Assembly: GCA_029210645.1 (NCBI GenBank)
Contig: JARGFT010000010.1
Location: 40,429 to 83,205, forward strand
Length of the DNA stretch: 42,777 nucleotides
Direction of reading: 5' to 3'
Origin: Anaerosomatales bacterium
GTDB taxonomy: Bacteria; Actinomycetota; Coriobacteriia; Anaerosomatales; SLCP01
Position numbers and translations under genes: made by a program. Positions 1 to 42,777 of this stretch are shown in pieces. Positions within the stretch are counted from its first letter, which is position 1; every line of letters starts with the position of its first letter. Under the pieces are notes generated by a model. The model saw only the letters and a program-made list of their open reading frames with translations. It did no database searches and was not told where the DNA came from.

Positions 1-283
1 GTTCTGAGGGCGGTGCGGCTCGGTATCGTAGCGATGGCTGCGGAGTAGAGGAGCGGGAACGCAGGTTCCTAGCAGTTCTTGTCGTACCTGTCACTCATTC
101 TTCGGTATGAGATGGCCCTCATACCTTTCGAATGCTGAAGCATACCCGTGCATGATGACGCGACGTGTGCAGCGGGCGATGATACCAGCGAGGGTTTCTA
201 GCCGCCGCGCTCCGGGTCCAACTCGAGCAGATCGGCGGACTTCGGGGCCGTGAGGGCGGCTCCAAAGGGGGGAGGTGTGTAGG
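1..283. other. Left edge and leader of the pilus operon
   Basis: No complete gene is visible here. Reading frame 1 stays open from the first base to a TAG at 46-48 and could be the last 15 codons of an upstream gene, but that is too short to identify. The rest contains a terminator-like hairpin (listed separately), a small ATGCT/AGCAT inverted repeat near 133-144, and the leader of the first pilin gene. I could not assign a convincing promoter. The pilin ribosome binding site lies at the right end. Confidence 0.35.
104..125. terminator. Hairpin upstream of the Flp pilin operon
   Basis: GGTATGAG and CTCATACC form a perfect 8-bp stem around a 6-base loop (ATGGCC), followed by TTT. This suits a weak intrinsic terminator for whatever lies upstream, or a hairpin in the pilin leader. 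The T tract is short, so the terminator call is only moderate. Confidence 0.45.
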
Positions 284-481
284 ATGCTTAATCTCTATGT
301 CAAGGTCCGCACCTGGATGGACAGTGATGAGGGCGCGACCGCGCTCGAGTACGGAATCCTGGTGGCACTGATCGCGCTCGTGATCATCGTGGGCGTCGGC
401 CTGTTTGGTGGCGCGCTCAATACCTTCTTCGGGGGTATCGCCGGTCAGGTTAATGGGATGAATAACCCGACGACCCCTTAG
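284..481 (+). CDS. flp: Flp/Fap-type pilin (first copy)
   Basis: This is a 65-residue class IVb prepilin, the likely main subunit of the Tad pilus built by the downstream genes. A 17-residue polar leader ends DSDEG. The mature part starts ATALEYGILVAL, with the family's Glu at +5 and Tyr at +6, and then a 20-residue hydrophobic helix. The helix is followed by a short Gly/Asn-rich tail. The ATG is preferred over an in-frame GTG three codons upstream because GGGGGAGG lies at the correct spacing before it. Cleavage after the Gly needs a prepilin peptidase, which is not encoded in this window. The next pilin gene follows after a long palindrome. Confidence 0.9.
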   Translation: MLNLYVKVRTWMDSDEGATALEYGILVALIALVIIVGVGLFGGALNTFFGGIAGQVNGMNNPTTP

Positions 482-496
482 ATCCACCGGGGTCAT

Positions 497-536
497 CGGA
501 TTCGTCATGGGGTCAGATGACCCCATGACGAATCCG
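497..536. repeat. 40-base near-perfect palindrome between two pilin genes
   Basis: Two 19-base arms, starting CGGATTCGTCATGGGG on the left, are exact reverse complements separated only by GA. As RNA this would be a very stable hairpin of about 17-18 bp directly after the first pilin stop codon. No T tract follows, so it fits an mRNA-stabilising or partial termination hairpin, raising first-pilin output relative to downstream genes, better than a classic terminator. A DNA operator is the alternative. Confidence 0.85.
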
Positions 537-586
537 TCCCACTCTGCATGTAGTAGGTTTCAGCAGGTGCATGGAGGCGGTCTTTC

Positions 587-769
587 GTGCTTGGAGCGGC
601 GCACGACATCGGTTTCTCGACCCCGCATGAAGATGAGGGGGCGACCGCAGTCGAGTATGCGGTGCTCGTGGTCTTCATAGCTCTCGTGATCGTCGTGGGA
701 GTGGGCATGTTCGGCAGTGCGCTGAACGGCTTCTTCGAAAGCTTCCTGCCAGAACTGCCGTTCGGCTAG
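587..769 (+). CDS. flp: Flp/Fap-type pilin (second copy)
   Basis: This is a second 60-residue class IVb prepilin. The leader of about 18 residues ends HEDEG, and the mature part starts ATAVEYAVLVVF with Glu +5 and Tyr +6. The hydrophobic helix resembles that of the first pilin, but the C-terminal tail differs (ESFLPELPFG). The start is a GTG about nine bases after GGAGG. Two pilins in tandem could be a duplication giving major and minor subunits. Its place after the strong hairpin suggests lower expression than the first copy, which is inference. Confidence 0.85.
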   Translation: MLGAAHDIGFSTPHEDEGATAVEYAVLVVFIALVIVVGVGMFGSALNGFFESFLPELPFG

Positions 770-830
770 GTGAAGGTGGATACTCAGGGTCGATGATTCA
801 CGGGCCCTCTTAACGATAGGTGAACCAGTG

Positions 831-1214
831 ATGAGTACGCGCGAGAAGAGCAACAGGGGTCGCTCAGTGATCCTGTCTGGTGAGGGTGCGAGTGCGCTCG
901 AGTTTGCGCTCATAGCACCCGTGTTGCTCGCGCTCCTCTTCGGCATGATAGAGTTCGGATTCGTGTTCCACGCTCAGTTGTCGGTCACACATGCCGCGCG
1001 AGAAGGTGCGCGACTGGCTGCTGTTTCGGAGTGGGATGCGGATGTCCAAACCGAGGTCGAGTCCCGCGCACTGCCGATCGAAGATGTCAGTGCGGTCATG
1101 CAAGCAGACTTGGATTCGGTCAGCGTGACAGTCAGTCACCTTTACCAGTGGAAGGTGCTGCCACTGGGCAATCCGGTCGAGCTCATGAGTACGGCAACGA
1201 TGCGCAAGGAGTAG
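831..1214 (+). CDS. tadE: TadE-like pilus assembly pseudopilin
   Basis: This 127-residue protein has the TadE signature. A basic N-terminus and a pseudopilin-like cleavage site, GEG/ASALEFALIAP, are followed by a single transmembrane helix with Glu +5 and Phe +6. The motif SVTHAAREGARLAA, conserved in TadE-like proteins, comes next, and then a small extracytoplasmic domain. TadE is a minor pseudopilin needed for Flp fibre formation. An in-frame GTG lies just before the ATG, and AGGTGA is better spaced for the ATG. It lies between the second pilin and the TadG-like gene. Confidence 0.85.
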   Translation: MSTREKSNRGRSVILSGEGASALEFALIAPVLLALLFGMIEFGFVFHAQLSVTHAAREGARLAAVSEWDADVQTEVESRALPIEDVSAVMQADLDSVSVTVSHLYQWKVLPLGNPVELMSTATMRKE

Positions 1215-1256
1215 GACTTGCTGGGCAGGCAAGCCCCATCGCGTGGGGAGGAACCG

Positions 1257-2288
1257 ATGGCACGTTCACGGGGAAGAGGCACGGCTAAGGGTGAGAGCGG
1301 GGCTGTGGCCATCGTCGTCGCGGTCATGCTCGTGGTTCTTCTTGGGCTCGGTGCGATTGTCATCGACGCAGGGATTCTGTATAGCCATCGCAGGCAGATG
1401 CAGACCGCAGCTGATGCCGCAGCTTTGGCCGGAGTACTGGAACTGCCTGGCGATCCGGTCGGCGCCCGGGCGACCGCCGACCAGTACGCGCTTCTGAACT
1501 CGCCGGACGCGGACCAGCGGTTGTTCACTGTAGATTCTACCTACGTGGCAAACGACACCCTGGTGGCTGAGCTCACCGATACCTCGCGGAGACTGTTCTT
1601 CGCAAGGTTTATCGGGTGGGATGAGGCACCGGTGTCGGCGAGGGCCGTGGCTGTGGCCGGCTCTCCGATCACGTATGGCAGTGGAGTGATGCCGTTTGGC
1701 ATCATCGCGTCTGGAACGGTGGAACCGCCGTACGGCTATGACCCGGGTGAGACCATCGAACTCGTCTGCGATACCGGGGCACAGAGCCAGGGCAACTGGC
1801 ATTATGTGGACCTCGCTGATTACACGGCGGGGGCCAACAACACAAAGACCGTAATCGGTAATGGAGGCACGAGCGAGCCTCTGAGCATCGGAGACATCAT
1901 CGAGACGCAAACTGGTCTCGTAACCAATCCCAACTTCAACGCGCTCGACGGGTGGTTCACTTGTGCGCCGCACGGGCTCGCTGGAACCATCTACAATGCC
2001 GACCGCGGGATCTGGTTGCCGGAGCATCTGGACGGCACATTCTGTCCCCGGCTCATCACTTGTCCGGTGATAGTGGTTGTGGATGGCGATCCGTATGACT
2101 GGGACTCCGTCACGGGAGCGAAGGCTGTAGAGGTGGTCGGCTTTCTCAACATCTTCGTTGAGAACGATCCCGACCCCAGTAACGATAACGCCTTGTACGG
2201 CACATTCGTTCAGGTTGATCCGGCCGATGCGTCAGGTCACGGCTCGTACACGGATTACGCGGGCATCATCACTTGGCTACACGAGTGA
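1257..2288 (+). CDS. tadG: TadG-like pilus assembly protein
   Basis: This is a 343-residue protein of the TadE/TadG-like class. After a basic N-terminus, SGAVAIVVAVML starts a single membrane helix. It is followed by VIDAGILYSHRRQMQTAADAAALAG, typical of the TadG N-terminal (Tad-like) domain. The remaining 270 or so residues are predicted extracytoplasmic and contain four scattered cysteines that could form disulfides. I see no von Willebrand A domain in this protein, unlike larger TadG proteins; that domain sits on the TadB homologue downstream. The ATG is chosen because GGGGAGG lies just before it, although the frame is open further upstream. Confidence 0.8.
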   Translation: MARSRGRGTAKGESGAVAIVVAVMLVVLLGLGAIVIDAGILYSHRRQMQTAADAAALAGVLELPGDPVGARATADQYALLNSPDADQRLFTVDSTYVANDTLVAELTDTSRRLFFARFIGWDEAPVSARAVAVAGSPITYGSGVMPFGIIASGTVEPPYGYDPGETIELVCDTGAQSQGNWHYVDLADYTAGANNTKTVIGNGGTSEPLSIGDIIETQTGLVTNPNFNALDGWFTCAPHGLAGTIYNADRGIWLPEHLDGTFCPRLITCPVIVVVDGDPYDWDSVTGAKAVEVVGFLNIFVENDPDPSNDNALYGTFVQVDPADASGHGSYTDYAGIITWLHE

Positions 2289-2351
2289 GGAAGCACGGAG
2301 TCTTGCAGGACAGTCTGTCACGCGAGGCGTTGCCTCGGGGGGAGGAGTCTG

Positions 2352-3143
2352 ATGCGGTCTAAGGTGTTCATTCTCATAGTGGCGATACTACTCGGCCTCG
2401 CCGCCGCGTTCTTCGCCGCGCGTTATCTCGACAGCGCCAGGATGCGTCTGGAGGCTGAAGCGCAGCCGGTCGAGGTATTGGTCGCCCAGCAGGACCTCCA
2501 GGTGGGCTCCTCGGCTGACCAGCTACTCGAGAGTGATCAGATCGTAGTCGAGAACATACCGCGGCAGTACGTGTCGGACGGGGCTGTGTCCTCACCGGCG
2601 TCCATCGAGGGGCAGGTCCTGGCGTTCCCCGTCAGCAAGGGCGAGCAGATCACGGCTACCAGATTCAAGTACGCCACCGAGGTGGGCCTCTCGTACGCCG
2701 TGCCCAAGGACTACGTCGCCATTTCGATACCGAACAACGCTGTCAAGGGCGTATCCGGCTTGATCAAGCCGGGTGACCACGTCATGGTACTCGCCACATT
2801 TGAGACAGGAGGCGAGCTCGAGGATGCGATCACGAAGGTGATCATGCGGAAGGCCCGTGTCATCGCAGCCGGGGCCGATGTGACCACCGCGGAGACAGGC
2901 ACGACCGCTTCAGCTGCTCCCGAGAGTCAAGGTGGAGGCGGGATCTTGGGTGGCGGGGAGGCGGGTGGCTCGCAGGGACAGACAGAGGTGCCCGGGACGA
3001 TCACGCTGGCGATACCCCCAGCCGAGGCAGAGCGCGTCGTGTTCGCTGAGGAGCAAGGCCGTGTGTGGCTCGCGCTCATCGGTTCGGCAACGACCCAGAT
3101 ATCCGAGACGCCCGGGATGACGTATCCCGGGGTCCTGGAGTAG
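2352..3143 (+). CDS. cpaB: CpaB/RcpC Flp pilus assembly protein
   Basis: This 263-residue protein has an N-terminal membrane anchor (about residues 4-24). A SAF-type domain follows (VEVLVAQQDLQVGSSAD, then VLAFPVSKGEQIT). The C-terminal RcpC/CpaB domain has AISIPNNAVKGVSGLIKPGDHVMVLAT. In diderms CpaB works with the outer-membrane secretin; none is visible here, as expected for a monoderm where CpaB-like proteins still accompany Tad genes. A Gly/Ser-rich linker near residues 185-215 looks flexible. The ATG follows GGGGGGAGG closely, and the next gene starts 12 bases after the stop. Confidence 0.88.
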   Translation: MRSKVFILIVAILLGLAAAFFAARYLDSARMRLEAEAQPVEVLVAQQDLQVGSSADQLLESDQIVVENIPRQYVSDGAVSSPASIEGQVLAFPVSKGEQITATRFKYATEVGLSYAVPKDYVAISIPNNAVKGVSGLIKPGDHVMVLATFETGGELEDAITKVIMRKARVIAAGADVTTAETGTTASAAPESQGGGGILGGGEAGGSQGQTEVPGTITLAIPPAEAERVVFAEEQGRVWLALIGSATTQISETPGMTYPGVLE

Positions 3144-3154
3144 GTGAGCAGACG

Positions 3155-4309
3155 GTGGGACTCGTCGTTGTCTCAGACAGAAGCCCTGAGTTCATCGGTC
3201 ACCTCGAGACACTTCTCGAGCGCGAAGAGGACCTGACGGTCGCCTCCGCGGCATCGGCTCCCGCCGCGGTGGACCTGGCCGTTCGCGAGAATGCATGTGT
3301 GGTCGTGTTCGGCCCCTCGGTCAAGATCGATGTCGCCTTGGCGGCTGGCGAGGAGCTGACGTCGCGGCCGACGCCCATAGGAGCCGTTCTAGTTGCACCC
3401 AAGGTCACGCCGGAGCTCCTGCGCATGGCGATGCGAGCTGGTTTCCGGGACGTGGTCGCGTCCGAGGGAACCACGTACGGCGACGTGGGGGCGGCGATCA
3501 GGGACGCGCACGATATCGCAGCGAGGAGCAGGGCGGCGGGAGGTCAGGCTGCGCATCCAGAGACTCCCACAGCGCCGCGCGAATCCAGGATTGTGACCGT
3601 CTTCGGAAACAAGGGCGGGGTCGGCAAGACCGTCGTGGCGACGAACATGGGCGTCGCCCTCGCGAAGGACTTCAAGAAAGATGTCGTGCTCGTCGACCTC
3701 GATCTGGAGTCGGGAGATGCCGCGATCATGCTCAAGCTCGAGCCCAAACGCACCATCTTCGACGCTGCGCAGGCCATCGAGCGACTCGACGCCGCGATGC
3801 TGAAGAACATCCTGGTCGAGCACTCGTCTGGCCTGAAGGTGCTGTTGGCTCCACGGCGGTCAGAAGATGCCGAGTCGGTCACGACCGCTCGAATAAGCCG
3901 GATCATCGGACTTCTGTCAGAGATGTTTGATGTGGTGATCATCGATACCGCCGGACGCTTCGACGAGGCTGTCCTCACTGCGATCGACCGCAGTGACGAG
4001 GTGCTGGCGGTTGCCACCATGGAGGTCCCGAGCATCAAGAACACGAAGGTCTCGCTCGAGAAGCTCGAGCAGCTGGGCTACCGAGACGGCGGAGTCCGAT
4101 TGGTGCTGAACCGCGCGGACAGCAAGGTGTTCATCGAGCCGGGAGAGGTCGAGAAGGCCATCGGGGGCAAGATCAGTGCAAGGATTCCGAGTGACCGTGC
4201 GGTTCCGCGTTCCGTCAACAAGGGCGTGCCGGTCGTGCTCGATGCCCCGAAGTCGGCTGTGGCGAGAAGCCTCGTCGAGCTTGCCCGCACCATCGTAGAA
4301 ACCGGCTAG
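3155..4309 (+). CDS. cpaE: CpaE/TadZ pilus localisation ATPase
   Basis: This 384-residue protein starts with a receiver-like domain of about 120 residues (VGLVVVSDRSPEFIGHLETL). A ParA/MinD-type ATPase follows. FGNKGGVGKTVVATNMG is the deviant Walker A (KGGVGKT near residue 153), with VLVDLDLESGDAA and VIIDTAGRFDEAV as later nucleotide-site motifs. TadZ/CpaE proteins mark the pole and position the Tad machine. The frame is open upstream into cpaB, but a GTG twelve bases after the cpaB stop, with an upstream GGAG, gives the expected N-terminus. Confidence 0.88.
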   Translation: MGLVVVSDRSPEFIGHLETLLEREEDLTVASAASAPAAVDLAVRENACVVVFGPSVKIDVALAAGEELTSRPTPIGAVLVAPKVTPELLRMAMRAGFRDVVASEGTTYGDVGAAIRDAHDIAARSRAAGGQAAHPETPTAPRESRIVTVFGNKGGVGKTVVATNMGVALAKDFKKDVVLVDLDLESGDAAIMLKLEPKRTIFDAAQAIERLDAAMLKNILVEHSSGLKVLLAPRRSEDAESVTTARISRIIGLLSEMFDVVIIDTAGRFDEAVLTAIDRSDEVLAVATMEVPSIKNTKVSLEKLEQLGYRDGGVRLVLNRADSKVFIEPGEVEKAIGGKISARIPSDRAVPRSVNKGVPVVLDAPKSAVARSLVELARTIVETG

Positions 4310-4320
4310 GAGGGAACGAC

Positions 4321-5676
4321 GTGCTCAGGGAGAGACCTTCCGACCGCGGCTTCGGGTCTGCCGACGAGGTCGCTGCAGCATCGGTATCTGTTGCACGCAG
4401 CAAGGATGCGGTAGTCCGCCATCTGCACCATCTGCTGATCGAGGAGATGGGCGCGGAGCTGGGGGCGGAGCAGGACGACGAACTCGCCCTGCGTGAGAAG
4501 ATCGAGCGCAGGTTGCTCGAGCTTCTGAACGAGGAGAGCACGCCGCTCTCGGCCGTAGAGCGGCGTCAGGTCATGACCGATGTCCTCGACAACGTCCTGG
4601 GCTACGGTCCCATTCAGGAGCTGCTCGACGACCCCGACGTCACCGAGGTCATGGTCAATAACGCATCGACTATCTATGTCGAGCGACGTGGCAGGATTCA
4701 CCCGGTCGAGAGACGCTTCATCGACGAGGCCCACCTGTTGCGGATCATCGACAAGATCGTCGCGCAGGTCGGCCGGCGGGTCGACGAGAGTTCACCGATG
4801 GTCGACGCGCGGCTGCTCGACGGCTCGCGTGTCAACGCGATCGTCCATCCGCTCGCTATCAACGGGCCGATGTTGACCATCCGGAAGTTCTCGCGCGACC
4901 CCTTCACAGTGGACGACCTGGTGAATTTCGGTACGCTGAGCAACGCGACCGCAGGGTTTCTCGACGCGTGTGTCAGGGGCAAGCTCAACGTGCTCATCTC
5001 GGGCGGTACCGGTACGGGAAAGACGACCTTGCTTAACGTCGTCTCGTCCTTCGTCCCCAACGACGAACGCATCGTCACGATCGAGGACGCTGCCGAGCTG
5101 CGGCTGCATCAGGACCACGTGCTCAGGCTCGAATCGCGCCCGCCGAACATCGAAGGTCGTGGGCAGGTGACCATCAGGGACCTGGTGCGCAACTCGTTGC
5201 GCATGCGACCGGACAGAATCGTCGTGGGTGAGGTCCGAGGAGCCGAGGCACTCGACATGCTGCAGGCCATGAACACAGGTCATGAAGGTTCCCTCTCGAC
5301 GATCCATGCCAACTCCCCCCGCGACGCACTGGCTCGACTCGAGACGATGGTCTTGATGGCGGGCCTCGACCTACCGGTTCGCGCCATCCGCGAACAAACG
5401 TCAGCGGCACTGGATGTGATGATCCACCTCAGCCGCTTGAGGGACGGTACACGTCGGGTGACCCAGATCAGCGAGGTCGAGGGCATGGAGGGCGACACGA
5501 TCGTTATGCAGGACATCTTCCGTTTCGATTACTCGATGGGTGTGGACTCCGAGGGCAACTACCTCGGACGCCTGAAGTCGACGGGTTGTCGCCCGAAGTT
5601 CGCCGAGCAGCTGGAGTACATGGGGATCGAGATGGAACCCGGGATCTTCGTACCCGAGCCCATGGGGAGGGACTAG
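4321..5676 (+). CDS. cpaF: CpaF/TadA pilus assembly ATPase
   Basis: This 451-residue secretion ATPase of the VirB11/CpaF group powers Flp pilus assembly. Visible motifs are Walker [10 protein letters not shown] at residues 228-236 and the Asp-box region [33 protein letters not shown] covers Walker B, and [19 protein letters not shown] is the His box. The N-terminal region includes [21 protein letters not shown], typical of CpaF. The GTG start follows AGGAGGG. It should work with the two T2SF membrane proteins encoded next. Confidence 0.95.
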
Positions 5677-5679
5677 AGC

Positions 5680-7605
5680 GTGTCCAGGCGCGCACTGACC
5701 GTCTTCCTGCTGGCTATCGCCCTCGTGGCGACGGCAGTCGCCCCTGTTTCACTCTATGCGCAGGGGTTGGTCGTCCAGTCAACCGACGTCCAGGCGTATC
5801 CGACGGTGCGGATGCGGGTCGTCCTGCCGCCGGAGCTTGTCTCACAGGGTGAAGAGCCGACGTTCTCCGTGCGCGAGAACAGTGTCGACATTGCGGGGGT
5901 TTCCGGCCGTTCGGAGGCCGAGGTGCGCGACCCGGTTGATGTCGTGCTCGTGGTAGACGTCAGCGGGAGCATGCGCGGCCGAGCGATGGTAGATGCCAAA
6001 GAAGCCGCACTCATCTTCATCGATTCGATGGGACCTCGGGATCGCATCGCCCTTGTCGCATTCGCGTCCGATCCTGAGGTCATCAGCGGTTTCACCGATG
6101 ACCGCGACCTGCTTGGCGATGCAGTAGCGTCGCTCGACGCTACTGGCGAGACCGCGCTCTATGATGCGATCGTCCGTTCCCTCGATCTTGTGGGTGCAGA
6201 GGCGCAAGGTGACGAGCATTACCTGGTCGTTCTTTCGGATGGCGGAGACACCACGAGCATCAACTCGCTCGACTCCGCATCGAGCGTGGTGGGGGACGCC
6301 GGTATACCCGTGTACGCTGTTGCGCTGGAGACCGCCGAGTACGACCCGGAGTCGCTTCGTGTGCTGGCTGCGCGGTCGGGCGGCAAGATGGCGGCCGCGA
6401 GCGACTCGGGCGAGTTCACGGGGATCTTCGAGGGGATCGCACAGGAGTTGCTCAACGTCTACACGGTCACCTTCACGGGCTTGAGTCCGGCGACTTCGGA
6501 GCTGGACATCGAACTCACTGCTGCAAACGGTGACCTGCGCGAGACCGCAAGGGTGACCGTTCCGAACCCAGCGGTTCAGGTGGGTTCCTCATCCGATGCG
6601 GATGGCCCTGGAGCATTTGTTCCGCCCCGCGCGAATCAGCTCTGGATGGCGCTGGCTGCCACTGCGGCATTCGCGTCCGTAGGCCTGCTCGTCTTTGCGG
6701 TCGTCACGATTCTCGCACGTCCCCAGACCACACTCGAACAGCTCGACTTGTACGCACGTTCGGGAGAGTCAACGCTGGCCGAGGCCGCTCGCGGCGGGCA
6801 CGGCGAGAGCGTGCGGAGCCGCGTCATAGAGGCTGTCAGTTCTCTCGCCGACCAGAGGGGATTGACCGGCCTTGTGCGCACCAAGCTCGAGCGCGCGGGA
6901 CTCCCTCTGCGTCCCAACGAGTACATGTACTTCCATTTCCTGGCCATCGTTGGCGTTGGACTCATCGTGCAGTTCGCGACCGGGAATCTGCTGGCGAGTG
7001 CTGTGGCTGTTCTGCTCGTCACCGTCCTTCCAATCGCGCTGCTCGAGAACGCCATCAACCGGCGGAGAGCGCACTTCGAAGAGCAACTTCCCGACATCCT
7101 GAGCCTCATCGCAGGATCTCTCCGCTCGGGATGGGGCATCCAGCAGGCACTCGATCTCGTTGTGGACGAGATCGGCGAGCCTGCTGCTAGGGAGTTCAAG
7201 CGGGTGCAGTCGGAGACGAGGCTCGGCCTGCCTCTCGAAGACGCTCTTGCCCGCATGGCGGACCGACTCGACAGTCCTGACTTCCGCTGGACGGTGTCGG
7301 CGATAGCGATCCAGCGTGATGTTGGAGGGAATCTCGCCGAGGTTCTCGACACGGTAGCAGATACCATCAGGGAGCGGGCGGAGCTGCGTCGCCTTGTCAG
7401 CAGCCTCACGGCAGAGGGCCGGTTCTCCGCGGTCGTCCTTGTCATACTCCCGATCTTCTTGCTAGTCGCTCTTGCCGTGGTCAACTCGTCCTACATATCC
7501 ACCATGTTCACGACCGGGCTGGGTTTGGCGATGCTTCTTCTTGGCACGCTACTGCTCATCGCGGGAAGCGTATGGCTGGCGCGGCTGACGAAGCTGGAGG
7601 TGTGA
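5680..7605 (+). CDS. tadB: von Willebrand A-TadB fusion protein
   Basis: This 641-residue protein joins two modules. Residues 1-28 look like a signal peptide (cleavage near LYAQ). Residues about 84-263 form a VWA domain with a MIDAS-like site: DVSGS at 93-97, TGET at 155-158 and SDGGD at 186-190. A transmembrane helix lies at about 322-346. Residues 400-641 match TadB, with a T2SF domain (EEQLPDILSLIAGSLRSGWG) and membrane helices at both ends. Plain TadB proteins are roughly half this length. The VWA module would lie outside the membrane and might bind pilins, TadG or a surface ligand; this is inference. The gene follows cpaF by three bases and is two bases from tadC. Confidence 0.88.
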   Translation: MSRRALTVFLLAIALVATAVAPVSLYAQGLVVQSTDVQAYPTVRMRVVLPPELVSQGEEPTFSVRENSVDIAGVSGRSEAEVRDPVDVVLVVDVSGSMRGRAMVDAKEAALIFIDSMGPRDRIALVAFASDPEVISGFTDDRDLLGDAVASLDATGETALYDAIVRSLDLVGAEAQGDEHYLVVLSDGGDTTSINSLDSASSVVGDAGIPVYAVALETAEYDPESLRVLAARSGGKMAAASDSGEFTGIFEGIAQELLNVYTVTFTGLSPATSELDIELTAANGDLRETARVTVPNPAVQVGSSSDADGPGAFVPPRANQLWMALAATAAFASVGLLVFAVVTILARPQTTLEQLDLYARSGESTLAEAARGGHGESVRSRVIEAVSSLADQRGLTGLVRTKLERAGLPLRPNEYMYFHFLAIVGVGLIVQFATGNLLASAVAVLLVTVLPIALLENAINRRRAHFEEQLPDILSLIAGSLRSGWGIQQALDLVVDEIGEPAAREFKRVQSETRLGLPLEDALARMADRLDSPDFRWTVSAIAIQRDVGGNLAEVLDTVADTIRERAELRRLVSSLTAEGRFSAVVLVILPIFLLVALAVVNSSYISTMFTTGLGLAMLLLGTLLLIAGSVWLARLTKLEV

Positions 7606-7606
7606 G

Positions 7607-8539
7607 ATGCTCGTCTTGAGCGCTGCTGTCGCCGGGCTGGCTGTCGGCGTTGTCATCTACTCCCTGCTTGCCCTCGTGTTCTCGGAGGAGAGTCTAGTCG
7701 CGCGCCGCTTGAAGCGCCTGAACGAGTACGAGCGCGTCCAGGCAGCTGAGATCGAGCCGCTTGCGCTTCCGTTCGTGGAGCGCGTGATGCGTCCCATCGG
7801 CGATAGTGTACGTCGCGGAGTCCATCTACTAGCCCCGGGCGATTACCGTGCCCGCATCGCGGAGCGGCTGCAAAAGGGTGGTAACCCTCGAGGTCTTGAC
7901 GCGGACGCGTTCCTGGCACTGAAGATCTTCCTGTCCGTCGTAATAGGACTCGCGACAGGGGTGGGGTTCTCGGTCTCGGGACGGCCTGCTTTCCACACGC
8001 TGCTCGCTGGCGTCATCGCATTCGCGGTCGGGTTCTTCCTTCCCGACCTGTGGTTGCGCTCTCGTACCACAGCGAGGCAGAACAGCATCAGACGCGCGCT
8101 TCCTGATATGCTCGACATGCTCACGATATCGGTGGAGGCCGGGCTCGGCTTCGACGCCTCGCTCACGAAGTACTTGCGGAACTCGACGGGCCCGTTGGCC
8201 GAGGAGTTCTCCAAGGTGCTCAACGACATCAACGCAGGCCTGTCGCGTCGCGACGCGCTACGGAACCTCTCGGAGCGGGCACAAGTTCCCGAATTGACCA
8301 CCTTTGCCATGGCGATGGTGCAGGCCGACGTGTTCGGCATCAGTGTCAGCAAGGTGTTGCATACGCAGTCCAAGGAGATGCGCACCAAGCGACGGCAGTT
8401 TGCGGAGGAGACCGCGCAGAAGGCGCCGGCCAAGATGGTCTTTCCGCTCATCCTCTTCATCTTGCCGGCTACGTTGATCGTTCTCATGGGGCCGGCGGTG
8501 ATCTCTATCGGCCGAGCCTTTGGGCTGCTGGCACCGTAG
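7607..8539 (+). CDS. tadC: TadC pilus assembly membrane protein
   Basis: This 310-residue protein has an N-terminal membrane helix, a cytoplasmic stretch, and paired helices at about residues 103-150. A T2SF domain (RRALPDMLDMLTISVEAGLGFD) and a C-terminal membrane helix follow. TadB and TadC together form the inner-membrane platform driven by CpaF. The ATG starts one base after the stop of the VWA-TadB gene. This is the last gene of the pilus operon, and the next gene has its own promoter. Confidence 0.9.
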   Translation: MLVLSAAVAGLAVGVVIYSLLALVFSEESLVARRLKRLNEYERVQAAEIEPLALPFVERVMRPIGDSVRRGVHLLAPGDYRARIAERLQKGGNPRGLDADAFLALKIFLSVVIGLATGVGFSVSGRPAFHTLLAGVIAFAVGFFLPDLWLRSRTTARQNSIRRALPDMLDMLTISVEAGLGFDASLTKYLRNSTGPLAEEFSKVLNDINAGLSRRDALRNLSERAQVPELTTFAMAMVQADVFGISVSKVLHTQSKEMRTKRRQFAEETAQKAPAKMVFPLILFILPATLIVLMGPAVISIGRAFGLLAP

Positions 8540-8546
8540 CCAGCGA

Positions 8547-8576
8547 CTGACACGCCGTCCGGACCTGGTGCATACT
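8547..8576 (+). promoter_or_regulatory. Predicted folE promoter
   Basis: CTGACA and CATACT are separated by 18 bases, matching a housekeeping-type promoter at five and four of six positions. It lies just after the tadC stop and about 50 bases before the folE ATG, separating pilus and folate transcription. No terminator with a T tract is seen between them. Confidence 0.55.
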
Positions 8577-8628
8577 GTGGCCCGAGCCTCCGTGCACTCT
8601 CGCGTCCCCAACCCCTCGGAGCCGCCCC

Positions 8629-9198
8629 ATGCCCATGGACCACGACAAGATCGCCGAAGGCGTGCGCCTCATCCTCGAAGGCGTCGGTGAGGACCCGACC
8701 CGCGAGGGACTGGCCGACACACCCCGCCGCGTGGCCGACATGTACGCTGAGGTCTTCGCCGGCCTGGAGCAGGATGCGGCCGACCACTTCTGCGTGACCT
8801 TCAACGAGGGCCATCAGGAGATGGTGCTCGTGCGCGATATCCCCCTTTACTCGATGTGCGAGCATCACCTCGTGCCGTTCATGGGCAAGGCGCACGTCGC
8901 CTACATTCCGGGCAAGGAGGGGAGGATCTGCGGCCTATCGAAGCTGGCGCGCGTGGTCGACGTGTTCGCGCGCAGACCGCAGGTGCAGGAGCGCATGACC
9001 ACTCAAATCGCGGACACCATCGTGAAGCACCTAGATCCGCAGGGTGTGATGGTCGTGATAGAAGCCGAACACCTCTGCATGTCGATGAGAGGTGTTCAGA
9101 AACCGGGCGCTATTACCACCACCTCGGCAGTGCGTGGCATCTTCGAGCGCAACATGGCCACTCGCTCGGAGGCGATGTCACTCATCAAGGGCCGATGA
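8629..9198 (+). CDS. folE: GTP cyclohydrolase I
   Basis: This 189-residue enzyme converts GTP to 7,8-dihydroneopterin triphosphate, the first step of tetrahydrofolate synthesis. [19 protein letters not shown] is the family N-terminal motif. [20 protein letters not shown] holds the zinc Cys and His residues. [17 protein letters not shown] holds the third zinc ligand and active-site residues. Length is normal for type IA. A GGAG lies before the ATG, and a second in-frame ATG two codons later is possible. folP and folK follow on the same strand, after a small opposite-strand gene. Confidence 0.96.
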
Positions 9199-9229
9199 GC
9201 GGAGTACGTGAGAACGTCCACACGGATAG

Positions 9230-9394
9230 CTAGACAGCTCCATGCGGATGCCCATGGTGGATAGCCTCGTCGACCGGTGCGTAGATCATCCCGAAGGCGA
9301 TAGACACCACCATTCCAACGATGTAGACGAGCGCGGCGATGCACACGCCGACACCGAGCGCCAACATGATCGTCGTGAATACGCTGACCACCAT
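9230..9394 (-). CDS. Small membrane protein with His-rich tail
   Basis: I do not recognise this 54-residue protein. It is mostly one long hydrophobic stretch (about residues 5-36), followed by YAPVDEAIHHGHPHGAV, a short tail with four histidines. The start is well supported: on the minus strand GAGGGGAG lies seven bases before the ATG. It sits alone between folE and folP and reads against both. The His-rich tail suggests metal binding, but that is only a guess. A non-coding explanation is possible, though the ribosome binding site and clean hydrophobic pattern argue for a gene. Confidence 0.6.
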   Translation of the reverse strand: MVVSVFTTIMLALGVGVCIAALVYIVGMVVSIAFGMIYAPVDEAIHHGHPHGAV

Positions 9395-9503
9395 CGTTCT
9401 CCCCTCCTCTCTCGACCCGGTACGGGTATCTCGATCGGTGCTCACCCGTTACCATGTGTATCGCCGAACCACACTGTTTCTGCCAGGCTTCGCACGCCAT
9501 TAG

Positions 9504-9587
9504 GGACGAAGCGTGCGCTGGGGAGGACGAACGGTGCATCAAAGCGGACGAACCGTGTATAGACGAGGACGAACTGCGCACCTCAGC
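9504..9587 (+). repeat. Four 21-bp direct repeats at the folP start
   Basis: Four consecutive units begin GGACGAA at exact 21-base intervals (9504, 9525, 9546, 9567). The first 13 or so bases are best conserved (consensus GGACGAACNGTGCA) and the rest vary. The period equals two helical turns and also seven codons, so the array is either a DNA or RNA regulatory repeat or a coding repeat (GRTVHQS, GRTVYRR, GRTAHLS). Three units carry a GTG nine bases in. Confidence 0.75.
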
Positions 9588-10427
9588 ACGGGACGCGTGT
9601 GGTCGTGCGGCGATCGTGTCATCGAGCTGGATGCGCCGCTGGTCATGGGCATCCTCAACGTGACACCTGATTCCTTTTCGGACGGCGGCGAGCACACAGA
9701 CGCGCCCAGCGCCGTCGACCACGCGCGGGCGATGCTCTCCGGGGGTGCCCACATCATCGACGTGGGCGGTGAGTCGACCAGACCCGGCTCGGCCGGCGTG
9801 AGCGAAGCTGCCGAACTCGGGCGCGTGCTTCCCGTCGTCGAACAGCTGGCGGCCGCCGCAGACCCGCCGCTGATCTCCATCGATACCAGGCGAGCCGGGG
9901 TCGCGCGTGCTTGCGTAGACGCGGGTGCATCGATCATCAACGACGTCACCGGATTCCGCGATCCGGCGATGATCGGGGTCGCAGCCGGGTGCGACGCGGG
10001 GCTTGTGGTGATGCATATGCTCGGCTCCGACTTCGCCACGATGCAGGACGATCCCCGCTACGACGATGTCGTGGCGGAGGTGACAGCATTTCTCGGTGAA
10101 CGGGCGGGAGCGCTGGAGGCCGTCGGGGTGGACCCGAAACGGATAGCGGTGGATCCCGGAATCGGCTTCGGCAAGACGCTCGAGCACAACCTCGAACTGC
10201 TGCGCCGCCTGCACGAGATAGCGGCACTCGGCTATCCGGTGCTCGTGGGTGCGTCGCGCAAGCGCTTCATCGGGCACATACTGGATGAAGAGGACCCGAA
10301 GCGCCGGGTCGCAGGCAGTGTCGGTGCTGCAGCGTTTGCGGTGATAAACGGTGCCGACATCGTGCGTGTCCACGACGTCGCAGAGACTGCTCAGGCGTTC
10401 AGGGTCATCGCGGCCATCGGGAGGTGA
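9534..10427 (+). CDS. folP: Dihydropteroate synthase
   Basis: This enzyme joins p-aminobenzoate to hydroxymethyl-dihydropterin pyrophosphate. Motifs are VMGILNVTPDSFSDGG, DVGGESTRPGS, SIDTRRAGV, DPGIGFGKTLEHNLELL and VGASRKRFIG, covering both loops and the pterin site. The start is uncertain. GTG at 9534 has an ideal GGAGG seven bases upstream and gives 297 residues with a GRT-repeat leader. GTG at 9597 gives 276 residues and a family-like N-terminus (WSCGDRVIEL), but has a weak binding site. Another GTG lies at 9513. The stop overlaps the folK start by four bases. Confidence 0.93.
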   Translation: MHQSGRTVYRRGRTAHLSTGRVWSCGDRVIELDAPLVMGILNVTPDSFSDGGEHTDAPSAVDHARAMLSGGAHIIDVGGESTRPGSAGVSEAAELGRVLPVVEQLAAAADPPLISIDTRRAGVARACVDAGASIINDVTGFRDPAMIGVAAGCDAGLVVMHMLGSDFATMQDDPRYDDVVAEVTAFLGERAGALEAVGVDPKRIAVDPGIGFGKTLEHNLELLRRLHEIAALGYPVLVGASRKRFIGHILDEEDPKRRVAGSVGAAAFAVINGADIVRVHDVAETAQAFRVIAAIGR

Positions 10428-11257
10428 GCGGCGTGACACGTGCCTACATCGGCATGGGCGCCAATCTGGGTGAGCGCATGCACACGCTTGCGGCTGCCCT
10501 GCGCGCCATCGACGACCTGCCCGAGACCGCGGTGGTGGCCGTTTCGCGCGTCTACGAATCCGAGGCGTGGCCGGACCCGGCGTCTCCGCCCTACGCCAAC
10601 GCCGTGGCTGTGGTGGAGACGGCTCTCGAAGCCGATGTGCTTCTGCGCCTGATGAAGGAGATCGAGACCACGCTCGGGCGCACGGATGCCGAGCGCAACG
10701 CGCCGAGGGTAATCGACCTGGACATCGTGCTCTTCGGCGACGAGGAGTGGGCCAGGCCCGACCTCGTCATCCCGCACCCGCGCCTTGCCGAGCGCGAGTT
10801 TGTCGTGCGGCCGCTGCTCGAGGTCGACCCGCTCGTGAGCCTGCCCGATGGCTCGCCAGTGGATGCGGACCAGGTCAGGGTGGGCCGCATCACCCGCGCG
10901 CTGGGCACCTTGCCCGGCTTCGAGGACGTGACGCACACACCGGCGGATACCGGTTCGAGCGGGGAGTGGGTGGAGGTCGCCGAGGGCGGCGGCCTGATTG
11001 GGCCCGGGATGGTGCCTGGTGCCGATGCGCTCCTGCTTCTCGAGCGCACGGTACTCGACCAGGAGGGGATTCCCTACGCGTGGGACCCGTACGCACCCGA
11101 GCTCTGGACCAACCCGTGGGGGCTCAAGCCGCGCTTCCGTCTCCTGGTCCCTGCCGAGCTGGTCGACCGTGCGAGGGTGCTCCTGCGCGAGGTTGCGCTT
11201 GCGCCACCCGACTACGAGGTCGGGTCCGGGTACGAGGGCGACGACGAGCCGGAGTGA
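10424..11257 (+). CDS. folK: HPPK (FolK) with extra C-terminal domain
   Basis: Residues 1-165 are 6-hydroxymethyl-7,8-dihydropterin pyrophosphokinase: YIGMGANLGERMHTL, the RVYESEAW region, PRVIDLDIVLFGD with the metal-binding Asp pair, and VIPHPRLAEREFVVRPL. HPPK proteins normally stop at about 160-170 residues; this one has 277. Residues 180-260 resemble a DUF2007-type signal-transducer fold (ADALLLLERTVLDQEGIPYA, then RFRLLVPAELVDRARVLL). That assignment is by pattern only. The tail is acidic. The gene overlaps folP by GTGA, so the two are translationally coupled. Confidence 0.93.
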   Translation: MSGVTRAYIGMGANLGERMHTLAAALRAIDDLPETAVVAVSRVYESEAWPDPASPPYANAVAVVETALEADVLLRLMKEIETTLGRTDAERNAPRVIDLDIVLFGDEEWARPDLVIPHPRLAEREFVVRPLLEVDPLVSLPDGSPVDADQVRVGRITRALGTLPGFEDVTHTPADTGSSGEWVEVAEGGGLIGPGMVPGADALLLLERTVLDQEGIPYAWDPYAPELWTNPWGLKPRFRLLVPAELVDRARVLLREVALAPPDYEVGSGYEGDDEPE

Positions 11258-11294
11258 GTAGCCGCCTCGGGCGCGTCTGGTCTGCGACCTGCGG

Positions 11295-11303
11295 TGGTAT
11301 ACT
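11295..11303 (+). promoter_or_regulatory. Predicted extended -10 promoter for panB
   Basis: TGGTATACT fits an extended -10 element (TGN followed by TATACT). No clear -35 box is seen. It lies about 80 bases before the panB ATG, in the only sizeable gap between folK and panB, and would start the pan-nad transcript. Confidence 0.5.
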
Positions 11304-11382
11304 CTCTACCCCACCCGTACGGGGCCGCTTGGACCCTCGGATACGCCAGGGCTGAGACGGCAGGACCGGGAAGGAGCGTGCC

Positions 11383-12291
11383 ATGAGCGCCATGGTACCC
11401 ATGGACCCCGCACGCGCGGTCACCACAACCGCGCTTCGTGCGATGAAGTCCGCGCAGCGTCCCATCGTCATGATCACCGCCTACGACACGCCCTCGGCAC
11501 GCCTGGTGGAGGACGCCGGGGTCGACACCATCCTCGTGGGCGACTCACTCGGCATGACCGTGCTTGGATACGATTCCACGCTGCCGGTGACCGTGGACGA
11601 CATGGTCCGCCACACCGCCGCGGTGACCCGGGGCGCGAAGCGCGCACTCGTGGTGTCCGACATGCCGTTCATGTCGTTCCAGGTCTCGGCCGAAGACGCC
11701 CTGCGCGCCGCGGGCAGGCTCGTCGCCGAGGGGGGCGCGGCCGCGGTCAAGCTCGAGGGTGGGGCGCATGTCGCGCCCACCGTCCGCCGCCTCGTGCAGG
11801 CGGGCATCCCCGTGATGGCCCACGTCGGGCTCACGCCGCAATCCGTGCACCAGCTCGGCGGGTACAAAGTGCAGGCCAAGGAGGCCGACGCCGCAGCTAC
11901 GCTCATCGACGACTGTCTCGCACTGGAGGAGGCGGGAGCGTTCGCCGTCGTGCTCGAGTGCATCCCGGCCGAGCTCGCCCGGCTCGTCTCAGACCGCCTC
12001 GTCATCCCGACGATCGGTATCGGCGCGGGCGAGGGCTGCGACGGGCAGGTGCAGGTCTTCCACGACCTGCTCGGCCTGGGTGGCGACTTCCTGCCGCGCC
12101 ACGCCAAGCGCTACGCGGACGTCGGCGCGCTCATCCGCGAGGCGGTCACCGCGTACGCCGACGAGGTCCGCGATCGCGCCTTCCCGACCGGCGCACACTC
12201 CACCCACATGGACGCCGCCACGCTCGAGAACGTTCGCAGCTCGCGCGGGCGCAGGTTGCGCCGGGTGGACGGCACCGGGACGGAGGCCTAA
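11383..12291 (+). CDS. panB: 3-methyl-2-oxobutanoate hydroxymethyltransferase
   Basis: PanB makes ketopantoate from alpha-ketoisovalerate and methylenetetrahydrofolate, linking the upstream folate genes to pantothenate. Motifs are PIVMITAYDTPSARLVEDAG, ILVGDSLGMTVLGYDSTLPVT, DMPFMSFQVS, AVKLEGG, MAHVGLTPQS and TIGIGAGEGCDGQVQVFHDLLGL, which cover the metal and substrate sites. The 302-residue length is slightly above usual because of a short N-terminal extension. GGGAAGGAG precedes the ATG. panC follows three bases after the stop. Confidence 0.96.
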   Translation: MSAMVPMDPARAVTTTALRAMKSAQRPIVMITAYDTPSARLVEDAGVDTILVGDSLGMTVLGYDSTLPVTVDDMVRHTAAVTRGAKRALVVSDMPFMSFQVSAEDALRAAGRLVAEGGAAAVKLEGGAHVAPTVRRLVQAGIPVMAHVGLTPQSVHQLGGYKVQAKEADAAATLIDDCLALEEAGAFAVVLECIPAELARLVSDRLVIPTIGIGAGEGCDGQVQVFHDLLGLGGDFLPRHAKRYADVGALIREAVTAYADEVRDRAFPTGAHSTHMDAATLENVRSSRGRRLRRVDGTGTEA

Positions 12292-12294
12292 CGC

Positions 12295-13179
12295 GTGGAG
12301 CGCGTCGCATCCAAGGACGAGGCGCGCCGCGCTGCGGCCGAGGCACGTGCCGAGGGTAAGACGATCGCGCTCGTGCCCACCATGGGTGCGCTGCACGAAG
12401 GTCACCTCTCGCTCGTGCGCGCCGCGTGCGAGCGTGCCGACTACGTGGTGGTATCGGTCTTCGTCAACCCCACGCAGTTCGGCCCCGGCGAGGACTTCGA
12501 GACCTACCCGCGCGACCTCGATGCCGACCTGCAGCTACTCGCCGCAGAGGGCGTCGACCTCGTGTTCGTCCCGAGCGCCGCGGTCATGTACGCGCCGGAT
12601 GCGTCGGTGACGGTGGATCCGGGATCGCTCGCCTCGCGCTGGGAGGGGGAGATCCGCCCCGGCCACTTCGTCGGCGTAGCGACCGTGGTCACGAAGCTCT
12701 TGAGCATCGTGCGACCCGATCTAGCGTACTTCGGCGAGAAGGACTACCAGCAACTCCAGGTCGTGTGCGCGTTGGTGCGCGACCTCGATCTGGGCGTGGG
12801 CGTGGTGGGCCGACCGATCGTGCGCGACCGGGACGGGCTCGCTCTCTCGAGCCGCAACGCGCGGCTGTCGCCGTCGCAACGGCAGGCCGCACTCGCGATC
12901 CCTGCAGCACTGGAGGCGGCCGCGCAGGCGCTTGCGTGGGGCGAGCGGGAGGCGCGTGCCCTGGAGCGGGCGATGTTCGAACACCTCGCCGGTGTGGAGG
13001 GGCTCTCGCTCGACTACGCGGTGGTGGTCGATCCGGACACGCTCGAACCGCTCGAGCAGGTCCAGCGCAGCGCCCGTGCGCTGGTGGCGGCCCGCATCGG
13101 GGATATCCATCTCATCGACAACTGCGGGCTCGAGCCCCCGGCCACCCCGGCATCCGAAGGAGCGACAACGCGTGAGTGA
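12295..13179 (+). CDS. panC: Pantothenate synthetase
   Basis: PanC joins pantoate and beta-alanine using ATP. Motifs are ALVPTMGALHEGHLSLV (nucleotidyl-transferase HIGH-like region), VSVFVNPTQFGPGEDF, YFGEKDYQQLQV and GLALSSRNARLSP. It is 294 residues from a GTG preceded by CGGAGG. panD, for beta-alanine, is not adjacent. The last 8 bases overlap nadA, so pantothenate and NAD synthesis appear to share one transcript. Confidence 0.95.
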   Translation: MERVASKDEARRAAAEARAEGKTIALVPTMGALHEGHLSLVRAACERADYVVVSVFVNPTQFGPGEDFETYPRDLDADLQLLAAEGVDLVFVPSAAVMYAPDASVTVDPGSLASRWEGEIRPGHFVGVATVVTKLLSIVRPDLAYFGEKDYQQLQVVCALVRDLDLGVGVVGRPIVRDRDGLALSSRNARLSPSQRQAALAIPAALEAAAQALAWGEREARALERAMFEHLAGVEGLSLDYAVVVDPDTLEPLEQVQRSARALVAARIGDIHLIDNCGLEPPATPASEGATTRE

Positions 13180-14086
13180 CCCCGTCACCATCCACGAGGA
13201 GATCCGCACACTGGCAGCCGAGCGCGATGCCGTCGTACTCGCGCACAACTACCAGCGCCCCGAGATCCAGGACGTCGCGGACTACGTGGGCGACTCGCTC
13301 GGCCTGTCGCGCCAGGCAGCGGCGACCGACGCGAGCGTGATCGTCTTCGCCGGCGTGCACTTCATGGCCGAGACCGCCAAGATTCTCTCACCGCACAAGA
13401 CGGTGCTTATGCCCGAACCCCGCGCGGGTTGTCCGATGGCCGAGATGCTCACCGGCGAGCAGCTCGCCGCGTGGCGCGACGAGTATCCCGGCGTGCCGGT
13501 GGTCACCTACGTGAACTCCTCGGCGAAGGTCAAGGCGCTCTCGGACATCTGCTGTACCTCGGCGAACGCGGTCGAGGTCGTGCGCTCGCTCGATGCTGAG
13601 CGCATCCTCTTCGGGCCCGACAGGAACCTGGCCGCCTGGGTGGGCGCTCAACTGCCCGACGTCGAGGTCATCGCGTGGGAGGGCTGGTGCCCGACCCACG
13701 ACGACGTCACCGTCGAGCAGGTCCGTGAGGCGATGGCGCGGCACTCCTCGGCCGAGGTCATCGCGCACCCCGAGTGCCGTCCCGAGGTCACCGCGCTCGC
13801 CGATGCCGTGCTCTCCACGAGCCAGATGCTGCGCTACGCCGCCTCCTCGGAGGCCGGCGAGTTCATCGTGATCACGGAGGAGGGGCTGCTGCACGGGCTT
13901 GCGAAGGCGGCGCCCGGCAAGCGGTTCGTCAACCTCACGCCGCGCATGCTCTGCCCGAACATGAAGGTCACCACCATCGAGAAGGTGCGCGACTCGCTTG
14001 CCGGCATGCACACCGCCATCGAGGTCGACCCGGAGATCGCGCGCCGGGCGCTCGGCGCGGTCGAGCGGATGGTCGCGCTTGGCTGA
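13172..14086 (+). CDS. nadA: Quinolinate synthase
   Basis: NadA condenses iminoaspartate with dihydroxyacetone phosphate at a [4Fe-4S] cluster to form quinolinate. Motifs are AHNYQRPEIQDVADYVGDSL, FAGVHFMAETAKIL, TYVNSSAKVKALSDICCTSAN, EGWCPTHDDV, IAHPECRPEV and LTPRMLCPNMKVTTIEKVRD. The three cluster cysteines lie in the ICCTS, HPEC or GWC, and MLC regions; exact ligands were not aligned. The frame is open far upstream inside panC, but the GTG after GAAGGAG gives the family N-terminus and 304 residues. nadB starts inside its last codons. Confidence 0.95.
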   Translation: MSDPVTIHEEIRTLAAERDAVVLAHNYQRPEIQDVADYVGDSLGLSRQAAATDASVIVFAGVHFMAETAKILSPHKTVLMPEPRAGCPMAEMLTGEQLAAWRDEYPGVPVVTYVNSSAKVKALSDICCTSANAVEVVRSLDAERILFGPDRNLAAWVGAQLPDVEVIAWEGWCPTHDDVTVEQVREAMARHSSAEVIAHPECRPEVTALADAVLSTSQMLRYAASSEAGEFIVITEEGLLHGLAKAAPGKRFVNLTPRMLCPNMKVTTIEKVRDSLAGMHTAIEVDPEIARRALGAVERMVALG

Positions 14087-15842
14087 CGCCGCCGACACCC
14101 ACCGCGAGCAGCACGATCTCGCGCGCGAGCGGCGCACGGGCGGCACCTTCCTGCCCGACGAGCGCCGCCTGAAGGCAGGTGAGCTACCCGGACCACTCGG
14201 CAGGCGCTACCTGCTCGAGTTCGACACCGACGAGCTGGAGCAGAAGCGCTTCGACGTGCTGGTGGTCGGGTCGGGCATCGCCGGGCTGATGGCCGCTCTC
14301 TCGCTGGGGCCGGAGTGCTCGGTGGGGCTGGTCACCAAGGCGCGGCTGAGCGAGACCGGCACCTGGTACGCACAGGGCGGTATCGCCGGGGCGGTCGGTG
14401 AGGCGGACTCGGTGGAGCTGCACCTGGCCGACACGCTCGTGACCGGGCAGGGACTCTGCGACGAGGACGTGGTGCGCACCGTGGTGGGCGAGGCGGCGGA
14501 TGCGCTTGCCGAGCTCGCCGCGCTCGGGGTGCGATTCGATCTCGCCGAGACCGGCGCGGTGAGCCTGGCCCGCGAAGGCGGGCACAGTCTGCCGCGCGTG
14601 CTGCACACCGGGGATGCGACGGGAGCGACAATCCAGGAGGTGCTCTCCTCGGCCATCCGCTCGGCGGACCACGTCGAGCTTTTCGAGGACCACTTCCTCG
14701 TGGACCTGCTCACCGCGGGGGAACGCTGCGTCGGTGCGCTCGTGCTCGACGGCGCCACGCGCAGGCCGGTCGTGTACTGGGCCGATTCGGTCGTGCTCGC
14801 CACCGGGGGCTGCGGTCAGGTCTACCGCGTCACGACCAACCCCGCCATCGCGACCGGGGACGGGCTGGCTGCCGCATGGCGTGCCGGCGCCGAGATCACC
14901 GACGTCGAGTTCGTGCAGTTCCACCCCACCGCACTCGACCACGACGACCATCCCAAGACGCTCATCACCGAGGCGCTGCGGGGAGAGGGCGCCTACCTGC
15001 TCGACTGCGCCGGAGAGCGCTTCATGCCCGGGGTGCACCCGCTTGCCGAGCTCGCCCCGCGCGACGTCGTGTGCCGCGAGATCGAGAGCGTGATGGTGCG
15101 CTGCCAGCAGCCGCACGTGTGGCTCGACGCACGCCACCTCGGCGAAGCGCACCTGCGCAAGCGCTTCCCGACGATCTGGGAGCGGTGCCGGGAAGCCGGC
15201 TACGACCTGGCCGCCGATCTGGTCCCGGTGGCTCCGGCGGCGCACTACATGGTCGGTGGCGTGAAGGTCGACCTGGAGGGGCGCACCTCGGTCCCCGGCC
15301 TGTTCGCGGCCGGCGAGGTGATTGCGTCCGGGCTGCATGGCGCAAACCGGCTCGCGTCGAACTCCCTGCTGGAAGGCGTGGTGTTCTCACGCCGGATCGC
15401 GCGTGCGCTTCGTGGCGCCCGGCGCGGCGACCGCGCGGCGCGGATCGTCTCCGGGCCGTCCGAGCGAGCTGCCGCGTTCACCATCGGGGCCGCGCGATCG
15501 ACGCTGCAGCAGGTGATGACGGGCTTCGGCGGCATGATCCGCTCGGAGGGCGGGCTCTCCGAGGCGGCCACCGTGCTCGAGGGCTTGAGCCGTCTGCTCG
15601 ACGTGAGCCTGCGACGCGCCGAGGAGCTCGAGGTCCAGAACATGATCACGGTCGCCGCGCTCATCACGCACGCGGCACGGCTGCGTGCCGAGACGCGCGG
15701 GGCACACAGCAGGGTCGACTTCCCCGACCGCGACGACACCAACTGGGCGGGCCATCTCGTCTGGCAGAGGGGCACGGTGCCCCGCTTCGTCCCGGTAGCC
15801 GTGTCGCACGTGCGCGCATCCGGGGGAGGGGGCGCACGGTGA
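14079..15842 (+). CDS. nadB: L-aspartate oxidase
   Basis: NadB oxidises L-aspartate to iminoaspartate, the substrate for NadA. VLVVGSGIAGLMAALSL is the FAD-binding motif, followed by the succinate dehydrogenase-like motifs TWYAQGGIAGAVG, FVQFHPTAL and ITEALRGEGAYLLD. HYMVGGVKVDLEGRTSVPGLFAAGEV and HGANRLASNSLLEGVVF complete the family pattern. The start is uncertain: a TTG overlapping nadA by eight bases gives 587 residues, with about 55 charged residues ahead of the FAD motif. A later start is possible, but no good ATG exists before the core. Confidence 0.93.
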   Translation: MADAADTHREQHDLARERRTGGTFLPDERRLKAGELPGPLGRRYLLEFDTDELEQKRFDVLVVGSGIAGLMAALSLGPECSVGLVTKARLSETGTWYAQGGIAGAVGEADSVELHLADTLVTGQGLCDEDVVRTVVGEAADALAELAALGVRFDLAETGAVSLAREGGHSLPRVLHTGDATGATIQEVLSSAIRSADHVELFEDHFLVDLLTAGERCVGALVLDGATRRPVVYWADSVVLATGGCGQVYRVTTNPAIATGDGLAAAWRAGAEITDVEFVQFHPTALDHDDHPKTLITEALRGEGAYLLDCAGERFMPGVHPLAELAPRDVVCREIESVMVRCQQPHVWLDARHLGEAHLRKRFPTIWERCREAGYDLAADLVPVAPAAHYMVGGVKVDLEGRTSVPGLFAAGEVIASGLHGANRLASNSLLEGVVFSRRIARALRGARRGDRAARIVSGPSERAAAFTIGAARSTLQQVMTGFGGMIRSEGGLSEAATVLEGLSRLLDVSLRRAEELEVQNMITVAALITHAARLRAETRGAHSRVDFPDRDDTNWAGHLVWQRGTVPRFVPVAVSHVRASGGGGAR

Positions 15843-16765
15843 GCCGCCCCGATCCTGCCCTCGTCGTCGACGTCGTTGCGCGCGCTCTCGCCGAGGACTT
15901 CGGCGTGCCGGTCGGGACGTTTTCCGGCGGCGCGGCCGGGGGCCGCGAGCTGCTCGCGCGCGACGTGACCACGTCGGCTGTGGTGCCGCCCGGCTCGCTC
16001 TTCGCCGGGCACATAGTGGCGCGCGAGGGTGGGTTCGTGTGCGGGCTGCTCGCCGCCGAGCGCGTGTTCTCGCTCCTCGCTGCAGCTGCGGGGGATGCCG
16101 GGGCCGTGCGTTTCGAGACTCTCGCGTCCGACGGCGACGCGGTGCGTGCGGGCGACCGCGTGGCGGGGGTGGTAGGCGACGCCGCACTCGTGCTCGCCGC
16201 GGAGCGCACCGCACTGAACTTCCTCATGGTGCTCTCGGGCATCGCGACCACCGCGGCCCGCTGGCAGCAGGCGGCCGGTCCCGGCGTGGCGGTGCTCGAC
16301 ACGCGCAAGACGCTTCCCGGCCTGCGCGCGCTCAGCAAGTGGGCGGTCGCGTGTGGCGGCGCGCACCCGCACCGGGCGGGACTGTGGGACATGGTGCTCA
16401 TCAAGGACAACCACATCAGGCTCGCGGGTGGTCTGACGGCGGCCATCGCGGCAGCTCGATCGGCACACCCCGGGCTTGGCATCGAGACCGAGGCCGACAC
16501 CGTCGAGCAGGCGGTCGAGGCGGTCGAGGCGGGTGCCGATGTGGTGCTGCTGGACAACATGGACGCCGAGACGATGCGCCGAGCGGTCGATGCGGTGCGG
16601 AGGGTCTCGGCAGGACGGGAGAAGCGCCCTCTGACCGAGGCGTCGGGAGGCGTGACCTTCGAGCGGATCGCCGAGATCGTGGCGACCGGGGTGGACCGGA
16701 TCTCCACGAGCGCGCTCGGTCTTGCGCCGCCGCTCGATTTCGGATTCGATGAGCAGGTCACCTAG
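15839..16765 (+). CDS. nadC: Nicotinate-nucleotide pyrophosphorylase
   Basis: NadC converts quinolinate and PRPP to nicotinate mononucleotide, finishing the nadA-nadB-nadC set. Motifs are DVTTSAVVPPGS, ERTALNFLMVLSGIAT, VLDTRKTLPGLRALSKWAV, GGAHPHRAGLWDMVLIKDNH and EASGGVTFERI. The GTG overlaps the nadB stop by four bases after a run of GGGGAGGG, giving 308 residues. The longer open frame upstream is inside nadB. Confidence 0.96.
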   Translation: MSRPDPALVVDVVARALAEDFGVPVGTFSGGAAGGRELLARDVTTSAVVPPGSLFAGHIVAREGGFVCGLLAAERVFSLLAAAAGDAGAVRFETLASDGDAVRAGDRVAGVVGDAALVLAAERTALNFLMVLSGIATTAARWQQAAGPGVAVLDTRKTLPGLRALSKWAVACGGAHPHRAGLWDMVLIKDNHIRLAGGLTAAIAAARSAHPGLGIETEADTVEQAVEAVEAGADVVLLDNMDAETMRRAVDAVRRVSAGREKRPLTEASGGVTFERIAEIVATGVDRISTSALGLAPPLDFGFDEQVT

Positions 16766-16789
16766 TACCCACATCCTGGAAGGACGTCA

Positions 16790-17515
16790 GTGGAACCGGT
16801 CACCGGCATAGCACTCGTCGATTGGGTGCTCGGCTTCCTCGATACCGCCGGCTATCCGCTCGTCTTCGGCATCACGGTCTTCGAGAACATCTTCGTTGTG
16901 GGGGCGTTGACCCCGGGGGAGACCGTGGTTGTGGCGGCCTCGTTCCTCTCGACGCCCCGGTACGGTTCGCTCCTGTGGCCGCTCGTGTGGATCTCCTCGG
17001 TACTGGGCACCACCATCGGCGCCAACATCAGCTACCTGCTCGGGCGGAAGGGCGGACGCGAGGCGCTGCTTCGCTACGGTCACCGCTTTCGAATCAGCGA
17101 GAAGCGAATCGCGGATGCCGAAGCGTACTTCCTCGTGCACGGTTCCAAGACCATATTGATCGCCCGGTTCACTGCCGGATTCAAGAGCTTCGTGCCGATG
17201 ATCGCCGGAACAGCACGGATGAAGCTGCCCTGGTTCGAGGCGTACACCCTGCTCGGTGCGGCCCTCTACACCACGATCATGGTGTTGATCGGCTACTTCC
17301 TCGGCGAGAACTTCGAACGCGCGATGGCGTGGGTCGCGGGGCTCGGGTACGCGGGTGTGACCCTGCTCGTGATCTTCGCGGCGGTCCTGCTCGTGGCGGC
17401 GCGGCGCCGCGTGAAGAGACGCCGACAGGTCAAAGCAGAACTCGAGGATGTGCTCGAGGGGGAGTACGAGGAGCTCGGGCACGTCGAGGAGCACGAGGCC
17501 GGGGAGCACCGGTGA
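16790..17515 (+). CDS. DedA-family membrane protein
   Basis: This 241-residue integral membrane protein has the DedA/SNARE-associated pattern: FGITVFENIFVVGALTPGETVV near the N-terminus, SYLLGRKGGREALLRYGHRF, and ARFTAGFKSFVPMIAGTARM before later helices. DedA proteins support membrane homeostasis, with lipid-scrambling or flippase-like roles reported for some. The substrate cannot be read from sequence. The C-terminus is highly charged (basic RRRVKRRRQ, then acidic with His). It overlaps birA by four bases, so the two are co-transcribed. Confidence 0.85.
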   Translation: MEPVTGIALVDWVLGFLDTAGYPLVFGITVFENIFVVGALTPGETVVVAASFLSTPRYGSLLWPLVWISSVLGTTIGANISYLLGRKGGREALLRYGHRFRISEKRIADAEAYFLVHGSKTILIARFTAGFKSFVPMIAGTARMKLPWFEAYTLLGAALYTTIMVLIGYFLGENFERAMAWVAGLGYAGVTLLVIFAAVLLVAARRRVKRRRQVKAELEDVLEGEYEELGHVEEHEAGEHR

Positions 17516-18462
17516 CCCGTCGCGATGAGGTGCTCGAGGCCCTGCGCGAGGCCGGTGGCGCGGGGCTCTCGGGCCAGGAGCTTGCAGGGCGCCTGGGGAT
17601 CTCGCGCGTGGCGGTGGGCAAGCACGTCTCGGCGCTGCGTGAGGCGGGCTATCGCGTGGATGCGGTGCCCGGTCGCGGATACGCTTTGACCGGAGTTCCC
17701 GATGCGCCGCTCCCTGCCGAGGTGAAGCTGTTCCTGCGCACGACGCTCTGGGAGCGTCTCGAGGGGGGCGGCGAGACCGGTTCCACCAATGCCGACGCGG
17801 CGTCGCTTGCCCGAGCCGGTGCCCCACACGGGACCGCGGTGCTCGCGGCGCGACAGAGCGCAGGCCGTGGGCGGCTCGGCCGCTCGTGGGAGTCACCGAC
17901 CGGCGGAGTCTACGTGTCCGGCGTGCTCAGGCCCGCGCTGCCCCCCGCGGCGCTCACGGGGCTGCCGCTCGCGGTGGCCGTCGGCGTCGCGGACCAGCTT
18001 GCGCGCCTCGGTGTCGATGCGGGCGTGAAGTGGCCCAACGACCTGCTGCTCGGCGGGAGGAAGCTCGCGGGTGTGCTGCTGGAGATGTCTGCCGAGGCCG
18101 ACCGCACCGCATGGGTGGTCGTGGGCGTGGGACTCAACGTGGTGAGGGCGGGGGACGGCGTCGAGGGTGCCGCGTACCTCGAGGACATCTGCGCGGTGGG
18201 TCGGGCGCGCGCGGCGGCCGCGGTGCTCGACGGGATCGCCGAGGGCTACCGGATGCTCGTGGAGGAGGGGTTCGGAGGCGTGCGCTCGCGCTTCGAGGCG
18301 CGTGACGTGCTTGCACGCCGTGCGGTGCGGGTGCGCGATGCGGACGGGCGGGTGCTGGCCGACGGCCGGGCTGTCGGGGTCGACGACGAGGGCCGCCTGC
18401 TGGTGGAAGACTCGGGTGCGCTCGTGCCGGTTGCTGCGGGTGACGTGACGCTGCGGGGGTGA
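17512..18462 (+). CDS. birA: Biotin-protein ligase and repressor BirA
   Basis: This 316-residue bifunctional BirA has an N-terminal winged helix (about residues 5-55, LSGQELAGRLGISRVAVGKHVSALR). The ligase domain follows, with TGSTNADAASLARAG, SAGRGRLGRSWESP (biotinyl-AMP site) and VKWPNDLLLGGRKLAGVLLE. A small C-terminal SH3-like domain ends the protein. The DNA-binding domain means it can repress biotin genes, and a matching operator lies at the next gene, bioY. The GTG overlaps the DedA stop by four bases. Confidence 0.94.
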   Translation: MTRRDEVLEALREAGGAGLSGQELAGRLGISRVAVGKHVSALREAGYRVDAVPGRGYALTGVPDAPLPAEVKLFLRTTLWERLEGGGETGSTNADAASLARAGAPHGTAVLAARQSAGRGRLGRSWESPTGGVYVSGVLRPALPPAALTGLPLAVAVGVADQLARLGVDAGVKWPNDLLLGGRKLAGVLLEMSAEADRTAWVVVGVGLNVVRAGDGVEGAAYLEDICAVGRARAAAAVLDGIAEGYRMLVEEGFGGVRSRFEARDVLARRAVRVRDADGRVLADGRAVGVDDEGRLLVEDSGALVPVAAGDVTLRG

Positions 18463-18505
18463 CATGGTGTGGCGGGGGAGTGCCCGAGGGGGGTCAACGG
18501 GTGCC

Positions 18506-18541
18506 TCGGGTTAGTGAGAACGATCGTTCTCACTAACCCGA
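18506..18541. repeat. 36-bp perfect palindrome after birA
   Basis: The two 18-base halves, the left one being TCGGGTTAGTGAGAACGA, are exact reverse complements with no spacer. A second inverted repeat (CCCGAGG at 18483-18489 with CCTCGGG at 18504-18510) overlaps its left arm, so the two RNA hairpins could not form together. It may be a T-less terminator for the DedA-birA transcript or an operator for an unlinked dimeric regulator; the centre GAACGATCGTTC resembles TetR-type sites. Confidence 0.8.
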
Positions 18542-18592
18542 CAGGGAGGTCAGGCCCTTCCGGCCAGACCGCTCGGCCAGCATGTCTTACCC

Positions 18593-18621
18593 TTGACGCC
18601 CCGCGCCTCTGCCGCTATACG
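18593..18621 (+). promoter_or_regulatory. Predicted bioY promoter
   Basis: TTGACG and TATACG are separated by exactly 17 bases. The expected transcription start, six to nine bases after the -10 box, coincides with the bioY ATG, so the mRNA would be leaderless. No Shine-Dalgarno sequence precedes that ATG, which agrees. Confidence 0.65.
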
Positions 18622-18648
18622 TAAACCTCATGTCGGAGACTGGTTTAC
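18621..18648. promoter_or_regulatory. BirA operator at bioY
   Basis: GTAAACC, 14 bases, then GGTTTAC form a perfect inverted repeat, the known architecture of BirA boxes in many bacteria. It begins at the last base of the -10 box and extends 19 bases into the coding sequence. BirA bound to biotinyl-AMP would therefore block transcription start. birA itself is the gene immediately upstream. Confidence 0.8.
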
Positions 18649-19196
18649 AGTACCGCGCGAGTCGCTCCCGCACTCGCGAGATGGTGACCGCAGCGCTGCT
18701 CGCGGCGTTGCTGGCTGCCTCGGCGTGGATCTCGATCCCGGTGGGCGCGGTCCCGATCACGCTCCAGGTCTTCATCGTGCTTCTGGCCGGCCTCCTGCTC
18801 ACGCCACGGGGCGCGCTCACGGCCGTAGGCGTGTACCTGCTACTCGGCGCTGCAGGGCTGCCGGTGTTCGCTGGCGGGCTGGGCGGCGCCGGGGTGCTTG
18901 CGGGGCCGACCGGCGGCTACCTCTGGGGCTTCGCACTGGGCGCGACGGCAGTGGCCTGGCTCAGCGAGCGCGGCGCTCGGCGCGTGCCCCCAACGGCAGC
19001 GAGGACCGTCGCACTGGCGGCGGGCGTGGCCCTCATCTATCTTGCGGGATGGCTGCAGCTGTCCGCGGTGACCGGCATGGGAATCTGGCCGGCGTTCGCT
19101 GTCGGCGTCGCCCCCTTCCTGCTGATCGACGTGGGCAAGGCCGCCGTCGCGCTCGGCGTGGCCCGTGCGCTCGCGAGGGCTGGGGTTACACCCTGA
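18630..19196 (+). CDS. bioY: Biotin transporter substrate-binding protein BioY
   Basis: This 188-residue membrane protein is the S component of an ECF biotin importer. Family features are the N-terminal hydrophobic helix, ISIPVGAVPITLQVFIVLLAGLLLTPRGALTAVGVYLLLGAAGLPVFAGG, and later GPTGGYLWGFALGA. About six membrane helices are expected. No ECF ATPase or EcfT genes are nearby, so it probably shares a common energising module. The ATG lies inside the BirA operator and at the predicted transcription start. A second ATG at 18681 lacks a binding site. Confidence 0.93.
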   Translation: MSETGLQYRASRSRTREMVTAALLAALLAASAWISIPVGAVPITLQVFIVLLAGLLLTPRGALTAVGVYLLLGAAGLPVFAGGLGGAGVLAGPTGGYLWGFALGATAVAWLSERGARRVPPTAARTVALAAGVALIYLAGWLQLSAVTGMGIWPAFAVGVAPFLLIDVGKAAVALGVARALARAGVTP

Positions 19197-19270
19197 TTCC
19201 ACCCCTGTCGCGGGTGTCACATGTCAGAGCCTCGGTCTAAGATGGGACGAGCACCGACCGAGGGGAGCCC

Positions 19271-20521
19271 ATGTCCGAGCGCCTGACATTCGTGCACGCT
19301 GCCGACCTGCATCTCGATGCGCCGTTCCGGCGTGTCGACGCCGCCGAGCCGCGCGTGCGCGACGCCTGCGTGGAGTCGACCTTCGCCGCGTTCGAGCGGA
19401 TCGTCGAGGTGTGCATCGAGCGCGATGCCGCCTTCCTCGTCATCGCGGGTGATGCCTACAACACGGCCGAGCGGTCCTTCCGCGCACAGAGCCGCTTCCG
19501 CGCCGGTGCGCGGCGCCTCGCCGAGGCCGGCATACGGGTCTTCCTGGCCGGGGGCAATCACGACCCGGCGAGTGCGGGTCCGGTTGCGCTGGACATGCCC
19601 GACAACGTCCACTACTTCGCTTCGGGCACGGTCGAGCGCGTGGCGTTTCCTTCCGAGAAAGACCCCGTCTGCGTGCTGTACGGCCGCAGCTTCGGGCGCG
19701 CCCGGGAGACAGCCAACCTGGCCCGGGAGTTCCGCGCCGCACCCGCCGATCCGTTCGCGATCGGGGTACTGCACGCCAACGTCGGCGGAAACCAGCAGTA
19801 CGAGCCCTACGCGCCCTGTTCGCTCGACGATCTACTCGCTGCAGGGATGGACTACTGGGCGCTCGGCCACATCCACCAGCACCAGGAGCTCGCTGCCGAA
19901 CCACCCATCGTCTATCCGGGAAGCCCACAGGGGCTCGATCCCAACGAGGCAGGCGAGCACGGCTGCGTGGTCGTCACGGTGGGCTCGTCGGGTGCCACGA
20001 CCGAGTTCGTGGAGACCGGTCAGGTCGCCTGGGACCGTCGCAGCGTCCATCTTGCCGACGCCGTCACGCTCGATGACGTGCTGGCAGCCCTGCGCGCCTC
20101 GTGCGAGAACGCCCGCGGGGCCGCCGACGGCCGGCCGGTGCTGCTCCGGGTCGACCTGGTCGGACGCAGCGAGGCGCATGCGCCGCTCGCTCGCGGCGCG
20201 ACCTTCGCCGAGCTCGTCGCGGAGGTCCGCGCCGAGCAGCTCGCGATCGCTCCCTGGGTCTGGCTCGATCGTGTGCGCGACCTCACGAAACCCGCACTCG
20301 ACCTGGACCGCGTGCGCGCCGGCGCCGACTTCGCCGCCGATCTCGTCCGCATCGCAGACGAGCTGACCGCCGACGAGGCGGCCACGCTACTCGACGACGT
20401 CCTCGACCCCGTACGCAGCGCGGCCCGCGATGTCGACCTCGACTTCGACGCAACGGCGCTTCTCGAGCGCGCGCGCGACCTGTGCCTCGACCGCCTGCTC
20501 GCCGGGGAGGAGGGTCGCTGA
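19271..20521 (+). CDS. SbcD/YhaO-like DNA exonuclease
   Basis: This 416-residue calcineurin-like metallophosphoesterase resembles YhaO/SbcD. Metal-binding motifs in order are VHAADLHLDAPF (DxH), VIAGDAYNT (GD), LAGGNHDP (GNHD), VLHANVG and LGHIHQHQ (GHxH). The second metal motif is GDAYN where GDLFD is more usual. The C-terminal 150 residues are helical and may bind its partner. The stop overlaps the start of the ATPase gene, the usual nuclease-ATPase pairing in DNA repair. A weak TAAGAT -10-like box lies about 30 bases before the ATG. Confidence 0.88.
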   Translation: MSERLTFVHAADLHLDAPFRRVDAAEPRVRDACVESTFAAFERIVEVCIERDAAFLVIAGDAYNTAERSFRAQSRFRAGARRLAEAGIRVFLAGGNHDPASAGPVALDMPDNVHYFASGTVERVAFPSEKDPVCVLYGRSFGRARETANLAREFRAAPADPFAIGVLHANVGGNQQYEPYAPCSLDDLLAAGMDYWALGHIHQHQELAAEPPIVYPGSPQGLDPNEAGEHGCVVVTVGSSGATTEFVETGQVAWDRRSVHLADAVTLDDVLAALRASCENARGAADGRPVLLRVDLVGRSEAHAPLARGATFAELVAEVRAEQLAIAPWVWLDRVRDLTKPALDLDRVRAGADFAADLVRIADELTADEAATLLDDVLDPVRSAARDVDLDFDATALLERARDLCLDRLLAGEEGR

Positions 20522-23043
20522 TGATGCGCCTGACACGGATCGAGGCAGCCCGCTTCGGGCGGCTGCACGACGCCACGCTCGGTCCGCTCGGCGACGGCCT
20601 GACCGTCGTTCTCGGCCCCAACGAGGCCGGCAAGACCACGTTCACCGCACTCGTTCGCTACCTGCTCTACGGCTTCCCGACCGAGAAGAGCGTCTCCGAG
20701 CGCCCGTACCTGAGCGAGGCAGGCACCCGCGCAGGGCGGCTCGTGTTCGAGTCCGCCGAGGGCGAGTGGATCATGGAGCGCACCGCCGGCCCGAAGGGTG
20801 GTCCGTCGAACGTGCGGGCGCTGCGCGGACCGGAGCGTCCCGGGCTGATCGATGAGATCACCAGCGGCGTGAGCGAGCAGGCGTTCAAGGTCGTCTTCGG
20901 GTTCGGCCTGGCCGAGATGGCCGCGATCGAGCACCTGCGCGGCACCGACGACGACATTATCGCCCGCCTGTACGCCGCGGGCGCAGGCCTGCGCGTGAGC
21001 CCGCAGGAGGTCCGCTCCGCGATCGAGAGTGACGCCGAGGAGCTCTACAAGCCCCGCGGCTCCAAGCCGCTGGTCAACACGCTGCTTGCAGGGGCTCGAG
21101 ACCTCCGCTCGAAGATATCCGCGCTCGAGCACGATGGGCAGGCGCTCGCCGCTGACCGGGCACGCCTGACACAGCTCGCGGCCGATCTCGAACGGGCGCG
21201 CATCGAGCGCGACGAGACCGCCGCGCTGAGCCGTACCCTCCTGGAGGAGGCGCGGGTGCTCGCGGACCTGGAGCAGACGGTCGGCGACACGGAGGAGCAG
21301 CTGGTCACCCTGAGGCGTGAGGTGCGCGATGCGTCAGCCGCGCTCGGGGCGGTCACCGTCGACGACTCCGCACTGGAGCGCTCCGCCGACATCACCTCGC
21401 TCTCCGAGGAACTCTCCGCGTTCCGACAGCGCCTCGAGTCGGTGGCAGAGCTCGAGGGAAAGGTCGCCGCGCTTGCCGCAGAGAGTGAGGGTTACCTCGC
21501 CGAGGCCGGCCTGTCCGCCGAGAGCGCCACGGCGGTCGACGCCTCACCCGAGACGCGTGCGGGGGTCGAGCGCTGGCGCGATCGTCTGCTCATCGCCGAG
21601 CAGCGGGCCGCTGCCGCTGCCGACGAGCGCGCGGTCGCCTCCGAGGAGTTCCGGGCTGCGAGCCGCCCCGATGACGCCGCCGGGTCCGGTACCCGGGATC
21701 TCGCCGCGTCACTGAAGATCGTCGCCTGGGCAGCGGTGGCGTCCGGGGTTGTGCTAGCGGCGCTCGGCGCCTTCCTGAGCCAATGGCTGGTGTTCGCGGC
21801 AGGCATCGTCCTGGCGGTGTTCGCCGGAGCGCTGGCGCTCGGAGCACGGCGGGCTCTCGTGCCCGGCCGCGCTGACCGGTCCAAACAGGAGGAGCTGGAG
21901 CGTCGCGCGGATCAGGCCACGCTCGCGGCCAAGCGCACGACACAGGACCTCATCGCTGCCCGGTCCGAGTGGGCCGAGTGGCTGGCGGCCCGGGGTCTTG
22001 CCGACGTGAGCGAGCCCGCGGCGGTGGTGCGCGTGCTCGAGCTGGTGACCGACGCGCGGCGTCGCGACAACGAGCGCGCGCAGGCCGCCGAGCGACTCGC
22101 GCGTGAATCCGGCGCGGTTGCCGCCTACATCGCCCAGGTTACAGCAGTGGCCGGTGCTCTCGGCATACCGGCGCCGACGGGGCCGCGTGAGGCCGATGCC
22201 ACGGTGGTGCGCCTGCGGGAGCGTCTGGCCACAGCGCGCACGTCCGCTGAGGCCGCTACGCGTGCGCAGGAGCGCGCTGGAGCCGCGGCCTCAGCCGTCG
22301 CCGACGCCGAGGCCCGGCAGGCGAGCGCTGCCGCCCGGGCGCAGGAGATCATCGAGCGGCTGGAAGTCGCCGGAGGACTCGCCGAGCTCTCGGCGATCGT
22401 CGAGCGCGCCGAGACGGCAGCAGCAGAGGCCCAGGAGCGCTGGGGCGCGCTCAAGAGCGAGCACGCGAGTCTCGAGACTCTGGTGGGCGAGCGCGAGCGC
22501 GAGGACACGATGGGCGCGCTTCGCCTCGATCTGGTGAGCGTCAACGAGCGCATATCCGGGCATGCGGAGCGCTACGCGGTACTCTCGCTTGCGAGCCGCC
22601 TGCTCCAGCGAGCCCAGGAGCGTTACGAGCGCGAGCGGCAGCCCGAGGTGGTCCGCGAGGCCGAGCGCATCTTCTCGATGATCACCGGAGGCGCCTACGA
22701 GCGCCTGTCGGTGCCGCTCGGCGCCTCGGCTATCGAGGTGTTCGACGCCTCCGCGCGGGCAAAGGACACGGGACGCTTGTCGACCGGCACCGCCGAGCAG
22801 CTCTACCTCGCGCTGCGTCTGGCGCTCATCGGCCAGCTGGGGGAGACCGGCGCCGCACTGCCGGTGCTGATGGACGACGTGCTCGCCAACTTCGATCCGG
22901 AGCGCAAGGCGGGTGCGGCGGCCGCGGTCGCCGAGCTTGCCCGGACGCGCCAGGTGGTCGTGTTCACGTGCCATCCCGAGACCGCCGAGGTGCTTCGCGA
23001 GGCGGCTCCGGAGATCGCGACGATCTCGCTCGACCGCTGCTAG
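20521..23043 (+). CDS. YhaN-like SMC/Rad50-type ATPase with membrane helices
   Basis: This 840-residue AAA protein partners the nuclease. Walker A is LGPNEAGKTTF at residues 31-41. Long Ala/Glu/Arg-rich coiled coils occupy residues 180-390 and 450-700. Near the C-terminus a signature region is followed by Walker B VLMDDVLANFD (about 782-792) and the switch FTCHPETAEVL. Between the coiled coils, residues about 400-447 contain two hydrophobic helices, so the coil tip may insert in the membrane, as in YhaN-type proteins. SbcC has a zinc hook at this place; none is seen here. It is shorter than typical SbcC. Confidence 0.87.
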   Translation: MMRLTRIEAARFGRLHDATLGPLGDGLTVVLGPNEAGKTTFTALVRYLLYGFPTEKSVSERPYLSEAGTRAGRLVFESAEGEWIMERTAGPKGGPSNVRALRGPERPGLIDEITSGVSEQAFKVVFGFGLAEMAAIEHLRGTDDDIIARLYAAGAGLRVSPQEVRSAIESDAEELYKPRGSKPLVNTLLAGARDLRSKISALEHDGQALAADRARLTQLAADLERARIERDETAALSRTLLEEARVLADLEQTVGDTEEQLVTLRREVRDASAALGAVTVDDSALERSADITSLSEELSAFRQRLESVAELEGKVAALAAESEGYLAEAGLSAESATAVDASPETRAGVERWRDRLLIAEQRAAAAADERAVASEEFRAASRPDDAAGSGTRDLAASLKIVAWAAVASGVVLAALGAFLSQWLVFAAGIVLAVFAGALALGARRALVPGRADRSKQEELERRADQATLAAKRTTQDLIAARSEWAEWLAARGLADVSEPAAVVRVLELVTDARRRDNERAQAAERLARESGAVAAYIAQVTAVAGALGIPAPTGPREADATVVRLRERLATARTSAEAATRAQERAGAAASAVADAEARQASAAARAQEIIERLEVAGGLAELSAIVERAETAAAEAQERWGALKSEHASLETLVGEREREDTMGALRLDLVSVNERISGHAERYAVLSLASRLLQRAQERYERERQPEVVREAERIFSMITGGAYERLSVPLGASAIEVFDASARAKDTGRLSTGTAEQLYLALRLALIGQLGETGAALPVLMDDVLANFDPERKAGAAAAVAELARTRQVVVFTCHPETAEVLREAAPEIATISLDRC

Positions 23044-23054
23044 CTGCCGCACAC

Positions 23055-23069
23055 CACCGGGGGCCGGTG
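23055..23069. terminator. Convergent-gene hairpin
   Basis: CACCGG and CCGGTG flank a GGG loop in the 31-base gap between the ATPase gene and the convergent kinase gene. The position suits a bidirectional terminator, though no T tract is present on either strand. Confidence 0.45.
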
Positions 23070-23074
23070 CGCGT

Positions 23075-24493
23075 TCAGTCCTTGAGCACGGGCAGCCGCA
23101 GGGTGAAGCGCGCGCCGCCCTCGGGACGGTTCGCGGCCTCGATCTCGCCCGCGTGCGCGGTCACGATCGCCTTGACGATCGCCAGCCCGAGCCCGGAGCC
23201 GCCGCTCGTGCGGGCACGGCTCTGCTCGGTGCGATAGAAGCGGTCGAAGAGCCGGCCCAGGCTGGCCTCGGGGATGCCGGGTCCCTCGTCCAGGACGGAG
23301 AGTACGGCCCACTCGTCCTCGGCCCCCACCTCGACCCGCACCGTGGTGCCCTCGGCCACGCGCGTCGCGTTGTCCACGAGGTTGGCGATCACCTGCTGCA
23401 ACCGGTCCGGGTCGCCGAGCACCGCGGGCGCCTGGCCCGAGACCTCGACGGTGGCCTTGCGCTCGGCGAGTAGCGGTTCGAGTGCGGCGACGGCTCGGCG
23501 GGCGACCTCGGCAAGATCGAGCCTGCGGATCGGCAGCTCCCCTGTGGCGCCCTCGATGCGCTGCAGCGCGAGCAGGTCGTTGGCAAGGCGCGCGAGACGG
23601 TCCGACTCGCGAACGATCGTCGTGAGGAACCGCTCGGCGTCAGCGGGTGCGACATCGCCGTCGAGCAACGTCTCGGCGGCTCCGCGGATCGCCGTGAGCG
23701 GCGTGCGCAGTTCGTGGCTCACGTCCGAGACGAAGCGCGATTTGCGGCGCTCCTCGTTCTTCAGCTCGCTGACCACGTGTTCGACCCGGTCGGCCATGAT
23801 GTTGAACGCCTCGGCCACCGCACGGGTCTCGCGCGCGCCTACCGGTTCGACGCGCACCGTGAAGTCCCCGCCGGCGAATGCGGCCGTGCCGGTCGCCAGG
23901 CGGCGCAGCGGGCGCGCGAGCCAGCGAGACAGCAGCTCGGCCAGCACAAGTGTCGCTACCAGGAAGGCACCGAGCGCCCAGGCGAGTTGCTGTCGGTACT
24001 CGCGCAGCAGCAGCGTCACCGAGAGCGTGGGAGCAGAGGTGTACGTGGCCCCGATGATCTCACCGCCGGACCTGATCGGGTGGGCCACGTACATCGTGAA
24101 CAGCTCTTCCTCACCGGTGCGGGTGAACGCTCCGTACCTGCCGGCGAGCGCCTCCTGTATCTCGGCGCGCTCGCTGTAATCGATGCCCACGCCGGTCTCG
24201 CCCGCCGAGTCGGCCACCGCCACGCCCGCCCCGTCCAGGATGCGCAGTCGCGACGAGAGGTCAGGGTCCGCTTCGGCCAGTGCGGCCTGCAGCGATCCTG
24301 CCCCGCCGATCCCCCGCTCGCCCATGATCGCAGAGGCCACGAGCGCCTCACTGCCGAGACGGCTCTCGAGCTGGCGCAGGCCGAGCGACTCCATCTGGGC
24401 GAGGAAGTACCAGGAGAGCCCCGCCGCCGAGATGATCGCAACGGCAAGCAGCGAGGCGAAGAGCCGGGCCCGGATCGACAGGCTCAGGTACAT
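23075..24493 (-). CDS. Sensor histidine kinase (PhoR/WalK-like)
   Basis: This 472-residue kinase has membrane helices at about 12-33 and 169-190, flanking an extracytoplasmic sensor region of about 135 residues. A HAMP domain follows (WLARPLRRLATGTAAFAGGDF). HisKA has SDVSHELRTPLTAIRG with the phospho-accepting His260. HATPase motifs are VIANLVDNATRVA (N box), LDEGPGIPEASLGRLFDRF (G1/F box) and GGSGLGLAIVKAIV (G2). It lies seven bases after its response regulator gene in the same operon. The signal cannot be read from sequence. The ribosome binding site is weak, which suggests translational coupling. Confidence 0.93.
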   Translation of the reverse strand: MYLSLSIRARLFASLLAVAIISAAGLSWYFLAQMESLGLRQLESRLGSEALVASAIMGERGIGGAGSLQAALAEADPDLSSRLRILDGAGVAVADSAGETGVGIDYSERAEIQEALAGRYGAFTRTGEEELFTMYVAHPIRSGGEIIGATYTSAPTLSVTLLLREYRQQLAWALGAFLVATLVLAELLSRWLARPLRRLATGTAAFAGGDFTVRVEPVGARETRAVAEAFNIMADRVEHVVSELKNEERRKSRFVSDVSHELRTPLTAIRGAAETLLDGDVAPADAERFLTTIVRESDRLARLANDLLALQRIEGATGELPIRRLDLAEVARRAVAALEPLLAERKATVEVSGQAPAVLGDPDRLQQVIANLVDNATRVAEGTTVRVEVGAEDEWAVLSVLDEGPGIPEASLGRLFDRFYRTEQSRARTSGGSGLGLAIVKAIVTAHAGEIEAANRPEGGARFTLRLPVLKD

Positions 24494-24500
24494 CGGTTCG

Positions 24501-25208
24501 TCACGCCTGGATACGATAGCCGTAGCCGCGCACGGTCTCGACCACAGCGGAATCGACGCCGGCGGCGGCGAGTTTGTCGCGCAACCGCTTGATGTGCGTG
24601 TCGACCGTCTTGGTCTCCACGAGGTACTCCCAGCCCCAGGCCTGCTTGAGCAGCTGCTCGCGGCTGAGCACGTTGCCGGGGTAGCGCATCAGCGTGGCGA
24701 GCAGTTCGAACTCGCGCGGCGTCAGATCGATCAGCGCCCCGCCGAAGTGCGCTTCGTGCGTCGACTCGTCGAGTTCGATCCCGGCCGCCTCCAGCCGTTC
24801 ACCGGGCAGTTGGTCGGGGTGCGTGGGGGCGTGGGCCGCCGAGCGTCGCAGCAGTGCCTTCACCCGCGCCTGCAGCTCCCGGATCCCGAACGGCTTTGCC
24901 AGATAGTCGTCGCCGCCGAGTTCGAGTCCCACGACCTTGTCGAGCTCGGTGTCGCGGGCCGAGAGGAAGAGCACCGGGACCTCGCTGCGCACGCGTAGCT
25001 TGCGGCAGACTTCGTAGCCGTCCGAGCCGGGCAGCATGATGTCGAGGATGACGAGGTCGAACTCATGGGCTGCGGCCAGTTCGAGTGCCTCGTCGCCGGT
25101 CGAGGCGGTCTGGACCTCGTACCCTTCCTTCTTCAGGTTGTACGAGACGAACTCGAGGATCGAGTCCTCGTCGTCGACGACGAGGATCCGCGCAGTTCCG
25201 GTGGTCAT
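24501..25208 (-). CDS. OmpR/PhoB-family response regulator
   Basis: This 235-residue regulator has a receiver domain (ILVVDDEDSILEFVSYNL, LVILDIMLPGSDGYEVCRKL with phospho-acceptor Asp56, and LAKPFGIREL). A C-terminal winged helix follows (LTPREFELLATLMRYPGNVLSREQLL, then VDTHIKRLRDKL). The ATG is chosen over an upstream GTG because GGGAGG lies six bases before it on the minus strand. It is the first gene of the two-gene operon and is divergent from coaX. Targets are unknown. Confidence 0.94.
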   Translation of the reverse strand: MTTGTARILVVDDEDSILEFVSYNLKKEGYEVQTASTGDEALELAAAHEFDLVILDIMLPGSDGYEVCRKLRVRSEVPVLFLSARDTELDKVVGLELGGDDYLAKPFGIRELQARVKALLRRSAAHAPTHPDQLPGERLEAAGIELDESTHEAHFGGALIDLTPREFELLATLMRYPGNVLSREQLLKQAWGWEYLVETKTVDTHIKRLRDKLAAAGVDSAVVETVRGYGYRIQA

Positions 25209-25310
25209 GCGGCGCCTCCCGGTGTCGCGGGTTACCTGGGCCGATGATACCATTGAGCGCGCGGGTGCCTCTCGCGCGTCACCGTACCGTCACACAAGGG
25301 GGGAGCAGCG

Positions 25311-26075
25311 GTGATACTCGCTGTCGACGTCGGCAACACCCACACCGTCCTCGGCTTGTTCGACGAGTCGGGGCTCGACGGTCACTGGCGCGTGTCGAGC
25401 AACCAGGCGCTCACCTCCGACGAGCTCGGCGTGAAGGTCGCAGGCCTGCTCGCTGCCGACGGCCACTCCTGGGACGACATCGAACACGTCGTGCTCTGCT
25501 CCGTGGTTCCGCGCCTGACCGCTGCGTACGAGGAGATCGCCGAGCGTGCGTGCGGACGCGCGGCCATGGTGGTCGGTCCCGGCCTGAAGACCGGCATTCC
25601 GATCCGCTACGACAACCCGCACGAGGTCGGCGCCGACCGGATCGTCAACGGTGTGGCCGCCTACGAGACCCAAGGGGGTCCCGTGGTGGTGGTCGACTTC
25701 GGCACCGCGACCACCATCGACGTGATCGATGCTTCGGGAGCCTATCTTGGCGGTGCCATCGCTCCGGGCGTGGAGACGAGCGCCGAGGCGCTGTTCAGCA
25801 AGGCTGCCCGCATCGCCAAGGTCGATCTCGAGGCGCCGCTGAAGGTCATCGGCACCAATACCCGCGAGAGCGTGCAGGCCGGTCTGCTCATCGGGGAGGC
25901 GGTGATGGTCGACGGGCTCGTGCGCCGCGTGTGGGCCGAGCTCGGGACCGAGACTCCCGTGGTCGCGACGGGCGGGCTGGCCGAGAGCATGGCGCCGCTC
26001 TGCGAGACGATCACGGCGGTGGATGTCGACCTCACGCTCGAAGGGCTGATGATCGTCTACCAGCGCAACGTGTAG
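25311..26075 (+). CDS. coaX: Type III pantothenate kinase
   Basis: This 254-residue enzyme phosphorylates pantothenate, the first step of CoA synthesis from the PanB/PanC product. ASKHA-fold motifs are ILAVDVGNTHTVLGLFDE, VGADRIVNGVAAYE, VVDFGTATTIDVID, GGAIAPGVETSAEALFSKAA and NTRESVQAGLLIGEA. The GTG start follows GGGGGGAG. It is divergent from the response regulator, across a 102-base gap whose only promoter-like string is GATGATACCAT. Confidence 0.95.
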   Translation: MILAVDVGNTHTVLGLFDESGLDGHWRVSSNQALTSDELGVKVAGLLAADGHSWDDIEHVVLCSVVPRLTAAYEEIAERACGRAAMVVGPGLKTGIPIRYDNPHEVGADRIVNGVAAYETQGGPVVVVDFGTATTIDVIDASGAYLGGAIAPGVETSAEALFSKAARIAKVDLEAPLKVIGTNTRESVQAGLLIGEAVMVDGLVRRVWAELGTETPVVATGGLAESMAPLCETITAVDVDLTLEGLMIVYQRNV

Positions 26076-26094
26076 GCGCATACCCTCGACGCGC

Positions 26095-26125
26095 TATACT
26101 CACCGTGTACACATTCATGTACACG
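26095..26125 (+). promoter_or_regulatory. -10 box with inverted-repeat operator
   Basis: TATACT at 26095-26100 is a good -10 box. Three bases further on, CGTGTACA and TGTACACG form a perfect 8-bp inverted repeat with a 6-base spacer, lying across the expected transcription start. A bound repressor there would block initiation. The helix-turn-helix protein encoded 44 bases downstream is the simplest candidate for autoregulation. No clear -35 box is seen. Confidence 0.6.
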
Positions 26126-26168
26126 CGCATCGGCACGCGCCGTGCCCGCGCTCTCCGGGGAGGTCTGT

Positions 26169-26783
26169 GTGAGGTTCTTCCGCATCGGCGAGAAGGTCGT
26201 GAGCCAGGAGAAGCTCTTCGACTCGCTCGTCGAGATCCTGACCGACCGCGAGGCCGGGGCCACCCAGGAAGAGGTCGCTCGTAGCCACGGGGTGCAGCGC
26301 TCCTTCATCTCCTTCCTCGAGTCGCTCGGAGAGGTGCGTCGCGGTGCGCGCATCGCGCTCGTCGGCTTCCCGGTCGCCAACGCCGAGGAGGTGCGCGCGC
26401 TCGCCGCTGAGCACGGTGTCGACTTCGTGCTCGTGTTCAACCAGGCCGAGCGCGAGGACATCGAGGGCGCATCAGGTGGTGAGGTGTTCAACCGCCTGCT
26501 CGAAACGCTTGCGACCCTGCGCGACTACGACGTTATCATCCTCGCTGCGAGCGACTGGCGTATCGAGCTCATCGAACGCATCCTCGGCAAGGAGGTCGTC
26601 GGGATCCCGCTCGGGCACACGCCGCTGCGTGCGGACGTTACCGTTGACCTTGCCGAGCTCGAGCAGATCCTGACCGGCGTCCTGTCCGCGCGCGGGCCGC
26701 GCGCGAGGACGGGACGCGTGAGCGCCGCGCTGCGTGGCGCTGCCGAGCGCGCCGGGAGGTGGACGCCATCAAAGAGGTCGTGA
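26169..26783 (+). CDS. Helix-turn-helix regulator-like protein
   Basis: This 204-residue protein has an N-terminal helix-turn-helix (about residues 25-55, GATQEEVARSHGVQRSFISFLESLGEV). A Rossmann-like region follows (ARIALVGFPVANAEEVRALAAEHGVDFVLVFNQ, then DYDVIILAASDWRIELIERIL). Similar proteins occur beside the quinate-dehydrogenase-like gene in Clostridia, as I recall; the function is not established. The basic tail of about 30 residues is probably disordered. GTG at 26169 is preferred over 26142 because GGGGAGG precedes it. It overlaps the next gene, so they form a pair. Confidence 0.7.
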   Translation: MRFFRIGEKVVSQEKLFDSLVEILTDREAGATQEEVARSHGVQRSFISFLESLGEVRRGARIALVGFPVANAEEVRALAAEHGVDFVLVFNQAEREDIEGASGGEVFNRLLETLATLRDYDVIILAASDWRIELIERILGKEVVGIPLGHTPLRADVTVDLAELEQILTGVLSARGPRARTGRVSAALRGAAERAGRWTPSKRS

Positions 26784-27667
26784 GCGTCTCGCTCGGTTCC
26801 TCAGCGCGCGACCACGAAGTCGAGATCGAGCTGCTCGGTGAGGTCTTCCGTCTGAGGCGCGAGGGTTTCGACGGCGACATCGATCGCGCCGCCCGTCGCC
26901 TGGCCGAGCTCGACGGCACCGTTGACGTCCTGAGCCTGGGCGGCATCGACCTGTACCTGCGCGCCGCCGGTCACGACTATCACTTCCGCGCGGCCAGGCG
27001 GCTTGCGGCCGGTGTCAAGATCACGCCGCTCGTGTGCGGTGCTGCGCTCAAGGGGCCGCTGGAGCACGCGACGGTCGGGTTCATGCGCACCGAACTCGGC
27101 CTCGACCTCGCAGGCAAACGGGCGCTCGTCACCTCTGCGGTTGACCGGTACGGGCTTGCCGAGGGGCTGCTGGAGGCGGGCTGCGACCTGCGCTACGGCG
27201 ATCTGCTCTACGCGCTCGGGATACCGGTGCTCATCCGCGGGAAGCGCACACTCGATTTCCTGGTGCGTGTACTCGCCCCGGTCGTGGTTCAGCTGCCCTT
27301 CTCGTGGCTCTATCCCACCGGCTCGGCCCAGGACAAGCCCCCCTCGGCCAAGCGCACGAGCCTCTACGAGCGGTTCGACATCATCGCCGGCGACTACCAG
27401 TACGTCCGCAAGTTCATGCCGGAAGACATGCGGGGCAAGTGGGTCATCACCAACACCACCACCGCGGCCGATGTCGAGGAGATGCGAAGCCGGGGCGTCG
27501 AGCTGCTCGTCACGTCCACACCGCGGCTGGCCGGCCGTTCGTTCGGCACCAACGTCATCGAGGCCGCGCTCGTCGCGCTTGCCGGCTCGCGCACCGAACT
27601 CAGCTCCGAGGAGTACCTACGGCTACTCGCACAGGTGGGATTCGCACCCGATGTCCAGTGGCTGTGA
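26759..27667 (+). CDS. Conserved protein, quinate 5-dehydrogenase-like label
   Basis: This 302-residue protein begins KEVVSVSLGSSARDHEVEIELLGE and contains LSLGGIDLYLRAAGHDYHFR, ALVTSAVDRYGLAEGLLEAG, LRYGDLLYALGIPV, VQLPFSWLYPTGSAQDK, DIIAGDYQYVRKFMPEDMRG and PRLAGRSFGTNVIEAAL. This matches a family that databases often label quinate 5-dehydrogenase, but I see no classic dinucleotide motif and no shikimate-pathway neighbours, so that name is doubtful. The pairing with the HTH protein is its main context. The start is either GTG 26759 or GTG 26780, which would overlap the upstream stop by four bases. Confidence 0.65.
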   Translation: MDAIKEVVSVSLGSSARDHEVEIELLGEVFRLRREGFDGDIDRAARRLAELDGTVDVLSLGGIDLYLRAAGHDYHFRAARRLAAGVKITPLVCGAALKGPLEHATVGFMRTELGLDLAGKRALVTSAVDRYGLAEGLLEAGCDLRYGDLLYALGIPVLIRGKRTLDFLVRVLAPVVVQLPFSWLYPTGSAQDKPPSAKRTSLYERFDIIAGDYQYVRKFMPEDMRGKWVITNTTTAADVEEMRSRGVELLVTSTPRLAGRSFGTNVIEAALVALAGSRTELSSEEYLRLLAQVGFAPDVQWL

Positions 27668-27729
27668 GCGCCCCGCGCTCGGCACCGCGTTTGCTTATCT
27701 GAACTCGCGAGCTACCGCGGCTATCACGA

Positions 27730-27758
27730 TTGTCGGCGGCGGCTCCAGGTGGTAGTAT
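27730..27758 (+). promoter_or_regulatory. Predicted ccmE promoter
   Basis: TTGTCG and TAGTAT are 17 bases apart. Seven bases after the -10 box lies TGTTCAGGCA, an element also found at the same place after the hemA promoter. The leader before the ccmE start is about 120 bases and contains GGCGA/TCGCC and ACCGG/CCGGT pairs. Confidence 0.6.
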
Positions 27759-27765
27759 TAATGGC

Positions 27766-27775
27766 TGTTCAGGCA
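27766..27775 (+). promoter_or_regulatory. TGTTCAGGCA start-site element (ccmE copy)
   Basis: This 10-base string is identical to bases 35625-35634 in front of hemA and has the same distance from a -10 box (seven against six bases). It would be part of the first transcribed bases. No nearby reverse-complement partner exists here, unlike the hemA copy. Confidence 0.55.
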
Positions 27776-27888
27776 GGCAGACGTTTCGGAGCGGTGCTTC
27801 CCACGCCCAGGTACCGGTGCGAGTGTGCCCGGTGACCCTCGTGGCGAGCATCTCGGGCAACGTCGCCCCCAGCAAAGGAGTGGTGTTC

Positions 27889-28566
27889 GTGAACAAACGG
27901 GCGAGGATGCGCCTGATCGGCGTGACCGCCATCATCGCAATCTCCGTCGTCGCGATCGTCGTTGGTGTGGGCGCAGGAGATGGCTCGTACTCGCGCAACG
28001 TGAGTGACGTGGTCGTTGATCAGGAGCTCGTTGGCGAACGTGTACGCGTCACCGGCACCGTCATCCCCGGCTCCTGGGACAAGAAGTCGAGTCCCATGCG
28101 CTTCGACATCCGCGACGAAGGCGAGTCGTCCGGCCCGCAGATCTCCGTCGTCTACAACGGTGGCGTCCCGAGCACCTTCGGTGACGAGGTCACCGCGATC
28201 ATCACCGGCGTCATCAACACCGACGGGGTCCTCGAGTCGGAGGACATGATCACCAAGTGCCCGTCGAAGTATGAGTCTGCGACCGGAGCACTCACCATCG
28301 CCGACCTGCTCTCCGAGGGCGATGACGTCATCGGCAACTCAGTGCGCCTGACCGGCTTCGTGGTCGATGGGAGCATCCAGCCTCCGGGCGGCGAAACCCG
28401 CTTCACCATCGTCGACGAACGCGGTGACCCCTCCCTTGACGTCTTCTACGACGGCGCGCTGCCCGAGGGCATGGTCGACGGATCGCAGGTGGTCCTCGGC
28501 GGGCTCCTCGACGAGCAGGGAGTGTTCGACGCGGTCAGCGTTTCGATGTCGGATACCGAGCAGTAA
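27889..28566 (+). CDS. ccmE: CcmE haem chaperone, cysteine type, tandem OB domains
   Basis: This 225-residue membrane-anchored protein has its anchor at residues 8-27. The first OB-like domain (about 40-122, GERVRVTGTVIPGSW, RFDIRDEGE, ISVVYNGGVPSTFGDEVTAI) ends in KCPSKYES. This is the CxxxY haem-binding motif (C124, Y128) that replaces the usual HxxxY in some lineages. A second, similar OB-like domain (about 147-220, SVRLTGFVVDG, TRFTIVDER, LDVFYDGALPEGMVDGSQVVLGG) follows and lacks a haem motif. CcmE proteins normally have one such domain. The GTG start has AAAGGAG at the right distance. It is first in the ccm operon. Confidence 0.88.
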   Translation: MNKRARMRLIGVTAIIAISVVAIVVGVGAGDGSYSRNVSDVVVDQELVGERVRVTGTVIPGSWDKKSSPMRFDIRDEGESSGPQISVVYNGGVPSTFGDEVTAIITGVINTDGVLESEDMITKCPSKYESATGALTIADLLSEGDDVIGNSVRLTGFVVDGSIQPPGGETRFTIVDERGDPSLDVFYDGALPEGMVDGSQVVLGGLLDEQGVFDAVSVSMSDTEQ

Positions 28567-28581
28567 CAGCAGAGGAACGAG

Positions 28582-28607
28582 AGGGGCGTCCGACTGAGGG
28601 CGCCCCT
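28582..28607. terminator. Intercistronic hairpin after ccmE
   Basis: AGGGGCG and CGCCCCT can pair around a short loop, 16 bases after the ccmE stop. With no T tract it may attenuate or protect the transcript rather than end it. The gap before ccmF is 104 bases, the longest inside the ccm cluster. Confidence 0.4.
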
Positions 28608-28670
28608 GTGACCTGCAAGCGCCCCGGGGGCCCGTGCCCGCGCGGCAAGGCGGAAGTGGAGTAGAAGCGT

Positions 28671-30716
<2,046 letters not shown>

Positions 30717-30727
30717 CCCGGCCGTTG

Positions 30728-31459
30728 ATGACAGAACCAGCCACCATAGATGCGGCAGTCGAGGTCCGGGATCTGACCCGGACCTTCGGCGCGCGCAAAG
30801 CGCTCGACCGCGTGAGCTTCGACCTGCCCCGGGGTGCGTTCCTCTCCGTCTTCGGGCCCAACGGCGCGGGCAAGACCACGCTCGTCAAGGTGCTCACCAC
30901 GCTCACGGCCCCCTCAAAGGGCACGGCGAAGGTGAGCGGCTTCGACGTGGTGGCCGACGCGGTCGAGCTGCGCAGCGAGATCGGGCTGATCAGCCACAAC
31001 CCGCTGCTCTACCCCGATCTGTCCGCCGAGGAGAACCTCGTGTTCTTCGCGGACATGTACGGCGTTCCTGATGCCGCCGCGCGCGTGCGCGAGCTGCTCG
31101 TCGCCGTCGAGCTCGACCACCGCCGGCTCGACCTCGTGCGCACGTTCTCGCGCGGCATGCTGCAGCGGCTCTCGATCGCCCGGGCGCTGCTGCACCGTCC
31201 CAAGGTGCTCTTCTTGGACGAGCCCTACTCGGGGCTCGATCCTCACGCGGTCGAGATCCTCGACCACCTCATCGAGCAGATCCGCGCCGACCACACCTTC
31301 GTCATGATCAGTCACGACCTCGCCAAGGGGCTCGCGCTCTGCAGCCACGCGCTCATTCTTGCGAAAGGCAAGGTCGTGCTCTCCGCACCCCGCGAGGAGC
31401 TCGACGAGGCGGAGTTTGCCGAGACCTACCGGGCGACCGTCGGCCTGGGGGTGGCGTGA
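30728..31459 (+). CDS. ccmA: CcmA-like ABC ATPase
   Basis: This 243-residue ATPase has Walker A FGPNGAGKTTLVK, signature FSRGMLQRLSIARALL and Walker B VLFLDEPYSGLD, with switch His in MISHDLAKG. The signature reads FSRGM where LSGGQ is standard, as is common in related heme or multidrug exporters. With CcmB and CcmC it releases haem-loaded CcmE. The open frame extends upstream into ccmF, but ATG 30728 gives the normal N-terminus. ccmB begins one base after the stop. Confidence 0.94.
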   Translation: MTEPATIDAAVEVRDLTRTFGARKALDRVSFDLPRGAFLSVFGPNGAGKTTLVKVLTTLTAPSKGTAKVSGFDVVADAVELRSEIGLISHNPLLYPDLSAEENLVFFADMYGVPDAAARVRELLVAVELDHRRLDLVRTFSRGMLQRLSIARALLHRPKVLFLDEPYSGLDPHAVEILDHLIEQIRADHTFVMISHDLAKGLALCSHALILAKGKVVLSAPREELDEAEFAETYRATVGLGVA

Positions 31460-31460
31460 C

Positions 31461-32174
31461 GTGGCGGGCGAGGCGAGGGGTCTGAGCTTGAGGCAGTTCA
31501 AGGCGATCCTGCACAAGGACATCGTCATGGAGCTGCGCACCAAAGAGATGATCACTTCGATGGGCCTCTACGCGCTGCTCACGATGGTCATCTACCAGGT
31601 GGCACTCTCCCAGTCCGGCACGGCCTTCGACCCCCGCAACATCGCGGCCGGTCTGCTCTGGCTGGCGTTTGTCTTCACCTCGATGCTCGGCCTGAACCGG
31701 TCGCTCGTGCACGAGAAGGACCAGGGCTGCCTCGAGGCGCTGCTGCTCTCGCCGGTCGACCGCCCGGTCATCTTCTTCGCAAAGGCGATCGGCAACCTGA
31801 TCTTCCTGCTCATCGTCCAGGCGCTCACCATCCCCGTGTTCGCCTTCCTCTTCCTGCAGCAAGGCAGCTATGCCGGTGAGTGGTGGATGATCCCGCTCGC
31901 GCTGCTCGCGGGGGCTGTCGGGATTTCCGGAGTGGGCACGCTCCTTGCGACTATGTCGGTCAACACCAAGGGTAAGGACTTCGTTTTGGCGGTGCTCTTC
32001 GTCCCGCTCATGTACCCGCTCCTGCTCGCTGCCGTCTCGGCGACGAGTGCCGCGGTGCTGGGTGGTGACGGTTCGGTGCAGCAGTTCTGGACCGGCATGG
32101 GCATGATGGCGGGATTCGATGCGATAATGCTGTTGGCATCCTTCGCGCTCTACGAGTTCATCGTCGGAGCGTAA
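31461..32174 (+). CDS. ccmB: CcmB cytochrome c maturation permease
   Basis: This 237-residue protein has about six membrane helices and the CcmB pattern: LRQFKAILHKDIVMELRTKEM at the N-terminus, NRSLVHEKDQGCLEALLLSPVDRP, then IPLALLAGAVGISGVGTLLATMSVNTKGKD. It pairs with CcmA. The GTG immediately follows the ccmA stop. The reading frame is open earlier, but that region is inside ccmA. Confidence 0.93.
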   Translation: MAGEARGLSLRQFKAILHKDIVMELRTKEMITSMGLYALLTMVIYQVALSQSGTAFDPRNIAAGLLWLAFVFTSMLGLNRSLVHEKDQGCLEALLLSPVDRPVIFFAKAIGNLIFLLIVQALTIPVFAFLFLQQGSYAGEWWMIPLALLAGAVGISGVGTLLATMSVNTKGKDFVLAVLFVPLMYPLLLAAVSATSAAVLGGDGSVQQFWTGMGMMAGFDAIMLLASFALYEFIVGA

Positions 32175-32219
32175 GCGTAGGGAAGTCCGTCAGCCGAGGC
32201 TGTGGAGGTAGATGCGACG

Positions 32220-32939
32220 TTGAACAGAAACATCCTGGTCTTGTCCATGCTCGTGCTCGGCGGGGTACTGACGACCGTGGGTTTCATCATGGCGTTCTTC
32301 TTCACGCCGCCGGTGCTCGGCCCCGCCGTCACCAACGAGGCCGGACGGATCCTCGGCTACCAACCGCTCTTCTCGCAGAAGATCTTCTACTTCCACGTGC
32401 CCGTGGCCCTCTCGAGCTTCCTCGTCTTCTTCTTCACCGCGTTTTACGGCGTACGTTTCCTCATGACCAAGGAGAAGCAGTACGACACGCGGGCGAAGGT
32501 CGCCACCGAGGTCACGCTCATGTTCGTCATCCTCACGATGGCAACGGGCGTACTGTGGACCCGCTTCGAGTGGGGTCGCTGGTGGGTGTGGGAGCCGAGG
32601 CTCACCACGTACTTCATCATGACGCTGCTCGTCATCGCGTACTTCGTGCTCCGCAACTCCATCGAAGACGAGGAGCGGCGCGCCACTTACGCGGCGGTGT
32701 TCGGCATCATCGCATTCATCGATGCACCCATCTCTTTCGCGATTACCCGCATCATCCCGTCCTCGGTCCACCCCGTGGTGCTTCGCAGCGGCGGCGGGCT
32801 GACCGGCTCGCAGCTCGCCGCGTTTCTCATCGGGCTGTTCGGGATGCTCATGATCGCCTACGCGATATTCAACACGCGCATGCGTGAGGAACTGGTCCAC
32901 GACCGCCTCGAGGCCGTCAAGGCCGCGCTGGAGGGCTAG
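32220..32939 (+). CDS. ccmC: CcmC haem-handling membrane protein
   Basis: This 239-residue protein loads haem onto CcmE. FSQKIFYFHVPVALSSFLVFF carries the first external His. TRFEWGRWWVWEPRLTTYF is the tryptophan-rich motif, with Glu where Asp is usual. SSVHPVVLRSGGGL carries the second His. Six helices are expected. The start is uncertain: TTG at 32220, eleven bases after GGAGG, or GTG at 32202 adding six residues. ccmD follows 19 bases later. Confidence 0.93.
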   Translation: MNRNILVLSMLVLGGVLTTVGFIMAFFFTPPVLGPAVTNEAGRILGYQPLFSQKIFYFHVPVALSSFLVFFFTAFYGVRFLMTKEKQYDTRAKVATEVTLMFVILTMATGVLWTRFEWGRWWVWEPRLTTYFIMTLLVIAYFVLRNSIEDEERRATYAAVFGIIAFIDAPISFAITRIIPSSVHPVVLRSGGGLTGSQLAAFLIGLFGMLMIAYAIFNTRMREELVHDRLEAVKAALEG

Positions 32940-32958
32940 CAGTAGTCAGAAGGAGGAC

Positions 32959-33153
32959 ATGAAGATGGATCCGGTTCTCGAAGAGATTTACGCACTCGTG
33001 GTTCCGTCCCTTCCGTACGTGGCGGGCGCCTACGCTATCCTGTGGATCGCGCTGGTCGCCTACATCGGCATGGCGTACAGTCGGGTCGGCCGGCTCGAGA
33101 AGGAGATCGCGGTCCTGGAAGAGTCGCTCGAACGGCGCGGGATCAGCGCCTAG
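32959..33153 (+). CDS. ccmD: CcmD-like small membrane protein
   Basis: This 64-residue protein has one membrane helix (about residues 17-38, YVAGAYAILWIALVAYIGMAY). A charged, helical tail follows (VGRLEKEIAVLEESLERRG). Size, topology and place after ccmC fit CcmD, which stabilises the CcmC-CcmE complex and links it to CcmAB. GAAGGAGG precedes the ATG. The sequence is too short for certainty. Confidence 0.8.
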   Translation: MKMDPVLEEIYALVVPSLPYVAGAYAILWIALVAYIGMAYSRVGRLEKEIAVLEESLERRGISA

Positions 33154-33204
33154 TACGACCGGTCACCCGGAGCGCGTCACCGGCTTGATGGAAGGAGGTG
33201 GGGA

Positions 33205-34047
33205 GTGGAACAAGCAGCGGTAGTGAGCTTCTGGTTCGCCATGGCGCTCTATCTCGTCGCAACCGTGCTCTATGCCTATCACTTCGTCGCGAAGCGACCG
33301 GTGTTCTCGTGGTATGCGACGTTTGCGACCGGGGCCGGCTTCCTTGCCCACACCGCGTCCATCGGGCTGCACTGGGGCGCGACCGGCCAGACGCCGATAA
33401 CGGGTGCCTTCAACTCGCTGTCTCTGGCGGCGTGGACGCTGGTCCTCATCTACTTCGTCGTCGAGCATCTCGTGAAGCTCAAGCTCTACGGTGCCGTGCT
33501 CGTGCCGCTCGCCTTCATCGCGATGGCTCTCGGGCAGATCCTGCAGGGTTCGGAGAGCTTCGAGCTCAGCCAGGCGGCGCTCTCCCAGCTCGATAGCTGG
33601 CGCGTGGCGATGCACGTCGCCATCATCATGATCGCCAACGCAGGCTTCGCTGTCGGGGCTGCGGCCTCGGGCGTTTACCTGCTGCAAGGGGCCCAGCTCA
33701 AGAAGCACAAGTCCTCGGCGCTCATGAAGCGCCTCCCGTCGCTCACCCAGACGCAGGACCTCGCCCGCCGCGCGATCATGCTCGCCTACCCGCTCTACAC
33801 CGCGGGCATGCTGCTCGGCATCGTGCGGGCGATCGAGTTCGACCTGCCGTACTGGTGGTTCGACCCCCGCGTGATGACGTCCGGTGTCGTGTGGGCAATC
33901 TTCTGCAGCTACCTGCTGCTTCACTACCGCCGCGGTGCGTCGGGCAAGCTGCTCGCACGCCTCGCGCTGGTGGGTCTTGTCGCGGTGATCATCCTCTCGA
34001 TCCTCGCTCGCACCCTGCCCACCGGATTCCACATCTTCGGGCTGTGA
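33205..34047 (+). CDS. HemX/CcsA-like membrane protein
   Basis: This 280-residue protein has about eight membrane helices and resembles HemX/CcsA proteins (PITGAFNSLSLAAWTLVLIY, SWRVAMHVAIIMIANAGFAVGA). Its length matches HemX rather than full CcsA. The tryptophan motif is reduced: YWWFDPRVMTSGVVW stands where CcsA has WGSYWSWDPKETW-like sequence. HemX is linked to control of glutamyl-tRNA reductase level in Bacillus, so its place at the ccm-hem junction is suggestive. GGAGGTG precedes the GTG. A role in haem delivery is equally possible. Confidence 0.8.
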   Translation: MEQAAVVSFWFAMALYLVATVLYAYHFVAKRPVFSWYATFATGAGFLAHTASIGLHWGATGQTPITGAFNSLSLAAWTLVLIYFVVEHLVKLKLYGAVLVPLAFIAMALGQILQGSESFELSQAALSQLDSWRVAMHVAIIMIANAGFAVGAAASGVYLLQGAQLKKHKSSALMKRLPSLTQTQDLARRAIMLAYPLYTAGMLLGIVRAIEFDLPYWWFDPRVMTSGVVWAIFCSYLLLHYRRGASGKLLARLALVGLVAVIILSILARTLPTGFHIFGL

Positions 34048-34054
34048 GGCGCCG

Positions 34055-34756
34055 ATGAGCGACCCGTACTCCGACCCGTACTACCCGGTCTTCCTCGACC
34101 TGCGCGGGAGGCTTGCCGTGGTCGTGGGCGGGGGCTCGGTTGCCGAGCGCAAGATCGCCACGCTGCTGGAGTACGGTGTCGACGTCGTCTGTGTCGCGCC
34201 GCTCGTGACCCCGGGCGTCGACGCGCTCGTCGCGCAGGGGCTGATCGAGCACGAGGAGCGCGGGTACGTCCGGGGTGATCTCGCCGGCGCGTTCATCGTC
34301 GTGTGCGCGACCGACTCCACCGAAGTCAACCGTGCGGTCTACCAGGAGGCCGAGGGTCTGGGCTGCCTCGTCAACGTGGTCGACGTCCCGGAGCTCTGCA
34401 ACTTCATCGTGCCCTCGATCGTCAAGCGCGGACCGCTCCAGATCGCCATCTCGACCGGCGGTGCGGCGCCTGTCGTCGCGAAGCGGATGCGTCGCGAGCT
34501 CGAGGAGCACTACGGCGAGGAGTGGGAGTGCTACGTGCGCCTGCTCGGCCGGGTGCGCTGCCTGGTCATGGACCGCGTCCCCGGGGGCGAGCCCGTGCGC
34601 AAGCCTATCTTCGAGGCGATCGCGGCCTCGGACCTGTTCGATCGCGTCATGGGCGGCGTGTGCCCGGATGCCGAGGACGTGTTCGCCGAGTTCGTCCCGG
34701 CCGGCGCTGTCCCGGTGGTCCCCGGCGACGAAGAGCCCGCTCCGACCGGGGGCTGA
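34055..34756 (+). CDS. Precorrin-2 dehydrogenase/sirohydrochlorin ferrochelatase
   Basis: This 233-residue protein matches the Met8/CysG N-terminal family (also called SirC or YlnF). YYPVFLDLRGRLAVVVGGGSVAERKIATLL is the NAD site, followed by FIVVCATDSTEVNRAVYQEA, LVNVVDVPELCNFIVPSIVKRG and IAISTGGAAPVVAKRMRREL. It oxidises precorrin-2 to sirohydrochlorin, and some members also insert iron to make siroheme. This fits with cobA and ahbC in the same cluster. It starts eight bases after the HemX-like gene. Confidence 0.9.
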   Translation: MSDPYSDPYYPVFLDLRGRLAVVVGGGSVAERKIATLLEYGVDVVCVAPLVTPGVDALVAQGLIEHEERGYVRGDLAGAFIVVCATDSTEVNRAVYQEAEGLGCLVNVVDVPELCNFIVPSIVKRGPLQIAISTGGAAPVVAKRMRRELEEHYGEEWECYVRLLGRVRCLVMDRVPGGEPVRKPIFEAIAASDLFDRVMGGVCPDAEDVFAEFVPAGAVPVVPGDEEPAPTGG

Positions 34757-34757
34757 C

Positions 34758-35579
34758 GTGCTCACCGGCGTCCACGCCGTTGTCACCGGCGGCAGCAGCG
34801 GCATCGGCCTTGCGTGTGCCGAGGCGTTCGCCGCGCGCGGCGCACACGTCGCACTCGTTGCCCGCAACCCGGAGAAGCTCGCGCGTGCGAAGGTCGTGGT
34901 CGAGGCGTGCCGACGGGATCCGTCGCAACAGGTCGTGACGGTGAGTGCGGACCTGGCGGAGCTCGAGGCGACCAGGGGCGCGTTCGATGCGCTTGCCGCA
35001 GAGGGCTTCGTGCCCGACATCCTGGTCAACAGCGCGGGGGTGATCCTGCCGGGCACCTTTGTGACGATGCCCTTCGAGCATCTCGAGACGAACATGCAGT
35101 GCGGCTACTGGAGTGTGGTCAATCCGTGCCGGGTCGTGGCGCCGGGCATGATCGAGCGCGGACGCGGTCACATCGTCAACGTCTCTTCGGTCGCGGGCTT
35201 TCTCGGCATCTACGGGTACACGGGGTACGCGGCGGCCAAGTACGCGGTCCTCGGATTCACCGAGGCACTGCGCTTCGAGCTGCGCCCGCATGGCGTGTCC
35301 GTGCATGTAGTGCTGCCGCCGGATACCGACACGCCGGCGCTGCACGCCGAGCGTCTGATGCGACCGGCCGAGACCGAGGCCATCGCGGGCAACATCAAGG
35401 CCATCGCGCCTGCGCGGGTGGGCGAGGCGGTGGTTCGCGGTATCGAACGTGGGAAGTTCCACATCATCCCGGACGCGACGAGCCGCTTCTACTTCCGGCT
35501 GAAAGGGCTGTTGCCCGAGGTGTTCTTCTGGATTGTCGACTCAGACGTCAAGAAGGCGCAGAAGGCGATCCGCGGGTAG
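34758..35579 (+). CDS. SDR oxidoreductase, 3-ketodihydrosphingosine reductase-like
   Basis: This 273-residue short-chain dehydrogenase has the cofactor motif VVTGGSSGIGLACAEAF (TGGSSGIG at 10-17), LVNSAG, catalytic Ser143/144, Tyr157 and Lys161. The string LPPDTDTPAL (about 186-195) and a hydrophobic C-terminal stretch (FYFRLKGLLPEVFFWIV) resemble 3-ketodihydrosphingosine reductases, which act on long-chain ketosphinganine. No sphingolipid genes are near. It begins one base after the siroheme gene stop, so it is probably co-transcribed. A role on a lipid or another ketone is open. Confidence 0.85.
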   Translation: MLTGVHAVVTGGSSGIGLACAEAFAARGAHVALVARNPEKLARAKVVVEACRRDPSQQVVTVSADLAELEATRGAFDALAAEGFVPDILVNSAGVILPGTFVTMPFEHLETNMQCGYWSVVNPCRVVAPGMIERGRGHIVNVSSVAGFLGIYGYTGYAAAKYAVLGFTEALRFELRPHGVSVHVVLPPDTDTPALHAERLMRPAETEAIAGNIKAIAPARVGEAVVRGIERGKFHIIPDATSRFYFRLKGLLPEVFFWIVDSDVKKAQKAIRG

Positions 35580-35588
35580 CGCTGCGAG

Positions 35589-35618
35589 TTGATTCAAGGA
35601 CCTTAAGAATGCTAGAAT
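35589..35618 (+). promoter_or_regulatory. Predicted hemA promoter
   Basis: TTGATT and TAGAAT are 18 bases apart. The expected start point is at or just after 35625, where TGTTCAGGCAA begins. The promoter lies right after the SDR stop and gives the hemA operon its own 145-base leader. Confidence 0.65.
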
Positions 35619-35624
35619 ATCCGG

Positions 35625-35730
35625 TGTTCAGGCAACGTGCAGAAGGTGCGTGATCGAGCGTGTTCCAAGCGTCACATCGCCCTCGCCGGGCCTGCTTGCC
35701 TGAACAACATGCACCGCTCCGGCGAGGGCG
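35625..35730 (+). promoter_or_regulatory. Structured hemA leader with interleaved inverted repeats
   Basis: Two perfect inverted repeats interleave. TGTTCAGGCAA (35625-35635) pairs with TTGCCTGAACA (35696-35706). CGCCCTCGCCGG (35678-35689) pairs with CCGGCGAGGGCG (35719-35730). The order A, B, A', B' is that of an RNA pseudoknot or a pair of competing folds, 40 bases before the hemA ATG. The first ten bases of arm A also follow the ccmE promoter. No known riboswitch class is recognised. Paired protein-binding sites are the alternative. Confidence 0.6.
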
Positions 35731-35769
35731 TACCTATGCCCCCTATCTCGTGAGGCGATAACCCGCACG

Positions 35770-37158
35770 ATGCACCTGACCCTCGTGGGCCTCAGCCACA
35801 AGACCGCCCCGGTCGAGATACGTGAGAAGCTGACCTTCCCCGCCCACCGGCAGGAGGAGGCGCTCTCCCTTCTCCTCTCCACACCCGAGGTCGCCGAGGC
35901 GGTAGTACTCTCCACCTGCAACCGCACCGAGATCTACGCGGTGACCGCAGCGGGCACGGACGGCTCGGGCGCCGTCGTGGACTTTCTCGCCGACTACCAC
36001 GACCTCGACCGGCACGAACTCGTGCGCTACCTGTACTTCTCCGAAGGCGAGGCGGTCGTGCGCCACCTCTTCAGGGTGGTAGCGTCGCTGGACTCGATGG
36101 TCATCGGCGAGGCGCAGATCCTCGGACAGGTCAAAGAGGCGTACGAGCACGCGTTCGCCAACGACTCGGCCGGCCGGATCTTCAACAAGCTCTTCCGCCA
36201 GAGCTTCGAGGTGGGCAAGCGCGTGCGCAGCGAGACAGACATCGGCGAGAATGCCGTGTCCATCAGCTACGCGGCGGTCGAACTCGCCAAGAAGGTCTTC
36301 GACTCGCTCGACGGGCGTACGGTGCTCATCCTCGGCGCGGGCAAGATGAGCGAGCTCACCGCCAAGCATCTCGTCTCCAACGGTGTGAAGACGGTGCTGG
36401 TGGCCAACCGCACCTACGAGCGGGCACAGGAACTTGCCTGCCGCTTCTGCGGTCTTGCCATCCGCTACGACGAGCTCTTCGAGCGCATGCGCGAGGCCGA
36501 CATCGTCATCTCCTCCACGGCGGCCACCAGCTACGTCGTGACCAAGGACGACGTGGCCGCGGCGCGCAAGGGCCGCAGAGGCCAGCCGCTCTTCCTCATC
36601 GACATCGCCGTGCCGCGCGACATCGACCCGGACGTCAACCAGCTCGACGACGTCTTCCTCTACGACATCGACGATCTGAGCGGTGTGGTCGAGTCCAACC
36701 TCGAGGAGCGCATGCGCGAGGCGCGCCGTGCGGAGGAGATCATCGGCGAGGAGATGGCCGCGTTCGAACGGTGGATCGAGTCGATGGAGGTCGTGCCGAC
36801 GGTGGCGGCGATCCGCGCCAAGGCCGAGCAGGTCCGCTCGGCGGAACTCGAGAAGGCGCTCAAACGGCTCGGCGGGCTCTCCGAGAAGGAGCTCAAGACT
36901 GTCGACGCGCTCACGACCTCGATCGTGAACAAGATGCTGCACGGCCCCACCGCACGCTTGAAGATGGTGGCGGGGGAGAAGGACGGCTACACGTATGTCG
37001 AGGCCGCGCGCTTCCTTTACGGCCTGGACTCCAACCCTGAAGGTAAGGCAGCACATGCCGGTCTGATCAGGTCACTGTTCGGTCGCGCCGAGCGGGCCGC
37101 CGAGCGGGCAGCCGACAAGGGTACGCAGAGCGAGATGGGAGACACGATTGGCTGCTAG
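35770..37158 (+). CDS. hemA: Glutamyl-tRNA reductase
   Basis: HemA reduces glutamyl-tRNA to glutamate-1-semialdehyde, the committed step of C5 tetrapyrrole synthesis. Motifs are LVGLSHKTAPVEIREKL, VVLSTCNRTEIYAV with catalytic Cys50, DSMVIGEAQILGQVKEAYE, TVLILGAGKMSELTAKHL (NADPH site), ANRTYERAQELA and FLIDIAVPRDIDPDV. The C-terminal dimerisation helices are complete, giving 462 residues. The binding site before the ATG is weak (GAGG 14 bases away), which leaves room for leader control. The end overlaps hemC by 11 bases. Confidence 0.97.
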   Translation: MHLTLVGLSHKTAPVEIREKLTFPAHRQEEALSLLLSTPEVAEAVVLSTCNRTEIYAVTAAGTDGSGAVVDFLADYHDLDRHELVRYLYFSEGEAVVRHLFRVVASLDSMVIGEAQILGQVKEAYEHAFANDSAGRIFNKLFRQSFEVGKRVRSETDIGENAVSISYAAVELAKKVFDSLDGRTVLILGAGKMSELTAKHLVSNGVKTVLVANRTYERAQELACRFCGLAIRYDELFERMREADIVISSTAATSYVVTKDDVAAARKGRRGQPLFLIDIAVPRDIDPDVNQLDDVFLYDIDDLSGVVESNLEERMREARRAEEIIGEEMAAFERWIESMEVVPTVAAIRAKAEQVRSAELEKALKRLGGLSEKELKTVDALTTSIVNKMLHGPTARLKMVAGEKDGYTYVEAARFLYGLDSNPEGKAAHAGLIRSLFGRAERAAERAADKGTQSEMGDTIGC

Positions 37159-38122
37159 CCGCGAGAAACTCACGATCGGCACCCGGGGCAGCAAGCTCGC
37201 CCTGTGGCAGAGCAACTACATCAAGGACCGGCTCGAGGAGATCACCGGCCTTCCCGTCGAACTCATGATCATCAAGACCACCGGGGACAAGATCCTCGAC
37301 GTGCCGCTCGCCAAGGTGGGCGGCAAGGGGCTCTTCACCAAGGAGATCGAGGTCGAGCTGCTTGCCGGCACGGTCGACCTGGCTGTCCACTCCATGAAGG
37401 ACGTCCCGACCGAGCTTCCCGAGGGATGCCGCATCGCCGCCACACCCGAGCGTGTCGACCCGCGTGACGTCATCGTCTCCGGCGCCGGCTACAATCTCGA
37501 CTCGCTTCCCGACGGCGCACGGCTCGGCACGAGCAGCCTGCGCCGCCGGAGCCAGGTGCTCGCGCTCCGGCCGGATCTGGAGATCGTCGACGTGCGCGGC
37601 AACCTGGACACGCGCATGCGCAAGGCCGAGGAGGGTGAGGTCGACGCCGTCATCCTGGCGGCAGCGGGCATCACCCGCATGGGCTGGGCCGAGCGCATCA
37701 CCCACTACATCTCCCCCGACCAGATGGTGCCGGCTGTCGGGCAGGGCGCCATCGGCGTGGAGATCCGCGAGGACGATCCGTTCATGGCCGACGTCTGCGA
37801 GGAGCTCACGCACGCCGATACCTTCGCGTGCGTGCTCGCCGAGCGGGTGGTCATGCGTCAGCTCGAGGGCGGGTGCCAGGTCCCCATCGGTGCGCACGCG
37901 CGCTTCGAGGACGGCATGCTCGTCATGGACGCGGTTGTCGGCTCGGTAGACGGTAAGACGATCCTGCGTCACCGTCTCGATGGTCCGGCCGGTCATCCCG
38001 CGATGCTCGGCATGCGCATGGTCGACGCGCTGCTCGGCATGGGTGCATCCGAGGTCCTGGAGCAGATCAGGGGCGCGGCTGACGCCGCCGGAGGTAGGGT
38101 GGACGGCCTGCTGGAGACCTGA
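37148..38122 (+). CDS. hemC: Hydroxymethylbilane synthase
   Basis: HemC (porphobilinogen deaminase) joins four porphobilinogens into hydroxymethylbilane. Motifs are IGTRGSKLALWQSNYIKDRL, GLFTKEIEVELL, VDLAVHSMKDVPTELPEG, GTSSLRRRSQVLA, VDVRGNLDTRMRKA and LEGGCQVPIGAHA with the dipyrromethane Cys. It is 324 residues from a TTG preceded by GGGAG, inside the last codons of hemA. Confidence 0.96.
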   Translation: MAASREKLTIGTRGSKLALWQSNYIKDRLEEITGLPVELMIIKTTGDKILDVPLAKVGGKGLFTKEIEVELLAGTVDLAVHSMKDVPTELPEGCRIAATPERVDPRDVIVSGAGYNLDSLPDGARLGTSSLRRRSQVLALRPDLEIVDVRGNLDTRMRKAEEGEVDAVILAAAGITRMGWAERITHYISPDQMVPAVGQGAIGVEIREDDPFMADVCEELTHADTFACVLAERVVMRQLEGGCQVPIGAHARFEDGMLVMDAVVGSVDGKTILRHRLDGPAGHPAMLGMRMVDALLGMGASEVLEQIRGAADAAGGRVDGLLET

Positions 38123-38203
38123 GCGTCCCGGCAGGCATGCGCACCGCCCGGCAGCGGCTGCGTCACACGACCGCAATCTGAACGGAACGGACAAGGAGGT
38201 CAG

Positions 38204-39742
38204 ATGGGTGCTCCCATCGTCTACCTGATCGGCGCGGGCCCGGGTGATCCGGGTCTGATGACCGTCAAAGGGCTCGAGTGCCTGGCAAAGGCCGAGGTCG
38301 TCGTCTACGACTACCTGGCCAATCCGCGCTTCCTCTCGGCGGCCGACCCGGATGCCGAGCTGATCTACGTCGGCAAGAAGGGCTTCTCCACGCACGTCAC
38401 GCAGGACGAGATCAACGCGATTCTCGTGGAGAAGGCGCTTGAGGACGGCGGCAAGATCGTGGCGCGCCTGAAGGGCGGCGACCCGTTCATCTTCGGGCGC
38501 GGCGGCGAGGAGGCCCTGGCGCTCTACGACAACGACATCCCGTTCGAGGTTGTGCCGGGCATCAGCAGCGGGTACGCGGCTCCTGCCTACGCGGGCATCC
38601 CGGTCACGCACCGCGGCATCACCACGGACATGGCGTTCGTGACCGGTCACGAGGACCCCACCAAGGAGACGACCGACGTCAACTGGGAGCACCTGGCCAC
38701 GGCGGTGGGAACCATCTGCTTCTTCATGGGCATCAAGAACCTGCCCGTCATCACCGAGCGGCTCATCACGTTCGGCCGCTCGCCGGAGACTCCGGTCGCC
38801 CTCGTGCGCTGGGGAACCACCCCGCGCCAGGAGACCCTGACCGGCACGCTCGCCGACATCGCCGAGAAGGCGGCGGCCGCCAAGTTCAAGGCGCCCGCGA
38901 TCACCATCGTGGGCGAGGTCGTGAACCTGCGCGAGCAGCTGGCCTGGTTCGAGAACAAGCCGCTCTTCGGCAAGACGGCCATCGTGACGCGCTCGCGCGC
39001 TCAGGCCTCCGACCTCTCCGAGCGCTTCGTCGAGCTGGGCGCAGAGGTGCTCGAGTTCCCGACCATCAAGATCACCGACCCCGAGGAGTGGGGCCCGGTC
39101 GACGAGGCCATCGGCAACCTGGCGGTCTACGACTGGGTCGTCTTCACCTCGGTCAACGGCGTGGACCAGTTCTTCGACCGCATGGAGGAGATGGACGCCG
39201 ATGCCCGCCAGTTCGCCGGATGCCGCGTGGCCGCCATCGGTCCGGCGACCGCGGCGCGCTGCATGAGCCACGGAATCCGCCCCGACTACGTGCCCGACGA
39301 GTACGTCGCCGAAGGCGTGCTCGAGGGTTTTGGCGAGCGCGGCGTGGGCGAGGGGACGCGTTTCCTGATCCCTCGGGCGGCCGAGGCCCGCGAGGTGCTT
39401 CCCGACACGCTGCGCGAGCGCGGAGCTGTCGTCGATGTGGTCACCGTCTACCGCACCGTGCTCGGCGCCGGGGAGCAGAGCGTGCTCACGCGGCTTGCCG
39501 AGGGTACGGTCGACGTCATCACCTTCACTTCGTCGTCTACGGTCAAGAACTTCATGAAGCTGACCGAGGGCACGGATATTGCAGCAACGATGGATTCAGC
39601 GCTCATCGCTTCCATCGGCCCCATCACCTCGGACACCGCACGCGACCTCGGTCTTACCGTGGGCGTGGAGGCCGAGGAGTACACCATCCCGGGACTGGTC
39701 GACGCTGTTGTCGCGAACATCGCGGCTTCGGGCGCCGAGTAG
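38204..39742 (+). CDS. cobA-hemD: Uroporphyrinogen-III methyltransferase/synthase fusion
   Basis: This 512-residue bifunctional protein has CobA/SUMT in residues 1-245: VYLIGAGPGDPGLMTVKGLECL, VARLKGGDPFIFGRGGEEAL, VPGISSGYAAPAYAGIPVTHR and VRWGTTPRQETLTGTL. HemD, the uroporphyrinogen-III synthase, covers about 255-510: TAIVTRSRAQASDLSERF, VVFTSVNGVDQFFDRM, ITFTSSSTVKNF and ASIGPITSDTARDLGL. One polypeptide thus closes the ring and methylates it to precorrin-2, directing flux to siroheme. AAGGAGGTCAG precedes the ATG. Such fusions are known in other bacteria. Confidence 0.95.
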   Translation: MGAPIVYLIGAGPGDPGLMTVKGLECLAKAEVVVYDYLANPRFLSAADPDAELIYVGKKGFSTHVTQDEINAILVEKALEDGGKIVARLKGGDPFIFGRGGEEALALYDNDIPFEVVPGISSGYAAPAYAGIPVTHRGITTDMAFVTGHEDPTKETTDVNWEHLATAVGTICFFMGIKNLPVITERLITFGRSPETPVALVRWGTTPRQETLTGTLADIAEKAAAAKFKAPAITIVGEVVNLREQLAWFENKPLFGKTAIVTRSRAQASDLSERFVELGAEVLEFPTIKITDPEEWGPVDEAIGNLAVYDWVVFTSVNGVDQFFDRMEEMDADARQFAGCRVAAIGPATAARCMSHGIRPDYVPDEYVAEGVLEGFGERGVGEGTRFLIPRAAEAREVLPDTLRERGAVVDVVTVYRTVLGAGEQSVLTRLAEGTVDVITFTSSSTVKNFMKLTEGTDIAATMDSALIASIGPITSDTARDLGLTVGVEAEEYTIPGLVDAVVANIAASGAE

Positions 39743-39752
39743 CGAGACGATG

Positions 39753-39773
39753 CGCGCCGTTGCCTGCGGCGCG
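39753..39773. terminator. Hairpin between cobA-hemD and ahbC
   Basis: CGCGCCG and CGGCGCG form a 7-bp stem with a 7-base loop, between the cobA-hemD stop and the ahbC binding site (GAAAGGAA). With no T tract and only 20 bases to the next ATG, it may tune ahbC expression rather than end the transcript. Confidence 0.4.
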
Positions 39774-39793
39774 ACGAGAAAGGAACCGCGCAC

Positions 39794-41071
39794 ATGATAG
39801 GAATCTCAAAGCTCTACTGTGGGGCCGTCGAGCCGGGTGACGTGCTGCGATACGATCGCGACTCGTCCAAGCTCCCGAGCGAGCTGCTCCAGTTCGCCCG
39901 CGACAAGAAGCCGGTCGTCGTGTGGAACTGCACCCAGCGGTGCAACCTGAAGTGCGTGCACTGCTACGCGCAGTCCGAGGATCGCGACTACGCCGGCGAG
40001 ATGAGCACCGAGGAGGCCAAGGTCATGATCGACGACCTGGCCGAGTTCGGTGCGCCGGTCCTGCTCTTCTCCGGTGGCGAGCCCACCATCCGCAAGGACC
40101 TTCTCGAGCTCATGAAGTACGCCAAGGGCAAGGGCATGCGGGTGGTCATCTCGACCAACGGCACGCTGATCACCAAGGAGAAGGCGGAGCAGTACGCCGA
40201 GGTCGGCCTCTCCTACGTCGGCGTCTCGCTTGACGGCGGCAAGGAGACCCACGACAAGTTCCGCGGCCTGCCCGGCTCGTTCGACAAGGCCATCGCGGGC
40301 ATCCGCAACTCGCGCGACGCGGGCATCAAGGTCGGCCTGCGCATGACGATCAACAAGCGCAACTGGCAGGACATCCCCGAGATCTTCAAGGTGATGGAGG
40401 AGGAGAACATCCCCCGCGCCTGCTTCTACCACCTCGTCTACACGGGCCGCGGCTCCGAGCTGATGAAGGAGGATCTCGATCACGAGGAGACCCGCAAGGC
40501 CGTGCGCCTGATCATGGACCACACCAAGGCGATGTTCGACAAGGGACTCGAGCCCGAGATCCTCACCGTGGACAACCACGCAGACGGCCCGTTCGTCTAC
40601 ATGGAGCTTCTCAAAGAGGATCCCGAGCGTGCCGAGGAGGTCCTGCAGCTGCTTCAGTGGAACCAGGGCAACTCCTCGGGCAACGGCATCGCGTGCGTCT
40701 CGTGGAACGGCGAGGTGTACCCCGATCAGTTCTGGCGCCACTTCTCAATGGGCAACGTGCGTCAGCGCCCGTTCTCCGAGATCTGGACCGATGTTTCGGG
40801 CGACACCGAGCAGAGCGAGCTCATGGCCAAGCTCAAGGACAAGCGCCCCCACGTGAAGGGTCGCTGTGCCGAGTGCACGTGGCTCTCGATCTGCGGAGGC
40901 AACTTCCGGGTGCGTGCCGAGGCCGCGACCGGCGATCTCTGGAACGAGGACCCGGCCTGCTACCTCACCGATGAGGAGATCGGCCTGAACGAGCTCGCCG
41001 ACATGGCGGACCGTGCCGAGGCCGAGATGGCTGTCGAGACCGGCGTGCCGGTGGGCGGCGAGCAGGACTAG
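39794..41071 (+). CDS. ahbC: AhbC: 12,18-didecarboxysiroheme deacetylase
   Basis: This 425-residue radical SAM protein starts MIGISKLYCGAVEPGDVLRY, the AhbC N-terminal signature. The cluster motif is CNLKCVHC (C50, C54, C57). LLFSGGEPTIRKDL, STNGTLIT and GVSLDGG are further SAM-site motifs. A SPASM-like C-terminus holds further cysteines (GIACVSWNGEVYPDQF, RCAECTWLSICGGNFRVRAEA and NEDPACYL). AhbC removes acetate side chains from didecarboxysiroheme to give Fe-coproporphyrin III, the penultimate step of alternative haem synthesis. AhbD is a related alternative, but the N-terminus favours AhbC. Confidence 0.9.
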   Translation: MIGISKLYCGAVEPGDVLRYDRDSSKLPSELLQFARDKKPVVVWNCTQRCNLKCVHCYAQSEDRDYAGEMSTEEAKVMIDDLAEFGAPVLLFSGGEPTIRKDLLELMKYAKGKGMRVVISTNGTLITKEKAEQYAEVGLSYVGVSLDGGKETHDKFRGLPGSFDKAIAGIRNSRDAGIKVGLRMTINKRNWQDIPEIFKVMEEENIPRACFYHLVYTGRGSELMKEDLDHEETRKAVRLIMDHTKAMFDKGLEPEILTVDNHADGPFVYMELLKEDPERAEEVLQLLQWNQGNSSGNGIACVSWNGEVYPDQFWRHFSMGNVRQRPFSEIWTDVSGDTEQSELMAKLKDKRPHVKGRCAECTWLSICGGNFRVRAEAATGDLWNEDPACYLTDEEIGLNELADMADRAEAEMAVETGVPVGGEQD

Positions 41072-41098
41072 CCTCGAGGCCGGCGAGCCCTGACTGGT

Positions 41099-41127
41099 TT
41101 GACAACGAGCGATACGCTCGGCATTCT
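41099..41127 (+). promoter_or_regulatory. Predicted tRNA promoter with spacer palindrome
   Basis: A consensus TTGACA at 41099-41104 is 17 bases from CATTCT. The spacer holds CGAGCG, ATA, CGCTCG, a perfect inverted repeat (41106-41120). This may be the ahbC terminator hairpin, or an operator placed between -35 and -10. The tRNA begins about 30 bases after the -10 box. Confidence 0.55.
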
Positions 41128-41158
41128 ATTGTGGCTCGCTTTCCGGCGGGCGACATGT

Positions 41159-41234
41159 GGGGACGTGGCTCAGTTGGGAGAGCGCTGCCTTCGCACGGCA
41201 GAGGTCGGCGGTTCGAATCCGCTCGTCTCCACCA
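41159..41234 (+). tRNA. tRNA-Ala (anticodon CGC)
   Basis: The 76-base gene includes CCA. The acceptor stem is GGGGACG with CGTCTCC, and the D-arm region is GGCTCAGTTGGGAGAGC. The anticodon stem-loop is CTGCC, TTCGCAC, GGCAG, giving anticodon CGC, which reads GCG. The T arm has GGTTCGAATCC. All arms pair well. It lies between ahbC and a small gene in the hem cluster; HemA uses tRNA-Glu, so no functional link is implied. Confidence 0.93.
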
Positions 41235-41349
41235 ACGATAGTGATGTCGGGGCGGTCCGCAGTGATGCGGGGCGCCTCGACTGTTTGAGGGCATAGCCGA
41301 AGCGTGCGTCCGATGCGACGGGCGCGGGCCAGACGAGAGGGAGTGGAGC

Positions 41350-41592
41350 ATGGGCGTGGGTGCACAGTCAGGATTCGAGGCCGCGTTCCAGGAGTTCGTG
41401 TTCTACGCCGGGCCGATCATCCAGCTCGCGTACTGGCTCGTGATGATCGTGGCCGCACTGTGGGCCGTCACGCTCTTCAAGCGCTGGGTCGAGTACCAGA
41501 CCGGGGTGAAGGCCGATGCGGCCGGGACCGATGCCGGTTCTGCCCCGACGGCAACCGCCACGCCCGTCTCGGTCGACGAGTTCGTCGAGTAG
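41350..41592 (+). CDS. Small membrane protein between tRNA-Ala and hemB
   Basis: I do not recognise this 80-residue protein. It has one clear membrane helix (about residues 22-42, IIQLAYWLVMIVAALWAVTLF), then a basic-aromatic stretch (KRWVEYQTG), and an Ala/Thr-rich tail that looks disordered. GAGGGAGTGGAG precedes the ATG, and hemB begins nine bases after its stop, so it is probably real and co-transcribed. It may help to anchor a haem-synthesis enzyme at the membrane, but that is only a guess. Confidence 0.75.
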   Translation: MGVGAQSGFEAAFQEFVFYAGPIIQLAYWLVMIVAALWAVTLFKRWVEYQTGVKADAAGTDAGSAPTATATPVSVDEFVE

Positions 41593-41601
41593 GAGGCATC
41601 C

Positions 41602-42582
41602 ATGGAGTTCCCCGCATACCGACCACGCCGCATGAGGCGCACCGACTCGCTTCGAAAGATGGTCCGCGAGACCACGCTCGATGCGAGCGATCTCATCTAC
41701 CCGCTCTTCGTGAAGTTCGGCACCGGGCTTCGCGACGAGGTCTCGTCGATGCCCGGCGTCTTCCAGCTCTCGCTCGACCAGCTGCCCGCCGAGATCGACG
41801 AGCTCAAGTCCCTCGGAGTACCGGCGGTCATCCTCTTCGGCCTGCCCGATGTGAAGGACGAGGCCGGGAGCGGCGCGTTTGCCGAGGACGGCATCGTCCA
41901 GCAGGCGATCCGCGCCATCAAGGCGCACGACCCCGACTTCTACGTCATCACGGACGTCTGCATGTGCGAGTACACCTCGCATGGCCACTGTGGCGCGCTC
42001 GACGAGCGTGGCTGCGTCATGAACGACGTCACGCTGGAGATGCTCGCGAGTGTCGCTGTCTCGCATGCCGAGGCCGGAGCGGACATGGTGGCCCCGAGCG
42101 ACATGATGGACGGCCGCGTGGCCGCCATACGCACCGCGCTCGACGCCGAGGGCTACTCCGAGGTGCCGATCATGGCGTATGCGGCCAAGTACGCCTCGGC
42201 GTACTACGGGCCCTTCCGCGACGCCGCCGACTCCGCCCCCGCGTTCGGCGACCGCCGTGCGTATCAGATGGACCCGGCGAACAGCGAGGAGGCGCTGCGC
42301 GAGGTAGCCCTCGACATCTCCGAGGGTGCCGACATCGTGATGGTCAAGCCCGCGCTCTCCTACATGGACATCATCCGCCGGGTGCGCGACGAGTTCGGCT
42401 ACCCGACCGCCGCCTACAACGTGAGCGGCGAGTACGCGATGGTGAAGGCCGCGGCCGCCCAGGGGTGGATCGACGAGAAGCGCGTCGTGCTCGAGACGCT
42501 CACCTCCTTCCGCCGCGCGGGTGCCGACCTCATCCTGACCTACCACGCCAAGGACGCGGCCCGCTGGCTGCGCGAGGACTAG
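41602..42582 (+). CDS. hemB: Porphobilinogen synthase
   Basis: HemB condenses two aminolevulinates to porphobilinogen. This 326-residue protein has a zinc-type cysteine cluster, [17 protein letters not shown] (C120, C122, C130). The two Schiff-base lysines lie in [18 protein letters not shown] (K196) and [14 protein letters not shown] (K249). PSDMMDGRV and [12 protein letters not shown] also match the family. AGGAGG precedes the ATG. Its operon place after ahbC fits one tetrapyrrole regulon. Confidence 0.97.
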
Positions 42583-42594
42583 GAGCTTTCGAGA

Positions 42595-42777
42595 ATGGCT
42601 GACAACGTAGGAAACGCTGACGCGCGCCCCGATCTCGAGCTCGAGCAGGAGTTCGGGCCCGAGGACGAGGGTACGCTGACCGAGCAAGAGATCGCCGAGG
42701 TGGAAGCGCCGTGCGGCGGGGTGGGTATCGGGATTCCGCTGAGCGGGGCTGATGAGGGGGGACTACGCTCTCGGCCT
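42595..42777 (+). CDS. Partial gene with acidic N-terminus, cut by window end
   Basis: An ATG 12 bases after hemB, preceded by AGGAG, opens a frame that runs to the window edge (61 codons). The visible part is very acidic (DLELEQEFGPEDEGTLTEQEIAEVE) and then Gly-rich with one Cys (APCGGVGIGIPLSGADEGG). No domain is visible yet. From the pathway, a missing haem-branch gene such as ahbD, ahbA/B or hemL might be expected downstream, but this sequence does not show it. Confidence 0.6.
   Translation, partial: MADNVGNADARPDLELEQEFGPEDEGTLTEQEIAEVEAPCGGVGIGIPLSGADEGGLRSRP

Follow-up and report, generated by a model that had tools for sequence, protein, structure and literature searches.

An operator shared by a putative autorepressor gene and an unlinked alpha-oxoamine synthase gene in Coriobacteriia and other bacteria

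The window analyzed here is a stretch of 42,777 nucleotides from the genome of an Anaerosomatales bacterium (contig JARGFT010000010.1, positions 40,429 to 83,205). It contains two genes, termed A and B, whose reading frames overlap by 25 nt and which follow coaX on the same strand (Table 1). The identity of coaX is indicated by its orthologues, which occupy the same slot, match the Pfam family Pan_kinase and cluster together across loci. An earlier reading of the window, made from its letters and ORFs without database searches (hereafter, the sequence-only reading), had placed an operator at the start of a two-gene operon. We confirmed both the inverted repeat and the operon: the repeat is perfect and three bases separate it from the TATACT box. 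A simple sigma-70 scan of the A-B promoter passed no pair of promoter elements. The most plausible start codon of A is the GTG at 26169, which is common to relatives, and the position 26142 merely begins the longest mechanical ORF. The motif TGTACA-N6-TGTACA is present as a single copy in the window (0.09 expected at up to two mismatches), and its exact form is present as a single copy in the entire genome (1.98 Mb). An improved consensus is made of two 8-bp halves, TGTRYACA-N4-TGTRYACA, whose centres are 12 bp apart.

Table 1. Position of the A-B locus features in the window.
Feature	Position	Strand	Basis or remark
coaX (type III pantothenate kinase), neighbour 5' of A-B	25311..26075	+	ORF; context only
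-10 box TATACT of the A-B promoter	26095..26100	+	sequence; kept at this place in most operator-bearing relatives
operator, perfect inverted repeat CGTGTACACATTCATGTACACG	26104..26125	.	sequence
operator in consensus register, TGTACACA-TTCA-TGTACACG	26106-26125		
likely ribosome binding site GGGGAGGT	26157..26164	+	sequence
gene A, 204 aa, HTH + Rossmann-like domain, putative autorepressor	26169..26783	+	
gene B, 302 aa, acyl-ACP-reductase-like fold without GxxGxxG motif	26759..27667	+	

Other features surround this locus. Downstream of B, the window carries CcmE-, CcmF-, CcmA-, CcmB- and CcmC-like ORFs (27892-32939; assigned by eye from the ORF list), which look like a cytochrome c biogenesis cluster. 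On the minus strand, a sensor kinase and a response regulator (23075-25253; PhoR/PhoB-like by eye) are divergent from coaX.

We searched for relatives of protein B by sequence and by structure. B matched no Pfam family (including PF01488) and no NCBIfam family (including TIGR04058) up to an E-value of 10, and the comparison of its sequence to the PDB returned nothing useful. Its structure model is confident (pLDDT 93.6, pTM 0.90), and this predicted structure presents the two-domain fold of the acyl-ACP reductases (AAR) according to both Foldseek and VIA-align. The top Foldseek match was an acyl-ACP reductase (E = 7.6e-07, prob 1.00, TMq 0.48), and the top of 1000 chains in VIA-align was the AAR 6jzq (Z 13.9; rmsd 4.5 over 243 residues), with the carmabin TAD domain (Z 13.0), glutamate dehydrogenase (10.8) and the shikimate dehydrogenase 2hk7 (9.2) further down. 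AAR (6JZQ and others; TIGR04058, COG5322) represents the nearest fold over most of B's length, but B shows no significant sequence match to it and differs at two key places. First, the usual nucleotide motif is missing, as the sequence-only reading had stated: B contains neither GxxGxxG nor another glycine-rich NAD(P) motif, and SAVDRxG (residues 126-132) is found at this place. Second, according to motif mapping, an asparagine would occupy the position of the catalytic cysteine. Four motifs were mapped by hand onto B in colinear order: LGGFTS to LGGIDLY, TTGNTHT to VDGSGLK (VCGAALK in the protein of the window), GATGDIG to SAVDRxG and C(F/M)xE to N-V-I-E268. In this register, which derives from the colinear motifs with a non-significant profile alignment, the catalytic cysteine (C294 in the AAR of S. 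elongatus, according to PMC9594044) would correspond to Asn265. Profile-profile alignments of B with the reductase C described below were not significant under several settings (E 0.15 to 0.17), and the homology of B with AAR therefore rests on the fold and on the order of the motifs. B probably lacks the catalytic cysteine of the related reductases. Across 94 sequences, 26 columns are invariant, and R130, N265 and E268 are conserved in 94/94. This strong conservation and these invariant polar residues suggest that B is probably active rather than a decayed copy. A TGA stop was observed inside B of one genome (G013:C53:2317-3222), which reflects either decay or a sequencing error.

We then analyzed the distribution of B and its neighbors. 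Of the 61 relatives of the window's genome, 36 encode B. Among 84,980 species genomes scanned, 205 stretches encode a B relative; the best 80 of these 205 were kept, and their titles mostly name Coriobacteriia, Eremiobacterota, Clostridia/Bacillota and Anaerolineae. The closest named relatives among these best 80 are two Coriobacteriia MAGs (98% and 86% identity in B), and none of the plasmid records encodes B. Nearly all Coriobacteriia loci, and some of the Clostridia loci, have gene A directly 5' of B. In Clostridia, A-B or B lies inside a coaX-dusB-greA-lysS block. The gene-neighborhood survey proposed with the sequence-only reading thus bore out the recurrence of the pair in Clostridia. 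The description of the pair as an orphan was not supported, since the operator also precedes an unlinked alpha-oxoamine synthase (AOS) gene and, in other phyla, acyl-thioester reductases and aminotransferases are encoded next to A and B. The neighborhood of B in Eremiobacterota additionally includes a class III aminotransferase and an amino acid permease.

Of the 110 loci scanned, 31 encode a reductase, C, next to B, and none of these 31 comes from the Coriobacteriia relatives unless the more distant L052 (titled Subteraquimicrobium) is counted. By sequence, C resembles the reductase domain of PigE and acyl-ACP reductase (respectively, 4ppm, E 7e-39; 6jzq, E 5e-30), and in family searches conducted on chosen representatives it matched NF053554 and TIGR04058 under their equivalog cut-offs. 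C, the neighbor of B in other genomes, is a sequence relative of AAR with GxxGxxG and the cysteine. Among the 27 sequences aligned (27 of the 31 loci with a C match), 19 keep both the GxxGxxG motif and the cysteine and eight are degenerate. The nucleotide motif and/or the cysteine were lost in the decaying C of L068, L071, L076, L082, L088, L095, L097 and L102. ORFs of approximately 280 residues occupy the C slot in L077, L090, L094, L109, L111 and L112, and these may be further-decayed copies of C.

The shared fold, the adjacency of C and the loss of the nucleotide motif in B are also consistent with B being a catalytically dead paralogue that pairs with C, or a scaffold or regulator of C. 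This possibility has some appeal, but we consider it rather unlikely: B is strongly conserved while the adjacent C decays or is absent, and the window's genome encodes B without any C-type reductase (best E 0.03). We favor B as a probably active protein, which is a frequent but non-obligatory companion of A.

We further analyzed the association of the operator with gene A. Sites were scored with the pattern TGTRYACA-N(3-5)-TGTRYACA (at least 13/16 matches) in the 120 nt 5' of the gene. The counts include each locus a single time even if several collections contained it, and leave out the window's own locus as well as any locus with under 60 nt of upstream sequence. L031, in which the contig start truncates A, was placed with the loci without A. 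The operator was found at 36 of 46 distinct A loci (shuffles: mean 0.52, max 3) and at one of 47 loci with B but without adjacent A (shuffles: mean 0.40), a difference with P = 1.7e-15 when ignoring shared ancestry (Fisher test). An operator not conserved with the pair, named in the sequence-only reading as a result that would overturn it, was thus not what we observed, and the proposal of autoregulation through this site is supported. In most loci, a TATACT or TATAAT box lies at most a few bases from the beginning of the site, and the operator would therefore cover the start point of transcription. Because the operator tracks A, this protein is very probably an autorepressor; we infer binding by A from this association, and repression rather than activation from the position of the site on or just after the -10 box.

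No site was detected within 120 nt upstream of the remaining 10 of the 46 A loci. In the window's own family, the site is missing before A in L008 to L011, where A sits close behind coaX, and the corresponding genomes (G004, G005, G006 and G008) retain a site before AOS. In L079, a site lies 893 nt upstream of A, perhaps before coaX. Across the 61 relatives, A and a perfect site were both found in 30 genomes, A only in two, a site only in three and neither in 26. In G024, which is one of the A-only relatives, the AOS locus contains a site with one mismatch. No site was found in the relatives with B but without A (0/4); G010, G017, G025 and G037 retain B without A, orthologous AOS or site.

The search for further sites in the window's genome revealed a second putative target. 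Three sites match the consensus with at most one mismatch, one of them being the A-B operator, and none was found with the reversed pattern. The only zero-mismatch site (C3:33963; G000:C3:33963-33982) precedes an AOS gene that is unlinked to A-B, where it is located directly behind a TATAGT box and approximately 50 nt upstream of the gene. The third operator-like site of this genome contains one mismatch (G000:C16:1295-1314; L182). Perfect sites are present in 33 of the 61 relatives, against none of the 61 for the reversed pattern. Counting two overlapping site pairs once each, these relatives contain 44 distinct sites, of which 43 precede either A (11) or AOS (32, that is, 31 by coordinates and one in G023, where the contig end cuts AOS). 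The other site, G046:C77:4129, has neither gene behind it.

We extended the search to 18 further A-B genomes, mostly Bacillota, using a looser pattern (one match for the control). Sites were detected in 12 of these 18 genomes, with a total of 16 distinct sites. Half of them precede A (three identified by tblastn and the rest identical to sites already scored at A loci), seven precede AOS and one precedes a fusion of 870 residues between a class III aminotransferase and a reductase. At the seven Bacillota loci, the site-bearing AOS is 39 to 46% identical to the AOS of the window's genome. The gene behind AOS in L202 encodes a 3-ketodihydrosphingosine-reductase-like SDR (E 4e-58, under the cut-off), and the start of a protein similar to this SDR is found in L203 and L208. 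A zinc dehydrogenase is encoded behind AOS in L205 and L206.

These neighbors bear on the nature of the regulated AOS. The protein belongs to the AOS sequence family (bioF, SPT and glycine C-acetyltransferase models, E 1e-101 to 1e-118) and remains under every curated cut-off, the nearest being bioF (395.5 of 426.45); it scored 391.6 of 640 bits against the curated SPT model NF047600, below its cut-off. Its nearest PDB entry is a bacterial SPT. The regulated AOS could instead be BioF or Kbl, in which case the regulon would serve biotin or threonine/glycine metabolism rather than acyl-derived amines. The bioF and glycine C-acetyltransferase models indeed score about level with the SPT model, a Thermus BioF/Kbl is nearly tied with SPT in the PDB, and the zinc dehydrogenase of L205 and L206 would also fit. 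However, BioB and Tdh each reached the cut-off in one of 21 relatives, in each case next to a second AOS copy that does not carry the operator, and the aminotransferase that this type of operator precedes forms a fusion with a thioester reductase, a layout that is not BioA-like. The identification of the regulated AOS as BioF or Kbl is therefore unlikely, and we set it aside in favor of a possible role in acyl-derived amine metabolism.

As a control, we searched 22 genomes with B but without adjacent A (control pattern: one match). Sixteen of these 22 genomes contain no site, and the other six contain eight distinct sites. In four of the six (G087, G094, G095 and G099), A is present elsewhere in the genome behind a site, and the next gene encodes a C-type reductase (three genomes) or an 880-residue aminotransferase-reductase fusion (one genome). 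No A match was found at the site in G085 and G098. Four of the eight sites (L217, L218, L221 and L222) presented no match to A, B, C, aminotransferase or AOS.

The operator might belong to another regulator, with A being merely a frequent neighbor, given that binding of A to the operator is deduced from sequence comparisons and that three relatives (G001, G034 and G035) present a site before AOS although A was not found. We consider this improbable, since sites accompany A even when it is parted from B, as in the four genomes above, and are absent when A does not accompany B. Moreover, the completeness of the three exceptional genomes is 82 to 91%, and B, a neighbor of A in other genomes, was not found in them either. 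The reading of A as the protein that binds the operator fits these distributions better.

The domain organization of A agrees with the sequence-only reading, which had proposed an HTH joined to a Rossmann-like domain. The HTH spans approximately residues 13-53 (helices in the model and weak profile matches to HTH structures, E 0.0026 and up) and the Rossmann-like domain approximately residues 60-175. No Pfam or NCBIfam family reached its cut-off for A, and the putative sensor domain matches none of the families tested. The proposed fold search, which was informative for B by pointing to acyl-ACP reductase, yielded no reliable structural relative for A; PurE/LarB-like and Rex matches were rejected as too weak. 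A resembles Rex and other autoregulated HTH repressors in combining an HTH with a Rossmann-like domain and in having a palindromic operator at its own promoter, but differs from them by a sensor domain without family match. A role of A in Rex-type redox sensing, rather than in the sensing of an amine-pathway metabolite, is quite improbable: Rex is the top Foldseek match (E 5.2e-3, prob 0.63), but the match is unreliable (TMq 0.22, rmsd 14), a second fold search returned no Rex among the 50 matches listed, and the Rossmann-like domain opens with VGFPVAN instead of a GxGxxG motif. In G046, a TGA stop was observed inside A (G046:C52:2619-3167), again due to decay or to a sequencing error. Turning to the partner of A, the label of quinate 5-dehydrogenase mentioned for B in the sequence-only reading was not supported, and a working quinate or shikimate dehydrogenase is most improbable despite the presence of 2hk7 in the VIA-align results, since B has no Pfam match and no glycine-rich motif and its fold is better matched by acyl-ACP reductases.

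These results suggest, with reasonable probability, that A represents a new family of regulators controlling acyl-thioester-to-amine chemistry. According to this model, A would be an autorepressor with an N-terminal HTH and a Rossmann-like sensor domain, which would bind TGTRYACA-N4-TGTRYACA at or just after the -10 box and thereby block transcription. Its regulon would consist of the A-B operon and the single unlinked AOS gene in the window's genome, and would additionally include acyl-thioester reductases, class III aminotransferases and ketoreductases in other genomes. B would contribute a reductase fold without nucleotide motif. The least certain step is the common denominator of these genes, whose products would turn an acyl thioester into an amine or an aminoketone. 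A more far-reaching view, which we propose tentatively and regard as somewhat doubtful, is that A is a new repressor family sensing an amine, aldehyde or thioester derived from an acyl chain and that B is a new class of enzymes, which adopt the acyl-reductase fold but work with neither a dinucleotide motif nor a catalytic cysteine. Along with AOS, the reductases and the aminotransferases, they might then constitute an undescribed and widespread amine-lipid pathway of Coriobacteriia, Clostridia, Eremiobacterota and others.

The kinds of enzymes found beside B are already known. TamH, in which a transaminase is fused to a thioester reductase, is reported to produce amines from fatty acyl thioesters (PMC9594044), and its layout is shared by KecF, which belongs to the koreenceine cluster (PMC6498172). 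In comparison with the transaminase-thioester-reductase enzymes TamH, KecF and PigE (PMC9594044, PMC6498172, PMC8341465), L207 and L225 present the class III aminotransferase followed by the reductase in the TamH/KecF order, behind the operator in L207 and behind the operator and A in L225. They differ from these systems by their occurrence in anaerobes under the operator of A. In the open-licence literature, we found no description of A, the operator, the regulon or the chemistry of B. The present analysis turns a misleadingly labelled protein pair into a defined regulon in two phyla, with an operator, a second target and a chemical theme. It also provides a first handle on the conserved B family, which falls outside the Pfam and NCBIfam models, and points to poorly cultured anaerobes as possible producers of new amine lipids, or of amine signals. 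If the model is correct, a family of regulators with a new sensor domain would be added to those known.

A further comparison can be made with SPT and 3-ketodihydrosphingosine reductase. In addition to the proximity of AOS to bacterial SPT in the PDB, a KdsR-like SDR adjoins AOS in L202, but AOS and this SDR, which were compared by sequence, both fall under the curated cut-offs. No ketoreductase was detected beside AOS in the window's genome. Finally, in the Coriobacteriia genomes examined, two large HD-domain proteins are encoded 3' of the operator-controlled AOS (L179, 408-4657; L184, 6795-11143), with GGDEF domains also present in three of the four, which suggests cyclic-di-GMP signalling nearby.

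Follow-up and report, generated by a model that had tools for sequence, protein, structure and literature searches.

The leader of hemA contains an RNA element that is conserved and not a product of chance, and the loop of its hairpin is complementary to the predicted 5' ends of two mRNAs, that of hemA itself and that of the ccmE operon. We judge it likely, with a probability of roughly 0.75, that the element is a base-pairing regulatory RNA that couples haem synthesis with cytochrome c maturation, the ccm mRNA being its conserved client in trans. The haem and cytochrome c assembly genes appear to be coordinated by RNA–RNA pairing. At the level of sequence comparison, the helices, the tag, the position of the tag, the co-occurrence of the parts, their complementarity, and their covariation in cis and in trans are shown.

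The window, i.e. the whole stretch of 42,777 nucleotides that was analysed, had been predicted to contain two perfect inverted repeats of 11 and 12 bp, interleaved in the order A-B-A'-B' between a promoter and hemA. A repeat search recovers both repeats exactly and in that order: repeat A pairs TGTTCAGGCAA (35625–35635) with TTGCCTGAACA (35696–35706), and repeat B pairs CGCCCTCGCCGG (35678–35689) with CCGGCGAGGGCG (35719–35730). Interleaved 11-mer pairs spanning at most 120 nt occur in none of 200 first-order Markov shuffles of the whole window. The flanking features are likewise in place, with a sigma-70-like promoter upstream and hemA downstream. Since the promoter ends at 35618, arm A is positioned at the predicted 5' end of the RNA. 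The parts are as follows.

35589–35618, forward strand: predicted sigma-70-like hemA promoter (TTGATT-18-TAGAAT, extended -10 TG).
35625–35635, forward strand: arm A, the 5'-terminal tag UGUUCAGGCAA; near-invariant in 58 relatives, covaries with A' in other classes.
35639–35642, forward strand: D (GCAG); pairs with CTGC at 35692–35695 and lengthens helix A by 4 bp, with 89% of cells paired.
35645–35651, forward strand: C (GGUGCGU); pairs with C' (ATGCACC, 35709–35715), with 92.2% paired and three pairs changed on both sides.
35678–35689, forward strand: B, 5' arm of the core hairpin; 100% paired, 57 distinct sequences.
35692–35706, forward strand: antitag loop CUGCUUGCCUGAACA (D' and A'); among the most invariant columns of alignment A2 and kept where arm A is absent.
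35709–35718, forward strand: C' (AUGCACCGCU), within the loop; partner of C in cis and of the ccmE leader in trans.
35719–35730, forward strand: B', 3' arm of the core hairpin; exact repeat with covariation, followed by a T-run in families f74, f87, and f93.
35770–37158, forward strand: hemA, glutamyl-tRNA reductase (PF05201/PF01488/PF00745); behind the leader in all 58 order-level loci.

Helices C and D, the latter a short extension of A, were recognised by inspection of the alignment and add to the two repeats originally predicted. The strand order in cis is A-D-C-B-D'-A'-C'-B', in which A, C, and B cross pairwise, corresponding to a predicted ABCABC "pseudotrefoil". A, C, and B each covary; their coexistence in one fold is a predicted topology. 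The minimum free energy z-score of the single hemA-leader sequence is merely -1.6, so the structure would have escaped detection by folding energy alone. A short ORF (35736–35753, ATG CCC CCT ATC TCG TGA) lies directly after B', and its stop codon overlaps the GAGGCGA purine stretch before hemA. As an upstream ORF (M-P-P-I-S-stop) it was rejected and placed outside the core, because its start codon is not conserved (many GTG, TTG, AGC, or TTT).

A 149-nt query finds the element as a single copy in 58 of 61 relatives from 16 families, and all 58 copies are located directly 5' of hemA on the same strand; the genomes are mutually related drafts, so such counts are not independent, and the start sites given here are predictions. 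In the alignment of these leaders (A1), the loop and stems are nearly fixed and the variable part is the approximately 25 nt between C and B. The proportion of paired cells is 93.9% for helix A, 89% for D, 92.2% for C, and 100% for B (95.2% for A, D, C, and B jointly), eight pairs are changed on both sides, and none of 500 shuffles does as well, while slid controls on A1 reach 34–43%. Over both alignments, controls with slid partners are 30–49% paired versus 95–99% for the real helices. In a wider alignment of eight members of the order and 13 from other classes, helix A is 98.6% paired with three doubly changed pairs, and helix B is 99.6% paired with eight. Thus, the covariation by which the original prediction was to stand or fall is present in both stems, in B within the order and in A in the other classes, and the repeats do recur before orthologous hemA genes. 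Compensatory changes among homologues, the hallmark of a conserved structured RNA, are found in the stems.

Covariance models R1 and R2 extend the element to divergent members, some from further families of the class and some from other classes within the phylum. In families f46 and f98, arm A is GTTTAGGCAAGC or GTTTAGACAAGC with a matching A', and the element heads a ccm cluster (a cytochrome c assembly protein, ccmE, and a CcmF-like frame), with hemA about 6–8 kb downstream. The element is upstream of hemA in f96, with GTCCAGGC/GCCTGGAC, and in f87. Families f20, f74, and f93 have the hairpin without an adjacent arm A; in f74 it precedes a mogA-like gene (in G659, a mogA-like and a ccsA-like gene, then hemA). 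In f21, which comprises termite-gut MAGs, the hairpin, also without an adjacent arm A, is 3' of ccmC and a small ccmD-like frame, and no same-strand downstream gene is seen in the stretch examined; two loci (L089 and L090) have a terminator-like hairpin after the element. A search for hemA in the f21 genomes detected none. The location in cis before hemA or ccm genes holds in most lineages. Hairpin B has a GC-rich stem in all members. A clear T-run follows it in f74, f87, and f93 (T6–7 in f74 and f93); TTTT follows B in just 8 of 74 class-level sequences, and a U-tract is absent in the window, with no clear one in the order.

Some loci show peculiarities of their own. Three f21 loci (L089, L090, and L097) keep ccm genes and hairpin with no hemA found, which suggests a haem auxotroph that still regulates ccm. 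In two f20 loci, the frame of an upstream short-chain dehydrogenase stays open across the entire RNA element, reaching hemA in L092 and entering it in L094; the L094 B' strand GAGGGGG, 9 nt upstream of the hemA ATG, might serve as the hemA ribosome site. The copy in L122 (G650, f93) may be displaced, as the hairpin is followed by a frame that looks transposase-like by eye and is flanked on its other side by a mogA-like gene on the opposite strand. Model matches in G086 and G339 and a second one in G017 (L098, L136, and L137) have a coding context or no loop and were set aside as false positives. In unrelated phyla, exact matches to the loop reach no more than 25.7 bits with R2, compared with 49–92 for true members in the same search, and are attributed to chance. 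IMG/VR yields a single match. A conserved loop peptide (frame CLPEQ) was also rejected: the frame is open in f20 (L092–L095) and broken by indels elsewhere, and its wobble positions are invariant.

Because the loop is conserved where arm A is missing, we searched the genomes for its complement. Several copies coincide with predicted start sites of other genes. One of them is in the window: the ccmE-operon mRNA is complementary, at its predicted 5' end (27766–27797), to the hairpin B loop (CUGCUUGCCUGAACA...GCACCGCU), and the relevant features there are the following.

27750–27758, forward strand: extended -10 of the ccmE operon (TGGTAGTAT), seen in the sequence and fitting the promoter-anchored pattern.
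27766–27780, forward strand: trans tag UGUUCAGGCAGGCAG (TGTTCAGGCAGGCAG as DNA), where the ccmE mRNA is predicted to start, 8 nt after the extended -10; pairs with loop positions 35692–35706.
27788–27797, forward strand: second trans segment GGAGCGGUGC (GGAGCGGTGC); pairs with GCACCGCUCC (GCACCGCTCC) at 35711–35720 through 10 contiguous pairs (G000).
27889–28566, forward strand: ccmE with two CcmE domains (PF03100, E 1.6e-32), the first gene of the tagged operon.

Downstream of ccmE are ccmF (PF16327/PF01578) and further cytochrome c assembly genes to about 34047. In a search based on the Pfam CcmE family, the ccmE leader begins with the tag in 28 of 28 genomes of the order and in seven genomes of f17, f20, and f21 (G061, three of f20, and three of f21); the f96 leader has the tag with a matching sequence change. 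By contrast with these, none of five class genomes without the hairpin (G063, G065, G066, G068, and G080) has a tag before ccmE. The promoter-anchored tag is found in 62 of 69 genomes of the order, usually in exactly two places, hemA and ccmE, and a reversed-pattern control gives 0. The gap of 5–8 nt between the -10 and the tag is conserved across the order. In f74 and f93, tags head the ccmE operon (L217 and L226) and thioredoxin-like (ResA-type) or CcdA-like genes (L220 and L221). No clear second tag was found in f46, none in the ccmE leader of G650 within the contig available, and, apart from G085, no C segment in the ccmE leaders of f20 and f21. An alignment of 28 ccmE leaders gives no consensus fold for the rest of the leader; conservation is confined to the tag and the C segment.

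Two genomes that keep hemA, G022 (L106) and G065 (L110), lack both hairpin and tag, an apparent joint loss; the tag was sought with the promoter-anchored pattern in G022 and in the ccmE leader in G065. The tagged ccmE operon of G544 (f74, L217:385–1050) begins with an FtrD-like membrane Fe–S protein (PF10080). In G085, an exact tag TGTTCAGGCAAGC at L222:194 is about 40 nt upstream of the start codon of what looks by eye like a serine protease frame, and may be an extra target or a chance match.

The tag and the loop change together. In G677 (f96), the 5' ends of both hemA and ccmE are GUCCAGG and the loop is CCUGGAC, a T-A to C-G change in all three, and the C segment is altered together with its partner (GCAGTGC/GCACTGC). 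In f20, loop UACCUGAAC goes with tag GUUCAGGUA, and in its genomes G064 and G083 loop TACCTGAAC goes with ccmE tag GTTCAGGTA. Tag positions 1–9 pair with the loop in all 59 genomes having both parts, and positions 10–13 in 81–97% of them, often through G-U. The C segment is genome-specific, e.g. GATTGGTGCGT/ACGCACCAATC in G026, AATGTGC/GCACATT in G659, and GACGGTGC/GCACCGTC in G050, and its summed complementarity of 574 exceeds the maxima of 540 from 300 permutations of loops among genomes and 413 from shuffled leaders. The permutation test is weak for the A segment (20 of 2000 permutations are as good), because that sequence hardly varies; being mostly near-invariant, the A tag owes its covariation in trans to few lineages. 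Duplex energies of shuffled leaders were uninformative as a test, as GC-rich sequences pair well by chance, and permutations were used instead. The predicted binding to the loop is stronger for the ccmE tag than for the hemA cis arm in 34 of 35 genomes. Conserved complementarity to a target combined with covariation, the pattern expected of a trans-acting base-pairing RNA, is thus seen in these sequences.

We propose that the core of the element is hairpin B, whose conserved loop of about 29 nt would serve as an "antitag" (D'A' and C') for a 5'-terminal mRNA tag, GUUCAGGCA[A/G]GCAG ... (AGC)GGUGC. In cis, the tag at the 5' end of the hemA transcript would close the pseudoknot; in trans, the antitag would read the ccmE operon mRNA at its 5' end and, in some other lineages, thioredoxin-like (ResA-type) or CcdA-like mRNAs at theirs. 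Termination at B, for which T-runs are present in some lineages only, may free the leader as a short RNA, or the leader may act within longer RNAs. The hairpin RNA would then bind tagged extreme 5' ends and set mRNA stability or expression. With about 25–120 nt between the tag and the start codon of ccmE, pairing cannot generally work by covering the ribosome site directly, and an effect on ccmE mRNA stability in the manner of FasX and ska is plausible by analogy. Alternatively, a tag bound to the loop might hinder hairpin B and let read-through into hemA proceed. Judging by f21, which has hairpin and tag with no hemA found, the conserved client would be the ccm mRNA, and in most lineages the two pathways would be coupled through the placement of the element inside the hemA leader. 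On balance we favour the view that Actinomycetota possess an RNA regulon of a new class, in which the antitag of the hemA-leader hairpin recognises a 5'-terminal tag common to mRNAs for haem and cytochrome c biogenesis, through direct mRNA–mRNA (or leader sRNA–mRNA) pairing in a bipartite complex of the same polarity, which in cis would be the three-helix pseudotrefoil.

This reading does not require a haem riboswitch, though it is compatible with one. A cis-only attenuator or metabolite riboswitch, in which A/C pairing with the terminator-like B loop would switch hemA according to haem or another tetrapyrrole with no role in trans, is unlikely. It would account for a pseudoknot with covariation that in the order invariably precedes haem or ccm genes and that is followed by a T-run in f74, f87, and f93, but not for a ccmE leader that bears the same tag with genome-matched changes, nor for a loop that is conserved in f20, f21, and f74 without arm A and an element that is kept in f21, where hemA is not found. 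A self-contained riboswitch is therefore a poorer description than an RNA–RNA pairing module, whose loop matches ccmE mRNA 5' ends and persists in the absence of a detected hemA. Of the original prediction, the conserved structured hemA-leader RNA, its pseudoknot topology, and the covariation of its stems stand; fold switching in cis upon sensing haem, sirohaem, or cobalamin finds no support, and arm A is missing in several lineages with the hairpin.

Pairing between the 5' and 3' parts of a long ccm(-hem) transcript would join the tag that begins the ccmE mRNA to a hairpin located 3'-terminally or ahead of hemA, and would give control in cis of read-through or stability over about 5–8 kb. In the window, the order, f20, and f21, the ccm operon is followed on its own strand by the hairpin; in most genomes of the order about 8 kb separates the two, and some of the pairing might therefore take place within one molecule. 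As a general account we find it doubtful, since hemA of the order has its own tagged promoter and, in f74, the hairpin is surrounded by other genes and is on different contigs from the tags of the ccmE operon and the thioredoxin-like or CcdA-like genes. Much the least probable is that the tag acts as DNA, being an operator (GTTCAGGC, located at the start site) for a transcription factor common to hemA and ccmE, with the loop copy as a third operator. The fixed distance from tag to -10 at both promoters would suit it, but compensatory changes maintain the stem whose loop is the third copy, many tag–loop pairs are G-U (tag positions 8, 10, 12, and 13), the separately placed second segment (C) is also complementary and genome-specific, and f20, f21, and f74 have the loop copy without a neighbouring tag.

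T-box leaders are leader RNAs that recognise another RNA, a tRNA, by base-pairing. The hemA leader would likewise recognise another RNA by pairing, but its partner would be an mRNA 5' end and not a tRNA, and Rfam scans give no T-box match. Indeed, Rfam 15, at gathering and relaxed thresholds, has no family matching the window leader or the divergent loci (the window yields just a tRNA at 41159–41231), in line with the original impression that no riboswitch class could be recognised. Terminated SAM riboswitches of Listeria monocytogenes, SreA and SreB, act in trans on the prfA 5' UTR (PMC8079631). Like SreA, the hemA element is the leader RNA of a metabolic operon and, as proposed here from sequence, also pairs with the 5' UTR of another mRNA; unlike SreA with its SAM aptamer, it has no aptamer or ligand identified, and its target would be a 5'-terminal tag also present on its own transcript. 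FasX binds the 5' end of ska mRNA and stabilises it (PMC4691137). The predicted hemA-leader pairing similarly involves the outermost 5' bases of the target, which in most genomes are well away from the ribosome site, but FasX has its own locus and an unrelated sequence, and its effect is measured whereas that of the hemA leader is predicted. ABCABC "pseudotrefoil" pseudoknots have been counted in 51 sequences, compared with 1688 with ABAB topology (PMC3390330). The hemA leader would resemble them in having three mutually crossing helices if A, C, and B all form in cis; it differs in that each helix covaries and that the pairing is predicted to occur intermolecularly as well. In the literature searched, a shared 5'-terminal tag read both in cis and in trans is not described.

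How haem production is coordinated with haem-consuming cytochrome assembly is an old question, mostly studied through proteins or iron-responsive sRNAs. The hemA-leader element has an unusual RNA topology and is a new family for RNA databases. Anaerosomatales include iron reducers with multihaem cytochromes (PMC9686372). The proposed circuit would be a compact one across several classes of Actinomycetota, including such lineages, and it makes a clear prediction for a swap of loop and tag bases. If the reading is true, haem supply and haem use would be coordinated by RNA pairing.
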